Assembly (NCBI GenBank): GCA_040752895.1
Contig: JBFMHN010000001.1
Location: 475,213 to 539,212, forward strand
Reading direction: 5' to 3'
Length of the DNA: 64,000 nt
DNA from: Pseudomonadota bacterium
GTDB lineage: Bacteria > Pseudomonadota > Alphaproteobacteria > GCA-2746255
Made by a program: the position numbers and the translations under genes. The notes below the pieces were generated by a model. The model saw nothing but the letters and a program-made list of their open reading frames with translations. It made no database searches and was not told the origin of the DNA. Positions 1 through 64,000 of the stretch are shown piece by piece; positions within the stretch are counted from its first letter, which is position 1; the number at the start of each line of letters is the position of its first letter.

Positions 1-912
1 CAGTTCCGCGCCGTAGGTCAGCACGTCGTCCACCTTGCCCGGAATCGTGCCGGTGTCGACGAAGCGGGTGGCCGTCAGATGGGATTCCGGGCGTTGGCGA
101 ATGCGAATGGCTTCGTCTTGCGGGTTCTTCCAGGTGACGGCACCGCCCAGGTGGATAACCTCGGTGGCCTCGTGCACCGGCGCAAAGGTCGCCCGGGCGG
201 TCAGCGCATAGCCTTCGTCGCCTTCGTTGGCGACGTCGTTGGAGGCGCTGCCGCTGCCCCCCGTCGCCGCCAGGGTCCAATTGCCGCCGTTGGTGTTGGC
301 GCCGACGCTGATCAGCCGCCCGGGGGCGAAGATGTCGGGGAGCGCGCGCTCCATGAAGGCAACGTTGGTGTCGCTCGTCAGCTGATCGAGGCTGAAGGGC
401 TGCTTGAAGTGCCCGACGGTCAAGGTGACGGGCTTGAGCCCGCGATAGGCCAGGTAAACGTCCTGAAGCGCCACCCCGTCGTTTGCGAAATCGGCTTCGA
501 TCTTATACCCCCAGTCCCACAGCGCCCCCGCCCCCGAAAGGTAGACGCGGCGAAACTCCGTCCCGTCGCCGAGTTCGGTCTTGTCCTGGGTATAGGAGGT
601 GTAGTCGGTCTGGACGCGGCCGTTGATCTTGAAGGAAAAATTACCGTCTTTCGACTGAACGCCGATGCCGCCCTTGGTCGTCACCTCGACGTCGCCGCCG
701 GGCGCGGTCGGTTTCGTCTGCTTCGCCTGCTCCGCCCGGACCTGCTCAAGTTCCCGGCTGATGTTCTCCATCATCTTCTTCTGGATCTCAAGCTGCTGCA
801 TGAGCTGCTCGATCTGCTGCTGTTGGCCGGTCTGGGCAAAGGCCGGCAGCGCCGCAAGCACGCCGGCAACGGATAGGGCCGTCGTCTTGGCCAGAAAACG
901 CGAGCGGTGCAT
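1..912 (-). CDS. phosphate-selective porin O/P family protein (3' end cut by window edge)
   Basis: Outer-membrane anion porin of the OprO/OprP type, likely a channel for oxyanions. Only the first 304 codons are present; the C-terminal strands lie beyond base 1. The product opens with a signal peptide of about 25 residues ending in AFA, followed by a Gln-rich coiled coil (repeated QQ, QLMQQLE) at about residues 27-60, a typical trimerisation segment. The beta-barrel then begins with FKINGRVQTDY, and further in carries VGHFKQPFSLDQLTSD, characteristic of Porin_O_P. I chose the ATG at 910-912 because AAGGA lies at 921-925, eight bases upstream; an in-frame ATG at 919-921 overlaps that site. It faces away from the oxyanion-binding protein gene at 1087. 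Confidence 0.85.
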   Translation of the reverse strand, partial: MHRSRFLAKTTALSVAGVLAALPAFAQTGQQQQIEQLMQQLEIQKKMMENISRELEQVRAEQAKQTKPTAPGGDVEVTTKGGIGVQSKDGNFSFKINGRVQTDYTSYTQDKTELGDGTEFRRVYLSGAGALWDWGYKIEADFANDGVALQDVYLAYRGLKPVTLTVGHFKQPFSLDQLTSDTNVAFMERALPDIFAPGRLISVGANTNGGNWTLAATGGSGSASNDVANEGDEGYALTARATFAPVHEATEVIHLGGAVTWKNPQDEAIRIRQRPESHLTATRFVDTGTIPGKVDDVLTYGAEL

Positions 913-933
913 GGCATTCATCCTTGTTAATTG

Positions 934-963
934 TTGCAAAACTATGTGTTTTTATGTTATATT
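934..963 (+). promoter_or_regulatory. candidate promoter for the tungstate-binding protein gene
   Basis: In the AT-rich gap between two divergent genes, TTGCAA (934-939) is followed after 18 bases by TATATT (958-963). That is a plausible sigma-70-type promoter reading right and would leave a leader of about 115 bases. The spacing is acceptable but the -35 is imperfect, so this is tentative. A near-palindromic A/T block follows at once and could serve the leftward porin gene. Confidence 0.3.
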
Positions 964-1086
964 TTTAAAATATGCAACGAACAATGGCCCCGAAATTGCC
1001 CTTGGCCCCCCTACCCGCCGACGGCGTGCCACCACGGGATTAAGCCGCTTGCGAGTCATTGTTTTTTCTTCGGAAGGCATTGGGAA

Positions 1087-1959
1087 ATGAACGTGACGCG
1101 CCCGCTCAGAAACGCCGTTTTCGGGATCCTTTTCCTGCTTAGTGGGGCCCTTGCCTTCCCGGCGGGAAGTCAAGAAACCTATATTACCGTCGCCTCAACG
1201 ACATCGACGGAGGCTTCGGGGCTTTACGAGCACATTCTTCCAAAATTCAAGGAGGCGACCGGAATCAATGTGCGCGTCGTCGCCGTCGGCACCGGCCAGG
1301 CTATTGCCATTGCCGAAAAGGGGGACGCCGATGTGCTTTTCGTTCACGACAAGCCGTCCGAGATCGCCTTTTTGAAGAAGGGCGAAGGGATTGATCGTTA
1401 CGATGTCATGTACAACGACTTTGTCGTCGTTGGCCCCAAGACCGATCCCGCCAGGATTGGGGGCATGAAAGACGTTGTCGCCGCCTTTGCCAAGATTGCC
1501 GGGGCGAAGGCGCCCTTTGTCTCGCGGGGAGACGATTCGGGCACCCACAAATCCGAACTGCGCCACTGGAATGCCGCCGCTATTAACGCGAAGAAGGCCT
1601 CCGGCAGTTGGTACCGCGAGGTGGGCTCCGGCATGGGGGCGACGCTAAACACGGCCGCCAGCATGGACGCCTACACGCTGGCGGATCGGGGCACATGGCT
1701 CAGCTTCGAGAACCGTCAGAATCTCGTTATTCTCGTCGAAGGGGATCCGCGGCTCTTCAATCAGTATGGGATTGCCCTCGTGAATCCGGCGAAGCACCCG
1801 CATGTGAAATTCGCAGAAGGCCAGGCCTTTATCGACTGGGTTCTCTCAAAGGACGGACAACGGACTATCGCGAACTACAAGATCGGCGGCGAACAACTCT
1901 TTTTTCCGAACGCAACCGGAACCGGCACCTGGCTGGAAATTTTGTCGAAAGAAAAATAG
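1087..1959 (+). CDS. tupA: tungstate/molybdate-type ABC transporter substrate-binding protein (TupA family)
   Basis: Periplasmic oxyanion-binding protein, expected to deliver tungstate to a TupBC-type ABC importer. The 290-residue product has a signal peptide (hydrophobic FGILFLLSGALAF) and then the family signature STTSTEASGLYEHILPKF. Further family blocks are GTGQAIAIAEKGDADVLFVH, YNDFVVVGP and SRGDDSGTHKSE, the last carrying the conserved Arg thought to contact the anion. The reading frame is open further upstream, but the ATG at 1087 is the one that gives a clean signal peptide. No permease or ATPase gene follows; downstream lies a broken efflux gene. A phosphate-binding PstS is less likely because the TTST block is typical of TupA. 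Confidence 0.88.
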   Translation: MNVTRPLRNAVFGILFLLSGALAFPAGSQETYITVASTTSTEASGLYEHILPKFKEATGINVRVVAVGTGQAIAIAEKGDADVLFVHDKPSEIAFLKKGEGIDRYDVMYNDFVVVGPKTDPARIGGMKDVVAAFAKIAGAKAPFVSRGDDSGTHKSELRHWNAAAINAKKASGSWYREVGSGMGATLNTAASMDAYTLADRGTWLSFENRQNLVILVEGDPRLFNQYGIALVNPAKHPHVKFAEGQAFIDWVLSKDGQRTIANYKIGGEQLFFPNATGTGTWLEILSKEK

Positions 1960-1989
1960 CTCGGAACAGAGCCTCGCGACGGCGGCCCC

Positions 1990-2136
1990 TTAGGCTTGGC
2001 GATCGGCGGGGCTGGCTTCGACCGAGTTTTCAGCCAGAGGCTGTTTTTCTTCAGCGAGATAGACGTAAATCATCGGCCCGATGAAAAGGGTGCACAGCAT
2101 GCCGAAGGTCATGCCGGCACCGGTTTTGTGCCTTCT
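1990..2136 (-). pseudogene. C-terminal remnant of an RND efflux pump inner-membrane subunit
   Basis: Reading left, an open frame of about 48 codons ends at TAA 1990-1992 and encodes GAGMTFGMLCTLFIGPMIYV followed by a short polar tail. This closely resembles the last transmembrane helix and tail of AcrB-family (RND) transporters. Upstream the frame meets a stop at 2137-2139, ten bases before the 3' end of the tRNA-Met gene. The remaining roughly 1000 codons are absent, so this is a gene stub left by a deletion or a replaced segment. It has no start codon context and is unlikely to be expressed. Confidence 0.7.
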
Positions 2137-2146
2137 CTAACCAAGG

Positions 2147-2222
2147 TGGTAGCGGAGGAGGGATTCGAACCCCCGACACAAGGATTATGATTCCTCTGCT
2201 CTACCGACTGAGCTACTCCGCC
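2147..2222 (-). tRNA. tRNA-Met (anticodon CAT)
   Basis: A 76-base cloverleaf on the minus strand with encoded CCA end. The acceptor stem pairs GGCGGAG with CTCCGCT (one G-U at the first pair). The D arm is GCTC/GAGC, the anticodon stem GAGGA/TCCTT holds the loop ATCATAA, and the T arm GGGGG/CCCTC holds TTCGAAT. CAT could be elongator Met, initiator Met, or Ile after lysidine modification. The first pair (G-U) and the lack of three consecutive G-C pairs in the anticodon stem argue against initiator, so elongator Met is favoured. It lies 63 bases downstream of mnmA on the same strand. Confidence 0.95.
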
Positions 2223-2285
2223 ATGAAGGCCGGTATTCTAACGGCAAAATTAGAGCGCTTTGAGTGCGGGAAGAAGGGGTTCTTG

Positions 2286-3422
2286 TCAAGCCGCCTCCGA
2301 CGCCGTGGCGGTATCCGCCGCCGCCGCCACGATCCAGCCGCCGCCCAAGACCCGCTCGCCCCTGTAGAAGACGCAGGCCTGGCCGGGAGAGACGCCGTAT
2401 TCCGGCATTTCGAGCGCCACCATTGCCCCCCCCTCGCCCTTCCCGAAGACGCGGGCTGCGTGAGGCTTTTCCGTCGAGCGGATCTTGACCTCGCAGCCGG
2501 TCTCTTCCGCGCCAAGGCCGGTCTCCCCAAGCCAATTCACGTCGCGCAAAACAATCCGCGTGCGCTTTAACGATTCCCTCGGCCCGACCACGACGCAGTT
2601 CGCGGCGGAATCGAGCCGCACCACGTAAAGGGGCTCGCCCCCGCCAAGGCCCAAGCCCCGGCGCTGGCCTACCGTGTAGCAGGCAATGCCGGCGTGACGC
2701 CCCAGCACGCGGCCGGCTTCGTCCACAATGTCGCCTTCACGCATCGCCTCGGGACGAAGCTTTTCGACCAGGCGGGCATACCGCCCGTCGGGAACGAAGC
2801 AGATGTCTTGGCTGTCCGTCTTTTCCGCCACCTCGAGCCCGAAACGGCGCGCCGCCTCGCGGGTCTCCGCCTTCGCCAAACCGCCAAGGGGAAAGCGCAG
2901 AAACCCAAGCTCGGCCTGGGTCGTGCGGAAGAGGAAATAGCTCTGGTCGCGGGCAAGGTCGGCGGCGCGGTGCATCTCGACCCTCGCTTCCCCCTCCACC
3001 CGCCTCGCGTAGTGGCCGGTGGCAAGGGCGTCGGCACCCAAATCTTTCGCCGTGCCCAGAAGATCGCGAAACTTGACGGTCTGGTTGCAAAGAACGCAAG
3101 GGATCGGCGTTTCGCCCGCGGCGTAGCCGTCCGCAAACTTCTCGATCACGTCCTCGCGGAAGCGGGACTCAAAATTGAGAACGTAGTGCGGGATCCGAAG
3201 CGTTGCCGCGACGCGCTTCGCGTCGTAAATGTCCTGGCCCGCGCAGCAGGCCTTCACCCGATGCGTTGCGGCCCCGTGATCATAGAGCTGCAGCGTGATG
3301 CCGACGACGTCGTAGCCTTCTTCCTTTAAGAGCGCGGCCGCGACCGAGCTGTCGACACCGCCCGACATGGCGACGACGATACGCGTGGCGGAAGGCTTCT
3401 TGTCGAGCCCCATGGAATTCAT
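2286..3422 (-). CDS. mnmA: tRNA-specific 2-thiouridylase MnmA
   Basis: Adds sulfur to U34 of the tRNAs for Lys, Glu and Gln, using ATP and persulfide sulfur relayed from a cysteine desulfurase. The 378-residue protein has the PP-loop motif SGGVDSS (residues 20-26), the catalytic CNQTVKF Cys (Cys112) and the second catalytic Cys in DSQDICF (Cys208), so it looks complete. The ATG at 3420-3422 is chosen because AAAGGG sits about nine bases upstream; a second ATG three codons later is spaced worse. It begins four bases after the ferredoxin stop codon and closes the iscR-desulfurase-iscS-fdx-mnmA operon, which suggests that IscS in this operon supplies its sulfur. Confidence 0.97.
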
Positions 3423-3426
3423 GAAA

Positions 3427-3759
3427 TCACGCCCTTTGCCTATTCACGGTTTCCTTCGGCAAAGTCACCGTCAAACCGTCCAACCCTTCCGTTATTCGCA
3501 CTTGGCAACCGAGACGCGACGTTTTCGTGACGCCGAAGGCAAGGTCCAGCATGTCTTCCTCGTCCTCGGAGGCTTCGTCGAGAAGTTCATGGAATTCCGG
3601 GGTCACGATGACGTGGCAGGTGGAACACGACAACGAGCCGTCACACGCGCCTTCGATCGGCACGTCGTTTGCCCGGGCGACATCGAGGATCGACTGGCCG
3701 ACCTCGGCCTGGACCTCCTGACGCTTTCCGTCGGGGTAAAGGAAAATCATTTTCGGCAT
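3427..3759 (-). CDS. fdx: ISC-type 2Fe-2S ferredoxin
   Basis: Adrenodoxin-like 2Fe-2S electron carrier that normally gives electrons for Fe-S cluster assembly. The 110 residues contain the four cluster ligands Cys39, Cys45, Cys48 (in [11 protein letters not shown]) and Cys85 (LGCQV), the spacing of the vertebrate/ISC class rather than the plant class. It is preceded by iscS with a 74-base gap that shows no remnant of iscU, iscA, hscB or hscA, genes that usually sit there. The start at 3759 has only a weak AGG upstream; an ATG three codons later is possible. Confidence 0.95.
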
Positions 3760-3833
3760 CGCCTGGGCTCGCTCTCCCGGTTCGAATCGGGCCCCTTAGA
3801 TAGAAAGAACGAAAAGAAATGTCGAGAGCCAGT

Positions 3834-5051
3834 TTAACAGGCCGTCAAGGAGGCCTCCGCCTTGGGCACGCCCTGGCGACGCAGTTTTGCAACCTTTTCG
3901 ACGAAGGCCCCGATCGCATGCGCGATCTCGGCCTCTGTCGTGAATCGGCCGATGCCGATCCGGATCGAGGCCCGGGCCAGCGCCGCGTCCACCCCCAGCG
4001 CCTTGAGCACGTAGGAAGATTCGCGCTCGGCCGAGCTGCAGGCGGAGCCCGTGGAAAGCGCCAAGTCCCTCAATTCCATCATCAGGGTTTCGCTGTCCAC
4101 GCCTTCGAAGCTCAGGTTCAGATTGCCCGGAATGCGCGCGGCGAGCGAGCCGTTGACGGTGACCCCGTCGAGCGCACCGCGAAGGCCTTCGAGCAGGCGG
4201 GTGCGAAGGTCGAGGAGCCTTGCCGCCTCCGCCTCGCGTTCGGCAACCGCAACCGCAACCGCCGCCCCAAGGCCCACGCAAAGGGGTGTCGACAAGGTGC
4301 CGCAACGCAAGCCCCCCTCCTGGCCGCCACCGCTGAAAAGGGGTTCAAGCTTGACCCTCGGCTGGCGCCGGACGTAAAGCGCGCCGACCCCTTTCGGCCC
4401 GTAAAGCTTGTGGCCGGAAACGCTTGCCAGGTCGGCGCCGGCCTCCCCCACGTCAAAGGGTATCTTGCCGATGGCCTGCGCCGCGTCGGTATGGAAAAGG
4501 ACGTTCTTCTCCCGGCAGATGGCCGCGATCGCGGCGATCGGCTGGATGACGCCGATCTCGTTGTTCACCGTCATGATGGAAACAAGCGCGGTCTTTTCCG
4601 TAATGGCGTCGCGCAAGCGGTCGAGGGAAATTTGGCCTTCGCCGCCCACCGGCAAGAAGGAGACGTCCACCCCTTCGCGCATCAAATCGCGAGCGCTTTC
4701 GACGACGCATTTATGTTCCGTCACGCAGGTGACCAGGTGATTCTTCCGCTTTTTATAGAAACGCAAGACACCCTTGATCGCGAGGTTGTTCGATTCGGTG
4801 GCGCCCGATGTAAAAACGATTTCCTTCGGCGACGCGCCGATGGCCGCCGCCATCTGTTCGCGGGCAAGGCCCACCGCCGCCTCCGCCTCCCAGCCGAAGG
4901 CGTGGGTCTTGGAATGCGGATTCCCGAATTTCTCGGTGAAGAACGGAAGCATCCGTTCCAACACGCGCGGATCCACCGGCGTCGTCGACTGGTAATCAAG
5001 GTAGATGGGGAGCTTGAGTTTGCCCCGGTTTTTCGATTTTTCCACCATCAT
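3834..5051 (-). CDS. iscS: cysteine desulfurase, IscS type, with shortened C-terminus
   Basis: PLP enzyme converting cysteine to alanine and an enzyme-bound persulfide. With the ATG at 5049-5051 the protein has 405 residues: LPIYLDYQSTTPVDPRVLE at the N-terminus, the PLP Lys215 in SGHKLYGPKG, and the persulfide Cys338 in STGSACSSAE. The tail after RLR-type residue 390 ends RRQGVPKAEASLTAC and lacks the PLWEMxxxGxDxxSIxW-type end by which IscS docks IscU. The frame is open to 5108, but the upstream part overlaps the previous gene and lacks a ribosome site; starts at 5051 or 5048 lie just after the previous stop and suggest translational coupling. It probably feeds MnmA two genes on. Confidence 0.93.
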   Translation of the reverse strand: MMVEKSKNRGKLKLPIYLDYQSTTPVDPRVLERMLPFFTEKFGNPHSKTHAFGWEAEAAVGLAREQMAAAIGASPKEIVFTSGATESNNLAIKGVLRFYKKRKNHLVTCVTEHKCVVESARDLMREGVDVSFLPVGGEGQISLDRLRDAITEKTALVSIMTVNNEIGVIQPIAAIAAICREKNVLFHTDAAQAIGKIPFDVGEAGADLASVSGHKLYGPKGVGALYVRRQPRVKLEPLFSGGGQEGGLRCGTLSTPLCVGLGAAVAVAVAEREAEAARLLDLRTRLLEGLRGALDGVTVNGSLAARIPGNLNLSFEGVDSETLMMELRDLALSTGSACSSAERESSYVLKALGVDAALARASIRIGIGRFTTEAEIAHAIGAFVEKVAKLRRQGVPKAEASLTAC

Positions 5052-5056
5052 CGTTT

Positions 5057-6181
5057 TCAGGCGGCCACCACCCGACGGGCGCGGCTGCGCGTATAGATTG
5101 CCTTCCATTCGCTCACGAAACGCTCGACATGGAAAGCCTCCGTCGCCCAGCCCAGGCTTACGCGAATGGTGGCGCCAGCTTCCTTCGGACTTGCCCCCAT
5201 CGCCAACAAGACGTGGGAGGGCTCGACCTTCCCCGACGAGCAGGCAGCCCCTGCGCTGACCGCGATCCCGGCGAGATCGAAGGCCATGACCTGGGTTTCC
5301 GAAGCGACGCCGGGCATGAGAACGGAGGACGTGTTCGCAAGTCTGGGCGCGTGCTTGCCGAAAATCTTCGCTTCCTTCGCCACGGCAAGAACGCCTTCCT
5401 CCAAGCGGTCGCGAAGGGAGGTCAGATTCCGATAGGCCGCTAGATCCTCGGCCGCCAGGCGGGCCGCGACGGCAAAGCCTGCGATGCCGGGCACGTTTTC
5501 GGTGCCGGGCCGGCGGCCGCGTTCCTGCCCGCCACCCGCGACGGGCGCCGTGTAGGGCGCGCCTTCGCCCAGCACAAGGGCGCCCACCCCCGTCGGTCCG
5601 CCGAACTTGTGGCCGGAAAGGGTCAGGTAATCGGCCTCAAGCTTGGCAAGCGCCACCGGCACCCGGCCAACCGTCTGAACCGCGTCGCAAAGCAGATAGG
5701 ACCCGTGGGCATGAACGATCTTTGCCGCCTGCGTTATCGGTTCGATAACACCGGTTTCGTTGTTCGCCGCCATGACGGAGACGAGCACCGGCCGCGGGTC
5801 CTTCGCCAAGGCGGATTCGAGGGCGGCAAGATCGAGAACGCCGTTCGCATCTACCGGTAGAATTTCCGCTTCCGGCATTACCTTGCGGATCGAATCGTGC
5901 TCGACAGCTGAAATGAAGTGGCGCTTCGGGCCGGCGCCTTGCAGGGCGAGGTGGTTCGCCTCCGTCGCCCCGCTCGTGAAGAGGACCCTCTCCGGCTTCA
6001 CCGAGACGAGATCGGCAACGCGCTGGCGCGCCGCCTCGACCTTTTCCCGTACGGCGCGCCCGAAACTATGAACGGAAGAAGGGTTGCCGATCCATTCCAG
6101 CGATTCCGCAACCGCCTCGCGGACGGCGGGCTTCATCGGCGCCGAGGCATTGTAGTCGAGATATGTGACGACGGCCGCCAT
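5057..6181 (-). CDS. cysteine desulfurase, NifS-like (second desulfurase in the operon)
   Basis: A second class-V PLP desulfurase of 374 residues, distinct from the IscS that follows. It has YLDYNASAP at the start, the PLP Lys192 in SGHKFGGPTG, RPGTENVPG, and the persulfide Cys314 in SAGAACSSGK. The shorter spacing and RPGTEN block place it in the NifS-like group that alphaproteobacteria carry behind an Rrf2 regulator. I prefer the ATG at 6179-6181; a GTG three codons upstream (6190) is equally open and neither has a good ribosome site. Its stop codon lies five bases before the iscS start. Its partner protein cannot be told from this sequence. Confidence 0.92.
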   Translation of the reverse strand: MAAVVTYLDYNASAPMKPAVREAVAESLEWIGNPSSVHSFGRAVREKVEAARQRVADLVSVKPERVLFTSGATEANHLALQGAGPKRHFISAVEHDSIRKVMPEAEILPVDANGVLDLAALESALAKDPRPVLVSVMAANNETGVIEPITQAAKIVHAHGSYLLCDAVQTVGRVPVALAKLEADYLTLSGHKFGGPTGVGALVLGEGAPYTAPVAGGGQERGRRPGTENVPGIAGFAVAARLAAEDLAAYRNLTSLRDRLEEGVLAVAKEAKIFGKHAPRLANTSSVLMPGVASETQVMAFDLAGIAVSAGAACSSGKVEPSHVLLAMGASPKEAGATIRVSLGWATEAFHVERFVSEWKAIYTRSRARRVVAA

Positions 6182-6212
6182 CCGGTTCACGCCATGACAA
6201 TGGAAACGAAAC

Positions 6213-6722
6213 TTACTCCGCCACCTGCTTCAGCTTGACGACATCGGCAAGAAGCTTGAGCTTTGTTTCTTCGGCCATCGCTTCCCGATGAACTTTTCCG
6301 CTCATTCCAAGAATGCGCTTTTCGCAAACGTCGTCCAGCGAAACCGCGTTCAAGAAAAGATGAATGTGATTGCCGAGCTCATCCCATAGATCGTGGGTGA
6401 TGCAGCGCCCCCTGTCCTGCCGGCAGCCGGCGGGCGAGCCCAGCTTGCAGCGCGTGGCGCGGATCGGCTCGTCCACCGCGAAGATGATGTCGGAAACGCG
6501 GATCTTGTCGCGTGGATGGGCGAGCAAATAGCCCCCGCCCGGGCCGCGTACGCTGCGGACGATTCCGGCGCGGCGAAGCTTGCCGAACAACTGTTCGAGA
6601 TAGGAAAGCGAAATTTCCTGGCGCGAGGCAATCTCGGAAAGTGCTACGGGCATCTCCGTGCCGAAGCTCGCAAGATCGACCATCGCGGTCACGGCGTAGC
6701 GGCCTTTCGTGGTGAGCCTCAT
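6213..6722 (-). CDS. iscR: Rrf2-family transcriptional regulator, IscR-like
   Basis: DNA-binding regulator that typically senses Fe-S status through a bound 2Fe-2S cluster and controls Fe-S biogenesis genes. The 169 residues start [11 protein letters not shown], contain the winged helix with [16 protein letters not shown] and [10 protein letters not shown], and carry Cys92, Cys100 and Cys107, near the Cys92/98/104 triad of Escherichia coli IscR though with wider spacing. Its ATG overlaps the cysE stop codon (ATGA at 6719-6722), so the two are translationally coupled and it probably autoregulates the whole operon from upstream of cysE. A conserved His follows at residue 110. Confidence 0.93.
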
Positions 6723-7435
6723 GACGTTTTCCCCACGATTTGCCGTTCGTCGTTCGCTTCTGCCGCTGCTGCCTCGGCGCTCAAGCGTGCCTCAAGCCTG
6801 GCGACGCGCTCGGCCAGCGCGTTCAATTGCCCGTGCAGGCCGTCAATCGCCCCGATCGCCGGATCCGGCAGGTTGGCGGAAGGTGTTCCGTAAGCGCAGA
6901 ACGCGTTCGGTTGGCTTGTTTCCCGCGCAGCGACGATGCGCGCCGGCACGCCGACCATCGTCACCCCAGCCGGCACGTCTTTGAGCACGACGGCGTTCGA
7001 TCCGACGCGGGCCCCCTCGCCGATCGTGACGGGTCCTAGAATTTGCGCTCCGGATCCAACGATGACGCGATCCTGGAGAGTGGGGTGACGCTTGCCCTTT
7101 CCGGTCAGCGTGCCGCCCAGGGTCACGCTATGGTATAGGGTTACGTCGTTGCCGATTTTGGAGGTTTCCCCGATCACCACCCCCATTCCGTGATCCACGA
7201 AGAAACGCCTGCCGATTTTGGCCCCAGGGTGAATTTCAATACCGGTCAGGAACCGCCCAAACTGGGAGAGCAGCCGGCCGAGAAGGTAGAATTTATACCT
7301 CCACAACCAATGGGAGAGCCGGTGCAGCCGGACGGCGTGGAAACCGGGATAGGCAAGAATAACCTCAAGGCGGGAGCGGGCCGCAGGGTCGCGGGCTAGG
7401 ATGGCATCGATTTCTTCAAGCAGATTCTTGAACAT
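6719..7435 (-). CDS. cysE: serine O-acetyltransferase
   Basis: Makes O-acetylserine from serine and acetyl-CoA, the precursor for cysteine synthesis, so it supplies substrate to the desulfurases downstream. The 238-residue protein is of the short type: an N-terminal helical part ([16 protein letters not shown]), then left-handed beta-helix hexapeptide repeats with [17 protein letters not shown] and RHPTLQD, followed by an Ala/Glu-rich coiled-coil tail with [13 protein letters not shown] chose the ATG at 7433-7435; a TTG two codons earlier is possible. It is the first gene of the leftward operon and overlaps iscR by four bases. Confidence 0.93.
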
Positions 7436-7676
7436 GGCCAAGTCCGACGTGATAGAATGTGTTGCTATTCGCGACCAATTACAATCACTTGCCGACTGTA
7501 TCCGGTAAGAAGAAAAAGGTGGCCGCCGGTCGTTTAAAATATAGTTTTCATGAGTAATTTAATCAACTATTTCCTCGGTAAATACCATGGAAGGGTTGAA
7601 GTTTGGCGTAAATTGCAGCTAGCAGCGATCGGGCTTTCCAGCCGGATCGCCGAACGGGGAAGGAAGAAGGAAACGG

Positions 7677-8321
7677 ATGCCGGAGGTCATTTTCAACGGC
7701 CCGGAAGGCCGGCTGGAGGGGCTTTACCACCACCCCAAGCAGGAGGAGACCGCGCCGATCGCGCTTTTGCTTCATCCCTATCCCCAGCAAGGCGGTACGA
7801 TGAACAATCGTGTCATCTACCGGATGTATCAGGCCTTTACGCGGCAGGGCTTTTCGACGCTTCGATTCAATTTTCGCGGAGTCGGCCGCTCGCAGGGAGA
7901 CTTCGACAACGGCACCGGCGAATTGAGCGACGCGGCGGCGGCCCTCGACTGGATGCAGAGTCAAAACCCGGGCGCCTCTCAGTGCTGGGTGGCGGGCTTT
8001 TCTTTCGGCGCCTGGATCGGCATGCAGCTTCTGATGCGCCGGCCTGAGATTTCCAGCTTCATCTCCGTAGCGCTCCCCGTCAATCTGTTCGATTTCAACT
8101 TTCTGGCCCCCTGCCCCGCGTCCGGCCTCATCGTCCACGGTCGGCAGGACGAAGTCGTCCCGGAGGAAGCCGTCGCCAAGCTTGCGAACAAGCTTGCGCA
8201 CCAGAAGGGGATCAAGATCGACTACCGGGTCATTCCGGGCGCCGATCATCTGTTCAGCTCGAAGCTCGACCCATTGATCAAGAACGTCGAAAGCTATCTG
8301 AAAAGCGCGATGGAAGCCTAA
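7677..8321 (+). CDS. alpha/beta hydrolase, conserved alphaproteobacterial type
   Basis: Small cytoplasmic alpha/beta-hydrolase of 214 residues with nucleophile Ser109 in GFSFGAW, acid Asp158 in HGRQDEVVP and His191 in GADHLF, a complete catalytic triad. RFNFRGVGRSQG is typical of the dienelactone hydrolase/DUF-type group. The substrate is unknown. A strong ribosome site (GGAAGGAAGAAGGAAACGG) precedes the ATG. It faces away from the cysE operon across a 240-base gap, and relatives are often found beside Fe-S operons, though no functional link is established. Its stop codon interlocks with that of anmK on the other strand. Confidence 0.88.
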   Translation: MPEVIFNGPEGRLEGLYHHPKQEETAPIALLLHPYPQQGGTMNNRVIYRMYQAFTRQGFSTLRFNFRGVGRSQGDFDNGTGELSDAAAALDWMQSQNPGASQCWVAGFSFGAWIGMQLLMRRPEISSFISVALPVNLFDFNFLAPCPASGLIVHGRQDEVVPEEAVAKLANKLAHQKGIKIDYRVIPGADHLFSSKLDPLIKNVESYLKSAMEA

Positions 8322-9415
8322 CGCTTCGGCGCGGCGTGAAAGACGCCGCCCGTTGCCGGGCGCGCGACGCCGGTCGTCGAAGGCAGCGTCAAGGGAAGCC
8401 CCCGAAGCGAACGAACGGCGAGGAAGGCGAAGGCTTCGGCTTCGAGCGAATCCCCGTTCCAGCCGACGATCTCAACCGGCGCCACTTCCGCGTTGATGCA
8501 ATCGCGAAGCATGCCCATCAGCGCCGGGTTGCGCCGTCCGCCGCCGGTCACCAGCCAGCGCTCGACCGGCGAGGGGAAATACCGTTCGGCGGCCAGCGCC
8601 ACGGTCCTCGCCGTCAGGGCGGTAAGCGTTGCGCTGCCATCCTCCGGCGAAAGCCCATCCAAGGATTTGATTGTGAAGGCGTTCCGGTCCAGCGATTTCG
8701 GCGGCGACCGCCAGAAATAGGGGTCTTCCAGGAAACTCTGCAGAAAAGCCTCGTTCGCCTTCCCCCGGTGGGCAAGCTTTCCGTTGCGATCGAAGGGCTG
8801 ACCCGTCCGCGCCACCGCCCAGTCATCGATGAGAGCGTTGCCGGGGCCAGTGTCGAAGGCAAGCAGCGCGCCGCCGGCGCCTATCCAAGTGACATTCGCA
8901 ACACCGCCAAGGTTAAGCACGGCCAGTGGGCGTTCGAGGTCTTGCGCGCGCGCCTGGTGGTAAAGGGGTGTCAAGGGCGCCCCTTCGCCGCCGGCGGCAA
9001 TATCGGCCGATCGAAAATCGCAAACGACGTCGATGCCGGTGAGCCTGGCCAGCAATTCCCCATCGCCAATCTGGACGGTGCGGTGCTTCTTCGGCGCGTG
9101 CAGAATCGTATGGCCGTGGAATCCAAGAACGGCGACGTCGGCAGCCTCAAGGGGGGATACCTCAATGAGTTCCAGCGCGGCCTTGGCGTGCATTTGCGTG
9201 AGTTCTTCGGCGACCTGCCGGATTTTTCCCTTTCCCCCTCTGCTCCCAAGCACACCCCGCAACCGTTCGCGGAAGGCCGCCCCGTAGGGCTGCGTGGCGG
9301 CAAGCCCGTGACCGGCGACCCGTTCGCCGTCCGTATAGAGAAGGGCCGCGTCGATCCCATCCATCGACGTGCCGCTCATAAGCCCAAGCGCCCAGATCGG
9401 TTCGAAGTCTTCCAT
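8318..9415 (-). CDS. anmK: anhydro-N-acetylmuramic acid kinase
   Basis: Phosphorylates and hydrolyses 1,6-anhydro-MurNAc released in peptidoglycan recycling, giving MurNAc-6-phosphate. The 365-residue product starts just before GLMSGTSMDGIDAAL (residues 11-25), the ATP-binding signature, and contains FHGHTILH, LNLGGVANVTWIG, AFDTGPGNALIDDW and VTGGGRRNPAL. The frame is open far upstream, but that part overlaps tyrS antisense; the ATG at 9413-9415 fits family length. It is divergent from tyrS with an 81-base gap and its last four bases overlap the hydrolase stop codon (CTAA). Confidence 0.95.
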   Translation of the reverse strand: MEDFEPIWALGLMSGTSMDGIDAALLYTDGERVAGHGLAATQPYGAAFRERLRGVLGSRGGKGKIRQVAEELTQMHAKAALELIEVSPLEAADVAVLGFHGHTILHAPKKHRTVQIGDGELLARLTGIDVVCDFRSADIAAGGEGAPLTPLYHQARAQDLERPLAVLNLGGVANVTWIGAGGALLAFDTGPGNALIDDWAVARTGQPFDRNGKLAHRGKANEAFLQSFLEDPYFWRSPPKSLDRNAFTIKSLDGLSPEDGSATLTALTARTVALAAERYFPSPVERWLVTGGGRRNPALMGMLRDCINAEVAPVEIVGWNGDSLEAEAFAFLAVRSLRGLPLTLPSTTGVARPATGGVFHAAPKR

Positions 9416-9496
9416 CGGCAAGCGTCCCCAGCCGCTCCATTGTCCCGTCCGGGCTGATTGTGTTAAATCAGCGCACTTCCGGCAAGGACGAAGCCC

Positions 9497-10765
9497 ATGG
9501 CGAAAAGCCAATCCCGATCCGAATTCCTGACCAACGCGATCGAACGCGGGTTCATGCACCAATGCACGGACCTGGAAGGCCTGGATGCCCTGCTCCGGGC
9601 GAAGGCGCCGGTGAAGGCCTATATTGGCTTCGATTGTACGGCCGACAGCCTGCACGCCGGAAGCCTGGTGCCGATCATGCTGCTCCGCTGGTTTCAAAAG
9701 GCCGGCCACAAACCGATCGTGCTGATGGGCGGCGGCACCTCGAAGGTCGGCGACCCGTCCGGCAAGGACGAGGCCCGTCAGCTCTTGAGCGACAAGGAAA
9801 TCGCCAGCAACCTGAAGGGCATTCGTACCGTTTTCGAGCGTTTTCTTGCTTTCGGCAAGGGGGCTGCGGACGCCGTCTTCGTCAACAACGCCGACTGGCT
9901 GGAGGAACTGCGCTATATCCCTTTTCTCCGGGAATACGGGCGCCATTTTTCCGTCAACCGGATGCTGGGCTTCGAATCGGTCAAGCTTCGCCTCGAACGG
10001 GAACAGCCTCTAAGCTTCCTTGAATTCAACTATATGGTCCTGCAGGCCTACGACTTCCTCGAGCTTGCCAAGCGGCACGACTGCCGGTTGCAGATGGGGG
10101 GATCCGATCAATGGGGCAACATCGTGAGCGGAGTGGAACTGGGTCGCCGGATCGAAGGGCAGGAGCTTTTCGGTTTCACCACGCCGCTCCTCACGACAAG
10201 CGCCGGCGCGAAGATGGGGAAAACCGCCCAAGGCAGCGTCTGGCTGGATGCCAAAAAACTTTCGCCCTACGATTACTGGCAATACTGGCGCAACACAGAG
10301 GACGCGGACGTCGGCCGGTTCCTACGCCTGTTCACCGAACTGCCCCTCGGCGAGGTCCGCCGCCTCGAAACCCTCCAGGGAAGCGAGCTCAACGAAGCAA
10401 AAAAAATCCTCGCCTCCGCCGTCACCGCCCTTTGCCACGGCGAGAAAGCGGCGGCGAAGGCGGCGGAAACGGCGCGCGAAACCTTCGAGACGGGGGGGCC
10501 GGCCGAGGGCCTTCCGGCGATCGAGGTGCCGAGGGCCGAGCTTGCAGCCGGCATCCCCGCCTTCGAGCTTTTCCAGCGCACCGGCCTTGCCGCCAGCAAT
10601 GGCGAGGCGCGCCGCCTGATCCGCGGCGGCGGCGCTCGCGTGAACGATACCGCGCCGGAAAAAGAAACCGCCCCGATCACGCTCGACGACCTGGATAAAG
10701 ACGGCGTCATCAAACTCAGCGCCGGAAGGAAACGCCACGCCCTCGTCCGCGTCGGTCGACCTTAA
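9497..10765 (+). CDS. tyrS: tyrosyl-tRNA synthetase
   Basis: Charges tRNA-Tyr in the cytoplasm. The 422-residue class I synthetase has [12 protein letters not shown] (HIGH-type motif, HAGS at residues 53-56), the tyrosine pocket [21 protein letters not shown], and KMGKT near residue 240 as the KMSKS loop, followed by a C-terminal S4 RNA-binding domain ([17 protein letters not shown]). Ribosome site AAGGACGAAG is well spaced before ATG. No T-box is visible, as expected for this phylum. The stop codon interlocks with that of the following leftward gene (TTAA). Confidence 0.97.
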
Positions 10766-13700
10766 GGCTGCGGCTCAGGTTTCAATGGCGATCGGGGTTG
10801 CGGCGGCGGAGTGGTTCCGGTGTCTTCCTCGAAGACGTCGAAGAACTTGCGCAAGAAACCGGGCGTCAGCGCCGACAACGGGTTGATGGACACGTTCGGA
10901 TCCTCCTCCGGCCCCTCGATTTTGTAGCTGACGGCGAAAACGCCCTGCCCTTCGCCGCCGACCAGGATTTCCCCGATCAAAGGGATTCGTCCGAATACGC
11001 TGTTGATCGTATAGGCCGGAATCAGCGTGCCGCGCACGTTCACGCTGTCCTCGACGTTGTTGATTTGGCCCTCGAAGGTGATGCCGAGCGAGGAACCGAA
11101 AGCACGCCCCTGCTCGATTGTGGTAAAGGCATCCGTGACCGTGAAGGGGACATCGAGCCGTGTAAACTCGACGCCCTTTCCCCGCAATATATCTAGAATG
11201 CCGGTAAGCGAGGCGACGGAAAGTAATTTTGCCAGCAGCGGTGTATTAAGGGCCTGAAAGTTCTTCATCTTGATTCGCCCGCGCAAGGGCACTTCCGGCT
11301 CTTCGTCGTCGTGGAAGGTGCCGGAGATCACGAGCTCGCCCCCCTTCAGGTTACGCCGAATGCCGAACGCTTCGAGAACGGCGCCGCCGGCGTCCTTCGA
11401 AATTACCTCCAGTTTTCGCACCTTCCCTTCCGAACGGACGGCCAGCTTCATCGTGCCGCGTTTCTCGAACTCGCCATCCAGAAGGATGGAATTCCAGCGC
11501 TTCCCATCGTATTGCATGGAACCGATAAGCCGGTCGATCTGCTGGGCGGGACCGAGGCGGACGCGGTCGATGGCAACCGAAAGGCTGAGCGGAGGCAAGG
11601 CAACCCCTGACTTTTCGCGTTCAAGCAACTTCTCGGCATCGAATCCGCGACCGACCAGGTTGACGTTGAATCGCCCGCCCGGGTCGCGCACGGCTTTTCC
11701 CTGAATATCGGTGACGCCGAATTTCAAGCGATCGATGCTTGCCCGTTCGATCGTTTTACCGTCGCCGGCAAAAGCAAAGGTACCTTTCGCATCCAGGCCA
11801 TCGGCGGTGATATCAAGTTCGCGGATACGCCGGATTTTTCCCTTCACGAAATCAATCTGGATGTTTCCCTTTCCGGGCCGTCCAGCGGGCTTCGTCCATG
11901 TAAACCCGGGTATGGCAAGGGCTGAATCTTCGAGATCGAGAGCGATTGCCAACGCGCCCTTGCCGCCTTTCGACGTATAGGTAAGGTTCGTTTCCGTAGG
12001 ACCGGAAAGAAAAGGAGCGCCGGAGAATCCGAACGCCTCGCGCTGCGTTTCCTCAAGCCTGCCCTGTAGCGTGTAGCGACTGTCGAAGGCCGCCTTGCTG
12101 GAAAAATTTTCCTCCCAACTGACCTTGGCCGGGCCGCCGGCCACCTTCGCCTCACCGGCTACGGCAAGCGTCTCGCCTTCAAGCTTAAGCCGGAGATTGC
12201 CTTCCTTGAGATCCACCCCGGGAATAGCGTCCTTGAAGGAAAGCCTCCGAAGCTCGGCTTCGGCGGCAACCTCGACATCCTCCAGGCGCAGGTCGTTCAG
12301 CAAGGGAAACGCGATGTGCAACAGGATCGCCGCCTCGCCATCGAAGCGATCCACGGAAAGACCCATTTTTTGAAGGTAGCGAAGTTTTGGACGATCGAGC
12401 GTCTCCAGAGCGCCGCGAACCGGTCCCTCGGCGGCAAGGTCAATCTTGGCGTGTTCGTCGCCGTTTTCCAGCCCATAGAGGTGGAGGGTTCCCGACGTGA
12501 CTTTCAGCCCTTCGTGAGCGCCTTCCGTCACTGCAAAATCCATATTCCCGAGATCGAAGGTCGCCGTCCCGCCAACCCCCGTAACGGACGGGAAACCCTC
12601 GGCGTATACAACGTCAATGCCGTAATATTCCAACGTGCCGCTGACGGCGCCAACCTGCAAGGCGGGGTCGCTTTTCGAGTCGATGACCGCCTGAAAATCG
12701 GCGCGCGCCTTTTCAACGGCGCCCCCGGAAAGGTGTCCCTCGATCCACATCCGCGCGTTTTCGGCCATTCCTTGCGGCCACAAACGCGGCAAGTGGTTCA
12801 CCGGCACGTGACGGGCTTCGACGCTGCCCTCCAGCCGCCCGCCGTCTCCGGAACTCTGCAGGGACGCTGCAAGCGTCGGTCCGCCGAGATCGACAAAAAG
12901 CTCCTCGACACCAAACCGCTCGAAATCGCCACCCATCTTTCCCTTCAAACGCGCGGCGGCGATTTCAAGGCCTTCGTCATAAAAACCTGGAACGACGATT
13001 TCTCCCTTGCCGGTTGAAAGATCGAAACGGATTTCCTCGAGCCGCCCATCCGAAAAAAGGGAAAGATCTAGGTTGCCGCTGACCGGAAGCCGAAGGCCAG
13101 ACACTTGGTCGAGAAGCGGCACCGCCATTGCGAACATGGCCGGCACGACATCGCGAATCTGTACGCTTACGCGAAAATTCTCGGCCGCATAGCCGTAGTT
13201 CACCTCGCCGGTGAAACGGGTGCGTATCGCATTCATCTCAAGCTCAATCGCGTAACTGCCGGAAACTCCCTCCTCCTCGCGGCGAAGGTGCAAATCCACC
13301 CTTGGAAGCCACCAGGAAATTTCCAGCTTCTGATCCTCAATCCTGACATCCGCCCCGATAAGCCGAAGTTCCTTGAGATAGGCAAGGAAGTCCGACGTAC
13401 CCGACGGCTTGAAAAAACTTGCCACCAGGGCACCGATGGCAGCCCCTTCGGGTGCAGCCTTGTCTTCCAGCTGGCGCACCAGCTTGAAAAGTGGGCTTTG
13501 CACCGCAATCCGCTTGGGCGCCAGAACGCCACGCGCCAGCGCCCGGAAGCTGAGCCCCATGGTGGCTTTTGGAATTTCCCCAACGACAGCGTTTTCCGCG
13601 TCCGTGACCTTCGCCCCGACAACGGCAAACCCGAGGCCGCCGACGATGCCTTCCCAGGTCAGCAGCAGGCGATCCATGCGCACCCGGTAAGAGCCGTCCT

Positions 13701-13854
13701 TCGCGCTCAAGGAAGCTTCCACGTTGTCTTTCAGAAAATCCAGCGGGATCGGGGCGATCGAAAGGCGGAGGGCAAACACCAGCCCGGCGACGATCAGGCC
13801 GAAGGCCATGAAGCCGATGATCTTGCAGAAAGCTCTCGAAATTCGGAGAATCAC
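10762..13854 (-). CDS. AsmA/YhdP-like envelope protein
   Basis: A 1030-residue protein with one N-terminal transmembrane segment ([20 protein letters not shown]) and a long beta-rich periplasmic region. The C-terminal part ([38 protein letters not shown]) matches the AsmA-like C-terminal domain of the YhdP group. Such proteins are thought to form hydrophobic grooves bridging inner and outer membranes for phospholipid transport; the exact role here is inferred. It starts at GTG (13852-13854) with GAGG five bases upstream, 50 bases from the divergent glnE. The end [15 protein letters not shown] is Pro-rich. Confidence 0.85.
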
Positions 13855-13904
13855 TCGGGCCTCATGTTAGAAATCCCCAGCGAAGCGGAAAACGGCTAGA
13901 AAAT

Positions 13905-16901
13905 ATGCAGCAATCCCCCCTTTTGTCCAATCCTGACGCCTGGCCGCGACCGGGCAGCGCCGAACGCGCCACGCTTGGGCGCACGCATTGGCTCGAACAG
14001 GCGGCTCGCGCATCCGATGCAGGGGTGAAAGCTTTTGCAAGGGCCTTCGCCGAAACCGCGGACGGCCGCAAGGTCTTGGACGCCATTTTTGGCAACAGCC
14101 CCTATCTCGGCGATTGCCTGCTGAAGGAGGTGGCCTTCTTTCAGGCGCTCCTTGCGGAAGATCCGAAGATCGTGGCCGAACGGCTTCTCCGCCAACTGCG
14201 GGAGGAAGCTTCTAACTCGCGCGATACCAACGGGTTGAAGCACCTGCTTCGCGTGGCGAAGCGAAGAAACGCACTGCTTGTCGCTTTTGCCGACATCGCA
14301 GGCCTTTGGACGGCCGAGGAAGTCATGGATCGTTTAAGCGCGTTCGCGGATACCGCCCTTGAACTTGCCGTGGATCACCTCCTGCGCGGCGCGATCGAAG
14401 AAGGCCAGATCGAAGGCGTCGCGCCCGAGCAACCGGCCAAGCGATCCGGCTTTGTCCTGCTTGCCTTGGGTAAACTTGGCGCGTACGAGCTTAACTATTC
14501 CAGCGACGTGGATCTCGTCGTTCTCTACGACCCGGAGCGCCTCACCTACCGGGGCGAGCAGGACATTCAGCGTTTCTTCGAACGGCTGACGCGTTCGCTG
14601 GTTACGCTCATCGAGGAACGAACGCCGGACGGCTATGTGTTCCGCACGGATCTCCGGCTGCGGCCGGATCCTGGCGCCACCCCGATCGCCATGTCCGTCG
14701 CGGCGGCCGAAGCCTACTATGAAAGCACCGGTCAAAATTGGGAGCGCGCCGCCTTCATCAAGGCCCGCCCGGTGGCCGGAGATCTGGAGGCGGGCGAAGC
14801 GTTTCTGAAACACCTGCAGCCGTTCCTGTGGCGCAAATTCCTCGATTTCGCTTCGATCCAGGACATCCATTCCATCAAGCGACAAATCGAAACTCATCGC
14901 GGCGGCCACACCATCGGCTTTGCTGGCCATAACGTAAAGCTTGGCCGCGGCGGCATCCGCGAGATCGAACTCTTCACCCAAACCCAGCAACTCATCTGGG
15001 GCGGACGGGTGCCGGAGTTGCGGGTTGAGAAAACCTGCGAGGCGCTCTCTGCCCTTGCCAAAGCGGGACGCATCGCGACCCGGGTGGCAACGGACCTGAT
15101 CGAAAGCTACCGCTACCTTCGCCGGGTCGAACACCGCCTGCAAATGATCGAGGACAAGCAAACCCACAAGCTTCCCGAGGAGCCAGAACGCCTCGTGGAA
15201 GTCGCCGTCTTCCTTGGCTACGCAAACGCCGACGCCTTCAAGACAGAGTTGCACACACATCTGAACCGCGTCGTGCGCCATTCCTCCGCTCTCTTCCAGG
15301 AATCGCCGGCGCTTGGCGCCGAAGAAGGCAAGCTTGTCTTCACCGGCGGCGAAAACGATCCGGACACGGTTGAAACGCTGGAAAAAATTGGGTTTCAAGA
15401 TGCCTCAAACGTCGCTTCCGTAGTGCGCGGCTGGCATCACGGCCGTTACCGCGCAACCCGCGCCGAACGCGCGCGCCAGATTCTGACCGAGCTGATGCCG
15501 GCCTTGTTGAAGGCGCTTGCGGGCACGGTCAACCCGACCGCCGCCTTCATGAAATTTGACGAGTTTCTTTCCCAATTGCCGGCCGGTGTTCAGCTTTTCT
15601 CGCTTTTTCAGGCGAACCCGGCGCTCCTTGATCTCGTCGCCGAAATTATGGGAAGCGCGCCAAGCCTGGCCGAAAATTTAAGCCGGCATTCGATCCTGCT
15701 GGATTCGGTGTTGGGAGCGGACTTCTTTGCCCCGCCGCTGAACAAGAAGGCAATGGCCGAAGAGCTTCGCCTCACGCTCAACCAGGCGCGCGATTTCCAG
15801 GATGTTCTCGACCTTTCGCGGCGGTGGACGAACGATTGGAAATTTCGTATCGGCGTCCAGGTCCTTCGCAATCTGTTGCCTTCGGACAAGGCGGGCGGAC
15901 CGCTTTCGGATGTTGCCGAGACGGTCGTGGCCGCCTTGTTCGCATACGTCGAGAAAGACTTCATGGCACGCCATGGCCACTTTGCGGGCGGCGGCATGGC
16001 GGTTATTGCGATGGGGAAGCTGGGCGGACGCGAGCTTACGTTCCAATCCGACCTCGATCTTGTCTATGTCTACGACGTCCCGGAAGGAACGGAGCGGTCG
16101 GACGGCCCGCGCCCGCTTTCAGCCAGCCACTATTTCGCACGTCTTGGCCAGGCATTGAACAGCGCGTTGACCTCCATGACGGGCGAAGGAAACCTCTACG
16201 AAGTGGACATGCGGCTGCGCCCCACCGGTAACGCCGGCCCCTTCGCGACGAGCCTGGCCTCTTATCGGGTGTATTTCCAAGGCGCCGCCTGGACGTGGGA
16301 ATACCAGGCGTTAACCCGGGCGCGCACGATCGCCGGACCAACCGCCCTTCGCAAAACGACAGAGAACGCCATCACGGAAGCCCTTCACCGGCCGATGGAG
16401 GCGGCAACCCTTCTGCGCGACATAGCCGAGATGCGCATCCGCATCGCGACGGCGCGGCCCGGTACCCATTTCTGGGATATCAAGAACCGCCCGGGCGGGC
16501 TGATCGACGTCGAGTTTCTCTGTCAATATCTGGTGCTTACTCATCTGGCGAAGCACCCCGAGATTCGCGACACGAACACCCTGCAGAGCCTTGAGCGGCT
16601 GCGGAAGGCCAAGCTGGTCGAGGCGGAAGCCGCCGAGACACTGACTGCGGCGGCGCGGTTCTGGCAGCGGTTGCTTGGCCTCCTGAGGCTTTCCTTCAAC
16701 CAAGCGTTCGAGGAACACGACATGCCGGAAGGCCTGCGGCATGCCCTTCTCCGCGCCACCGAGTGCAAGAATTTCGCGGAGCTCAAGACGCAAATCGAAA
16801 CGACGGCGGAAAACGTTCACCGGCTTTTCACGGAATGGGTTGCCGCGCCGGCAAGCCAGCTTCCACCAAAAGAGGAAAAAGGATCAACCCATGCCACTTA
16901 A
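13905..16901 (+). CDS. glnE: bifunctional glutamine synthetase adenylyltransferase/deadenylylase
   Basis: Controls glutamine synthetase by adding and removing AMP in response to PII. The 998 residues hold two nucleotidyltransferase domains, each with a G-x-SD-x-D motif: ELNYSSDVDLVVLYD near residue 195 (adenylyl-removing half) and ELTFQSDLDLVYVYD near residue 710 (adenylylating half), each followed by its helical domain. VYEVDMRLRP-type blocks (RTDLRLRPDPG, YEVDMRLRPTGN) are intact. The last 11 bases overlap the start of bcp. Divergent from the AsmA-like gene. Confidence 0.97.
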   Translation: MQQSPLLSNPDAWPRPGSAERATLGRTHWLEQAARASDAGVKAFARAFAETADGRKVLDAIFGNSPYLGDCLLKEVAFFQALLAEDPKIVAERLLRQLREEASNSRDTNGLKHLLRVAKRRNALLVAFADIAGLWTAEEVMDRLSAFADTALELAVDHLLRGAIEEGQIEGVAPEQPAKRSGFVLLALGKLGAYELNYSSDVDLVVLYDPERLTYRGEQDIQRFFERLTRSLVTLIEERTPDGYVFRTDLRLRPDPGATPIAMSVAAAEAYYESTGQNWERAAFIKARPVAGDLEAGEAFLKHLQPFLWRKFLDFASIQDIHSIKRQIETHRGGHTIGFAGHNVKLGRGGIREIELFTQTQQLIWGGRVPELRVEKTCEALSALAKAGRIATRVATDLIESYRYLRRVEHRLQMIEDKQTHKLPEEPERLVEVAVFLGYANADAFKTELHTHLNRVVRHSSALFQESPALGAEEGKLVFTGGENDPDTVETLEKIGFQDASNVASVVRGWHHGRYRATRAERARQILTELMPALLKALAGTVNPTAAFMKFDEFLSQLPAGVQLFSLFQANPALLDLVAEIMGSAPSLAENLSRHSILLDSVLGADFFAPPLNKKAMAEELRLTLNQARDFQDVLDLSRRWTNDWKFRIGVQVLRNLLPSDKAGGPLSDVAETVVAALFAYVEKDFMARHGHFAGGGMAVIAMGKLGGRELTFQSDLDLVYVYDVPEGTERSDGPRPLSASHYFARLGQALNSALTSMTGEGNLYEVDMRLRPTGNAGPFATSLASYRVYFQGAAWTWEYQALTRARTIAGPTALRKTTENAITEALHRPMEAATLLRDIAEMRIRIATARPGTHFWDIKNRPGGLIDVEFLCQYLVLTHLAKHPEIRDTNTLQSLERLRKAKLVEAEAAETLTAAARFWQRLLGLLRLSFNQAFEEHDMPEGLRHALLRATECKNFAELKTQIETTAENVHRLFTEWVAAPASQLPPKEEKGSTHAT

Positions 16902-17355
16902 AATCGGCGACAAAGCGCCCGACTTCACGTTACCCACGGACGGCGGCGGCACGCTTTCCCTCAAGAGCCTGCGGGGCAAGAAAGTCGTTCTCTATTTCTA
17001 CCCGAAGGACATGACACCCGGCTGCACGAAAGAGGCCTGCGATTTTCGCGACGCTTACGCGGGCCTCCGGCGGAAAAAGGTTGAGGTCATCGGCGTCTCG
17101 AAGGACGGTCCCGCCCGCCACGACGCGTTCAAGGAAAAATACGCGCTGCCCTTCTTGCTTGCCTCCGACGAAAAAGGCGAAACGATCGCGGCCTATGGCG
17201 TTTGGAAAAAGAAAAGCCTCTATGGCCGGAGCTTCATGGGGATCGAGCGTTCGACCTTCCTGATCGACGCGAAGGGCGCCTTGCGCGGCATCTGGCGCAA
17301 GGTGAAGGTCGCCGGCCACGTCACAGAGATCCAAGCCGCGATCGACGCCCTTTAG
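16891..17355 (+). CDS. bcp: thioredoxin-dependent thiol peroxidase (BCP/PrxQ)
   Basis: Peroxiredoxin that reduces hydrogen peroxide and organic peroxides with thioredoxin. The 154-residue protein has the peroxidatic Cys45 and resolving Cys50 in [13 protein letters not shown], the atypical two-Cys arrangement of PrxQ. The ATG at 16891 follows AGGAAAAAGGATC and sits inside the last codons of glnE, so the two are cotranscribed. An open frame runs further upstream in glnE but does not belong. Its stop codon interlocks with that of prfB (TTAG). Confidence 0.96.
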
Positions 17356-18492
17356 CGTGGTTTTTCCGCTTCAACCCCGGCCGGCGGGCGGCCGCTTCCG
17401 ACACGCTGGGCGAGGGACGCGGAAAGGAAAGGGTCGAGATTGCCCTCGAGGACGGCCGGTGCGTTGCCGGTTTCGACCCCGGTGCGCAGGTCCTTCACCA
17501 TCTGATAGGGGTGCAGCACATAGGAACGGATCTGATGCCCCCAGCCGATTTCCGTCTTCTCCGATGCTTTTGCCGCCGCCTGTTCCTCGCGCTTTTTGAG
17601 TTCGAGCTCGTAAAGACGCGCGCGCAGCATGTTCATCGCTTCCGCCCGGTTGCGATGCTGGGAACGGCTCGACTGGCACTGGACGACGATGCCGCTCGGC
17701 AGATGCGTAAGACGAACGGCGCTGTCCGTCTTGTTGACGTGCTGGCCGCCGGCGCCCGATGAACGGTACGTATCGACCCGAAGATCCTTGTCCAGGACTT
17801 CAACCGCGATTGATTCGTCAATCACCGGATAAACCCAGACCGAGGCGAAGCTCGTATGCCGCCTGGCACTGGCATCGAAGGGAGAGATCCGCACCAGACG
17901 ATGAACGCCGCTTTCCGCTTTTAACCAACCGAAAGCGTTCAGGCCAAGGATGCGGACGGTGGCCGATTTGAGCCCCGCCTCCTCGCCTGGGCTTTCCTCC
18001 AGCCATTCCACCTTGTAGCCGTGCCGTTCCGCCCAGCGGACATACATCCGAAGCAGCATTTCGGCCCAATCCTGGGATTCAGTTCCGCCGGCGCCGGCAT
18101 GCACTTCAAGAAAGCAGTCGTTGGCGTCCGCCTCGCCCGAAAGCAGGCTCTCAAGTTCAAGCTTGGCGGCGCGAACCGATAAGGCGGCCAGGGCTTTCTC
18201 GGCGTCCTTGACGACGGCCTCGTCCCCTTCCGCCTCGCCCAACGCGATCAGTTCGACGTGATCGGCAAGCTCGCGCTCGATACCGCGGCAATCCTCGATC
18301 GCCTCGCCAAGCCGCGTCCGGCCCTTGAGAGTTTTCTGGGCGCGCTCGGGGTTGTCCCAAAGGGTTGGGCTTTCCGCCTCCCGAGTCAGCGCCTCGTAGC
18401 GCTTGAGGGCATTCTCCCAGTCAAAGATGCCTCCTCAGCAGCCCGAGCGACTGCTGAATGGCTTCGACATAGGCTTCGATCTCGGACCGCAT
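17352..18492 (-). CDS. prfB: peptide chain release factor 2, with programmed +1 frameshift
   Basis: RF2 reads UAA and UGA stop codons. Translation starts at the ATG 18490-18492 and runs 23 codons to CTT TGA (stop at 18421-18423); a +1 shift at CTT resumes at GAC (18420-18422) and continues for 356 residues, giving 379 in all. The AGGAGG just before CATCTTTGAC is the internal Shine-Dalgarno-like stimulator of the classic RF2 autoregulatory site. The protein has the SPF recognition tripeptide (about 203-205) and GGQ (about 248-250, SGAGGQHVN). Without the shift the N-terminal part looks like an unrelated short frame. It follows PBP1A on the same strand with a 33-base gap. Confidence 0.96.
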
Positions 18493-18525
18493 GCGCCGGT
18501 TGCTCCGTTTCGATGGTAAGAGGGT

Positions 18526-21021
18526 TTAATATAGGCCGCCGGTGCCGTCCGTGGGAACGGTCGGCGAGGTGACGCCGGTGCTGCCGTTCAACACCGGCCC
18601 GCCCGCCTTCGGTTCGGTGCCGGGCTTGAAGGCCTCGAGGATGATGCCCCGATCGCCTGGCCGGGCCGGCAGGCCGGTTTGCGCATCCACCCGAATGAGC
18701 TGGATGCCGGGCGGAATACGGAAAGGTACGGCCGGCTTGCCGCGAAGCGTCGCTTCCATGAAGCCCCGGAAAATGGGAGCGGCGACGCGCGAGCCTGTCT
18801 CCTGGGGGCCTAAGGACCTCGGAGTATCGAACCCGGCGAAGACGCCGACGACAAGATCGGGCGAGAAACCGATAAACCAGGCGTCCATGCTGTCATTCGT
18901 CGTGCCGGTCTTGCCGGCGAGGGGTTTGCCCACCGCGCGGATGGTCTGTCCGGTGCCGCGCTGGACAACGCCTTCGAGCATCGAGACAATCTGGTAGGCG
19001 GATCCGGAGTCCGCCACGCGTTCGCTCGTGTCCGGCAATTCCGGCACCTCGCCGAACGATGGAACGCCGTTCGTTGTTGGTTCCGCCCCCCCTCGCGCGC
19101 TCTCGTCCAGCCATTGCGTCACAGCGCACCCCCGGCATTCCCGAGCGTCCTGCCGAAAAATCGTCGCGCCGTGACGGTCCTGGATGCGGTCGATGAAAGC
19201 CGGCCGGATGCGCTTGCCGCCATTGACCAGCATGGCGTAGGCGTTCGTTAACTTAAGCAAGGTCGTTTCGCCCGCGCCGAGCGCCATCGAAAGCGTGGGC
19301 GGCATGGCGTTCGTAATGCCGAAGCGTTTCGCCATGTCCACGACGGCCTCCATGCCAATCGTCTGGGCGAGACGTACCGTCATCAGGTTGCGCGATTTTT
19401 CAAGGCCCAGGCGCATCGTACTGGGGCCGTAGAATTTCTCGCCGTAGTTCTCCGGCTTCCACTTGCCCAAGCCCGGCCCCTGGTCGATCACGAAAGGCGC
19501 GTCGAGAATAAGGCTCGATGGCGTAAAGCCGGCGTCCAGCGCCGCCAGGTAAACGAAAGGCTTGAAGGCGGAGCCCGGCTGCCTGAGCGCCTGGGTTGCC
19601 CGGTTGAATTCCGATCTCTCGAAGCTGAAGCCGCCGGTCATGGCAAGGACTCGGCCCGTGTGGGGGTCCATCGCGACGAGGGCGCCCTCGACTTCCGGAA
19701 TCTGACGAAGCGCGTAGGTGCCGGGCGGCGGGGTTACGCCTTCCTCCGGCGTGCGGTCGGCCTCGACCGCAACGACATCGCCCACGGCGAGCACGTCCGA
19801 GGGTTTTTCCACCTTGGGGCCGAGATATTCGCCTTTCAACCACGCCCGCGCCCACCGCATCTTCGCGAATGGAATCTTGCCCAGGCCGCCATCGGCAAAA
19901 CCGATCCATGCCGCGTCCGCATCCAGGTTCAACACCGCGGCGAGCCGCCACTCGCCAAGCCCCTTCGGCGCGGGCACGGCGGCCAGCAGTTGCGGCCAGG
20001 TCGACTCCCGTTCGATTTTGGCGATGGGGCCGCGCCAGCCATGACGGCGATCATAGGCGAGGAGGCCGGCCCGCAACGTGTCCTCCGCTATCCACTGAAG
20101 CTTGGGGTCGAGCGTCGTGCGAACGGAAAGCCCCCCGTGATACAGCCCTGCCTCGCCGTAACTCTCAAACAGCGCGCGGCGCACTTCCTCGACGAAGAAA
20201 TCCGCCGTCGCGAAGTCGGCCGCCCGGCGCTTGCTGGCAACGACAAGAGGCGACGCCTTCGCCGATTTCGCTTCGGAATGGCTGACGAATCCTTCCTCCT
20301 CCATCCGCGCGACGACCCAGTTGCGCCGCGCCGTTGCCGCTTCGGTTCGGTGAATGGGATGGTAGTTGTTCGGGGCTTTCGGCAACGCCGCAAGATAGGC
20401 GGCTTCTGCGATTGAAAGTTCATCGAGGGATTTGTCGTAGTAGTTGAGGGCCGCCGCCGCCACCCCGTAGGAACCGAAGCCGAGGTAAATTTCGTTCAGG
20501 TAAAGCTCGAGGATACGGTCCTTTGAAAAGGCTCGCTCGATGCGAAAGGCGAGAATCGCCTCCTTGATCTTGCGATCAAGGCTTAATTCGTTCGTCAGCA
20601 AGAAATTCTTGGCAACCTGCTGGGTGATCGTCGAGGCGCCCTGCGGCCGACGGTCCTGGCCCAGATGGGACAGGTTGTCGATCAGCGCCCGGGCAACGCT
20701 CAAAAAATCGACGCCGGGGTGCTGATAGAAATTCTTGTCCTCGGCGGCGAGAAACGCCTTGACGATCCGCTTTGGGATAGCCTTCACGGGCACGAAAACC
20801 CGCTTTTCGACGGCGTATTCGGCAAGCAAGCGCCCATCCCCCGCGTGAAAACGCGTAACGGTCGGCGGCTCGTAATCAGCCAACTGCTGATAGTCCGGAA
20901 GTCCTCTTCCAAAATAAAAGAAAACACCAAGGACAACCGCAAAACCGAGCATCCCCACAAAGGCGAGGATGACGATCAAATTAAAAAATGTGCGCACCAT
21001 TCGCCTGCTATTCCACGCCAT
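18526..21021 (-). CDS. mrcA: class A penicillin-binding protein 1A
   Basis: Bifunctional peptidoglycan synthase anchored in the inner membrane. In the 831 residues an N-terminal transmembrane helix (LIVILAFVGMLGFAVVLGVF) leads to a GT51 glycosyltransferase domain with AAEDKNFYQHPG and QGASTITQQVAKN, then an OB-like insert and a transpeptidase domain with the active-site SAFK, KSRN and GKTGTTND motifs. Start at 21021 is taken; an ATG at 21000 (MVRTFF) would also keep the helix. The amidase gene lies upstream on the same strand, 36 bases away, so synthesis and cleavage of the wall may be coordinated. Confidence 0.96.
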   Translation of the reverse strand: MAWNSRRMVRTFFNLIVILAFVGMLGFAVVLGVFFYFGRGLPDYQQLADYEPPTVTRFHAGDGRLLAEYAVEKRVFVPVKAIPKRIVKAFLAAEDKNFYQHPGVDFLSVARALIDNLSHLGQDRRPQGASTITQQVAKNFLLTNELSLDRKIKEAILAFRIERAFSKDRILELYLNEIYLGFGSYGVAAAALNYYDKSLDELSIAEAAYLAALPKAPNNYHPIHRTEAATARRNWVVARMEEEGFVSHSEAKSAKASPLVVASKRRAADFATADFFVEEVRRALFESYGEAGLYHGGLSVRTTLDPKLQWIAEDTLRAGLLAYDRRHGWRGPIAKIERESTWPQLLAAVPAPKGLGEWRLAAVLNLDADAAWIGFADGGLGKIPFAKMRWARAWLKGEYLGPKVEKPSDVLAVGDVVAVEADRTPEEGVTPPPGTYALRQIPEVEGALVAMDPHTGRVLAMTGGFSFERSEFNRATQALRQPGSAFKPFVYLAALDAGFTPSSLILDAPFVIDQGPGLGKWKPENYGEKFYGPSTMRLGLEKSRNLMTVRLAQTIGMEAVVDMAKRFGITNAMPPTLSMALGAGETTLLKLTNAYAMLVNGGKRIRPAFIDRIQDRHGATIFRQDARECRGCAVTQWLDESARGGAEPTTNGVPSFGEVPELPDTSERVADSGSAYQIVSMLEGVVQRGTGQTIRAVGKPLAGKTGTTNDSMDAWFIGFSPDLVVGVFAGFDTPRSLGPQETGSRVAAPIFRGFMEATLRGKPAVPFRIPPGIQLIRVDAQTGLPARPGDRGIILEAFKPGTEPKAGGPVLNGSTGVTSPTVPTDGTGGLY

Positions 21022-21057
21022 CGGCTGGAACCCGATGGGAAGAGTGACCTTTATAGC

Positions 21058-22263
21058 CTAGAGATGCCGTTCACTGAAGAACCGCTTGACCGCCGTCGTA
21101 ACGGCGGCTGCCAGTCGGGAACGGTGCCCCGAATCCTGCAGAAGTTTCTCTTCCTCGCGATTCGAAAGGTAACCCATCTCCACCAAGACCGAGGGAACGT
21201 CCGGCGCCTTGAGCACCGCGAACCCGGCCGAACGGCGCGTATTCTGAACGAGACGCGTGGCCTTGCCCATCTCCTGAACAAGTAAATTGGCGAAATTGAG
21301 CGACGAATTCAACGAGTCTCGCTGGACAATATCGATCAGGATATTGGTCAACACCGGGTCGGCCCCCGAAAAATCCATGCCCGCGATGATATCCGACTTG
21401 TTTTCCCTGGCGGCCATGGCCGCCGCCTCCTTGTCGGAAGCCTGTTCGGAGAGCGTGTAGACGGAAGCCCCCCGGGTCCGGCGGTTGGGATGGGAATCCG
21501 CGTGCAGCGAAAGGAAAAGGTCGGCACCGGCCCGGCGGGCGATTGCCACGCGCTCGCGCAACGGTATGTAGATATCCCGCTCCCGCGTCAGCATCACCCG
21601 ATACCGCCCTGTCGCCTCCAGCTCTGCCTTCAAGGCCTTGGCGACATCCAGGGTGACGCTCTTTTCGAGAAGGCCGGAACGGCTCAAGGCACCCGGATCC
21701 ACCCCGCCATGGCCCGGATCTATGACGATAAGCGGCTTCGACGTTCCTTGCGGCACGGGCGGCGGCGCGACGGGTGCGGTCGCCTGCAACGGTGCCGACA
21801 GGGCGGCCGCTTCGCTGGTATCAACGAAGACTTCCTTGCTGGTCTCTCCGATATCGAGAACGAAGCGGTAACCGTGCGGCCCGATCGGGGTTAGGAGAAA
21901 GGCCTGCTTCACCGCGACCGGTTTTGCGACGTCGAGAACGACGCGCGAGGTTCCCGGCGTGAAAAGGCCATAGCGAAGGCTCTGGATCAGGCCCTTTTCC
22001 TGGCTGGCCGTCTCGGTCGGGATCTTCCAATCCATTTCCGGAAAATCGATGACGATCCGATACGGATTCGAAAGGGTGAAAACCCGGAAATCCACCTTCT
22101 TGGAAAGATCGAGAACAAAACGGGTCATGCCGAGATGTTCGCCGGTCCGCAAGCCGACGACCTCGGGCGCCGCAAGCGAGACCCCCGGCCACCAAAGGCC
22201 AGCCATCAGGAGCAGAAACGCCAAGCCCTTCACGCGACGCCTCACCACATCTAGAGTTCGCAT
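21058..22263 (-). CDS. N-acetylmuramoyl-L-alanine amidase, AmiC type
   Basis: Periplasmic zinc amidase that cuts peptide stems from septal glycan during cell separation. From the ATG at 22261-22263 (GGAAAG close upstream) the product has 401 residues: a signal peptide (FLLLMAGLWWPGVSLAA), an AMIN domain with TRFVLDLSKKVDFRVFTL and YRIVIDFPEMDW, and an Amidase_3 domain with zinc ligands in DPGHGG, GLLEKS and LSLHADS, plus a catalytic Glu in SVLVEMGYLSN. Two upstream ATGs give longer N-termini without a secretion-like start. Close to AmiC/AmiB; which of these is uncertain. Confidence 0.93.
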   Translation of the reverse strand: MRTLDVVRRRVKGLAFLLLMAGLWWPGVSLAAPEVVGLRTGEHLGMTRFVLDLSKKVDFRVFTLSNPYRIVIDFPEMDWKIPTETASQEKGLIQSLRYGLFTPGTSRVVLDVAKPVAVKQAFLLTPIGPHGYRFVLDIGETSKEVFVDTSEAAALSAPLQATAPVAPPPVPQGTSKPLIVIDPGHGGVDPGALSRSGLLEKSVTLDVAKALKAELEATGRYRVMLTRERDIYIPLRERVAIARRAGADLFLSLHADSHPNRRTRGASVYTLSEQASDKEAAAMAARENKSDIIAGMDFSGADPVLTNILIDIVQRDSLNSSLNFANLLVQEMGKATRLVQNTRRSAGFAVLKAPDVPSVLVEMGYLSNREEEKLLQDSGHRSRLAAAVTTAVKRFFSERHL

Positions 22264-22730
22264 GAAGCTTTCCATACCATATCTCGCGAACTTGTCGCAG
22301 TTTCTGGTCGGCTCCTTGCCATAAATCCGGAAATTTTTCAAGAAGATATATATTTTTCAATGAGTTGAATAATCCATTTGATGAATCGCCCGGGGGCAGC
22401 GTATGTTCGTTTCTGCGATGCATCGCAAAGCCGTTCGTCCCGATTTTGGTTTCAAGCCGGTCGTGACGAGGGCGCGGTGGCCGGTCTAACCGGGGCCCTA
22501 TTCGACCAATTTCCCGGCAGCCGGCAGCGGCGTCAAGGTTTTGCGAGAAAAAGTTGAACCTAGGAATCGGCCAGACCCTGTTATGGGTTGGCTGCCGGAA
22601 GCGGCCCCGTCCTGACCCTTGGTGGTTGGCGTTCGACGGGTAAGAGCGCAGGCGCCGTCGATTTCGCAGATTCGCCCTTTCCGCTTTCGCCATCGCACGA
22701 AAGCTTGAAATGGCGTGGAGTTTTTGCCGA
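22264..22730. other. 467-base gene-free region between divergent amidase and rne genes
   Basis: The left 100 bases are AT-rich (runs of ATATAT and TTTTT) and probably hold the promoters of both genes, but I could not pick a clear -35/-10 pair. At 22414-22427 lies a perfect 14-base palindrome, TGCGATGCATCGCA. The right two thirds are GC-rich and read as a long leader of rne with complementary segments described separately. No convincing coding frame is present. Confidence 0.7.
22514..22598 (+). promoter_or_regulatory. structured 5' leader element of rne (candidate)
   Basis: CCGGCAGCC (22514-22522) pairs perfectly with GGCTGCCGG (22590-22598), closing a region with two inner hairpins: AGGTT (22536-22540) with AACCT (22557-22561), and ACCC (22575-22578) with GGGT (22585-22588) around TGTTAT. 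This forms a plausible multibranch junction 130 bases before the RNase E start. In other bacteria rne mRNA is autoregulated through a folded leader that RNase E recognises; a similar role here is inference. Confidence 0.4.
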
Positions 22731-24830
22731 ATGGCAAAGCGTATGCTGCTTGATGCGACGCACTCGGAGGAAACTCGGGTCGTCATCTTGGACGGCAATC
22801 GAATCGAAGAATTCGATCACGAAACTTCCACCAAGAAACAACTCAAAGGCAATATTTACCTCGCAAAGGTAACGCGCGTTGAGCCGTCCCTGCAGGCGGC
22901 GTTCGTCGAATATGGCAGCGGCCGACATGGGTTCCTTGCCTTCAACGAAATTCACCCGGATTATTATCAAATTCCCATCGCCGACCGCCGGGTGCTGCTC
23001 GAGGAAGAAGCGGCGATCCACGAATCGGAAGGTGCTGAGGAACGGACGGAAACGGGGCCTCGGTCTCCGACGCCGGCCGAAACCGACGATCCCGCCAAAC
23101 CGGACATTGCGAAGCCATCGACGCCGGGCGAAGAATCCGCCCAACATGTCGAGACCGTTGGCGGCGACGAGCTGGAGGAAATGGCCCGGCGAAGCCGCCC
23201 CCATCGCACTTACAAAATCCAGGAAGTCATCAAGCGTCGGCAAATCCTGCTCGTCCAGGTCGTCAAGGAAGAGCGCGGCAACAAGGGCGCGGCGCTGACG
23301 ACCTATATGTCGCTGGCCGGCCGCTATTGCGTGCTCATGCCGAACACGGCCCGCGGCGGCGGCGTCTCCCGCAAGATCACGAGTCAGGGCGACCGCAAGC
23401 GCCTGCGCGATATCCTGAAGGACCTTTCCATTCCGAAGGGCATGGGGGTCATCCTGCGAACCGCCGGACTTGAACGGACGAAGGCGGAAATCCGGCGCGA
23501 TCTAAACTACCTGCTCCGGCTCTGGAACCAGGTCCGGGAATTGACGCTGAAATCCACGGCGCCGGCACTGGTCTATGAGGAAGCGAACCTCATCAAGCGA
23601 GCCATTCGCGATCTCTACCACAAGGACATCGAGGAAATTCTCGTTGACGGCGAGGAAGGCTACCGCCTGGCGAAGGAGTTCATGCGGACGCTGATGCCTT
23701 CCCATGCCAAGAACGTTCAACCCTACAAAGACCCCGACAACATCCCCCTCTTCCAGCGCTATCAGGTCGAGGCCGAGCTTGACGAAATCCACAGCCCGCG
23801 AATCGAACTCAAGTCCGGCGGTTATGTCGTGATCAGCCCGACGGAGGCCTTGGTTGCGATCGACGTGAACTCCGGCCGGTCAACGCGGGAACGCAACATC
23901 GAAGGAACCGCGCTGAAAACGAATATGGAAGCGGCGGAGGAAGTCGCCCGCCATCTCCGCCTGCGCGATCTTGGGGGCCTTGTCGTCGTTGACTTCATCG
24001 ATATGGAGGAAAGCAAGCACCGCCGTCAGGTCGAGCGTTGCTTGAAGGACGCCATGCGAACGGATCGCGCGCGGATCCGTCTCGGCAAAATCAGTCCTTT
24101 CGGTCTTCTTGAAATGTCGCGCCAACGCCTGCGCCCAAGCCTGCAGGAAGCAAGCTCCGAAACCTGCCTCTATTGCGGCGGCAGCGGCGTTATCCGCTCG
24201 ACGGAATCGACAGCACTTCATGTCCTGCGGGCGATCGAGGAAGAAGGTGTTCGCAAACGAAGCGTCGAGGTTACGGTTTATGTGCCGACGGATGTCGCCC
24301 TCTATCTGCTCAACCAAAAACGGGAACGTTTGGCGGAGATCGAGGCACGTTACAGTTTCCGCGTTGTTGTCGCGCGGGACGACGCCCTGATACCGCCCAA
24401 CTTCCGGATGGAACACCTGAAGTCGGCCGGCGGCGAAAGGGCGGAAGTCATTGCGCCGAAGGCTGGAAGAGAGATCGAAAAGACTGGAAGAGAGACGGAA
24501 AAAGAAGGCCGTCGGCCCCGCCGCCGCCGGGATGGCAAAGAAAAGCAGGCAAAAGAAGAGGGTTACGCAACGAAGCCGGTAGAAACGAAGCCGGCCGAGG
24601 CAACGCCAGCTGCAACGAAGCCGGCCGAGGCAGCGCTAGCCGAACAAAAAGAAGGCAAAGAACAGCCTCGCAAGCGCCGCCGCCGTGGCCGCCGCGGCGG
24701 GCGACGGCGCAACCGTGCCAAAACCGCTTCGCAAGAAACCGCCGCTTCGCAAGAGACCGCCACCCAGCAGCCGAACGAAACGGACACTGGCGGCGATCAA
24801 CCGCAAGAAAAGGCGGCTTCCTCGGCTTAG
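22731..24830 (+). CDS. rne: ribonuclease E
   Basis: Essential endoribonuclease for mRNA decay and rRNA/tRNA processing, and scaffold of the RNA degradosome. The 699-residue product begins MAKRMLLDATHSEE; GTGGAG lies about ten bases upstream of this ATG. It contains the S1 domain (NIYLAKVTRVEPSLQAAFVE), the RNase H-like/5'-sensor region, the catalytic loop VAIDVNSGRS, and a zinc-link CLYCGG. The C-terminal scaffold is short (about 170 residues), rich in Lys, Glu and Arg, with Pro/Ala/Glu repeats (KPAEATPAATKPAEAALAE) and a RKRRRRGRRGGRRRNR patch likely to bind RNA. Confidence 0.96.
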   Translation: MAKRMLLDATHSEETRVVILDGNRIEEFDHETSTKKQLKGNIYLAKVTRVEPSLQAAFVEYGSGRHGFLAFNEIHPDYYQIPIADRRVLLEEEAAIHESEGAEERTETGPRSPTPAETDDPAKPDIAKPSTPGEESAQHVETVGGDELEEMARRSRPHRTYKIQEVIKRRQILLVQVVKEERGNKGAALTTYMSLAGRYCVLMPNTARGGGVSRKITSQGDRKRLRDILKDLSIPKGMGVILRTAGLERTKAEIRRDLNYLLRLWNQVRELTLKSTAPALVYEEANLIKRAIRDLYHKDIEEILVDGEEGYRLAKEFMRTLMPSHAKNVQPYKDPDNIPLFQRYQVEAELDEIHSPRIELKSGGYVVISPTEALVAIDVNSGRSTRERNIEGTALKTNMEAAEEVARHLRLRDLGGLVVVDFIDMEESKHRRQVERCLKDAMRTDRARIRLGKISPFGLLEMSRQRLRPSLQEASSETCLYCGGSGVIRSTESTALHVLRAIEEEGVRKRSVEVTVYVPTDVALYLLNQKRERLAEIEARYSFRVVVARDDALIPPNFRMEHLKSAGGERAEVIAPKAGREIEKTGRETEKEGRRPRRRRDGKEKQAKEEGYATKPVETKPAEATPAATKPAEAALAEQKEGKEQPRKRRRRGRRGGRRRNRAKTASQETAASQETATQQPNETDTGGDQPQEKAASSA

Positions 24831-24852
24831 AGGAGGCCTGTTCGGTTCGCCC

Positions 24853-26001
24853 TCAAGACCGCCAGGCTTGCAGACGGTGGATGGCTTCCGCCATCGTGGC
24901 TTCGGCGCCGGCGAAGGAAAAACGAACGTAGCGGTTTCCCTCCTTGGGGTCAAAGTCGATCCCAGGCGTTGTCGCGACGCCGGTTTCTTCCAACATGCGA
25001 CGGCAGAACCCCTCGCTATCGTCCGAAAATCCAGAAATGTCCGCGTAAAGATAGAAAGCGCCGTCCGCCGGAGCTAGTCTTTTAAACCCCGCCTTCGGCA
25101 ATTCCTTTAGAAGCAGGTCGCGGTTTCTCGCATAAGCCGCAACGTAAGCATCGAGCTCGTCCGTACAATCGAAAACGCGCAGGGCACCATGCTGGGAAAG
25201 CGTCGGCGCCGAGATGAAAAGATTTTGCGCCAGACATTCGATCGAACGCAGAAGGGATTTCGGCACCACCATCCAGCCGATGCGCCAGCCGGTCATCGAA
25301 AAATATTTGGAAAAGCTGTTCACGACGATCGCCTCCGGATTGTACGCGAGCGCCGTCGCAGCCGGTTCCCCATACGTGATGCCGTGATAAATCTCATCCG
25401 ATACGAGGCGGATACCCCGCGCCGTGCAGAACGCCGCCAGACCTTGGAGAGCGTTCGCATCCAGCATGGTGCCGGTTGGATTCGAAGGGCTGGCGAGGAT
25501 CATCCCCTCAAGACGATCCGCGATCGGCTCGATCCCGGTGACCGTTGGCTGGAACCGATTTTCCGGTAACGCGCGGATGGGGACCGGCACGAGGTCGAGG
25601 GCGGCAAGAATGTTGCGGTAGGCGGGGTAGCCGGGTTCCGTGACGCCGACCCGGTCGCCGGGATCGAATGCGCTCAAGAAAGCAAGCAGGAACCCGCCGG
25701 ACGCGCCGGTCGTCACTACGACGCGCTCGGGCGACACGTCAAGGCCATGGCGCGTCTTGTAATGCGCTGCGATTCGCTCGCGCAGGGCGGGCATCCCGAG
25801 GGCCTCTGTATAGCCAAGCGCGTCGCTGCCAAGGACCGCCTTCGCCGCTTCGATCACGGGCCGTGGCGCCCCGGTCCCCGGTTGGCCCACCTCGAGGTGC
25901 AGCACGGCCTCGCCCGCCGCTTCGCGGGTGTTGGCGGCGCGCAGGACATCCATCACGATGAAAGGTGGCACCGCGCCGCGTTTCGCGACCTTCAAGACCA
26001 C
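24853..26001 (-). CDS. class I/II PLP-dependent aminotransferase
   Basis: Fold-type I aminotransferase of 382 residues, aspartate aminotransferase-like. It has HLEVGQPGTGAPRPV near the start, SPSNPTGTM, SDEIYHGITYG and the PLP Lys232 in NSFSKYFSMTGWRIGW. The amino acid pair cannot be read from sequence; candidates include aspartate or an aromatic amino acid. Start is GTG at 25999-26001, supported by a near-perfect AAGGAGG seven bases upstream. It follows the GGT-like gene by 12 bases in the same operon and converges with rne. Confidence 0.9.
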   Translation of the reverse strand: MVLKVAKRGAVPPFIVMDVLRAANTREAAGEAVLHLEVGQPGTGAPRPVIEAAKAVLGSDALGYTEALGMPALRERIAAHYKTRHGLDVSPERVVVTTGASGGFLLAFLSAFDPGDRVGVTEPGYPAYRNILAALDLVPVPIRALPENRFQPTVTGIEPIADRLEGMILASPSNPTGTMLDANALQGLAAFCTARGIRLVSDEIYHGITYGEPAATALAYNPEAIVVNSFSKYFSMTGWRIGWMVVPKSLLRSIECLAQNLFISAPTLSQHGALRVFDCTDELDAYVAAYARNRDLLLKELPKAGFKRLAPADGAFYLYADISGFSDDSEGFCRRMLEETGVATTPGIDFDPKEGNRYVRFSFAGAEATMAEAIHRLQAWRS

Positions 26002-26013
26002 TTCCGCGCCTCC

Positions 26014-27771
26014 TTATCTCCCCGTGCCGAGGCCGGCGCCCGAGCCGCGCGGCTCGTTCTTGATCTCGCAATTCTCCGGCCCCAGACGAACGCCCTCGCG
26101 GCAGGCGACCGCGTTCACGCGACCGAGCGCTTCAACGACCTTCGTCCGGTGGTTGCGCTCCAAAAGCCCTCCATGCCCTTCGCTGCTCAGTTTTTCCTCG
26201 ACGGCAACGGCGTCCGGAAGACCGGCATGATGAACGCGGGCCGCAGTCAGGGCTTCCGCCAAGGAGCGCCCGCCAAGCAGCGTTTCCGCGGCAACCTGGA
26301 CGAGCGCCGAGATCGAAGGCGCTCCGCCGGAGGGAACGGCAAGAAAAATGGGTTCCGTTTCGGTATAGGCCGGCGCCGTGCCTTCCGTGTAATCCAGCGG
26401 ATCCTCCTTGCGCATTTTCAGCAGCCCGGTTTCCTTCGCGTCCGGCTCGGAAAGGCGCATTCGGCCTATGTGGCGCATCACGAGAACGGGCGCCAGCGCG
26501 ATGTCGCTTCCCGCCGCCATCGGGGCGGCGAAGAGAATGCCCGTGCCGGGAATCGCCCGGCCGGTGCCAAAGGGGCGATTCATGGTGTGCGCGCAAAGCA
26601 CCGCCAGGCCCTTTCGATCGACAACCACATAACCGGTCGTGGCCGTTTCGTCCGGATAGCTGATCGGTGCAAACGGCAACCGCTCGACCGGCAAATGGCT
26701 TCGCGGATCGTAATCGGCCATCCAGTCCTCCCGGCCCCCCTTGGCATCCGCTCCGGCAAAGGCCCGCATGCCGACTTCGGCCAGAAGATGGGGAATATCG
26801 TCCGTCGAGGCCTTCCGGTAACGATCGCCTTGCGTCAGCATTTCCCACATGCGCAAGACGACGCGGCCGCCGGTGCTGTCGACCGTGTATAGGGTCTCCT
26901 CGTCAAAGCGGGTGGCAAGCGGCGACTGCCACTCGGCACGCAACCCGCCGAGAGCTGCGTGATCGAGCACCCCGCCCACCGTCGCGGAAGCGGCAACCAG
27001 TTTTCTAGCGATCGCGCCCTGATAGAAGGAGGCCGGCCCCAGCGAACGAACGTGCTTCAGTGTGCTGACAAGTTCCAGCTGAGAAAGGCGGTCGCCCTCG
27101 TGCAGGATCGTCCCCTCGAAATTTGCGAACAGGTGGCGGGCCTCTGCATCGGCAAGCAAGCGCGTGGAATCGCGTGCCAGGTCCTGCCCCAGCGCTCTCG
27201 AGACGCGAACCCCGTTCTTCGCATACTCCTCCGCCGGCAGCAGAAGGTCGCCCCATTCCTTGCCCCGGTAGCGCAGATGCAGAGCGGCCATCCCGGCCAC
27301 GTTGCCGGGGACGAGACCCGGCTCAAGATCGGAGCGCGCCGGAAGCGGTTTCAGGAAATCGAGAACCACGACCTGTTGGTTTTCCGGGTCATGGACGACG
27401 CAGATGCCGCCGCCGCCAAGGCCGGCGGCCGATGGATAGGTGACGGCCAGCGAGAAATAGAGCGCAACCGCGGCATCCGCCGCCGTACCGCCAGCCGCCA
27501 GCACGTTTCTGGCGGCCAGGGTTGCAAGCGGCTCGTCCGCAACGACCGCTCCGAAAAAGGCGTTGTCGAGGTTTGCAAGGAGACGGGGAGCGATGGCGTC
27601 CTTTGGGGCTTCCCGTGGTTTTTCAAACTGTTCCAGCCACTCCGGCGTCTGACCGCTGCCAAATTCGCACGCCCCAAGTGCGAAAAAAAGGCAGAGAATA
27701 AGCAAAAGGACGCCATATTGACGGTAGAGACCTCTGTGCCTACGTTTAGGCTCAGGGGCTGGAGATCGCAT
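26014..27771 (-). CDS. gamma-glutamyltransferase-like lipoprotein, divergent
   Basis: Ntn-hydrolase of the gamma-glutamyltranspeptidase family, 585 residues, predicted to be a lipoprotein: a basic N-terminus, hydrophobic LLLILCLFFALGAC, with the lipobox Cys after ALGA. The family folds are clear: AAGGTAADAAVAL, AGLGGGGICVVHD, GLVPGNVAGMAALH, and the autoprocessing region ATTGYVVVD with PFGTGRAIPGTG. Two features differ from classical enzymes: the TTH at the cleavage site reads TTG, and the DxRExAP block that carries the glutamate-binding Arg reads LDFLKPLPA. Its substrate may therefore not be a gamma-glutamyl compound. ATG at 27771; 27789 is possible. Confidence 0.82.
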   Translation of the reverse strand: MRSPAPEPKRRHRGLYRQYGVLLLILCLFFALGACEFGSGQTPEWLEQFEKPREAPKDAIAPRLLANLDNAFFGAVVADEPLATLAARNVLAAGGTAADAAVALYFSLAVTYPSAAGLGGGGICVVHDPENQQVVVLDFLKPLPARSDLEPGLVPGNVAGMAALHLRYRGKEWGDLLLPAEEYAKNGVRVSRALGQDLARDSTRLLADAEARHLFANFEGTILHEGDRLSQLELVSTLKHVRSLGPASFYQGAIARKLVAASATVGGVLDHAALGGLRAEWQSPLATRFDEETLYTVDSTGGRVVLRMWEMLTQGDRYRKASTDDIPHLLAEVGMRAFAGADAKGGREDWMADYDPRSHLPVERLPFAPISYPDETATTGYVVVDRKGLAVLCAHTMNRPFGTGRAIPGTGILFAAPMAAGSDIALAPVLVMRHIGRMRLSEPDAKETGLLKMRKEDPLDYTEGTAPAYTETEPIFLAVPSGGAPSISALVQVAAETLLGGRSLAEALTAARVHHAGLPDAVAVEEKLSSEGHGGLLERNHRTKVVEALGRVNAVACREGVRLGPENCEIKNEPRGSGAGLGTGR

Positions 27772-27772
27772 A

Positions 27773-29125
27773 GTGTTTTTTCGTTTCATCTGCCTCGTCA
27801 GCGCAATTCTAGTCTGTACCGTCGGCTGGGCGCCGGAGAGTTGGGCCCAGCAGCGCATAAGTCTTATTCGTGACGCTGAAATCGAACGTATCATCCAAGG
27901 CTACGCTACGCCACTGTTCGAGGCCGCGGCACTCGACCCGGCGGCGGTTCAGATCCACCTTGTCAGCGACCCAACCCTGAACGCCTTCGTCGCCGGCGGT
28001 CAGCATCTTTTTCTCAATACCGGTCTCCTGATGCGGGCGGACAACGCCAGCCAGCTGATGGGGGTCATCGCCCATGAAACGGGACACATCGCAGGCGGCC
28101 ATTTGATACGCGGTCAGGAGGCCATGCGCAACGCCGGAACGCAAATGCTGCTTGCCGTGCTATTGGGGATAGGCGCTGGGATCGCGTCCGGCAGCGGGGA
28201 CGCGACAACCGCCATCCTTTCCGGTGGAAGCAGCGTGGCGACACGCGGTTTTCTCCAATTCAGTCAAGGCCAGGAAGCGGCGGCAGACCAGGCCGGGCTT
28301 GGCTATCTCGATAAAACAGGTACATCCGCTAAGGGGTTTCTGGAATTTCTGGAAATTCTCGAGAAGCAGGATCCCCTGAATTCGGATCGCCGGGACCCTT
28401 ACGTGCGAACGCATCCCCTGACCCGCGATCGCGTGGATTTCGTCCGCAACCATGTCCTGCAAAAAAGCGCGCCCCCGGAGAGTCCGCTTTCGCCGCAAGG
28501 CTTACGCGATTTCGAACGCATGCAAGCGAAGCTTATCGGATTCATGGAGCCGTTTCGGACCGTCCTCAAGCGCTACCCGGAAAAAGACACGAGCGAGGCG
28601 GCCCGTTATGCGCGGGCCGTCGCCTATTATCGGCGGGGCGAGCTTGATCGCTCGGTGCCGCTGATCGACGACCTGATCGCGGAAGAACCAACGAATCCTT
28701 ATTTTCACGAGCTGCGCGGCCAGATGCTGTTCGAAAATGGCCGCCTCGCGGAAGCGTTGTCTTCCTATACGGAAGCCGTCCGTTTTGCGCCCGAATCCGT
28801 TCTGCTGCGGATAGGGCTTGCCCATATCCAGCTTGAGACCGGAGACGTCCTCCAGAATCGTTCCGCCATGGGAAACCTTCTCTATGCCGCCGACCGGGAG
28901 CGCGACAACCCGGAACTCTGGCGCCTGCTTGCCATCGGCTACGGGCGCGATCAGGAATTTGGGATGAGCGCCCTTTCGCTTGCCGAAGAGGCGATCTCGA
29001 TTGGCGACAAGGTGACCGCCGTTCAGCAGGCAACCCGCGCCCAAAAAATATTGGACCGCGGGTCGCCCGGCTGGATTCGAGCCCAGGATATCAAGATTGC
29101 AGCAAACACGCTGCCCGACCCATGA
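27773..29125 (+). CDS. M48-family metalloprotease with TPR tail (BepA-like)
   Basis: Periplasmic zinc protease and chaperone acting on outer-membrane protein assembly, like BepA/YfgC. The 450-residue product has a signal peptide (LVSAILVCTVGWAPESWA), the zinc motif HETGH (His101, Glu102, His105) with a third ligand in QEAAADQAGLGYL, the active-site-covering THPLTRDRVDFV, and C-terminal TPR-like repeats (AVAYYRRGELDRSVPLIDDL; LAEALSSYTEAVRFAP). Start is GTG at 27773 with GGAG eight bases upstream. Only one base separates it from the divergent GGT-like start. Its stop overlaps the next gene by four bases. Confidence 0.92.
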   Translation: MFFRFICLVSAILVCTVGWAPESWAQQRISLIRDAEIERIIQGYATPLFEAAALDPAAVQIHLVSDPTLNAFVAGGQHLFLNTGLLMRADNASQLMGVIAHETGHIAGGHLIRGQEAMRNAGTQMLLAVLLGIGAGIASGSGDATTAILSGGSSVATRGFLQFSQGQEAAADQAGLGYLDKTGTSAKGFLEFLEILEKQDPLNSDRRDPYVRTHPLTRDRVDFVRNHVLQKSAPPESPLSPQGLRDFERMQAKLIGFMEPFRTVLKRYPEKDTSEAARYARAVAYYRRGELDRSVPLIDDLIAEEPTNPYFHELRGQMLFENGRLAEALSSYTEAVRFAPESVLLRIGLAHIQLETGDVLQNRSAMGNLLYAADRERDNPELWRLLAIGYGRDQEFGMSALSLAEEAISIGDKVTAVQQATRAQKILDRGSPGWIRAQDIKIAANTLPDP

Positions 29126-29904
29126 ACCCGGCGGGCGGGCATGGTGGAAGCCGGCCTAAAAAAAACGCGGCGGATAGTCTTCGCCCCCTTATCTTCCCGC
29201 TTCTTACCCTTAGCGCTTTTCTGCCAGCCGCCTGCGCATCCGGGCCGGAACTTCCCAGCCCGTCGCCTGGCTTCGCCCAAGCCGGTCTCCCCGGCGACTG
29301 GCTGCCAGACCCGATGACGGCCAGCTCCGGCGTTGCTTTCATGACGAAGGACGGCATCCCGGCCGTGAAGGTCGATTCGACGGCGGGCCACGCCTTCGCC
29401 AGCCGCCGGCTGGATAGCCCCCTGATGGCCGCCCCCTATCTGCGGTGGGCCTGGTACCTGGAAACCACCCTTTCAAACGCGAACATTCCGCACCTTTCCA
29501 GTGCCGCGGCGCCGGCCGGCAACCCGCTTCGGCTGCGCGTGGGCTTCCTGGGCGGCCGACCGGAGAAGGAGAACGCATCTTCAGCGCCATGGACGGTGGT
29601 AGGCGTTCCCCCTCATGACCGGCTGGTCGATCTTGTCTGGGAATGGCAGACCACCGACCCGCCGCACGGAGACGACGCTATCGGCCTTCGCCCGGGTTGC
29701 ACCGTCCCTTGCGTCGCGTTCAGAAAGGAATACGAGGACGTCGGCCAATGGCGGCTGGAGGCGGCCGATCTGGAATCGATTTATCGCCGCTTCTGGCCGG
29801 AGGATCGCTTGGCCGAGGCGCGAGTCGTCTTCATCGCGTTCCTGCCGGCCCCCTCGCCGATGCCCTTGGCCGGTTATCTGGCCGATCTCGACCTTGGGCG
29901 GTAA
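29122..29904 (+). CDS. DUF3047-like lipoprotein
   Basis: A 260-residue exported protein of unknown function. The N-terminus ends a hydrophobic stretch with FLPAAC, a lipobox, so it is probably a lipoprotein. Blocks such as PYLRWAWYLET, DRLVDLVWEWQT and DVGQWRLEAADLESIYRRFW are reminiscent of DUF3047 proteins; this family call is tentative. It overlaps the BepA-like gene by ATGA and so is translationally coupled to it, suggesting an envelope role. The following gene is on the opposite strand. Confidence 0.7.
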   Translation: MNPAGGHGGSRPKKNAADSLRPLIFPLLTLSAFLPAACASGPELPSPSPGFAQAGLPGDWLPDPMTASSGVAFMTKDGIPAVKVDSTAGHAFASRRLDSPLMAAPYLRWAWYLETTLSNANIPHLSSAAAPAGNPLRLRVGFLGGRPEKENASSAPWTVVGVPPHDRLVDLVWEWQTTDPPHGDDAIGLRPGCTVPCVAFRKEYEDVGQWRLEAADLESIYRRFWPEDRLAEARVVFIAFLPAPSPMPLAGYLADLDLGR

Positions 29905-29909
29905 AGGGG

Positions 29910-31040
29910 TCAGATGTAATAGGCCTTAAGCGGCGGTATGCCGTTGAACCCAACCGTTGAATAGGTCGTCGTATAGGCGCCGGTTGCCAGAAGCTCTACC
30001 CGGTCGCCGGCGGCAAGGTTAAGCGGCAGCTCGTAATGGGTCTTCTGGTAGAGAATATCGACGCCGTCACAGGTTGGGCCGGCCAGGATCACCGGGCCGA
30101 CCGGGCCGCCGTCGTGCGGCGTGCGGATGTCATAGGCGATGGCCTCGTCCATCGTTTCGGCGAGCCCGCCGAATTTTCCGATATCCAGGTAAACCCAACG
30201 GACGGTGTCGGTTTTGGATTTCTTCGCCACCAGCACCACCTCGCTCTGGATGATGCCGGCCTCCGCCGTGATGTAACGACCGGGTTCGATCATGAGCTCC
30301 GGCAATCCTTCCGTATAGTGACGCGCGATGGACTCCTTGATGGCGTTCGTATAGGCCTCGACCGGCGGCACGTGGGCACGGTAGCGGGCCGGAAGGCCGC
30401 CGCCAAGATTGAGCAGCTTTAAAGAAATTCCCGCCGCGCGCAAGCGTTCGAAAAGCCGCCCTGCGGTGGCGATCGCCGGCTCCCACTGCGCAGGATTCGT
30501 CTGTTGCGAGCCAACGTGAAACATCACGCCGTAGGGAATAACGCCAAGTTCCCTTGCTTCGCGCAAAAGATCATACGCCATTTCGAAGTCGCACCCGAAT
30601 TTCCGCGTGAGCGGCCAGTCGGCCCCACTTTCCGAAACCCAGATTCGGCAACAAACCTTGGAGCCGGGGGCGACGGCGGCAAGTTTTTCGAGTTCACCTT
30701 GGCTGTCGAACGCAAAAAGACGAACCCCGAGATCGAAGGCCGCGGCAATCTCGGATCGCTTCTTGATCGTGCTGCCGTAGGAAATCCGTTCCGGCGAAAC
30801 GCCGGCAGCGAGCGAAGCCCGTATCTCGGGAACGCTTGCCGCATCGAACCCGGCGCCGAGGCCGGCCAGCAGCGAAAGAACCTCGGGGGCTGGGTTCGCC
30901 TTCACGGCATAGTAAACGGCGATATTCGGCGCCAGCCTCTTAAGCGCGCGGTATTTCTCCGCAACGACATCAAGATCAACCACGAGACAAGGCAAATCCG
31001 GCCGTTGTTCCGCGAGAAACCGAAGAATTTTTTCCGACAT
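29910..31040 (-). CDS. ornithine/lysine decarboxylase, alanine-racemase fold
   Basis: Type III PLP decarboxylase making putrescine or cadaverine, related to eukaryotic ornithine decarboxylase. The 376 residues have the PLP Lys47 in YYAVKANP, HVGSQ, the Gly-rich LNLGGGLPA phosphate loop, EPGRYITAEAG and the dimer-interface active-site Cys324 in GPTCDGVDIL. The start at 31038-31040 follows GGGA and fits the family; an open frame upstream lacks support. Ornithine versus lysine specificity cannot be settled here. No transporter or other polyamine gene is adjacent. Confidence 0.92.
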   Translation of the reverse strand: MSEKILRFLAEQRPDLPCLVVDLDVVAEKYRALKRLAPNIAVYYAVKANPAPEVLSLLAGLGAGFDAASVPEIRASLAAGVSPERISYGSTIKKRSEIAAAFDLGVRLFAFDSQGELEKLAAVAPGSKVCCRIWVSESGADWPLTRKFGCDFEMAYDLLREARELGVIPYGVMFHVGSQQTNPAQWEPAIATAGRLFERLRAAGISLKLLNLGGGLPARYRAHVPPVEAYTNAIKESIARHYTEGLPELMIEPGRYITAEAGIIQSEVVLVAKKSKTDTVRWVYLDIGKFGGLAETMDEAIAYDIRTPHDGGPVGPVILAGPTCDGVDILYQKTHYELPLNLAAGDRVELLATGAYTTTYSTVGFNGIPPLKAYYI

Positions 31041-31131
31041 GAAAAGTCGTCCCGCAGCTGGGAGGCAACAGCGGACGGCTTTTAATGAAATTGAGCCCAG
31101 ATGCCAAGCGGGAATTCTGTTTGGCGGGCGG

Positions 31132-31569
31132 TTAAAGTTGCGTCGCCAAGTAGCGGATGCCGACGATGAGCCCGGCGCCCAGGACAACAAGGCCCATAAC
31201 CTTCAGAAAGGTTAGAACAACCGCGCCCTTGAAGCGCTTCTGCTCCTTCTGGATGATGGCGCGCTTTTCCGCCTGCTTCTTCTGGACTTTCCTCTCGGCA
31301 AGTTTGGCTTGCACATCGGTGCGCGCCTGGCGTTTGCGCTCAAGGGTCTCCGCGTTTTCTTCGTCGATCTTGCTGCCGCGGAAGATGGTCCGCGAATTGA
31401 CCCTTTGCGTCGCTTCGTCGAAGCTTTCCTCGATCACTCGAACGGCGCTGTAACGGCGGCCCTCGTCGATGCGGCGAGCTTCCGAAAGCGCAAGGCTACG
31501 GCTATCGAAAATCGAATCGATCTTCCATTCGCCGTTTACAAAGGTATGAATTTCATAGCTGACGATCAT
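31132..31569 (-). CDS. conserved alphaproteobacterial membrane protein of unknown function
   Basis: A 145-residue protein. The N-terminal 75 residues form a small mixed domain (SYEIHTFVNGEWKIDSIFD, IDEGRRYSAVRVIEESFDE), then a highly charged, Lys/Gln/Glu-rich coiled coil (LAERKVQKKQAEKRAIIQKE), and a single C-terminal transmembrane helix (VMGLVVLGAGLIVGIRYL). This architecture suggests a tail-anchored cytoplasmic protein. I do not recognise a family with known function. The PAS protein gene lies 21 bases upstream on the same strand, so the two are likely cotranscribed. Confidence 0.75.
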   Translation of the reverse strand: MIVSYEIHTFVNGEWKIDSIFDSRSLALSEARRIDEGRRYSAVRVIEESFDEATQRVNSRTIFRGSKIDEENAETLERKRQARTDVQAKLAERKVQKKQAEKRAIIQKEQKRFKGAVVLTFLKVMGLVVLGAGLIVGIRYLATQL

Positions 31570-31590
31570 GCGCCATCACCCAAACGGATT

Positions 31591-32127
31591 CTATTCTCCA
31601 TGTTTCGGGTTCTTCATATAGTTTGTGCCGCCAAGGACGAGCGAAATCGCCTCGCCATCATCACTGAGCGGCAGCAAGATGCTTCGACACAAGACGCTTT
31701 CGCCTTCGACGCTCTTAAAGCTGTCGCCGTAGGAAATCGGAACGCCCTTGCGCAGCACTTCCTTGACGTAGCAGCTCGCCCGCTCGAGCAGGCTGCTTTT
31801 CCGAAGCTCCGAGACGTGAAGATTCTCACAAGGCGCTCCGTAGCATGCAATCAGCTCCTTACCCACGTAACGCAGGATGGGGTTCTGTTCGTCCTCGCTC
31901 ACGTCTAGAATAAAACAGTAGGGCCACATGTCGGCGATATCGTCGGAACGAATATCGCTGAGCGAAGGGTAGGAACGATCCCCCGTGATTCCCCGCCAGT
32001 AATCCAGCAGGCGAAGAACAAGACGGCGTTCCTTGCCAGGCCGCCGTTCCGGAGCCGGCTGGGTTCTCTCGACGTTCGTTTCGCCGGTTTTCTTACCCGA
32101 TTCCGCGGGTCTTACTGTTTCCGACAT
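31591..32127 (-). CDS. PAS domain protein (PAS_5 type)
   Basis: A 178-residue cytoplasmic protein with one PAS-like domain: RLLDYWRGITGDRSYPSLSD, ADMWPYCFILDV, YVGKELIACYG and LLPLSDDGEAISLVLGGTNY match the PAS_5 family common in this group. The first 45 residues are charged and low-complexity. No output domain is fused, so it may be a ligand sensor that acts through a partner. Start at 32125-32127 is supported by GGAGG five bases upstream; an earlier ATG is not. It probably forms a pair with the membrane protein gene behind it. Confidence 0.82.
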   Translation of the reverse strand: MSETVRPAESGKKTGETNVERTQPAPERRPGKERRLVLRLLDYWRGITGDRSYPSLSDIRSDDIADMWPYCFILDVSEDEQNPILRYVGKELIACYGAPCENLHVSELRKSSLLERASCYVKEVLRKGVPISYGDSFKSVEGESVLCRSILLPLSDDGEAISLVLGGTNYMKNPKHGE

Positions 32128-32306
32128 TTTGCCCTCCTGCCCTACTCGACCTTTAACAAACGCACGGCTTTCCGGCGTTGGCGCTATGCGCTTCAAGACG
32201 CCAAGGGGCTTAAGCTTTGCCATTTATGGCCGAGATAAGATTAATAATATGTAAAATTAGGCGAAAAAATGGGTCTCCGACTCTGCGGAAGGCATTGGAG
32301 TCGTTG

Positions 32307-33332
32307 TTAAATAAGACCCGCCAGGGGCGAGGAAGGGTCCGCGTAACGCTTCTTCGGCATGCGGCCGGCAAGATAGGCAAGCCGCCCCGATTCGACCGCC
32401 AGCCGCATGGCACGGGCCATGCGGACGGGATGTTTCGCTTCGGCGATCGCCGTGTTCATCAGCACGCCGTCGCAGCCAAGCTCCATCGCAATCGTCGCAT
32501 CCGAGGCCGTGCCGACGCCGGCATCCACCAGCACCGGCACGCGCGACTGCTCGATGATCAACCGGATGTTGACGCGATTTTGGATGCCAAGCCCGGAACC
32601 GATGGGGGCCGCCAGTGGCATGATCGCCGCGCAGCCGATCGCCTCAAGGCGCTTGGCCATAACCGGGTCGTCGCTGCAGTAGGCCAGCACCTGGTAGCCT
32701 TCCTTCACCAAAATTTCGGCCGCCTTCAGGGTTTCCAGCATGTCGGGATAGAGGGTCTTTTGCTCGCCGAGAACCTCGAGCTTCACCATCTCCCATCCCC
32801 CGGCCTCGCGGGCTAGACGAAGCGTGCGAACCGCCTCCTCGGCCGTATAACAACCCGCCGTGTTCGGAAGATAGGTGTATCGCTTGGGGTCCAGGTAATC
32901 GACAAGTCTTGGCGCCGAGGTGTTCGCAACGTTGACGCGGCGAACGGCGACCGTGACGATATCGGCTCCCGACGCTGCAATGGCCGCCGCCGTTTCCTCG
33001 AAGTCACGGTATTTTCCAGTTCCGACAAGAAGCCGCGAAGAAAATCGGCGGCCAGCAAGCATGAACGAGTCTTCTTCCGCGACCGCCGCGGCGGACGTCG
33101 CCGCATCTCCAACGCCTCCCCCGATGAAATGGACGATCTCCAGTTGATCGCCGTCAGCGACAGGCGTCTCATCGTAAGCCGAACGCGGCACAACCTGAAG
33201 GTTGTGCTCAACCGCTACCTTCCGGCGATCGATGCCAAGCCGCTCAAGGACGGCCGCCACGCTTACGGGGGGGGCAAAACGCCGCTCTTCCCCGTTTACC
33301 GTGACCCGCGTTGTCGCTGCCCTTGCTTCCAT
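32307..33332 (-). CDS. thiG: ThiS-ThiG fusion: sulfur carrier and thiazole synthase
   Basis: Builds the thiazole half of thiamine. Of 341 residues, 1-73 are a ThiS ubiquitin-like domain ([37 protein letters not shown]) ending in Gly71-73. A linker of about 15 residues ([15 protein letters not shown]) leads into ThiG with LLVGTGKY, the Schiff-base Lys in [23 protein letters not shown] and [11 protein letters not shown]. In separate ThiS the terminal Gly carries the thiocarboxylate, so here the di-glycine is internal. Start at 33330-33332 with AAGGA upstream. No other thiamine genes are nearby. Confidence 0.94.
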
Positions 33333-33463
33333 TGCCCCTGGTTCCTTAACTTTTTTCAAATCGAAGGACCCTTTCGAGCCGAATATGGCGCGCCTTTCGG
33401 CCGGCTTCAATCGGCCCGCCGCCACGGGCATATTTCCGCATATTTCTTAGTGATCGGAAGGCA

Positions 33464-33491
33464 TTGCGCCTTTTCGCCCGCGTGCTATAAC
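33464..33491 (+). promoter_or_regulatory. candidate promoter for aroQ-accB-accC
   Basis: TTGCGC (33464-33469), a 16-base spacer and TATAAC (33486-33491) form a plausible sigma-70-type promoter, 40 bases before the aroQ start, followed by a run of eight C. It lies in the 199-base divergent gap between thiSG and aroQ. The -10 is strong, the -35 moderate. Confidence 0.45.
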
Positions 33492-33531
33492 CCCCCCCAG
33501 TAAACACGATTGAAACCGTGGAAGGCGCGCG

Positions 33532-33990
33532 ATGCCCTCCTCTATCTTGATCCTCAACGGGCCCAATCTCAACCTTTTGGGAGAGCGGGAGCCGGAAATC
33601 TATGGAACGGAAACCCTGGCCGACATTCGGGCGGCCACGGCCGCTGTCGCCGCCGAGCTTGGGCTGGCCATCGAATTCCGGCAATCGAACGCCGAGGCCG
33701 AACTCCTCGCCTGGATTCAGGAAGCGCGGAAAGGCTATGCCGGCATTATTATCAATGCGGGTGCTTTCACGCACACATCGATTGCTATCTACGATGCGCT
33801 CCTGTTATGTGAAAAGCCCATCATCGAGGTGCATTTGTCGAATATTTTCCGGCGCGAGGCTTTCCGTCACCATTCCTACGTCGCGCCGGCGGCACACGGC
33901 TTGATTTGTGGATTCAGCGGGCATGGCTACGCGCTCGCCTTACGGGCAATGGCAAGGATTTTGGACTCGGATGTACGGCTTCAAACGTAG
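33532..33990 (+). CDS. aroQ: type II 3-dehydroquinate dehydratase
   Basis: Third step of the shikimate pathway. The 152-residue protein has LNGPNLNLLGEREPEIYG with the active-site Tyr, NAGAFTHTSIAIYDAL, and VHLSNIFRREAFRHHSY with the catalytic His and Arg, all typical of dodecameric type II enzymes. It heads the operon with accB and accC, an arrangement widespread in Proteobacteria; its last 20 bases overlap the accB start. Confidence 0.96.
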   Translation: MPSSILILNGPNLNLLGEREPEIYGTETLADIRAATAAVAAELGLAIEFRQSNAEAELLAWIQEARKGYAGIIINAGAFTHTSIAIYDALLLCEKPIIEVHLSNIFRREAFRHHSYVAPAAHGLICGFSGHGYALALRAMARILDSDVRLQT

Positions 33991-34408
33991 ACACCGGATT
34001 AACCGCGACCTCGTCCGCGAGCTTGTTGAGCTCCTGGAAGAACATGGGCTTTCCGAACTCGAATATGGGACCGCCGGCTGGAATATCCGCGTCGCGCGCG
34101 GAGGCGGAAAAACGACCAAGAGGAAAACGCCGGCCCCAGGCCGGGAATCCGCCACCGATTCCCTGGCCGATCACCCCGGCGCCGTCACTTCGCCGCTGGT
34201 CGGAACCTCTTATCTCTCAAGCGAGCCGGGTGCGCCGAATTTCGTGAACGTCGGAGACGAAGTGAAGGAGGGGCAAACGCTTCTTCTTGTCGAAGCGATG
34301 AAGACGTTCAACCAGATTCGCGCCCCGCGCAACGGCAAGGTCACGCAGATACTTGTTCAAAACGGCCAGCACATCGAATACGGCGAAGTGCTGATGGTGC
34401 TGGAATAG
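33971..34408 (+). CDS. accB: biotin carboxyl carrier protein of acetyl-CoA carboxylase
   Basis: Carries biotin between the carboxylase and transferase halves of acetyl-CoA carboxylase. With the ATG at 33971 the protein has 145 residues: an N-terminal helical segment (NRDLVRELVELLEEHGL), a short Lys/Pro linker, and the biotinyl domain with Lys111 in LVEAMKTFNQI. The frame is open to 33908 within aroQ, but the later start matches family length and lies five bases from a GGA. Cotranscribed with aroQ and accC. Confidence 0.95.
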   Translation: MYGFKRRHRINRDLVRELVELLEEHGLSELEYGTAGWNIRVARGGGKTTKRKTPAPGRESATDSLADHPGAVTSPLVGTSYLSSEPGAPNFVNVGDEVKEGQTLLLVEAMKTFNQIRAPRNGKVTQILVQNGQHIEYGEVLMVLE

Positions 34409-34418
34409 CGCACAACCC

Positions 34419-35762
34419 ATGTTTGAAAAAGTTCTGATCGCCAACCGCGGAGAAATCGCGCTCCGCATCCACCGCGCCTGCCAGGAAATGGGGATTCAGA
34501 CGGTGGCGGTGCATTCGACGGCGGATGCCGATGCGATGCACGTTCGGCTCGCGAACGAGAGCGTATGCATCGGCGGCCCGGCGCCGCATGAAAGTTATCT
34601 GAACATTCCGGCGATTCTGTCGGCGGCGTCCGTAACGAACGCGTCCGCCATTCACCCGGGCTATGGGTTCCTTTCGGAAAACGCGGATTTTGCGGCGATC
34701 GTCGAGGAACACGGCTTCACCTTCATCGGCCCAACGTCGGAGCACATCCGTCTGATGGGCGATAAGCTCGCCGCTAAAGCCGCCATGCGCACCCTCGGCG
34801 TTCCCGTCGTGCCGGGCTCCGAGAAGGCGATCGAGGACATCGATGAGGCAATGCGCGTCGCCGAGGACATCGGCTATCCCATTCTCGTGAAGGCGTCCCA
34901 TGGGGGCGGCGGACGCGGCATGCGGATCGCGGCTTCGTCGGCGGAACTGCGCGCAGCGATTTCTACCGCACGGGCCGAAGCCAGCAGCCACTTCAAGAAC
35001 GGCGCGGTCTATCTCGAAAAGCACTTGATGAATCCCCGGCACATCGAAATCCAGATTCTCGCCGATACCCACGACAACGTCGTGCATTTCGGCGAGCGAG
35101 ACTGTTCGCTGCAACGTCGCCACCAGAAGCTGTTGGAAGAAGCCCCCTCGCCGGCGCTGAACGCTGACCAACGCGAGAAGATCGGCGCCGCCGCATCGGC
35201 GGCCATAGCCAAGCTCGGCTACCGTGGCGTCGGCACGCTGGAATTTCTATACACGGACGCAGCCTTCTATTTCATCGAGATGAATACGCGCCTGCAAGTT
35301 GAACATCCGGTCACGGAAATGATTTCCGGTGTTGATCTCGTGCGCGAGCAAGTCCGAGTCGCCGCCGGAGCGCCTTTGGGGTATCGCCAAAGCGACGTTC
35401 GTTTGCACGGACATGCCATCGAATGCCGAATCACCGCCGAGAACGCCAAGACCTTCGTCCCCTCACCCGGCCGCGTCGACGACTACCACCCGCCGGGCGG
35501 GCTGGGCGTGCGGGTTGACTCGGCCCTCTACGCTGGCTGCACAATCCCACCCTACTACGACAGCCTGATCGCCAAGCTGATCGTCCATGGCCGCAGCCGG
35601 AACGAAGCTCTTATGCGGCTGCGCCGAGCCCTCGATGAATACGTCATTGGGGGCGTTCAGACGACAATCCCGCTTTTCCAGCGCCTGATCAAGAACGGGG
35701 ATTTTCTGAACGGCGATTACGATGTTCACTGGCTTGAGCTTTTCGTCGCTCAGGAGAATTAG
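34419..35762 (+). CDS. accC: biotin carboxylase subunit of acetyl-CoA carboxylase
   Basis: ATP-grasp enzyme that carboxylates biotin on AccB for fatty acid synthesis. The 447 residues show VLIANRGEIALRIHRAC, the glycine-rich ATP loop KASHGGGGRGMR, ERDCSLQRRHQKLLEE, and EMNTRLQVEHPVTE with catalytic Glu and Arg residues. Length and motifs are complete. It begins ten bases after accB and is followed by aat 33 bases on. Confidence 0.97.
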   Translation: MFEKVLIANRGEIALRIHRACQEMGIQTVAVHSTADADAMHVRLANESVCIGGPAPHESYLNIPAILSAASVTNASAIHPGYGFLSENADFAAIVEEHGFTFIGPTSEHIRLMGDKLAAKAAMRTLGVPVVPGSEKAIEDIDEAMRVAEDIGYPILVKASHGGGGRGMRIAASSAELRAAISTARAEASSHFKNGAVYLEKHLMNPRHIEIQILADTHDNVVHFGERDCSLQRRHQKLLEEAPSPALNADQREKIGAAASAAIAKLGYRGVGTLEFLYTDAAFYFIEMNTRLQVEHPVTEMISGVDLVREQVRVAAGAPLGYRQSDVRLHGHAIECRITAENAKTFVPSPGRVDDYHPPGGLGVRVDSALYAGCTIPPYYDSLIAKLIVHGRSRNEALMRLRRALDEYVIGGVQTTIPLFQRLIKNGDFLNGDYDVHWLELFVAQEN

Positions 35763-35795
35763 ACGCCGGCCCAAAGGCCATGCCAGAATTCGTTC

Positions 35796-36410
35796 ATGAA
35801 GATCCAGCCGGAACTCTTGTTGCGCACTTACGCCGCCGGGATTTTTCCGATGGCGGAACACCGGCATGCCCCAAACCTCTTCTGGGTGAATCCCCAATTT
35901 CGCGGCATTCTGCCGCTGGACCGTTTTCACGTGCCGCGGCGGCTGCGGCGGACGTTGCAAAAAAATCGCTTTCAAATCACGGCGGACAGGGCGTTCGAGG
36001 CGGTCATCCGGGCCTGTTCCGAATCCACGCCCGAACGGCCCGACAGCTGGATCAACGGCACCATCATCGAAATCTATTGCGCCCTGCATCGGGCGGGCCA
36101 CGCCCACAGCATCGAATGCTGGCGGGAGGATAGGCTTGTCGGGGGGCTCTATGGAGTCGCCCTCGGCGGCGCCTTTTTCGGCGAGAGCATGTTCAGCCGC
36201 GAAACGGATGCGAGCAAGGCGGCCCTCGTCCATCTTGTTAGCCGGCTAAGAAGGGGCGGCTTCGAACTTTTGGATGCTCAGTTTGTTACGGATCATCTGC
36301 GCCAGTTCGGCGCGGTGGAGATTTCGCAAGCCGAATTCCACGTTCGTCTCACCCAGGCCCTAAAGCGCAACGCCCGTTTTCATCCCGACCCGGAAGAAAC
36401 CGCCGGCTAG
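35796..36410 (+). CDS. aat: leucyl/phenylalanyl-tRNA-protein transferase
   Basis: Adds Leu or Phe to proteins with N-terminal Lys or Arg, creating N-degrons that ClpS delivers to ClpAP. The 204-residue protein has AAGIFPMAE, WVNPQFRGILPLDRFHV, SWINGTIIEIYCALHRAGHAHS and GGLYGVALGGAFFGESMFSR, the family core. Both clpS and clpA are encoded in this window (42.4-45 kb), so the N-degron route is complete. Its stop codon interlocks with that of the DUF2155 gene (CTAG). Confidence 0.96.
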   Translation: MKIQPELLLRTYAAGIFPMAEHRHAPNLFWVNPQFRGILPLDRFHVPRRLRRTLQKNRFQITADRAFEAVIRACSESTPERPDSWINGTIIEIYCALHRAGHAHSIECWREDRLVGGLYGVALGGAFFGESMFSRETDASKAALVHLVSRLRRGGFELLDAQFVTDHLRQFGAVEISQAEFHVRLTQALKRNARFHPDPEETAG

Positions 36411-36781
36411 CCGCCCAGGCAGTCCAGCACCCAGACGTCGTAAACGGGATGTTCGAGGGCGGAAAGCGCCGGGCTTGAGGCAAACATCCAGCCGCGAAAA
36501 AGCTTCTTCGGTTCGTCGTCGAGCTGGATATCCCGAATAACAAGATAGGCGGCGCTTTCCGGCAACTCCTCCGGTGGGCGTTTGTCGCAGGCCAGCGCCG
36601 TAATTTCGAGCGTGCCGAAACGAACCGGCCGGTTGAGGGGAGCTTCGACCGTCGAGACGCGGGCGGTGATTTTGTCGAGTCCCTGAAGAAGAACGCCGCT
36701 CGAAGAAGAATCCCCGAAGGCGCCCCCGGAAACGAAGAGAAGAGAAAAGAACGCCGCCCAGGCAGACGCCCACCGAAACAT
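36407..36781 (-). CDS. DUF2155 exported protein
   Basis: A 124-residue secreted protein: signal peptide (FRWASAWAAFFSLLFVSGGAFG), then a DUF2155 domain with ALACDKRPPEELPESAAYL, LFRGWMFASSPALSALEHPV and YDVWVLDC. The two Cys could form a disulfide. Function is unknown; the gene is conserved in alphaproteobacteria between aat and mlaD. I chose the ATG at 36779-36781, with AAGGA nine bases upstream; an earlier ATG at 36817 would put extra polar residues before the signal. Confidence 0.88.
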   Translation of the reverse strand: MFRWASAWAAFFSLLFVSGGAFGDSSSSGVLLQGLDKITARVSTVEAPLNRPVRFGTLEITALACDKRPPEELPESAAYLVIRDIQLDDEPKKLFRGWMFASSPALSALEHPVYDVWVLDCLGG

Positions 36782-36861
36782 CGGCCATCTTCCTTGCTGA
36801 CACTCCATGTCTTTCACGCAAAAGCCGGCGACGTTGGGAAAAAAGTCAACAAAGGAGAGAA

Positions 36862-37320
36862 CTATTCATCCGCCTGTGGCTTGCTGAACAGGAATTGGCC
36901 GATGATCTGCTCGAGGCCGAACGGCGCCTGGGTGAACTTCACTTCACCGCCGGGTTTAATGAAGTTCTCCTCGCCTCCCGGCACGAGGGCCAGGTATTTG
37001 CCGCCGAGAAGGCCCTCGGAGGCCACTTCGGCAACCGTGTCGGTGGTCAATTGAATATCGGAGTCCACGGTCCAGCGAACGACGGCAAGGTAGGTTTTCG
37101 TATCGAGCCTCTGTTCGAGTACGGTCCCGACCGTGATGCCGCCGATCTTGACGTCGGCCCCGGTTTGCAGGCCATCCACGCGGTCGAATTTACCCCACAT
37201 CTCATAGCTGTCCCCAGCCCGCATGCTCTCGCCTGTGTAGGTGTATGCAAAAACCAGAAACAGCGCGGCCACTATCAGAACCACGCCGCCCATCACCGTT
37301 TCCACTATGTTCCTTCGCAT
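36862..37320 (-). CDS. mlaD: MCE-domain lipid transport protein MlaD
   Basis: Inner-membrane anchored, periplasmic phospholipid-binding subunit of the Mla system that keeps outer-membrane lipid asymmetry. The 152 residues have one N-terminal transmembrane helix (MGGVVLIVAALFLVFAYTY) and an MCE domain (FDRVDGLQTGADVKIGGITV, ASEGLLGGKYLALVPGG). Start at 37318-37320; the frame upstream overlaps the NDUFA12 gene. MlaE, MlaF and MlaB are not in the neighbourhood and must lie elsewhere if the system works. Confidence 0.92.
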   Translation of the reverse strand: MRRNIVETVMGGVVLIVAALFLVFAYTYTGESMRAGDSYEMWGKFDRVDGLQTGADVKIGGITVGTVLEQRLDTKTYLAVVRWTVDSDIQLTTDTVAEVASEGLLGGKYLALVPGGEENFIKPGGEVKFTQAPFGLEQIIGQFLFSKPQADE

Positions 37321-37354
37321 TGGTCCTGCTCTCCCGTTTTCCTTCAGTCGCGCT

Positions 37355-37702
37355 TTAACTAGGCCGCCATGCTTCGTAAGCCTCTGCCGTGTGGGTAATT
37401 TTTTCAAGAGTGCCGTGCGGTTGATAAGCTGCCGGCGTACCCGTCGGGTTCGGCGCGTGTTCCTGCCGCCAGGGCATCCGCGTCGTTGATTTCTCGAAAG
37501 GAGGTTCGTTAATCATGTGGCTAAGCCAGGCGTGCCACATCGGCGGCGTCTTTGATCCTTCCGCGCTACCCTTGTAAATCACCCAACGCCGCTCGCGCCG
37601 CATGTCACCGCGCCGCCGCATCCGATAATAGCGATTTCCGAATTCGTCCTTACCGACGAAGCGGCCGCGAAAAACCGTCAAAAGCCAAGTGCCGAAAGTC
37701 AT
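37355..37702 (-). CDS. NADH:ubiquinone oxidoreductase subunit NDUFA12 homologue
   Basis: Accessory subunit of respiratory complex I, known in alphaproteobacteria and mitochondria. From the ATG at 37700-37702 the product has 115 residues: TFGTWLLTVFRGRFVGKDEF, NRYYRMRRRG, ERRWVIYKG and PPMWHAWLSHMINEPP are the family core. The frame continues upstream to a GTG at 37888, but that part is not typical and the internal ATG matches the family. Encoded away from the nuo operon, in the usual order before mlaD. Confidence 0.93.
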   Translation of the reverse strand: MTFGTWLLTVFRGRFVGKDEFGNRYYRMRRRGDMRRERRWVIYKGSAEGSKTPPMWHAWLSHMINEPPFEKSTTRMPWRQEHAPNPTGTPAAYQPHGTLEKITHTAEAYEAWRPS

Positions 37703-37981
37703 GACCTGGAACACCCAAGCGATGGGTTGCGGGTGGGATTGGAACGCCGGGGCATATATGGCATCGGATTCTATAGCCGTCCAGCCCCAGACCGTCGGAC
37801 CGGGTATGGTTTCGATGCGCTCCGGGCTTTCTTTCCCCCAGCGGCCGGGGATTTTCTTAAAAAATAGTTTCGGTATTGATTTTTCCACAATATGTGGTTA
37901 AGCCTTCAATCTCTGGGGGGCTGCGCTAATTTTTGCGCAAAATATGGTATTCCGCGGCCTTTCCGATAAAGAGGGGGAAAC
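37703..37981. other. 279-base divergent gap before nrdJ, with two similar AT motifs
   Basis: Contains CCACA-ATA-TGTGG, an inverted repeat at 37886-37898, and a second ATATGG motif at 37942-37947, with ATATG cores 52 bases apart. Between them TGCGC and GCGCA (37922-37939) can form a hairpin. Paired AT-centred motifs recall NrdR operators, but the match to the known consensus is partial. No cobalamin riboswitch core was found. Confidence 0.3.
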
Positions 37982-40900
37982 ATGCGGATTTCGCGCCGTT
38001 ATACGACCGAAGGCACCTCGCCATACGAAACCATTGCCTTTCATAGAACCGCCAGCGACATCCGCAACCCGGACGGTGCCACCGTCTTTCGCCTCGACGA
38101 CATCGAAGTACCCAAGGCCTGGTCGCAAGTGGCCTGCGACATCATCGCCCAAAAATATTTCCGCAAGGCCGGCGTGCCGGCGCGGTTAAAAGCGATACCG
38201 GAGGAAGATGTCCCGGAATGGCTGTGGCGCCACGAGGCCGATCACGAGATGCTCAAGCGCCTGCCGCCGGCAAAGCGTTACGGCGGCGAGACCAGCACCC
38301 GTCACGTCACGGACCGGCTGGCCGGCACCTGGACCTATTGGGGCTGGAAAGGCGGCTATTTCGATAGGGAGGCCGATGCCCGGGCCTATTTCGACGAAAT
38401 GCGCTACATGCTGTGCTGCCAAATGGGGGCGCCCAATTCGCCCCAGTGGTTCAACACGGGGCTGCATTGGGCCTATGGCATCGACGGCCCCGCCCAGGGT
38501 CATTACTACGTCGATTTCGAGACCGGCACGCTTGTCGCTTCGCGATCGGCCTATGAGCATCCTCAGCCTCACGCCTGCTTCATCCAAAGTGTAAGCGATG
38601 ACCTCGTAAATAGCGGGGGAATAATGGATCTTTGGGTCCGTGAGGCGCGACTTTTCAAGTATGGTTCCGGCACCGGAAGCAATTTTTCGAAGCTGCGGGG
38701 TGCCGACGAAGCGCTGTCCGGAGGCGGCAAGTCCTCCGGCCTGATGAGTTTTCTCAAGATCGGTGATCGGGCGGCCGGCGCCATCAAGTCCGGCGGCACC
38801 ACCCGGCGCGCCGCCAAGATGGTGACGGTTGACATCGACCACCCGGACATCGAGGACTATATCAACTGGAAGGTCAGGGAAGAGCAGAAAGTCGCCGCCC
38901 TGGTGGCCGGCTCAAAGCTCTGCAACCGCCACCTGAACGCCATCATCCACGCCTGCCATGCCGAGCGCAGTCTTGGCGACGCCCGGTTCGAGCCGAAGGC
39001 GAACGAGGGCTTGCGTGAAGCCATACGCGGCGCCCGCCACGCGCTGATCCCGGACAACTATATTCAGCGCGTCATTCACTTCGCGCGGCAAGGCTATACG
39101 GAGATCCGGTTCGCCACCTATGACACGGACTGGCAATCCGAAGCCTATACCACTGTCTCGGGCCAGAACTCGAACAACTCCGTCCGGCTGACCAACGCCT
39201 TCATGGAACGGGTGCTCGCCGACGGTAAATGGGAGCTGATCCGCCGGACGGACGGCAAGCCCCACCGAACGATTCGTGCCCGGGACCTTTGGGAGCAGAT
39301 CGCCAACGCCGCCTGGGCCTGCGCCGACCCTGGCGTCCAGTTCGACACCACGATCAACGAATGGCACACCTGCCCCGCGAGCGGTCGGATCAACGCCTCG
39401 AACCCGTGCTCGGAATACATGTTCCTGGACGACACGGCGTGTAACCTTGCCTCGCTCAACCTGATGACTTTCCGCTCGGCGACGGGCCACTTCGACGTCG
39501 AGTCCTTCACCTATGCCGTGCGGCTGTGGACGATCGCGCTGGAGATTTCCGTGCTCATGGCGCAATTCCCGTCCCAGGAAATCGCTCAGCGTTCCTATGA
39601 ATACCGGACGCTTGGACTCGGCTATGCCAATCTCGGCGGCCTTCTGATGGCAAACGGCATCGCCTATGACAGCGACGAAGGCCGGGCCACCTGCGCCGCC
39701 ATCAGCGCAGTCATGACCGGTGTCGCCTACGCGACTTCCGCCGAAATGGCGGGCGAGCTTGGCGCCTTTCCACGATTCGCCGAGAACTCCGAGGAAATGC
39801 TTCGGGTGATCCGCAACCACCGCCGGGCCGCTTATGGCGAGAGGGAAGGCTATGAAGGGCTTACCGTGAAACCGGTTCCCCTCGACGCCGAGACTTGCCC
39901 GGATGAAAATCTCGTTCAGGCGGCGCGCGAAGCCTGGGACCGGGCGCTTGAGCTCGGCGGTCAGCACGGCTACCGCAACGCCCAAACCAGCGTTGTGGCG
40001 CCGACCGGCACGATCGGTTTGGTCATGGATTGCGACACGACCGGAATCGAGCCCGATTTCGCGATCGTCAAATTCAAGAAGCTCGCCGGCGGCGGTTATT
40101 TCAAGATCATCAACCACACGGTGCCGGTGGCGCTTGCCACGCTTGGCTATTCGGAAGCCGGGATCGAAGCGATGGTGCGATATGCGGTCGGCCACGGCAC
40201 GCTGGAGGGCGCCCCCGGGATCAACTTCGACACGCTCCGTGTGAAGGGTTTCACGGAAGGCATTCTGACAAATCTCGAAAAGGCACTGGCGAGTGCTTTC
40301 GACATCAAATTCGCCTTCAACAAGTGGGCGCTGGGCGAGGAATTCTGCCGCAGCGTTCTTGGATTCGACGAAAGCCAGATGAACGACCCGACTTTCGATC
40401 TCCTGCCGGCCATGGGCTTTACCCGGCAGGAAATCGAGAAAGCGAACGCGTATTGCTGCGGCGCCATGGCACTGGAGGGCGCGCCAGGCCTGAAGAAGGA
40501 GCATCTGCCCGTCTTCGATTGCGCCTCGCCTTGCGGCCGCCTAAGCCAGCGGTGCCTTTCCGCTGAAAGCCACATCCGGATGGTCGCCGCCTCTCAATCC
40601 TTTATCTCGGGCGCCATCTCGAAAACGATCAACATGCTGAACACGGCGACCGTCGAGGACTGCAAGAACGCCTATCTGCTTTCCTGGAAACTGGGCCTGA
40701 AAGCGAACGCCCTTTACCGCGACGGCTCGAAACTTTCCCAGCCCCTGAGCACCGCCGTTTTCGAAGATCTGGAAGAAGAAGATGCGACGGCGGCCGAGGA
40801 GCGGCTTGAGGAACTGGCCGGAGCGACGGTGCCGGCCCAAACGGTGGCGCTCGCCGAACGCCTCGCCGAACGCATTGCCTCGACCCGATCGAAACGCGAC

Positions 40901-41695
40901 CGGCTTCCCCAACGGCGCAAGGGTTACACGCAGAAGGCTCTTGTCGGCGGTCACAAAGTCTATTTGCGGACCGGGGAATACGAAAACGGCGCGCTTGGGG
41001 AAATTTTCATCGACATGCACAAGGAAGGGGCGGCCTTCCGCAGCCTGATGAATAATTTCGCGATCGCCATCTCGATCGGCCTGCAGTACGGCGTGCCACT
41101 TGAGGAATTCGTTGAGGCCTTTACCTTCACGCGGTTCGAGCCGTCCGGTCCGGTCGAAGGGAACGACGCCATCAAGATGGCGACCTCGATCCTGGATTAC
41201 GTCTTCCGCGAGCTGGCCGTTTCCTATCTCAGCCGTTACGACCTCGCCCACGCCAAGTCGGAGGATCTTCTGCCGGACAGCCTCGGCATTGGGAATGCGG
41301 AGGGCAGCTTGCCGTCGCTCGGCAGCACCAACGAAAGCGATGTCGCCGCCGTTGCCAGACTCGCAAGCCGCGGCTATCTCCGCAAGAATCTTTACGTGTT
41401 AAAAGGCGGACGCCATGGCCATAACGCGAAACCGGAAAAAGAGGTCGTGCTGGCCGAAGCCTTGTCCGCCGTGAAAGCCCAGGCAGGCGGCGTTGCTTCC
41501 GAGATCACCACGACCCAGGTCGCGGTGGACATGGCGGCGCAAGTTTCCATGCACGTCGAACGGGCGAGCATCTCGACGGCGCGCCTTAAGGGCTACGAGG
41601 GAGATGCCTGCGGGGAGTGCGGCAATTTCACGCTGGTCCGCAACGGCACCTGTCTTAAGTGCAACACCTGCGGAGCGACCAGCGGATGCAGTTGA
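37982..41695 (+). CDS. nrdJ: adenosylcobalamin-dependent (class II) ribonucleotide reductase
   Basis: Makes deoxyribonucleotides in aerobic or anaerobic conditions using vitamin B12 radical chemistry. The 1237-residue protein has [36 protein letters not shown] (active-site Cys and Glu), [20 protein letters not shown] and a C-terminal Cys-rich zinc-ribbon ([20 protein letters not shown]) that may hold the redox-active Cys pair. Length is normal for alphaproteobacterial NrdJ. GAGGGGGAAAC precedes the ATG. A strong terminator follows 35 bases after the stop. Confidence 0.97.
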
Positions 41696-41730
41696 AGCAC
41701 TAGCGAATTCGACTTCCTCCCTGAAGACTT

Positions 41731-41761
41731 GAGGGGTGCAATGTTATGCACCCCTCTTTTT
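41731..41761 (+). terminator. rho-independent terminator after nrdJ
   Basis: GAGGGGTGCA (41731-41740) pairs perfectly with TGCACCCCTC (41747-41756) around a six-base loop, followed by TTTTT. Ten base pairs and a T tract make this a strong intrinsic terminator for nrdJ, so ridA downstream probably has its own promoter. Confidence 0.93.
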
Positions 41762-41833
41762 CTATAAAATCGCCGTCTGGACCGATTCCACGTAACGGCC
41801 TATCCTTTCCGGCAATCAAGAAGAGGGAAAGCC

Positions 41834-42313
41834 ATGACGAAGGCCCCACAAACACCGGAAGAGCGGTTGCACACCCTGGCGATCCAGCTGCCGGAACCGG
41901 CGCCGCCCCTCGCCCACTACCTTCCCTTTATCGTCACCGGAAATCTTGTCTTCGTTTCTGGCCAGATCGCCATTTGGGAAGGCAAAATGCAATTCGAGGG
42001 AAAAATCGGCGAAACCCTTGGCCTTGTCGAAGCGCGGCAAGCCGCCCGTGTCGCCGTCCTCAACGTGATTGCCCAGGTAAAAGCGGCCGCCGGCGGTGAC
42101 CTTTCCCGCGTTCGGCGTTGCATACGCCTGGGCGGTTTTCTGAACACGACGCCCGCCTATACGGACCATTCAACGATTATGGATCATGCCTCGGACGTGC
42201 TCACGCAAGCCTTTGGAAAAGAGATCGGGGCACATGCCCGTTTCGTCGTCGGCGTGAATGCCCTGCCGAAGAATTCGCCGATTGAGATTGAGGGTATTTT
42301 CGAGATTGCTTGA
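41834..42313 (+). CDS. RidA-family protein
   Basis: Member of the YjgF/YER057c/UK114 family; classical RidA hydrolyses reactive enamine/imine intermediates from PLP enzymes. The 159-residue protein has LPFIVTGNLVFVSGQIA, VLNVIAQVKAAAGGDLSRV and ARFVVGVNALPKNSPIEIEG. The canonical catalytic Arg (in RxxVxVxxLP) is not present in that block, which reads ARFVVGVNALP, with Arg one turn earlier, so it belongs to a Rid subgroup of uncertain activity. GAGGGAAAG precedes the ATG. Confidence 0.88.
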   Translation: MTKAPQTPEERLHTLAIQLPEPAPPLAHYLPFIVTGNLVFVSGQIAIWEGKMQFEGKIGETLGLVEARQAARVAVLNVIAQVKAAAGGDLSRVRRCIRLGGFLNTTPAYTDHSTIMDHASDVLTQAFGKEIGAHARFVVGVNALPKNSPIEIEGIFEIA

Positions 42314-42391
42314 ACGACGGCAGGCAATACCGGACTTCCCGTCGCAGCCCCTTCCGAAACGTCGTCGGAGCGTGAATCTTCAGGCTTTTTG

Positions 42392-44686
42392 CTAATCGAC
42401 GAGTTCGGAGTTCGCCTTGCGGCCTTTTGAGACCATCCCCTTCGGATAGGCGAAGACCAGCCCCGCGTCGTCAACGTCGATACGGACGCAACCGCCCTTC
42501 TCAAGCCGCCCGAAGAGCAATTCCTCGGAAAGTGCGCGCTTCACCTTTTCTTGAATGACGCGGGCAAGCGGGCGGGCGCCATATTGCGGGTCGTAGCCCT
42601 GCTTTGCGAGCCACGCCCGCGCCGCCTCCGTAAGCTCGATCGAAACGCCGCGATCGGCAAGCTGCGCCTCAAGCTGCATGATGAACTTGTCGACGACCTT
42701 CGCCACGATTTCCAGCGTCAGGCTTGCAAAAGCGATCGTTGAATCCAAACGGTTGCGGAATTCCGGCGTAAACAGCCGTTCGATCGCTTCCTGGTCGTCC
42801 CCTTCCCGTTTCGTCCGCTCGAAGCCGACGGCGTGTTTCGTCATTTCCATTGCACCGGCGTTTGTTGTCATGATCAGAATCACGTTCCGAAAGTCGGTCG
42901 TCTTGCCGTTGTGATCCGTAAGTCTGCCGTGATCCATGACCTGCAGCAGCAGATTGAAAAGGTCCGGGTGCGCCTTTTCGATTTCGTCGAGCAAGAGAAC
43001 GGCGTGAGGGTGCTGATCGATGGCGTCCGTCAAGAGGCCCCCCTGATCGAAGCCAACGTAACCGGGCGGTGCCCCGATCAGGCGCGAGACCGTATGCCGC
43101 TCCATATATTCCGACATGTCGAAACGTACGAGCTCGATACCGAGCGTAAGGGCAAGCTGGCGGGCCACTTCCGTCTTGCCAACCCCGGTCGGACCGGAAA
43201 AGAGATAGCAGCCGATCGGCTTCTCCGCTTCGCGCAAGCCGGCGCGCGCCAGCTTGATTGAACTTGTCAGGGCGGCAATGGCCGTGTCCTGGCCATAAAC
43301 CATCGTCTTGAGATCCCGTTCCAAGTTGCGAAGCGATTCCTTATCGTCCTTCGTGACCGATTTCGGCGGGATGCGTGCGATGCCGGCAACAATCCGCTCG
43401 ATGTCCTTGACGCCGAGCTTTTTCCGCCGCTTGCTTTCCGGCAGAAGCATCTGCGAGGCCCCCGCCTCGTCAATGACGTCGATTGCCTTGTCCGGCAGGC
43501 GACGGTCCGCGATGTAACGGGCCGAAAGCTCGACGGCCGCACGAATCGCCTCCGCCGTATAGCGCACGTGGTGATGCTTCTCGTAGTAGGGCTTCAGCCC
43601 ATGAAGAATCTTGATGGTGTCTTCTTTTGAAGGCTCGTTCACGTCGATCTTCTGGAAACGGCGGACAAGCGCTCGGTCCTTCTCGAAATAGTTCCGGTAT
43701 TCCCTGTAGGTCGTCGAGCCGATGCAGCGCAGATTACCGCTGGCCAAGGCCGGTTTTAAAAGATTCGAGGCGTCCAAGGAACCTCCGCTCGTTGCGCCGG
43801 CTCCGATCACCGTGTGAATTTCGTCGATGAAGAGAATCGCGCCCGGAATGGAATCAAGCTCGGCCAGCACGTCCTTGATCCGTTCTTCGAAGTCTCCGCG
43901 ATAACGGGTGCCGGCCAAAAGCGAGCCCATGTCGAGCGAGTAGATCGTCGTACCCCGAAGCACTTCCGGCACATCGCCCTTCACGATACGGCGGGCGAGG
44001 CCCTCGGCGATCGCCGTCTTGCCCACGCCCGGATCGCCGACATAAAGCGGGTTGTTCTTTGTGCGCCGGCAAAGAATCTGGACCGTACGCTCGACCTCTT
44101 TCTCGCGGCCGATCAACGGGTCCACTTTCCCCGCCCTGGCCTTTGCGTTCAAATTCACGCAATAGGACTCCAACGCATCGAAGCCGCCGTTCTTGGCGGC
44201 GTTTCCCTCATCCTCTTCGGCGCCGCGCGGGGCGCGCGTCTCGGAATTTTCCGGAACCTTCGCAATGCCATGAGAAATATAATTCACAGCATCCAACCGC
44301 GACATGTTCTGCTGCTGCAGGAAATAAATGGCGTGGGATTCTCGCTCGGCGAACATCGAAACCAACACATTGGCACCCGTCACCTCTTCGCGGCCGGCTG
44401 ACTGGACATGAATGGCCGCACGCTGAAGTACGCGCTGAAAACCCGCTGTCGGCTTAGAATCGCCAGAGCCTTCGCGAACAAGAAAGACCAGGTCGTTATC
44501 GAGATAGTCGATGAGATCGCGACGAAGCCGCTCGAGATCCACGCCGCAGGCGCGCAAGACCGCGACCGAGTCCCGATCTTCGGTCAGCGCCAGCAGGAGA
44601 TGCTCAAGGGTTGCGAACTCGTGGTTGCGTTCGCCGGAAAGCGCCAGCGCCCGATGTAGACTTTGTTCTAGGTTGCGGGAAAGCAA
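42392..44686 (-). CDS. clpA: ATP-dependent Clp protease ATP-binding subunit ClpA
   Basis: AAA+ unfoldase that feeds substrates to ClpP. The 764 residues have an N-domain (LEQSLHRALALSGERNHEFA), two ATPase modules with Walker A GDPGVGKTAIAEG and GPTGVGKTEVARQ, Walker B AILFIDEIHTVIG and VLLLDEIEKAHPD, and the ClpP-binding IGF-type loop region after the second module. It lies three bases after clpS. With clpS and aat, it completes the N-end rule pathway. ClpP is not in this window. Confidence 0.97.
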   Translation of the reverse strand: MLSRNLEQSLHRALALSGERNHEFATLEHLLLALTEDRDSVAVLRACGVDLERLRRDLIDYLDNDLVFLVREGSGDSKPTAGFQRVLQRAAIHVQSAGREEVTGANVLVSMFAERESHAIYFLQQQNMSRLDAVNYISHGIAKVPENSETRAPRGAEEDEGNAAKNGGFDALESYCVNLNAKARAGKVDPLIGREKEVERTVQILCRRTKNNPLYVGDPGVGKTAIAEGLARRIVKGDVPEVLRGTTIYSLDMGSLLAGTRYRGDFEERIKDVLAELDSIPGAILFIDEIHTVIGAGATSGGSLDASNLLKPALASGNLRCIGSTTYREYRNYFEKDRALVRRFQKIDVNEPSKEDTIKILHGLKPYYEKHHHVRYTAEAIRAAVELSARYIADRRLPDKAIDVIDEAGASQMLLPESKRRKKLGVKDIERIVAGIARIPPKSVTKDDKESLRNLERDLKTMVYGQDTAIAALTSSIKLARAGLREAEKPIGCYLFSGPTGVGKTEVARQLALTLGIELVRFDMSEYMERHTVSRLIGAPPGYVGFDQGGLLTDAIDQHPHAVLLLDEIEKAHPDLFNLLLQVMDHGRLTDHNGKTTDFRNVILIMTTNAGAMEMTKHAVGFERTKREGDDQEAIERLFTPEFRNRLDSTIAFASLTLEIVAKVVDKFIMQLEAQLADRGVSIELTEAARAWLAKQGYDPQYGARPLARVIQEKVKRALSEELLFGRLEKGGCVRIDVDDAGLVFAYPKGMVSKGRKANSELVD

Positions 44687-44689
44687 GGC

Positions 44690-45016
44690 CTACTCCTTCT
44701 CCAGCGTGCACTGCAATGGGTGCTGGTGTTGGCGCGCGAAGTCCACGACCTGCTGAACCTTGGTCTCGGCTACCTCATAGGTATAGATACCGCAACGGCC
44801 TACCCCACGTTGGTGAACCTGCAGCATGATCTGCGTGGCTTCTTCCCGGTCCTTGCTGAAGAAGCGCTCGAGGATATGAACAACAAATTCCATCGGCGTG
44901 TAATCATCGTTCAACATCAAAACCTTATACATGGACGGCGGCTTTGTTTTCGGCCGGGGTTTGACGACGACGCCGGGAACGGGTTGGGTATCGTTATGAG
45001 ATGGGTTTTTGCTCAT
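44690..45016 (-). CDS. clpS: ClpS adaptor of the N-end rule pathway
   Basis: Recognises N-terminal Leu, Phe, Tyr or Trp and hands proteins to ClpA. The 108-residue protein has a flexible N-terminal tail, then [20 protein letters not shown] with the substrate pocket, [20 protein letters not shown], and the ClpA-binding face. Three bases separate it from clpA, indicating coupling. The upstream gap to 45283 is AT-rich and likely holds both divergent promoters. Confidence 0.96.
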
Positions 45017-45282
45017 CGCCTCAAAACCAGGGTTTTGATTCCGTTGTCAACTTATCCGCCTTTACAAGCTAACCTAATGATATACAATATATTATTATGT
45101 TTAAGCTGTCGCTACAAACTGGAATTCGCCGTTTGGACCTTTCAGTATGATCTTAAGTAGCTTAAGTGAAAATTAAACCTGAAACGCCACCTTCTTCTTT
45201 GTTCCCCTTGGAAAAATAACTCCTCGGGAAAAATAAAGGGTTTCAGCGCCCGCCGAACCGGCCAGAAATAGGGGACAAAGCC

Positions 45283-46383
45283 ATTCGCACCTTTCGCCAA
45301 ATCTGCCGCGTTTTCTGGGTCGTCACGGTTTTCGCAGTGATCCTGTCGCCCGGATCCGGGCTTGCGGCCCAGAAGGCCTCGATCATCATCGAAGCCGGAA
45401 ACGGCGCCATCCTTCAGGGCGAGGCGATCGACACCGCCGTCTACCCTGCTTCTCTCGTCAAGATGATGACCCTCTATCTCACCTTTGAATCCTTGAAGGA
45501 GAGGAAGCTTTTTCCCGGCACGCGCCTTGAAGTCTCCGCCCTGGCCGCTCGCCAGTCCCCCTCGCGCATAGGCCTCCGGAAAGGGGAGACGATCACCGTT
45601 CAAGAATCGATCCTGGCCCTGGTCACGAAATCGGCGAACGACGCCGCCGTCGTCCTGGCGGAAGCCCAGGCTGAAAGCGAACGCGATTTTGCCGTTCGCA
45701 TGACCGCCAAGGCAAAAAATTTGGGAATGGCGAAAACACAATTCCGCAATGCTTCCGGTCTTTACCACCGCGAACAGGTGAGCACGGCGCGCGACCTTGC
45801 CCTTCTCGCCAACGCGCTTATTCGCGATTTTCCCCAATACGCCCCTTTCTTTTCCGTCAAAGAATTTCGCTTCCATGGGCGTATCTACCGGAATCACAAC
45901 GAGTTCTTGAAAGACTACCCTGGGGCAGATGGCATCAAGACCGGCTATCTACGGGCGTCCGGTTATAACCTGGCCGCTTCCGTAAGCCGCGGGGAAAGGC
46001 GGCTCATTGGAATCGTGCTCGGCGAAGAATCGGCCAAAGAACGGAAACGGCGCATGACAGCGCTTTTCGATAAAGGATTCGGAACGGCCGCCGCCCTGGA
46101 ACGGAGTTGGGAAATCCAGGTAGGGGAAGCATCCCGTCTCACTACGGCGCACCTGGTTGCGTCGAGCGCGGCACGCCGCGTGCCCGACTTGCTGCACCGG
46201 GCAAGCCTCACGATTTCGCCGATCCGGCGCGGACATAACGTCGTCTACCGCGCTCGTTTCCTGGGCATCCGGGAAGATCTTGCGCGAATAGCCTGCGACA
46301 ATTTGAAACAAAACGGCATCGCCTGTGACGTTGTCTCTCCGTTCGAGGCGAAGCTCGCCGCGCACGTCTGGACAAATTCCTGA
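45283..46383 (+). CDS. D-alanyl-D-alanine carboxypeptidase with SPOR-like tail, likely ATT start
   Basis: Periplasmic low-molecular-weight penicillin-binding protein trimming peptidoglycan stems. It has S57-LVK60 (PASLVK), S117-A-N119 and K219-TG, and a C-terminal SPOR-like segment (ARFLGIREDLARIACDNLKQ) that may target the septum. The first ATG/GTG-type codon in frame is GTG 45337, which would cut the signal peptide in half and has no ribosome site. At 45283 an ATT follows AGGGGA at seven bases' spacing and gives a complete signal peptide (TFRQICRVFWVVTVFAVIL...AAQ). No ATG, GTG, TTG or CTG lies between the preceding stop (45217) and 45337. The ATT start is inferred. Confidence 0.9.
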   Translation: MRTFRQICRVFWVVTVFAVILSPGSGLAAQKASIIIEAGNGAILQGEAIDTAVYPASLVKMMTLYLTFESLKERKLFPGTRLEVSALAARQSPSRIGLRKGETITVQESILALVTKSANDAAVVLAEAQAESERDFAVRMTAKAKNLGMAKTQFRNASGLYHREQVSTARDLALLANALIRDFPQYAPFFSVKEFRFHGRIYRNHNEFLKDYPGADGIKTGYLRASGYNLAASVSRGERRLIGIVLGEESAKERKRRMTALFDKGFGTAAALERSWEIQVGEASRLTTAHLVASSAARRVPDLLHRASLTISPIRRGHNVVYRARFLGIREDLARIACDNLKQNGIACDVVSPFEAKLAAHVWTNS

Positions 46384-46406
46384 TAGCAAGGCAAACCCGG
46401 CAGACG

Positions 46407-47798
46407 CTAAAAGACCGGCACATCAATGCCAGAGGCGCGAAGTTCGGCGGCAAGTTCCGACTTTAGGCGCCCAAGCGTTTCCACGTCCTTCGCTTCGGCC
46501 CGAACGACGAGAACGGCCTGCGTGTTTGAAGGCCGAAGCAGCCACCAGCCGGCCGCCGTCTCGACCCGAACGCCGTCCACGTCATGAACCACAACGCCTT
46601 CCTTCAAAGGCCGCCGCCGGAGGCGGGCTTTCACTTCCTCCAGCACGGCGAATTTCCTGTCGTCCGGACACGGCAGGCGAATTTCCGGCGTGTTCACGGT
46701 GGCAGGAAGCGCGTCTCGCATATCGGCAAGGCTTTCCTTCGACCTAGAAACGATGTCAAGCAGCCGGACGGCGGCATAGAGTGCATCGTCGTAGCCGTAA
46801 TAGTGATCCGCAAAAAAGATGTGGCCGCTCATCTCGCCGGCCAGCGGCGCTTTCATTTCCGCCATCTTGGTCTTGATCAGGGAATGGCCGGTCCGCCACA
46901 TCAAGGGCTTTCCGCCAAGGCGCGAGATCTCCTCAAAAAGGGTGCGGCTTGCCTTCACGTCCGCGATGATGGAAGACCCGGGACGCGTTTTCAGGACATC
47001 CTTGGCAAAAACAACCATCAATTGATCCCCCCACAGGATGCGCGCCTTCCCGTCCACGACGCCGATGCGATCCCCATCCCCGTCGAAGGCGATCCCGAGA
47101 TCGCAGGCTTCCTTCCGAACGGTTTCCCGAAGTTGTTCCAGATTCGCTTCCACCGTGGGGTCCGGGTGATGAACCGGAAAGGTGCCGTCGATTTCCGCGT
47201 TGAGAAGCAGATGGGTGCCGGGAAGCCGCGCCGCCAATGCCGCCATAGCCTCGCCCGCCGCCCCGTTGCCGGCATCCCAGGCAACCTTCAGGGGGCGGGT
47301 TCCGTGATAGTCCTCGAAAAGGCGCGCAACATAGGCGTCGAAACAAAAATTCTCGGCGACGCTGCCCTTCCCTTCCGTGAAATTTCCTTCCGCGACGGTA
47401 TGGCCGAGCGCCTGGATCGCCTCGCCAAAGAAGGACGCCCCGTCCCGCACCATCTTGAAGCCGTTATGGTTCGGCGGGTTGTGCGAGCCGGTGATCATGA
47501 TCGCGCCATCCGCGACGGCCGTCTTCCCGGCGAAGTAAAGCATTGGCGTCGGTCCGCGCCCGACACGGTGAACTTCGGCACCCGTCGCAACCAACCCCTC
47601 GACAAGTGCCGCCTCAAGCAAGGGTGAGCTTAGCCGGCCATCGTAGCCAACCATGACCTTCGCCCCTTCCGGGCGGGCAAGCAGCGTGCCGAAAGCTTGC
47701 CCGATGGCGCGGGCGTCCTCAGCGTCAAGCGTCTCGCCGATAACGCCGCGAATGTCGTATTCGCGCAAGATCGAGGGGTCGAGCCGATGGGCGGTCAT
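46407..47798 (-). CDS. phosphomannomutase/phosphoglucomutase
   Basis: Alpha-D-phosphohexomutase interconverting hexose 6- and 1-phosphates for surface sugars. The 463 residues contain the start REYDIRGVIGE, phosphoserine Ser105 in MITGSHNPPN, the metal loop DGDGDRIGVVD, the sugar-specificity loop GEMSGHIFF, and the phosphate-binding RPSNTQ at the C-terminus. GEMSGH is the dual glucose/mannose type. It overlaps ugd by ATGA (47795-47798), so sugar mutase and dehydrogenase are made together. Confidence 0.95.
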   Translation of the reverse strand: MTAHRLDPSILREYDIRGVIGETLDAEDARAIGQAFGTLLARPEGAKVMVGYDGRLSSPLLEAALVEGLVATGAEVHRVGRGPTPMLYFAGKTAVADGAIMITGSHNPPNHNGFKMVRDGASFFGEAIQALGHTVAEGNFTEGKGSVAENFCFDAYVARLFEDYHGTRPLKVAWDAGNGAAGEAMAALAARLPGTHLLLNAEIDGTFPVHHPDPTVEANLEQLRETVRKEACDLGIAFDGDGDRIGVVDGKARILWGDQLMVVFAKDVLKTRPGSSIIADVKASRTLFEEISRLGGKPLMWRTGHSLIKTKMAEMKAPLAGEMSGHIFFADHYYGYDDALYAAVRLLDIVSRSKESLADMRDALPATVNTPEIRLPCPDDRKFAVLEEVKARLRRRPLKEGVVVHDVDGVRVETAAGWWLLRPSNTQAVLVVRAEAKDVETLGRLKSELAAELRASGIDVPVF

Positions 47799-49123
47799 AT
47801 GGCCTTGGGCGACTCAGGCCTTGGGCGACCGACGGATTGATAATCAAAACCGGCCTCGGCCATTTCCAGCGGGTTGCAGACGTTCCGAAGGTCCACGATG
47901 ACCGGCCGCCGCAGGCAGGCCTTCATCCGTTGAAGATCAAGGCTGCGGAATTCATTCCATTCCGTGAGAATGGCAAGCCCATCCGCGCCTTCCATCGCCT
48001 CATACGCATCTTTGCAATAGGTGACGCCCTTCAGCACTTTCTTTGCCGCTTCCATCCCTTCCGGGTCGAAGGCGCGCACCTTGATACCCATCGCCTCCAG
48101 CGCCGGCACGATATCTAGGCTTGGGCTTTCCCGCATATCGTCCGTGTTCGGTTTAAACGTGAGGCCAAGAATGGCGACAGTCTTGCCGGCGGGCTTCGGA
48201 CCAATCGCCTCAAGAATGCGCTCCGCCATGCGTTGCTTGCGCTTCGTGTTAACGTCGACCGCCGCCTCGATCAGGCGAAGCGAAAGCCCGGCCCGCTTCG
48301 CCATCTCGATCAGGGCGCGCGTGTCCTTCGGAAAGCAGGACCCTCCATAGCCCGGCCCCGGATGGAGAAACTTGCGCCCGATCCGGCCATCAAGCCCGAT
48401 ACCCTTCGCCACCTCGTGCACGTCGGCCCCGACCTTCTCGCAAAGATCCGCAATCTCGTTCACGAAAGTCACCTTCATCGCAAGAAAGCCGTTCGAGGCG
48501 TATTTCGTGAGCTCCGCCGTCTCCAGTGTCGTGAACAGGATGGGCGTTTCAATCAGGTAAAGCGGCCGATAAATCCTGCTCATCACCTCGCGGGCGCGTT
48601 CCGATTCGGCGCCGATGATGACCCGATCCGGCCGCATGAAGTCATTAAGCGCCGATCCTTCCCGAAGGAATTCGGGGTTCGAGACGACCTCGACGTCCTT
48701 GTCTGGCGCAAGCTCGCGGAACATCGCCTGCACTTCCCTTGCCGTGCCGACCGGTACGGTCGATTTCATAACGACAACGGTATAGCCATCCAGCGCCTTC
48801 GCGATGGTCTCAACCGCACGGCGAACATAGGTGAGGTCCGCGTAGCCGTCCCCATGGCGGCTGGGGGTGCCTACGGCGATGAAAACGGCGTCGGCACTCC
48901 CAGCCGCCGCGACGGTATCGGTCGTGAAAGAAAGCCTGCCCGCCTTCAGATTCGTGGTGACAATTTCGGTAAGCCCAGGCTCGTAAATCGGAATTTCCGC
49001 TTGGGTAAGCTTTTCGATCTTCGCCGCGTCCTGATCGACGCACACAACATCGATACCGAATTCGGAGAAACAAGCGCCGGAAACGAGCCCCACATAGCCC
49101 GTGCCAATCATCGCTATTCGCAT
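47795..49123 (-). CDS. ugd: UDP-glucose 6-dehydrogenase
   Basis: Oxidises UDP-glucose to UDP-glucuronate, using NAD. The 442-residue protein has an N-terminal Rossmann GTGYVGLVSGACFSEFG, conserved EFLREGSALNDF, and the catalytic Cys263 in GPGYGGSCFPKDT. Complete length. Lies between galU and the mutase on the minus strand, giving the route glucose-1-phosphate to UDP-glucose to UDP-glucuronate for polysaccharide. Confidence 0.97.
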   Translation of the reverse strand: MRIAMIGTGYVGLVSGACFSEFGIDVVCVDQDAAKIEKLTQAEIPIYEPGLTEIVTTNLKAGRLSFTTDTVAAAGSADAVFIAVGTPSRHGDGYADLTYVRRAVETIAKALDGYTVVVMKSTVPVGTAREVQAMFRELAPDKDVEVVSNPEFLREGSALNDFMRPDRVIIGAESERAREVMSRIYRPLYLIETPILFTTLETAELTKYASNGFLAMKVTFVNEIADLCEKVGADVHEVAKGIGLDGRIGRKFLHPGPGYGGSCFPKDTRALIEMAKRAGLSLRLIEAAVDVNTKRKQRMAERILEAIGPKPAGKTVAILGLTFKPNTDDMRESPSLDIVPALEAMGIKVRAFDPEGMEAAKKVLKGVTYCKDAYEAMEGADGLAILTEWNEFRSLDLQRMKACLRRPVIVDLRNVCNPLEMAEAGFDYQSVGRPRPESPKAI

Positions 49124-49169
49124 TTGTCCTCTCAGAGACCGACCTGCCGCCGGTCAGACGTATAAAAAT

Positions 49170-50048
49170 TCAGCCCTTTTTAGCATAGCCTTCGAGGATG
49201 GCGTGGATAGTTTCATGAAATTCGCCGCGCCCGAGCGCAAACGCGATGTTCGCCTCCAGGAAGCCCAAACGGTTTCCGCAATCGAAGCGCTTGCCCTCGA
49301 ACCGAAGGCCATGGAAAGGCGTCCTCCCGATCATGCGCGCCATGGCGTCCGTCAACTGGATTTCGCCGCCCGCGCCGCGCTGCCCATCCGCCAGGAACCC
49401 GAAAATCTCCGGCTGCAGAATATAGCGGCCGATGATGGAAAGCGTCGAGGGCGCTTCGGCCGGGTTGGGTTTTTCGACAAGGCCTTGAACCTCGGCAAGC
49501 CTGCCATCATCCGCCCCCACCTTCAAAACGCCATAACGCCGCGTCTCTTCGCGGGGAACCTCCATTACGGCGACGACGTTACCGCCTTTCTCCTCATAAA
49601 CATCGAGCAGCTGCTTTAGGCAAGGTGTTCTTGCCTGAACGAGATCGTCGGGCAGGAGAACGGCGAAGGGCTCTTGACCGACCAACTCGCGCGCGCACCA
49701 AACTGCATGGCCAAGGCCCAGAGGCTCCGGCTGCAAAGTGAATACGAGTTGTTCCGGCCGCGGAAGATAGTCCGTCACCGCCGCCACCGCCTCCGTCTGG
49801 CCTTTCGCGGTAAGCGCGTGGACAAGCTCCGGGTCGGGGCGAAAATGCGCCTCGATTGCCTCCTTGCCGGGCGCCGTCACGAAGATGAATTCCTCGATCC
49901 CGGCGGCACGGGCTTCCTCCATGCCATACTGGATCAACGGCCGGTCGACGACCGGCAGCATCTCTTTCGGAATGGCCTTCGTGGCCGGCAGAAAACGCGT
50001 GCCGAGGCCGCCAACCGGAAAGATCATCTTACGAACGGGCTGCCGCAT
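49170..50048 (-). CDS. galU: UTP-glucose-1-phosphate uridylyltransferase
   Basis: Makes UDP-glucose. From the ATG at 50046-50048 the protein has 292 residues, with the nucleotide loop PVGGLGTRFLPATKAIPKEM, PLIQYGMEEA, FAVLLPDDLV and EIQLTDAMARM. The frame is open to 50165 but that part overlaps the upstream SDR gene and is not typical. Upstream of ugd by 46 bases, it probably shares its transcript. Confidence 0.96.
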   Translation of the reverse strand: MRQPVRKMIFPVGGLGTRFLPATKAIPKEMLPVVDRPLIQYGMEEARAAGIEEFIFVTAPGKEAIEAHFRPDPELVHALTAKGQTEAVAAVTDYLPRPEQLVFTLQPEPLGLGHAVWCARELVGQEPFAVLLPDDLVQARTPCLKQLLDVYEEKGGNVVAVMEVPREETRRYGVLKVGADDGRLAEVQGLVEKPNPAEAPSTLSIIGRYILQPEIFGFLADGQRGAGGEIQLTDAMARMIGRTPFHGLRFEGKRFDCGNRLGFLEANIAFALGRGEFHETIHAILEGYAKKG

Positions 50049-50062
50049 TTCCCCAAAGCTCC

Positions 50063-50983
50063 CTATATGGGGTCCCAGTGAAAGACGTCCGCCGATCGCT
50101 CGAGCGGGTAGAGCAATTCGCGAAATGCCTTCGGCAATTCCTCGGCGATTTTCTCCGGCGTCCAACCTTCGGCGCGGTGCATTCTTGCCAACGGCCTGGG
50201 CTGGCTCATCAGGAAAATCTCGTTCTTCCGCACGGCGAAGATTTGACCCGAGACGTCCTTGGCGGCGTCACTCGCCAGAAAGACCGCCATCGGCGCAATT
50301 TTCGCCGGCGTCATCTGTTTCAGTTTTTCCACTCGGGCTTTTTGTTCCGGCGTTTCCGTCGGAATCGAATCGATCATGCGGCTCCAGGCGAAGGGAGCGA
50401 TGCAATTCGAACGGACGTTGTAGCGCGCCATGTCGAGCGCAATCGAACGCGAAAGGGCCGCGATACCAAGCTTGGCCGCCGAATAATTTGCCTGACCGAA
50501 ATTTCCGATGAGTCCCGAGGTCGACGTCATGTGAACGTAGGCACCACTTTCCTGATCGCGGAAATGAGGAGCGGCGGCACGCGAGACCAGGAAAGAGCCG
50601 TTCAAATGAACGTCGAGGACGGCGCGCCATTCCGCCTCTTCCATCTTGTGAAAGATGCGATCCCGAAGGATACCGGCGTTGTTGACAACGCCATCAATCC
50701 GCCCGAAGGCACCCACGGCGGCGGCCACCATGCTCTCAGCGCCCTTGGCTTCCGTCACGCTGTCGGTATTGGCAATTGCCTTGCCGCCAAGCTTACGGAT
50801 TTCATCGACTACCCGTTCGGCCGCCGTCCTATCGTCACCCTCGCCGGCAAGCGAAGCGCCGACGTCGTTGACGACGACGGACGCCCCCGAAGCGGCCATA
50901 AGAAGCGCTATCTCCCGGCCAATGCTACGGCCAGCACCGGTGACGAGAACCGCTTTACCGGTCAGCATCTTGCCCGTTTCCAT
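50063..50983 (-). CDS. short-chain dehydrogenase, 3-hydroxyacyl-CoA dehydrogenase-like
   Basis: NAD(P)-dependent SDR of 306 residues. It has the cofactor loop TGAGRSIGREIA, VVVNDVGASL, NNAGILRDR, the catalytic Ser in SGLIGNFG and YSAAK, and a C-terminal extension of about 60 residues (ARMHRAEGWTPEKIAEELPK), resembling peroxisomal multifunctional hydroxyacyl-CoA dehydrogenase domains. Context suggests it acts with the acyl-CoA genes facing it (51.4-53.9 kb). It ends 14 bases before galU, so it could also be read into the sugar genes. Confidence 0.88.
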   Translation of the reverse strand: METGKMLTGKAVLVTGAGRSIGREIALLMAASGASVVVNDVGASLAGEGDDRTAAERVVDEIRKLGGKAIANTDSVTEAKGAESMVAAAVGAFGRIDGVVNNAGILRDRIFHKMEEAEWRAVLDVHLNGSFLVSRAAAPHFRDQESGAYVHMTSTSGLIGNFGQANYSAAKLGIAALSRSIALDMARYNVRSNCIAPFAWSRMIDSIPTETPEQKARVEKLKQMTPAKIAPMAVFLASDAAKDVSGQIFAVRKNEIFLMSQPRPLARMHRAEGWTPEKIAEELPKAFRELLYPLERSADVFHWDPI

Positions 50984-51179
50984 GCACTCCCTGCCTTTTC
51001 GCCTCAGCGCCGGACTTTAATGTTCGCGCGGCTCCGACTTGTCAAGCAGCCCGATCCGCCGGTCTTTTCAGCCAAATCCTTGTTTACACTTATTACGCGA
51101 GTATGTAGGCGAAAATTCCTTATTTATTAGGAGATTTTTAATAAGTTTGGATAAATATTACTCACATTACTCAACCATA

Positions 51180-51365
51180 ACGTGTTGAGTTGCGGCGGAG
51201 CGAAGCGGGCCGGAATTCGAGACGAAAACGGCTCTTCGCCGAGCGCATTTCACCTTCGGAGGAAACGCGAAGAAATTCTCACCCCCCTCGTCGGTAACCT
51301 CTCCCCCCTTAAGAGAGTCCGACATCCTTGAAGGCCCCGCTACCCCCCTAGCGGGGCCTTTTTTT
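51180..51365 (+). ncRNA. candidate small noncoding RNA or leader ending in an intrinsic terminator
   Basis: A rightward transcript is implied by the terminator at its end, yet no gene lies upstream on this strand. Within it are pairs able to form hairpins: GCTC/GAGC around 51231-51244, CTTCG/CGAAG around 51254-51272, and a composite stem GTCGG...CTCTC/GAGAG...CCGAC (51290-51323). The order of stems ending in a terminator would fit either a small RNA or an attenuator controlling the MaoC operon. The 5' end is not defined. Confidence 0.3.
51331..51365 (+). terminator. strong rho-independent terminator
   Basis: AAGGCCCCGCTA (51331-51342) pairs in full with TAGCGGGGCCTT (51349-51360) around CCCCCC, followed by seven T. 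Twelve base pairs, mostly G-C, ending 70 bases before the MaoC start. On the opposite strand no T tract follows, so the direction is rightward. Confidence 0.85.
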
Positions 51366-51434
51366 CTGCGTCGCGCGGCTTGCCTTCCTTTCCACCACCC
51401 CCTAGCATCGGCCGCGATTAAGTCTGGACTTTCG

Positions 51435-51869
51435 ATGCCGAAACGGCGGATGACGATATACACCCCTTTCAAGCAACTCGAAGTCGGCCGCGTTTTTCCC
51501 GTTCCTCCGGCAAGCTTTTTCGTCACAGAGGAAATCGTGGACGCCTATCTCGAAGCAACGGGAGACGATACGCCCGCTTTCCGGAAAGGCGCCGAACCCC
51601 GCCCGGCGCCGCCGACGCTGGCCGCCGTCTATATGCTCGACGCACTCGGCCATTTTCGCAACCCGCCAGGCGGCATTCACACCAAGCAGAGCTTCAAATT
51701 CCATCGGCCGGTCTATGTCGGCGACAGGCTGGAAAGCGAGGTGCGCATTCTCGAAAAATATTCAAAAAAGAACCGGGACTACGTGGCAATGGAGATCGTG
51801 ACCCGGAATCAGCGCGGCGAATTGGTCACGAGCGGCATCATCACGCGAATTTGGGGTAAGGAGCCGTGA
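51435..51869 (+). CDS. MaoC-like hot-dog protein, probably noncatalytic partner subunit
   Basis: A 144-residue hot-dog domain protein of the MaoC N-terminal type. The segment corresponding to the hydratase motif reads VDAYLEATGDDTPAFR: the Asp is present but the His of the catalytic N-P-x-H is missing. It carries FHRPVYVGDRLESEVRI. In steroid and cholesterol degradation, heteromeric enoyl-CoA hydratases pair one such incomplete chain with a complete one; the next gene encodes the complete chain. The start could be ATG 51435 or 51450. Overlaps the next gene by GTGA. Confidence 0.85.
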   Translation: MPKRRMTIYTPFKQLEVGRVFPVPPASFFVTEEIVDAYLEATGDDTPAFRKGAEPRPAPPTLAAVYMLDALGHFRNPPGGIHTKQSFKFHRPVYVGDRLESEVRILEKYSKKNRDYVAMEIVTRNQRGELVTSGIITRIWGKEP

Positions 51870-52300
51870 CGGACGGACACGGTAAAAGCCACGGCGGAAC
51901 CCGGCTCGGTGACCCCATCCCGGAACGTCGCCGGATCGTGACCCAGGCCGAGATCAATCGCTACGCCGAGGCTTCGGGCGACCGCAACCCGCTTCATACC
52001 GACCCGGAATTCGCCAAACAAACGCTTTTCCAACGTACGATCGCCCATGGGCTGCTGATCCTTTCTTTCCTTTCCCAGGCGATGGCGGCATGGGATTGGA
52101 AAGGTTGGGCGTTCGGAGGCGCGCTTGACGTTGCGTTCCTCGGTCCCGTCTATCCTGGCGAGGAAGTCGTCGTCCGCGGCAAGGTCATCGCTTTCGAGGT
52201 GGCCGAGGATGGCGTTTACGCCATTTGCGAGGTCGCCTGCGCGGTCGGCGAACGGACGGTCATCGCGGGCACGGCGCGGCGCCGGCTCGCCGACGCATAA
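51866..52300 (+). CDS. MaoC-family enoyl-CoA hydratase subunit with catalytic residues
   Basis: Hot-dog domain protein of 144 residues with the full hydratase motif YAEASGDRNPLHTDPEFA (Asp39, His44) and IAHGLLILSFL. Adds water across a 2-enoyl-CoA. It starts at GTG overlapping the stop of the incomplete MaoC protein, so both are made in equal amounts, consistent with a heteromer. The thiolase-like gene begins 12 bases on. Confidence 0.9.
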   Translation: MTDGHGKSHGGTRLGDPIPERRRIVTQAEINRYAEASGDRNPLHTDPEFAKQTLFQRTIAHGLLILSFLSQAMAAWDWKGWAFGGALDVAFLGPVYPGEEVVVRGKVIAFEVAEDGVYAICEVACAVGERTVIAGTARRRLADA

Positions 52301-52312
52301 GGAAAGAACATC

Positions 52313-53482
52313 ATGGGAAACCGTCGGCCGGTGATCGTCGGGATTGCGGACGCGCCTCTGGAGAACGGGGTCCTTGCCGGCGGCGCGAACGATCTCGAGA
52401 TCCAGGCGCGGACGGCCAAGGCCGCCCTGGACGAAGCCGGTCTTACGCTTTCCGATGTGGACGGGCTTTTCACCGCCGGCCTCTGGGGCATACCGGGACC
52501 CGGCCAGTTCCCCACCCTGGCCCTGTCCGAATATCTCGGCATTCGGCCCAAGTTCAGCGACGGCACGAATATCGGGGGTTCCGCCTTCGAAGCCCATCTC
52601 GGGCACGCCGCGATGGCGATCGAGGCCGGTCTCGTCACGGTTGCCCTCATCACCTATGGCAGCACCCAAAAGAGCCTGAAGAGTCGCGACCTGAAAGGCC
52701 GCCCGGCCGTGCTGAATTTCCAGTTCGAAACGCCCTATGGCCTTCCCACGCCGGTCGGCGCCTATGCGATGGCTGCCCGCCGCCATATGCACGAATACGG
52801 CACCACCCCGGAAGCCTTGGCCGAGATCGCCGTCGCGACGCGGAAATGGGCCATGAAGAATCCGGCCGCCATGATGCGCGAGCCTTTGACCGTGGACGAC
52901 GTGCTGAAAAGCCCGATGATCGCCGACCCGCTGCACCTTCTCGATTGCTGCCTGGTGACGGATGGCGGCGGCGCCATCGTGGTAACGACGGAGGCCCGCG
53001 CCCGCGATCTCAAGACGAAGCCGATCCATGTCCGCGGCCACGGTGAATCGCAGACCCATCTTACGATCGCCGCGATGCCGGACCTAGCTACCCACACGGC
53101 GGCGGTCGAAAGCGGCAAGCGGGCGTTTGCGATGGCCGGCATCGGCCCGGACGGCATCGACGTCGCCCAGATCTATGATTCCTTTACGATCACCGTCCTG
53201 CTGACGCTGGAGGCGCTCGGCTTCTGCGGCCGCGGCGAAGGTTCGGCTTTCGTGGCAAAAGGCCGTACGGCGCCGGGTGGCGCCTTTCCGATGAACACGA
53301 GTGGCGGCGGCCTCTCCTACGCCCATCCCGGCATGTTCGGGATATTTCTCCTGATCGAGGCGGTCCGCCAGCTTCGCGGCGAGGCCGGTGAACGCCAGGT
53401 CGAGGGCGCGCGAACGGCAATCGCCCACGGCACCGGCGGCGTCCTGTCCAGCGGGGCAACCTGCATCCTTTCGAATCATTGA
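52313..53482 (+). CDS. thiolase-fold protein lacking the nucleophilic Cys (SCP-x/Ltp2-like)
   Basis: A 389-residue thiolase-superfamily protein of the lipid-transfer-protein group. The N-terminal region where thiolases place the reactive Cys reads SDGTNIGGSAFEAHLG (residues 82-97): no Cys. The later GGGLSYAHPGMFG keeps a His. Proteins of this kind with a DUF35 partner can be retro-aldolases, as in Ltp2 with ChsH2 in actinobacterial steroid side-chain cleavage; other homologues are simply annotated as thiolases. Here the DUF35 gene follows seven bases after the stop. I infer aldol cleavage of a 3-hydroxyacyl-CoA rather than thiolysis. Confidence 0.88.
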   Translation: MGNRRPVIVGIADAPLENGVLAGGANDLEIQARTAKAALDEAGLTLSDVDGLFTAGLWGIPGPGQFPTLALSEYLGIRPKFSDGTNIGGSAFEAHLGHAAMAIEAGLVTVALITYGSTQKSLKSRDLKGRPAVLNFQFETPYGLPTPVGAYAMAARRHMHEYGTTPEALAEIAVATRKWAMKNPAAMMREPLTVDDVLKSPMIADPLHLLDCCLVTDGGGAIVVTTEARARDLKTKPIHVRGHGESQTHLTIAAMPDLATHTAAVESGKRAFAMAGIGPDGIDVAQIYDSFTITVLLTLEALGFCGRGEGSAFVAKGRTAPGGAFPMNTSGGGLSYAHPGMFGIFLLIEAVRQLRGEAGERQVEGARTAIAHGTGGVLSSGATCILSNH

Positions 53483-53488
53483 GGCGTC

Positions 53489-53905
53489 ATGACCGAAAAG
53501 CCGCTCCCCGTCGTCGATCCCTCAACCCGTCCTTTCTGGGAGGCGGCGAAGGCGCACCGCCTCGTCCTCCAACGCTGCCGGGACTGCGGGACGCATATCT
53601 TCTACCCCCGGGCAAATTGCACGGCTTGCTATTCCGACCGGCTGGAATGGAAAGAAGCCGGCGGCGAAGGGACGGTCTATAGCTATACGATCGCCCACCG
53701 GCCAGCCGGACCCGCCTTCAAGGAAGACCTTCCCTACGTCGTCGCGATCATCGCGCTGGAGGAAGGCCCCCGGATTTTGAGCAATATCGTGACGAAAGAC
53801 ATGGCAAACGCCGCGGCAAACGTCGCCATCGGCAGCAAGGTCCGTGTTATCTTCGAGGACGTGACGGAGGAAATCACGCTCCCGAAATTCGTTCTAACGG
53901 CCTAA
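53489..53905 (+). CDS. DUF35/OB-fold zinc-ribbon protein, partner of the thiolase-like enzyme
   Basis: A 138-residue protein with a rubredoxin-like zinc ribbon (Cys30, Cys33, Cys44, Cys47 in QRCRDCG and NCTACYS) and an OB-fold (GEGTVYSYTIAHRPAG, LPYVVAIIALEEGP). Such proteins bind acyl-CoA and are obligate partners of thiolase-fold aldolases or ketosynthases. Its position immediately after the Cys-less thiolase supports a complex. Start ATG 53489. Confidence 0.92.
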   Translation: MTEKPLPVVDPSTRPFWEAAKAHRLVLQRCRDCGTHIFYPRANCTACYSDRLEWKEAGGEGTVYSYTIAHRPAGPAFKEDLPYVVAIIALEEGPRILSNIVTKDMANAAANVAIGSKVRVIFEDVTEEITLPKFVLTA

Positions 53906-53951
53906 AAAAGGGAACGGCGGCGGCAAAACCCGGGAAGGAGACAGCAAGACT

Positions 53952-54632
53952 TTGACGAACGCTCAAGACATCGGGCGGATTACGGCGGAAATCCTGCTCG
54001 GTATCGAAGCCATCGCCTGCCGCCCGGCGGAACCTTTCCGGCTCACCTCCGGCTGGGCGAGCCCGGTCTATGTGGATTGCCGGAAGCTGATTTCCTTTCC
54101 GCAAGAGCGCCGCGAAATCCTGCGGCTTGCGATCCAGACTCTGGGTGCCGCGGCGGGGCCGGACGCCTTTGACGCCATCGCCGGTGGCGAAACGGCTGGA
54201 ATCCCATACGCCGCCTGGCTTGCCGATCGGCTGGACCTGCCGATGCTCTACGTCCGCAAGAAGCCGAAAGGCTTCGGCCGCATGGCCCAAATCGAAGGGC
54301 ATTTCGCGGAAGGCGCGCGTGTCCTCCTGGTCGAAGACCTCGCCACCGACGGGAAAAGCAAGCTGCAGTTCTGCGAAGCCCTGCGCAAGGCGGGTGCCGA
54401 CGTCGCCCACGCCTTCGTCGTCTTCCACTATGGTATTTTTCCCGAAGGCATCCAGGCCCTGAAGGCGGCCGGCGTACGCCTGCACGCGCTCGCCACCTGG
54501 TGGGACGTGCTGAAGGTGGCCGAGGAAAAAAGAACCTTCCCGGCGCAGGCCACCCACGAGATCCGCGCCTTTCTTGAAGACCCGCAAGGCTGGTCGGCCG
54601 CCCATGGCGGCACAACCGCGCCGGTCTCTTAA
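53952..54632 (+). CDS. pyrE: orotate phosphoribosyltransferase
   Basis: Fifth step of pyrimidine synthesis: orotate plus PRPP to OMP. The 226-residue product has FRLTSGWASPVYVDCRKLIS and the PRPP loop VLLVEDLATDGKSK; IAGGETAGIPYAAWLA binds the substrate. A TTG start is used, with AAGGAG about eleven bases upstream; no ATG is in frame nearby. It is separate in function from the preceding acyl-CoA genes, but may share their transcript (46-base gap). Confidence 0.93.
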   Translation: MTNAQDIGRITAEILLGIEAIACRPAEPFRLTSGWASPVYVDCRKLISFPQERREILRLAIQTLGAAAGPDAFDAIAGGETAGIPYAAWLADRLDLPMLYVRKKPKGFGRMAQIEGHFAEGARVLLVEDLATDGKSKLQFCEALRKAGADVAHAFVVFHYGIFPEGIQALKAAGVRLHALATWWDVLKVAEEKRTFPAQATHEIRAFLEDPQGWSAAHGGTTAPVS

Positions 54633-54655
54633 GGCCGCGAGCCGCCGCAAGCCAT

Positions 54656-54880
54656 ATGTCCGATCTCGAAACCATTCAAGACCTGCTCGATGCGATCGCA
54701 AAGATCGAGGACGCGCTGGCCCCGCCAGAGCGCGACCTTTATGTGGAGCTTCGCCTTCGCTGCACGGAAAGCGCGATGGTCCGGGTCGGAGACGCCCGTT
54801 CGCTCGAGGTGATCCTGCGAAACGTCGGGATCCGAAACAAGCTTGGGCTTAAAATCCAACCCGATCGCGGCGGTTCCTAG
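54656..54880 (+). CDS. small protein of unknown function
   Basis: A 74-residue frame starting 23 bases after pyrE. The first 25 residues form an acidic amphipathic helix (DLETIQDLLDAIAKIEDAL), the rest is mixed (LYVELRLRCTESAMVRVGDA, LEVILRNVGIRNKLGLKIQ). One Cys, no signal peptide or membrane helix. I recognise no family. The gap to the next gene and codon use fit a real gene, but the ribosome site is weak and antisense frames are also open, so this is uncertain. Confidence 0.45.
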   Translation: MSDLETIQDLLDAIAKIEDALAPPERDLYVELRLRCTESAMVRVGDARSLEVILRNVGIRNKLGLKIQPDRGGS

Positions 54881-54917
54881 GCTTCAAGAAAGCGTGAAGG
54901 CTTGTGTTTTCCTTCTT

Positions 54918-54946
54918 TTGCCGGTCTTCTCTATAATCTCTATAAT
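54918..54946 (+). promoter_or_regulatory. candidate promoter with tandem -10 repeat
   Basis: TTGCCG (54918-54923) is followed at exactly 17 bases by TATAAT (54941-54946). The -10 lies in the second copy of a direct repeat of CTCTATAAT (54929-54937 and 54938-54946), so a second TATAAT lies nine bases upstream. It would transcribe the Sel1-repeat gene at 54997. Confidence 0.6.
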
Positions 54947-54996
54947 TCTTAAAAAAAGAGACGCTATCCGGATTTGAAAACAATCAGGAAACAATC

Positions 54997-55494
54997 ATGC
55001 GCACCCTCTTTTTCCGCATAGCGGCCATTTGCCTTCTGCTTCCCGGGATCGCCCATGCCGGCCTTAAGGAGGCGGGCGAGGCCTATGACCTTGGCAACTA
55101 CCAAATAGCCTTTCAGGCGTTTCAGAGCCTTGCCGAGACCGGGAACGGCCTTGCCCAGAATCGGCTGGGCGAGCTTTACCGGGACGGCAAGGGCACGAAA
55201 AAAAGCCCAAAAGAAGCGGCGACCTGGTTCGAAAAGGCGGCGGAGGCCGGTACCATCAACGCATACGCAAACCTGGCCCGAATGTATGAAGAGGGCCTTG
55301 GCGTCGAGCAGGACCGCGTCCAGGCCTTCAAATGGTATTACCTCGGCCGCACGCGGATCGAGAACGCCGAGGCGCTTCGGCGGCTAATCCCCAAGATGGA
55401 CCCGGTGGAGAGAGCCAAAGCCAAGAACCTGGCCCGCGATCTTGGCGTCCGGCGCCCTTCCTTTGGCAGCATGCTGCCCGCACTCCGCCTCTAA
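54997..55494 (+). CDS. exported Sel1-repeat protein
   Basis: A 165-residue protein with a signal peptide (FFRIAAICLLLPGIAHA) and two to three Sel1-type TPR-like repeats, for example AQNRLGELYRDGKGTKKSPK and AYANLARMYEEGLGVEQD, with the alternating G-x-G turn. Probably periplasmic; Sel1 proteins usually scaffold protein partners. It is about 40 percent alike by eye to the next Sel1 protein, so the pair probably arose by duplication. Its role is not known. Confidence 0.85.
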   Translation: MRTLFFRIAAICLLLPGIAHAGLKEAGEAYDLGNYQIAFQAFQSLAETGNGLAQNRLGELYRDGKGTKKSPKEAATWFEKAAEAGTINAYANLARMYEEGLGVEQDRVQAFKWYYLGRTRIENAEALRRLIPKMDPVERAKAKNLARDLGVRRPSFGSMLPALRL

Positions 55495-55700
55495 TCGGTT
55501 CAAAGCAACCGATGCCCATGCCTGCGATATCCATGTCTTTTGAAACAATCGGCCGCTTCTGGCTGGAACAAGTCAGGGGCCCGTTTTCCCTCCGGGCCGT
55601 TCGCGAAGTTTGTGGAACGCCCTGATCCGGTTGACCGGGCGGTTGCCTTTTGACGCAAAAACGCGTTATTTTCCGGCCCACGGCCAGACAAGGAGAAACG

Positions 55701-56177
55701 TTGCGTATATCCCTTCCTATGGCACTCGCGTGCCTGATCCTCCTGACTCTCCCGGCCCACGCCGGCTATGACGAAGGAAACGAAGCTTACCAGCAAGGTG
55801 ACTATCAAGCGGCGTATCGCGAATGGCTGTCGCTCGCGGAAACCGGCGAGGCGCGCGCTCAGAATAAAGTAGGCGTGCTCTATGCGACGGGCCGTGGCGT
55901 GAAACGCGAGCCCAAGACCGCCCTGCAATGGTTCCTAAAGGCCGCCGAACAAGGCAACATGGATGCCCACATCAACGTTGGGCGCATGTACGAGCAGGGC
56001 CACGGCGTCGCCCGCGACCGGCCGAAAGCCTATCTCTGGTATCATATGGCGGCACGGACGACGAAGGGGAAGGAAATGCGCAACCGCCTGTGGAACGAGA
56101 TGGACCCGAAGGAACGCAAGGAAGCCAGGCTCCTGCGATCACGGTCGGAACGCTACCGCCCCTTTCAGGCATATTAG
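55701..56177 (+). CDS. second exported Sel1-repeat protein, TTG start
   Basis: A 158-residue paralogue: signal peptide (LPMALACLILLTLPAHA) and Sel1 repeats (GDYQAAYREWLSLAETGEA, GVLYATGRGVKREPKTA, AHINVGRMYEQGHGVARD). Start is the TTG at 55701-55703 with an ideal AAGGAG five bases upstream; an earlier TTG at 55650 is open but unsupported. Ends in a basic tail (KEARLLRSRSERYRPF) similar in design to the first copy. Unknown function. Confidence 0.84.
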   Translation: MRISLPMALACLILLTLPAHAGYDEGNEAYQQGDYQAAYREWLSLAETGEARAQNKVGVLYATGRGVKREPKTALQWFLKAAEQGNMDAHINVGRMYEQGHGVARDRPKAYLWYHMAARTTKGKEMRNRLWNEMDPKERKEARLLRSRSERYRPFQAY

Positions 56178-56260
56178 TCAGGCATTACCCCCCTTCGACC
56201 AAGGGCCGGCTGACTGGCGTCCTTCATCCAGATACGCTAACCTTCGCCGTTAGGCTGGTC

Positions 56261-56638
56261 ATGAAACGCATTTTCGCCGTTTCGGTGGTGTTTTTTCTTG
56301 CCACGGCGCTCCCCGCCGCGGCTGGGTGGAAAGGCACGGCCAACTTTTACACACAAGCGGAAGTCTATGCAGCGGAAGTGCCGGTCGGCCAATATCTGAG
56401 CTTCGGCAATCCCATCCATTTTAGGTACTGGAAAGAAGACGCCGATCGGCCGACCGGTGAGAAAATCGCCTATAACGGTGTCGTTCAAGCGATTTCGCTC
56501 GAGGGCACGTCGCGTATGCAAATCCAGATTTTCTTCGGCCGAGCCAGCACCAAGACGGCGGAAGGCGTTCTTTACCTCGAATGGGAAGAAACACCCGAGT
56601 CCAAAGAGACGCCCTGGTGGCAATTCTGGGGGTGGTAA
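56261..56638 (+). CDS. small exported protein of unknown function
   Basis: A 125-residue protein with a clear signal peptide (IFAVSVVFFLATALPAAAG) and a mature part of mixed beta character (ANFYTQAEVYAAEVPVGQYL, MQIQIFFGRAS) ending in a Trp-rich tail (PWWQFWGW). I do not recognise a family. The ATG at 56261 is chosen because the earlier frame overlaps the Sel1 gene; ribosome site is weak (TAGG). It follows the Sel1 pair and may belong to the same cell-envelope set. Convergent with guaA, six bases apart. Confidence 0.72.
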   Translation: MKRIFAVSVVFFLATALPAAAGWKGTANFYTQAEVYAAEVPVGQYLSFGNPIHFRYWKEDADRPTGEKIAYNGVVQAISLEGTSRMQIQIFFGRASTKTAEGVLYLEWEETPESKETPWWQFWGW

Positions 56639-56644
56639 GGCGAT

Positions 56645-58192
56645 CTACTCCCACTCGATGGTGCCGGGCGGTTTCGAGGTAACGTCGTAAACCACCCGGT
56701 TGATGCCGCGCACCTCGTTGACGATGCGGTTTGCGACGCGGCCCAGAAAATCGTGATCGAAGGGAAAATAATCGGCCGTCATGCCGTCGGTCGAGGTAAC
56801 GGCGCGAAGCGCGCAAGCGTATTCGTAGGAGCGTTCGTCTCCCATGACGCCAACCGTGCGCACCGGCAGCAGCACGGCAAAGGCCTGCCAGATCGCGTCG
56901 TAGAGACCGGCGTTGCGAATTTCCTCCAGGTAGATTCGATCGGCCTTGCGGAGGATCGTCAGTTTCTCGGGCGTGATCTCACCGGGTATGCGGATGGCAA
57001 GCCCCGGCCCCGGGAACGGATGGCGACGAACGAAATCCTCCGGCAGGCCAAGTTCGCGCCCTAGCACGCGCACCTCGTCCTTGAAAAGCTCGCGCAAGGG
57101 CTCGACCAGTTTCATCCGCATCCGTTCCGGCAAGCCGCCCACGTTATGGTGAGACTTAATCGTGACGCTTGGCCCGCCGGTGAAGGATACGGACTCGATC
57201 ACGTCCGGATAGAGCGTGCCCTGCGCCAGAAAGTCGGCGCCGCCGGCTTTCTTCGCCTCTTCCTCGAAGACGTCGATGAAGGCCGCCCCGATAATTTTTC
57301 GTTTCTGCTCGGGATCCGTAACGCCTCGAAGTTTCTTCAGGAAAAGATCCGCCGCCTCCCGGTGAACGAGCGGAATGTTGTAGTGGTGCGAGAAAAGCGA
57401 GACGACCTCGTCCGCCTCGCCCTCGCGCAAGAGGCCAGTGTCCACGAAGACGCAAACGAGCCGTTCCCCGATCGCCTCATGGAGCAGGAGGGCGACGACG
57501 GAGGAATCGATCCCGCCGGAAAGACCCAGGATGACGCGCCCCTTCCCCACCCGTTCGCGGCAGCTTTCGATGGTGCGCGCATGGAAAGCGCGCATTGTCC
57601 AATCGCCCTGGCAACCGGCAACGCGATGCGTGAAATTCTTGAGCAACGCAGCGCCCTGCGGCGTGTGCACGACCTCGGGGTGAAATTGCACCCCGTAGAA
57701 TCGGCGGCGATCATCGGCAATGGCGGCGAAGGGGGCGCCTTCGCTCGTGCCGACGACGCGGAATCCCTCGGGCAGGCGGACAACGCGATCGCCGTGACTC
57801 ATCCACACCTGCTCGCGGGCACCCTTCCGCCACACGCCATCGAAAAGCTCGCAAGCGTCCGTCACGGTAAGAAAGGCGCGGCCGAATTCCCGATGGTCCG
57901 AGCTTTCCACCTCGCCGCCCAGCTCGGCGCACATCACCTGTTCACCATAGCAGATGCCAAGCACCGGCACGCCGAGCGCGAAGACGGCCCGGTCGGGGCG
58001 CGGCGTCGCAACTCCGGTGACGGAGGCGGGCCCGCCGGAAAGAATGATCCCCTTCGGGGCAAAGTCGGCGAGCGCGGCGGACGTCATGGAGAAAGGGTGG
58101 ATTTCACAGTAGACGCCGCTTTCGCGCACGCGCCGCGCGATCAACTGGGTTACTTGGGAGCCGAAATCGAGGACGAGGACGCGATCGGTCAT
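56645..58192 (-). CDS. guaA: GMP synthase (glutamine-hydrolysing)
   Basis: Converts XMP to GMP. The 515-residue protein joins a class I glutamine amidotransferase (nucleophile Cys81 in [21 protein letters not shown]) to an ATP-pyrophosphatase with [19 protein letters not shown] and the dimerisation domain ending GTIEWE. The ATG at 58190-58192 fits homologues; a TTG eight codons upstream is open. Downstream of guaB on the same strand by 66 bases, so IMPDH and GMP synthase are encoded together. Confidence 0.97.
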
Positions 58193-58258
58193 TCGCTTAG
58201 GCCCCAGCCCGCGCAAACGCTCTTTTCCCGAAAAGGACGGGGGCGCTGGGATCGGCGA

Positions 58259-59722
58259 TCAACTGTCCTGCCGGTAATTTGGCGCCTCGCGGGTAATCGT
58301 GACATCGTGGACGTGACTTTCGCGGTGGCCCCCCTCCGTCACGCGGAGGAACTCGCAGTTCCGGTGCATCTCTTCGATCGTCCGGTTGCCGGTATAGCCC
58401 ATGGCGGCGCGCAAACCCCCGAGCAGCTGATGAACGACGCCGGCGACCGGGCCTTTATAAGGAACGCGGCCTTCGATGCCCTCGGGAACCAGCTTCAGAA
58501 GGTCCGCCACCTCCTGCTGGAAATAACGATCGGCCGAACCGCGCGCCATGGCGCTCACCGAGCCCATGCCGCGGTAGGATTTGTAGGACCGGCCCTGGTA
58601 GAGAAACACCTCGCCGGGCGTTTCGTCCGTCCCGGCAAGCAAGGCCCCGATCATCACGCACGTGGCCCCCGCTGCCAGCGCCTTCGCCAAATCGCCGGAG
58701 AAACGGACGCCGCCATCGGCGATGATCGGCACGTTCCGCTTCTGGCATTCCGCCGCCGCTTCCTGAATAGCCGTAAATTGCGGAACGCCGACACCCGCAA
58801 CGATGCGCGTCGTACAAATCGAGCCCGGGCCTATCCCCACCTTCACCGTATCCGCCCCGGCATCGATCAACGCCTTCACGCCTTCCGCCGTCGCCACGTT
58901 TCCGGCGATGAGCGCCGGCGCCTTCGGTAACTGGCGAATGCGGCGAACGGTATCCAGCACGCCTTTCGAATGGCCGTGGGCGGTGTCCACCACCACGACA
59001 TCGGCGCCGGCATCCGCCAACGCCTCGGCCCGCGCGACCCCGGCGTCACCGACGCCGGTTGCGCCGCCGACCCGAAGCCTGCCCTGCCCATCCTTATTTG
59101 CATTCGGGAAAGCCAGGCCTTTTTCGATGTCCTTGACGGTGATCAACCCGATACAGCGGTAATCGTCATCCACGACAAGCAATTTCTCGAGCCGGTGCTG
59201 ATGCAGCAGACGCTTCGCCTCGTCCACGTCGACGTTTTCACGAACGGTGATCAGCCCATCTTTCGTCATGAGCTCGGAGATCGGCTGGCGCGGGTTGCTG
59301 GCAAAGCGAACGTCCCGGTTGGTTAGGATTCCGACCAGGCGCTTCGTTTCTCCCTCGACGACGGGAATGCCGGAAATGCGATGGTCCTCCATCAGCTTGA
59401 AGGCATCCGCCAAGGTACGTTCCGGCGCAATCGTGATAGGATCGAAGACAATCCCCGATTCGAATTTTTTTACCTTGCGGATTTCATCGGCCTGGCGCTC
59501 AATCTCCATGTTCTTGTGAACGATGCCAAGCCCGCCCAGTTGCGCCATGGCGATCGCCATAGCGCTTTCTGTGACGGTATCCATCGCGGCGGAAAGGAGC
59601 GGTATGTGCAGGCGAATGGTTGGGGTGAGCCGAGTGCTCGTGTTGACTTCAGCCGGCAGGACTTCGGATGCAGCGGGCTTCAGCAGAACGTCATCAAAGG
59701 AAAGGGCTTCCTGAAGCCGCAT
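58259..59722 (-). CDS. guaB: inosine-5'-monophosphate dehydrogenase
   Basis: Rate-limiting step of GTP synthesis: IMP to XMP with NAD. The 487-residue protein has a barrel with catalytic Cys303 in [30 protein letters not shown], and two CBS domains at about 95-205 that sense nucleotides. The ATG at 59720-59722 follows GGGAGAAAAT; the frame continues upstream but is not typical. The promoter just upstream (59749-59776) supports this start. Confidence 0.97.
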
Positions 59723-59748
59723 ATTTTCTCCCGGGCTGGTTGGCGGGT

Positions 59749-59776
59749 AATATAACCATCCTTTGCGGCTTGCCAA
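59749..59776 (-). promoter_or_regulatory. promoter of guaB-guaA
   Basis: On the minus strand TTGGCA (59771-59776) and TATATT (59749-59754) are separated by 16 bases. Each matches the sigma-70 consensus at five of six bases. It would start transcription about 20 bases before guaB. Confidence 0.6.
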
Positions 59777-59855
59777 GGCCATTCGGCCAAAGGCGGCGAA
59801 ACCGGCCAAAAGGCCACTTGGGCACTTAGCTGAAGATGCAGTTTGGATGAACGAT

Positions 59856-60350
59856 ATGCCAAGACAAACGCACGAAAAAACCTGGGTTCTGATCGCCGAC
59901 GGCGCCCGCGCCCGGATCTTTGTTCAGGCCGCACCGGGAGGGGCGCTTGAGCCGGTTCTCAAGGAGGAAGACGCGAAAAGCCGTCTGCACACCCGTGAAC
60001 TTGGCGCCGACAAGCCCGGCCGTACCCACGAGCGCATCGCCGACGGCAGCCGCCACGCGCTGGCGCCCCGCGTCGATTGGCACGTGTTCGAGAAGCAGCT
60101 TTTCGCGGAGAAAATGGCGAAGATCCTCGACCAGGGCGCGGCGCAGAAATCTTACAACCGCCTCGTCCTGGTCGCACCGCCGAAGGCCTTGGGCGAGTTG
60201 CGCGAGGCGATCGGCAAGGCGGCGCGGGAAAGCGTCGTGAAGGAAATCGCCAAGGACCTGACGCCGGTGCCGCCGCACGAATTGCCGGCGCATCTGGAGG
60301 ACGCCCTGCGCTTCGCGCCTAATCCACGTCCCGGAAACCCAAGGCAATAA
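59856..60350 (+). CDS. host-attachment-type protein
   Basis: A 164-residue cytoplasmic-looking protein related to the family named for Agrobacterium 'protein required for attachment to host cells': [40 protein letters not shown] and the C-terminal [15 protein letters not shown] are typical. The fold resembles eRF1 domain 2, and the family name may not reflect its real job. ATG 59856 is preceded by GGA at eight bases; 59847 is an alternative. Its end overlaps rlmE on the opposite strand by 32 bases. Confidence 0.82.
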
Positions 60351-61038
60351 CATAGCTTTCCGCCGAATCCGACCGGCTGGCGGGCGGCTTCGCATGCCGC
60401 ACGAGGCGGAACCGCCGCTTCATCTGGTTGAGCAGTTCCACCTCCGCCCCGCCCTTCAGGACCTTCGCGAGAAAGGCACCGCCCGGAGCCAGCACCTCCT
60501 CGGCGAAGGCAAAGGCGGCCTCGCAAAGGGCCATGACGCGCAAATGGTCGGTCGCCGCGTGCCCGGTCGCCGGGGCGGCCATGTCCGAAAGCACGACATC
60601 GGCCGCACCGTCGAGGATGGCACGGATGCGTGCCGGCGCCTCCGCGCTCAGAAAATCGAGCGTGAGGATCGTAACGCCCGGAATCGGGTCCATCGGGTTC
60701 ACGTCCACCGCGATAACCTTGCCGCCGCCGGGGCCGCCACCGGGGCCGTCCGCAGTCCCCACCCGTTCGGCGGCAACCTGGCTCCAGCCGCCGGGAGCGG
60801 CACCCAGATCCACGACCCGCAGGCCGGGTTTCAGGAAACGGAATCTTGCGTCGAGTTCAATCAGCTTGAAGGCGGCCCGCGACCGGAAGCCGCGCTCTAC
60901 GGCCTCGGCTACGTAAGGGTCGTTGAGCTGCCGCTGGAGCCAGCGCGTGGAGCTTGTCTTGCGCCCGCGGGCCGACTTGAGCCGCGTAGTAAGCCGCCTG
61001 CCCTTTAGCCGCGCATCCCCGCTTCGCCGTCCGCGCAT
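60319..61038 (-). CDS. rlmE: 23S rRNA 2'-O-ribose U2552 methyltransferase
   Basis: Methylates the ribosomal A-loop at U2552 (E. coli numbering). The 239-residue protein has a basic N-terminal tail (RLKGRRLTTRLKSARGRK), the SAM motif VVDLGAAPGGWSQ, and the K-D-K-E tetrad: Lys58 in RAAFKLIE, Asp in VVLSDMAAP, Lys in LAKVLKGG, and Glu near the end (ESYVIALGF). A Gly/Pro loop (GPGGGPGGGK) is inserted after the first helix. Four bases separate it from ppx upstream. Confidence 0.95.
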   Translation of the reverse strand: MRGRRSGDARLKGRRLTTRLKSARGRKTSSTRWLQRQLNDPYVAEAVERGFRSRAAFKLIELDARFRFLKPGLRVVDLGAAPGGWSQVAAERVGTADGPGGGPGGGKVIAVDVNPMDPIPGVTILTLDFLSAEAPARIRAILDGAADVVLSDMAAPATGHAATDHLRVMALCEAAFAFAEEVLAPGGAFLAKVLKGGAEVELLNQMKRRFRLVRHAKPPASRSDSAESYVIALGFRDVD

Positions 61039-61042
61039 CGGT

Positions 61043-62089
61043 TTAGGAGGCCAGCGCGGGCAAAGGCCACGTCCCGATCAGGCTTTTCAGGATGCCTTCC
61101 CGGATGCCGCGGTCGGCGACCCGGAGCCTTGGCGCAGGCCATGTTCTCCAGATCGCCTCCAGAATAGCGCAGCCCGGAATGACGAGGTCGGCGCGCCCAC
61201 GGCCAATGCAGGGGTTCGCGATCCGTTCCTCAAGCGTCGTATCCAGCAACTGGGCGGCAAGGCCGTGAAGGCCGTGAACCCTTTCCCGCTCGAGATAGCT
61301 GCCGTCCACGCGCGAGCGGTCGTAGCGCTTGAGGTCGAGCAAAATGCCTGCCAGCGTTGTCGTCGTGCCCGAGGTGCCCAGCATCTGGACGCCCCCTTCC
61401 GCGATGCGTCGGGCGATGCCGTGCGCCGCGTCGAAAGAACAAAAGCGCAAGGCAAGCTCTTCCACTATGCTGGCATAGGCTTCATGACCGAACCCTGTGG
61501 CTCCCCGCTCCTCGGCCAGCGTCACGACCCCGACCGGAAGCGAGAGAAAGCCCTCGATGCGGTGGTTGCCTTCTCCATCCAGCCGCGCCCAGGTCACCTC
61601 GGTGCTGCCGCCGCCGATGTCGAAGACGAGCGCCCAGCCATCGCCGGGAACGATCAGCTCGGCGCAGCCGGCAAAGGTAAGCGCTACTTCCTCTTCCGGT
61701 GAAATGATCTCGAGGGGAAGCCCGGTAGCCTTGCGGACGCGGGTCACGAATTTTGCCCCGTTGGTGGCACGGCGACAGGCCTCGGTCGCCACGCAGCGGA
61801 ATTTCGTTACGTGGTGACCATGGAGTTTCTTCGCGCAAACCTTAAGCGCGCCGATCGTCCGCCGGACCGCCTTTTCGGAAACGCGGTTGCTTGCGGAACA
61901 GCCCTCGCCCAGACGCACGATGCGGGAGAAGGAATCCACGACCCGGTGGCCCGTCCCCTCCGGCCGAACGATCAGAAGCCGGCAATTGTTGGTGCCGAGG
62001 TCAAGGGCGCCGAAGCAGGGCACACGGGGTGCCTGCTCGGGTCCTACCGGGGACCGATCCGACCGGTCCGAAGAAAGAAATTTCGCCAA
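61043..62089 (-). CDS. ppx: Ppx/GppA-family exopolyphosphatase
   Basis: Hydrolyses polyphosphate or pppGpp; the two cannot be told apart here. The 348 residues show the actin-like ATPase fold: ALDLGTNNCRLLIVRPEG, ATEACRRATNG, IISPEEEVALTF, VFDIGGGSTEVTW and GTSGTTTTLAG. It lacks the extra C-terminal HD-like domain of E. coli enzymes, as is usual in alphaproteobacteria beside rlmE. Start is TTG with AGGAG close upstream; no ATG lies in the first 50 codons. Stringent and phosphate metabolism link is inferred from the family. Confidence 0.94.
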   Translation of the reverse strand: MAKFLSSDRSDRSPVGPEQAPRVPCFGALDLGTNNCRLLIVRPEGTGHRVVDSFSRIVRLGEGCSASNRVSEKAVRRTIGALKVCAKKLHGHHVTKFRCVATEACRRATNGAKFVTRVRKATGLPLEIISPEEEVALTFAGCAELIVPGDGWALVFDIGGGSTEVTWARLDGEGNHRIEGFLSLPVGVVTLAEERGATGFGHEAYASIVEELALRFCSFDAAHGIARRIAEGGVQMLGTSGTTTTLAGILLDLKRYDRSRVDGSYLERERVHGLHGLAAQLLDTTLEERIANPCIGRGRADLVIPGCAILEAIWRTWPAPRLRVADRGIREGILKSLIGTWPLPALAS

Positions 62090-62240
62090 GGCTCCTGCCC
62101 TTCCCTACGCGAGGCCACCCCACCCCGCCAGACCTTAGCGCAAGGGAAAGCAACGTCAAAGCCCCGCCCGGGAAGGCCCCGCCCGGACTGGGGGTTGTTC
62201 AAAGCTTGAAGCGCATGCTAGGAAATCTGGCCTTCCCGCT

Positions 62241-62314
62241 TGGGGGATAGTTTAGCGGTAGAACTCTCGGCTCTGGACCGAGCGACCCTGGTTCGAATCC
62301 AGGTCCCCCAGCCA
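62241..62314 (+). tRNA. tRNA-Gln (anticodon CTG)
   Basis: A 74-base cloverleaf with encoded CCA. Acceptor TGGGGGA pairs with TCCCCCA; D arm GTTT/GAAC; anticodon stem CTCGG/CCGAG holds the loop CTCTGGA with anticodon CTG; T arm CCTGG/CCAGG holds TTCGAAT. It lies on the plus strand, 150 bases after the divergent ppx start. Confidence 0.95.
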
Positions 62315-62413
62315 AATCTCACTTTTCGCCGAATTGGCGGGCGTCTCTTCCCCCCTTTGTCGGGATCACCCGCCGGGACTATACTTAAAGCCACACAGTA
62401 AAGAGGGTCCAAG

Positions 62414-62794
62414 ATGCGGGTTCCACGGCTACCACAGAAACGGCCGCTACAGAAAACAAGGGGTGCGGTCGGGGCTTGCCTCCTTGCCACCGCCATCGCC
62501 GTTCTTGCGGTTGCGGCCCCCTCGCCCGCCACATCCCAGGATCTCGACCACGCGACCTTCGGGCAATTCCTCGCCGTCTGCAACACGGACGTGCAAAGCT
62601 GCGACGCTTTCATCGCCGATACCGACGAGATGCTGTTTTGGCTCGAAGACAGCTATTGCTGGCCGGAGGGCACGACCTTCGCGACGGCCAAGGCGTGGCT
62701 GTTCGATTGGGCCGCGCGCCACCCCGAGACGCACCAGCTATCGGCGGGGGCGGCTGTGGAACGCGCGCTCATGGAACTTTTCCCCTGCTCTTGA
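62414..62794 (+). CDS. Rap1a/Tai-like small secreted protein
   Basis: A 126-residue protein with a signal peptide (GACLLATAIAVLAVAAPSPATS) and a mature part with four Cys: LAVCNTDVQSCDAFIADTDE, SYCWPEGTTFATA and a C-terminal ELFPCS. The Cys pattern and YCxPxG...hP...v..al...fPC order match the Rap1a/Tai domain, known from type VI secretion immunity proteins but also widespread as orphans. No effector gene or secretion locus is here, so immunity function is not implied. The gene begins 99 bases after tRNA-Gln. Confidence 0.72.
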   Translation: MRVPRLPQKRPLQKTRGAVGACLLATAIAVLAVAAPSPATSQDLDHATFGQFLAVCNTDVQSCDAFIADTDEMLFWLEDSYCWPEGTTFATAKAWLFDWAARHPETHQLSAGAAVERALMELFPCS

Positions 62795-62810
62795 CCGGCC
62801 GCTCGCCGGT

Positions 62811-63941
62811 TCAGCCCGCCAGGGAGACGACGATGGACTTGCCCTTGTCGAGGCGGATGACCCGTTCGGCCGGGAAAGTGATGGTGACGCTGGTCCCCTT
62901 GCCCGGCGTGCTTTCGATTTTCAGCCGGCCGCCGTGCAACTGAGCAAACGAGTTCGTAAGCGGCAGGCCGAGCCCGGTTCCCTGATTCTTGCTGGCAAAC
63001 GCGTTGCTCACCTGCCCGAAGGGCTCCAGCACCTTCTCGATGTTTTCCGGCGCGATGCCGACGCCGGTGTCCCGCACGATCAGGACGAAATCGCCGTTCA
63101 TGGTCACCCGCGCAACCGTCGTGACAAGGCCGCCCTTCGGCGTAAATTTGATCGCGTTCGTCAGCAGGTTTATCAGAATCTGGCGAAGCTTTCTTTCGTC
63201 CACGTACAGCGTCGGCAACGGCGATTCGATCTCCGTCGCCAGGCGAATGCATTCCGCCTCGGCGCGAACGCTCACCAGGCGCAAGGATGCCTCGATGGCG
63301 TTCCTTACGTCCACGACGCGTTCGTCCAGGGTCGCCTTGCCCGCCTCGACCCTCGCCATCTCCAGAATCTCGTTGATGAGTTCGAGAAGATGCGCGCCGC
63401 TTTCGTAAATGTTCCCGGCGTATTCCTGATATTCCGGCTTTACCTTTCCGAAGACCTCGTCCCGGATCAGTTCGGCAAACCCCATGATCGCGTTCAGGGG
63501 GCTGCGCAATTCGTGACTCATCTGGGCGAGAAAGGTGGTTTTTGCCTGCGAAGCGTTTTCGGCGCGGCGGGTGGCGCCGAGCAAGCTTTCCTCGATGTTG
63601 TCGCGACGCTTCGATTCGCGCCAATAGAGCCAGAAGAACGCCGTCAGGATGATGATATAGATCAAGGTGATACCGGCGATTTCGAGCCGCAGCCGATCAG
63701 CCGCGTCAAGCGCGGCCCTTACCTCGGGCAAGCCGGAGCCGCTGCCCGCCGCCGCGACAGGCCTTAAGGTCGCGTAGTAATCGCCGAGTTCCCACCCGGC
63801 GAGACCGACCGCGATGGCCATCGCGACGAAGATGGTAAAAATGAGCAAACCATGGCTGAGCCAAGGGGTGAAAAACCCCGCACCAGCCTTCGTTTGGCTA
63901 TTCACTGGTGTTTGCAAGCCGCTACCCCCATGCCGCGACAC
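62811..63941 (-). CDS. membrane sensor histidine kinase
   Basis: A two-component sensor of 376 residues. Two transmembrane helices (LLIFTIFVAMAIAVGLAGW; ITLIYIIILTAFFWLYW) flank a periplasmic loop of about 45 residues rich in Gly and Ala. HisKA follows with FLAQMSHELRSPLNAIMGFA and the phospho-acceptor His, then HATPase with LLTNAIKFTPKGG (N box), DTGVGIAPE and GTGLGLPLT. No response regulator is adjacent in the window, so its partner is unknown. Start is GTG at 63939-63941 with GGA about six bases upstream. Confidence 0.93.
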   Translation of the reverse strand: MSRHGGSGLQTPVNSQTKAGAGFFTPWLSHGLLIFTIFVAMAIAVGLAGWELGDYYATLRPVAAAGSGSGLPEVRAALDAADRLRLEIAGITLIYIIILTAFFWLYWRESKRRDNIEESLLGATRRAENASQAKTTFLAQMSHELRSPLNAIMGFAELIRDEVFGKVKPEYQEYAGNIYESGAHLLELINEILEMARVEAGKATLDERVVDVRNAIEASLRLVSVRAEAECIRLATEIESPLPTLYVDERKLRQILINLLTNAIKFTPKGGLVTTVARVTMNGDFVLIVRDTGVGIAPENIEKVLEPFGQVSNAFASKNQGTGLGLPLTNSFAQLHGGRLKIESTPGKGTSVTITFPAERVIRLDKGKSIVVSLAG

Positions 63942-64000
63942 CGACTGTCCACCGCCAAGAAGTAGCTAAGAAACCTTAAAAAAAAGCTTAGATTTTCCAG

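Follow-up and report, generated by a model that had tools for sequence, protein, structure and literature searches.

The locus described here raises the question of which reaction may be catalysed by a thiolase-fold protein that carries glycine at the site of the nucleophilic cysteine, and what the adjoining genes contribute to it. The window, that is the whole stretch of DNA that was analysed, comprises 64,000 nucleotides of contig JBFMHN010000001.1 from an alphaproteobacterial genome of 2.29 Mb (99.87% complete). The features considered are the four genes of the module and a divergent gene beside it:

51435..51869, plus strand: MaoC1, a hot-dog protein without catalytic His (Pfam FAS1_DH_region, alignment, AF2 model)
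51866..52300, plus strand: MaoC2, a catalytic hot-dog hydratase, HadB/ChsH1-like (Pfam MaoC_dehydratas, PDB matches, motif)
52313..53482, plus strand: thiolase-fold, Cys-less candidate retro-aldolase (PRK06158, Pfam Thiolase_C_1, tree, AF2 model)
53489..53905, plus strand: DUF35 partner with C4 zinc ribbon and OB fold (Pfam zf-ChsH2 and OB_ChsH2_C, PDB matches)
50063..50983, minus strand: MFE-2-type short-chain dehydrogenase (SDR), divergent; a possible helper outside the strict module (best PDB matches)

Judged from sequence, it is fairly probable that the module encodes an asymmetric hydratase followed by a Tyr/His retro-aldolase acting on an acyl-CoA, the substrate probably being branched or cyclic.

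Gene module and hydratase pair

The matches of the four module proteins to FAS1_DH_region, MaoC_dehydratas, Thiolase_C_1, zf-ChsH2 and OB_ChsH2_C exceeded the Pfam cut-offs. According to the translations, the module is flanked by housekeeping genes, with UDP-glucose metabolism upstream and pyrE, guaA and guaB downstream. An identical four-gene order was found in two sister species, and two of the three congeners carry the module at the same site before pyrE. The thiolase-fold protein of the window is the only Thiolase_C_1 protein in its genome, in which four strong matches to Cys-type thiolases, seven acyl-CoA dehydrogenases and seven AMP-binding proteins were also detected. The preliminary description had seen no other steroid genes; in agreement with this, neither KshA_C nor BphC_D1 (HsaC-type) gave a match in four congeneric genomes (this one and the three congeners).

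The two hot-dog genes overlap by 4 bp, and the asymmetry described for them at the outset was confirmed. MaoC1 reads TGDDTPAFRK...APPT where MaoC2 shows SGDRNPLH...AHG, so that the catalytic His is missing from MaoC1 and present in MaoC2, which has the complete R-hydratase motif. MaoC2 scored 85.7 bits against MaoC_dehydratas, with HadB among its PDB matches. The AF2 model of MaoC1 (pLDDT 86.5) matched HadA of HadAB and both ChsH1/ChsH2 chains, among other hot-dog proteins. In HadAB, as in ChsH1-ChsH2, an inert substrate-binding half stands beside a catalytic half; the same distribution, SGDxNPxH in one subunit and a His-less neighbour, was found by alignment in the window pair. MaoC1 is probably the substrate-binding half of a hydratase, similar to HadA and to the MaoC domain of ChsH2. 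At least 11 loci of Pseudomonadota, Bacillota and Actinomycetota have such an asymmetric pair, with His in one half and APP(T) in the other, beside their thiolase-fold gene, and in the alignment the MaoC2 motif is kept in pairs from other phyla. MaoC1 and MaoC2 would thus form an asymmetric heterodimer, the former inert and substrate-binding and the latter catalytic, adding water across a 2-enoyl-CoA.

Active site and phylogeny of the thiolase-fold protein

At the site of the thiolase C-x-x-G motif, the thiolase-fold protein carries TNIGGS (Gly88-Gly89). The glycines noticed there from the single sequence proved to be a trait of the family: Gly88, Gly89, Tyr288, Asp289, Phe291 and His338 are invariant in all 50 aligned members, which belong to several phyla, and 35 positions are invariant in this set. 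Position 290 is Ser in the window protein and varies in the family (Ala 26, Ser 23, His 1). The motif is YDSF in the window and YDxF in the family, whereas the Cys-bearing SCP2-type thiolases that were aligned show HDxF, a few of them QD. Of the residues expected for a classical or SCP2 thiolase, both the nucleophilic Cys and HDxF are absent, and the catalytic His of the GHP motif is present as His338 (50/50). In the larger alignment the Cys of the true thiolases lies four columns off from its place in the family-only alignment; Gly89 was placed alike by the family-only alignment and by the HMMER alignment to CtSal, and no Cys occupies the site in the window protein in either.

A displaced reactive Cys, which the preliminary description had named as a refutation, was also looked for. 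Cys is conserved in columns 212, 213 and 305 and in column 108, where the window protein has Val; judged by sequence, none of the four looks like a substitute nucleophile. Cys212-213 corresponds to CC in both Ltp2 and the Cys-type BbsB, and Cys305 is shared with Sal, Ltp2 and BbsB.

CtSal has Gly at the thiolase Cys position and uses Tyr302 of YDCY as its base and Cys304 as its acid; the corresponding roles in TcLtp2 fall to Tyr294 of YDHF and to Tyr344 (PMC12329534). The window protein has Ser290 in place of both Cys304 of the former and His296 of the latter, and its His338 aligns with Tyr344 of TcLtp2 and Gln352 of CtSal. Since the C304S variant of CtSal is dead (PMC12329534), the window family, without that Cys, needs another acid. 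We infer that His338, the sole invariant candidate at that place, compensates for it, and Tyr288/His338 appears to be the only invariant candidate acid-base pair.

The AF2 model of the protein (pLDDT 88.9) contains one disordered loop (126-142). The equivalent loop is disordered in the crystals of CtSal, TcLtp2 and BbsB and has been linked to bulky substrates (PMC12329534). The top structural matches were CtSal (VIA Z 51.6, rmsd 2.1, 372 residues), TbSLP and 4U4E, with Z values tied within about 1; a common fold is in itself no proof of function.

A maximum-likelihood tree was built from 60 sequences with the trait columns kept in; in this tree, where CtSal and IpfD stand on long branches, the Cys thiolases are set apart from a YDxF/no-Cys clade by a branch with 100/100 support that recurred in 200 of 200 bootstrap trees. 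Besides the window family, this clade contains TcLtp2, CtSal and IpfD, the three of its members for which a retro-aldol function has been reported. The window family forms its own clade of 40 rows (98/94), with 4U4E within it, and the branching order of Sal, Ltp2 and the window family is weakly supported (83/32). TcLtp2 groups with an Ltp2-like protein of pIBU218 and not with the window family. The sequence-level features of DUF35-dependent Cys-less aldolases, namely Gly at the Cys site, the Tyr of YDxF/Y, a DUF35 partner and membership of the clade, were found in the window protein.

We know of no activity for any member of the 40-row clade, and none turned up in the literature searched. The window protein scored 505.1 bits against PRK06158 (NF004811, 'acetyl-CoA acetyltransferase'; curated cut-off 421), and 67 of the 289 alphaproteobacterial genomes that were sampled contain the family at E <= 1e-100. 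It is common and routinely given the acetyltransferase label, which is probably wrong.

Strong purifying selection acts on the thiolase-fold gene (dN ~0.12, dS ~1.2, dN/dS ~0.1), which was the most constrained among the genes compared. The gene order kept in two sister species, the residues conserved in 50 of 50 sequences and this dN/dS value argue that the module is more than a chance arrangement.

DUF35 partner, neighbourhoods and proposed reaction

As initially described, a zinc-ribbon DUF35 gene directly follows the thiolase-fold gene. Its zinc ligands, read from the sequence, are C-x2-C-x10-C-x2-C; both ChsH2 Pfam domains (zf-ChsH2 and OB_ChsH2_C) were above cut-off, and ShyDUF35 and ChsH2DUF35 were its PDB matches. 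This C4 ribbon differs from the C3H1 zinc finger of the Sal partner. The comparison of homologous neighbourhoods that had been suggested showed, for 79 of 80 loci, a DUF35 gene within 150 bp of the thiolase-fold gene and on its strand; in five Comamonadaceae loci the two domains form a single polypeptide. What first looked like a fusion of DUF35 with an SDR proved to join DUF35 to a thiolase. The Ltp2 aldolase of C. testosteroni depends on DUF35, which also works when split from MaoC (PMC12502768); this fits the split genes of the window module. The separate DUF35 protein would hold and complete the Cys-less thiolase-fold protein in a complex.

To find neighbouring genes, profiles were searched against six-frame ORFs. 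Of the 53 loci that had 5 kb on either side, 25 have an acyl-CoA dehydrogenase gene nearby on the same strand and 23 a MaoC gene. DUF35 is directly followed by an acyl-CoA dehydrogenase gene in the sister genome G002, which would give a dehydrogenase-hydratase-aldolase set. CoA ligases, acyl-CoA dehydrogenases, CoA transferases and MaoC proteins are annotated beside plasmid copies, and in Polaromonas JS666 a ligase annotated for cyclohexanecarboxylate adjoins the thiolase-fold gene. The neighbourhood is catabolic, without steroid specificity.

The absence of Cys, the retained base Tyr, the clade shared with Ltp2, Sal and IpfD and the dedicated DUF35 point to retro-aldol cleavage as the best reading. 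The 3-hydroxyacyl-CoA delivered by the hydratase pair would be broken between Calpha and Cbeta. In this scheme Tyr288 would deprotonate the beta-hydroxyl, and the acyl-CoA enolate would be protonated by His338, formerly the GHP His of a thiolase. Cleavage would release acetyl- or propionyl-CoA together with a ketone or aldehyde. The acid degraded is probably bulky, beta-branched or cyclic, a structure that would stand in the way of ordinary dehydrogenation and thiolysis, and is probably not a steroid. The sequence of hydration and aldol cleavage offered in the preliminary description is consistent with these data; its likeness to the Ltp2 or Sal type did not hold, both of their acids being missing.

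The chief doubt comes from the divergent SDR, whose best PDB matches are the (3R)-hydroxyacyl-CoA dehydrogenases of MFE-2 and which would rather supply a 3-oxoacyl-CoA. With the MaoC pair and this SDR making that intermediate, the module would be a variant of R-specific beta-oxidation ending in a retro-Claisen cleavage in which no covalent Cys intermediate is formed and CoA or water, helped by His338, makes the attack directly. Such a reaction would suit the retention of the thiolase GHP His in 50 of 50 sequences, as well as the position of the SDR gene and the presence of an MFE-2-type dehydrogenase in 16 of 80 neighbourhoods. However, the protein has no nucleophile, the change from HD to YD is common to proven aldolases, and the clade is that of Ltp2, Sal and IpfD; in addition, four strong Cys-type thiolase matches are already in the genome. 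The SDR itself is missing from most neighbourhoods. It has orthologues elsewhere in the genomes of the congeners G001-G003, not adjacent to the module in G002 and G003, and in G001 (91% complete) the thiolase-fold gene was not found although the SDR orthologue is present, for which reasons the SDR was not retained as a strict module member. We regard the retro-Claisen reaction as unlikely. A further point that counts against retro-aldol cleavage is that a motif screen, run without a positive control, gave no aldehyde dehydrogenase near the 80 loci, which leaves an aldehyde product without a visible fate.

Aldol reactions are reversible and MaoC1/MaoC2 resemble the HadAB dehydratases, so a biosynthetic role was also considered, in which an acyl-CoA is condensed with a ketone or aldehyde and the product dehydrated by the MaoC pair. 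No polyketide or lipid-assembly genes were seen, and the neighbours found elsewhere are catabolic (acyl-CoA dehydrogenases, CoA ligases, CaiB CoA transferases, uptake proteins), which makes this direction quite improbable. Still less credit can be given to an aldolase of Ltp2/Sal type acting on scavenged steroid side chains. CtSal and TcLtp2 are the closest solved relatives after 4U4E by sequence and among the best by structure, but both defining acids are missing, the family has its own branch in the tree, and this genome and the three congeners lack KshA_C and BphC_D1 matches. A catalytically dead thiolase-derived scaffold, as the loss of the nucleophilic Cys might suggest, is hardly believable given a dN/dS not above that of the neighbouring pyrE, 35 invariant positions in 50 sequences and the invariance of Tyr288 and His338.

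Beyond the locus itself, it is tentatively proposed that proteins of PRK06158 type form a third and very widespread class of aldolases that depend on DUF35 and use a Tyr/His pair. They would cleave beta-branched or cyclic acyl-CoAs at a tertiary beta-alcohol, the point at which ordinary beta-oxidation comes to a halt, and so provide a general route for many bacteria. If this is true, a large family named for a reaction that is impossible in the usual way would have to be renamed as C-C lyases, and a missing step would be filled in on the maps of how bacteria degrade branched and alicyclic acids. One thiolase scaffold would then have given rise to aldolases with at least three different acids, namely the Cys of Sal, the Tyr of Ltp2 and the His of the window family, which could be useful for biocatalysis.

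Comparison with known systems

Of the proteins with a solved structure, the one closest in sequence to that of the window is 4U4E, a Sphaerobacter thermophilus 'thiolase' from structural genomics, with 54-56% identity in the structural alignment. It belongs to the same clade and has the GG, YDSF and SYTHPG His; the literature search found no paper naming it with thiolase.

The bile acid aldolase Sal-Shy(DUF35) of C. testosteroni (PDB 9MYR) shares the thiolase fold, the Gly, the Tyr of YDxx and DUF35. It differs in Cys304 and Gln352, which are Ser290 and His338 in the window, in the C3H1 ligands of its DUF35 and in its hydratase, which is part of one Shy protein instead of a separate asymmetric pair.

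Ltp2-ChsH2(DUF35) and ChsH1-ChsH2(MaoC) (PDB 6OK1, 4W78) have in common with the module a Cys-less fold, the catalytic Tyr, DUF35 and a hydratase with one inert half. There, an acyl-CoA dehydrogenase feeds the pair; in the sister genome G002 a gene for such an enzyme is present. In contrast, His296 of YDHF and Tyr344 correspond to Ser290 and His338, MaoC1 and DUF35 are separate proteins in the window, and its genome gave no match to steroid-ring genes.

BbsAB, the benzoylsuccinyl-CoA thiolase (PDB 7PXP), also combines a thiolase fold with a zinc-finger DUF35 subunit. It carries HDAF, takes its place in the tree, on a partial sequence, with the Cys-type thiolases and cleaves a 3-oxoacyl-CoA.

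For IpfDE, which sphingomonad plasmids encode, retro-aldol cleavage of a non-steroid acyl-CoA has been reported (PMC9195938). The novelty that had been claimed for a substrate outside the steroids in an alphaproteobacterium was therefore too strong. IpfD-IpfE of Rhizorhabdus wittichii pIBU218, which belongs to the ibuprofen-CoA pathway, resembles the window module in its Cys-less protein, its OB-fold partner and its alphaproteobacterial host. IpfD was located between the ipf dioxygenase and ligase genes, an assignment that rests on its position beside dioxygenase, OB-fold and AMP-binding genes. Its motif is YDAF; a reported retro-aldolase can thus carry, at position 290, a residue that is unable to serve as an acid. 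It differs in being nearer to Ltp2, in having Tyr at the position of His338 and in acting after a ring dioxygenase and not a hydratase; IpfE gave no zinc-ribbon match. The concept of such a retro-aldolase is thus already known, including a non-steroid alphaproteobacterial case. As far as the literature searched shows, what the window family adds is a third combination of active-site residues and the scale of a family that is probably mislabelled.

Sequences flanking the MaoC genes

Two features were located upstream of MaoC1, the first gene of the module:
50063-50983, minus strand: MFE-2-type (3R)-hydroxyacyl-CoA dehydrogenase
51330-51361, stem of 13 pairs: strong intrinsic terminator, directly 5' of MaoC1

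Orthologues of the dehydrogenase were found in all three congeners (79-81% identical), at other genome sites. The terminator lies within a 203-nt stretch (51170-51372) whose fold was better than that of 200 of 200 shuffles (z -3.3), and an Rfam search of this stretch gave no match. The terminator part (51318-51367) is kept 5' of MaoC1 in two of the congeners, G002 and G003, and in G003 it stands after a chemotaxis-receptor-like ORF. The terminator may therefore belong to a gene that has been replaced, or to a small RNA.

Acyl-CoA dehydrogenases and mutases in the genus

In G002, one further gene was observed between DUF35 and pyrE:
2741-3973 of the G002 locus (L141): additional acyl-CoA dehydrogenase

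Of the acyl-CoA dehydrogenase loci that were fetched from the genus, the one matching it best shares about 40% identity. All four congeneric genomes encode four paralogous B12-dependent mutases apiece; in the source genome these lie on C1, C3 and C5, outside the window. One paralogue sits in a frame of more than 1100 residues, and the set suggests methylmalonyl- and ethylmalonyl-CoA-type routes together with an IcmF-like protein.

Relatives of the thiolase-fold protein

DUF35 and thiolase form one polypeptide in five loci of Comamonadaceae (L093, L094, L096, L102 and L111). Mixed active sites were found in two relatives: L014 (match 1501-2559) combines YDCF with His at position 338, and L099 (10001-11137) combines YDHF with His338. 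Both are possible intermediates between the aldolase classes.

The ibuprofen plasmid pIBU218 carries a second thiolase-fold protein:
4939-6503 of L179: Ltp2-like protein

It has the YDHF motif, Tyr at the acid position and an OB-fold partner, adjoins an enoyl-CoA hydratase-related gene and CaiB, and lies about 11 kb from ipfDE on the same plasmid.
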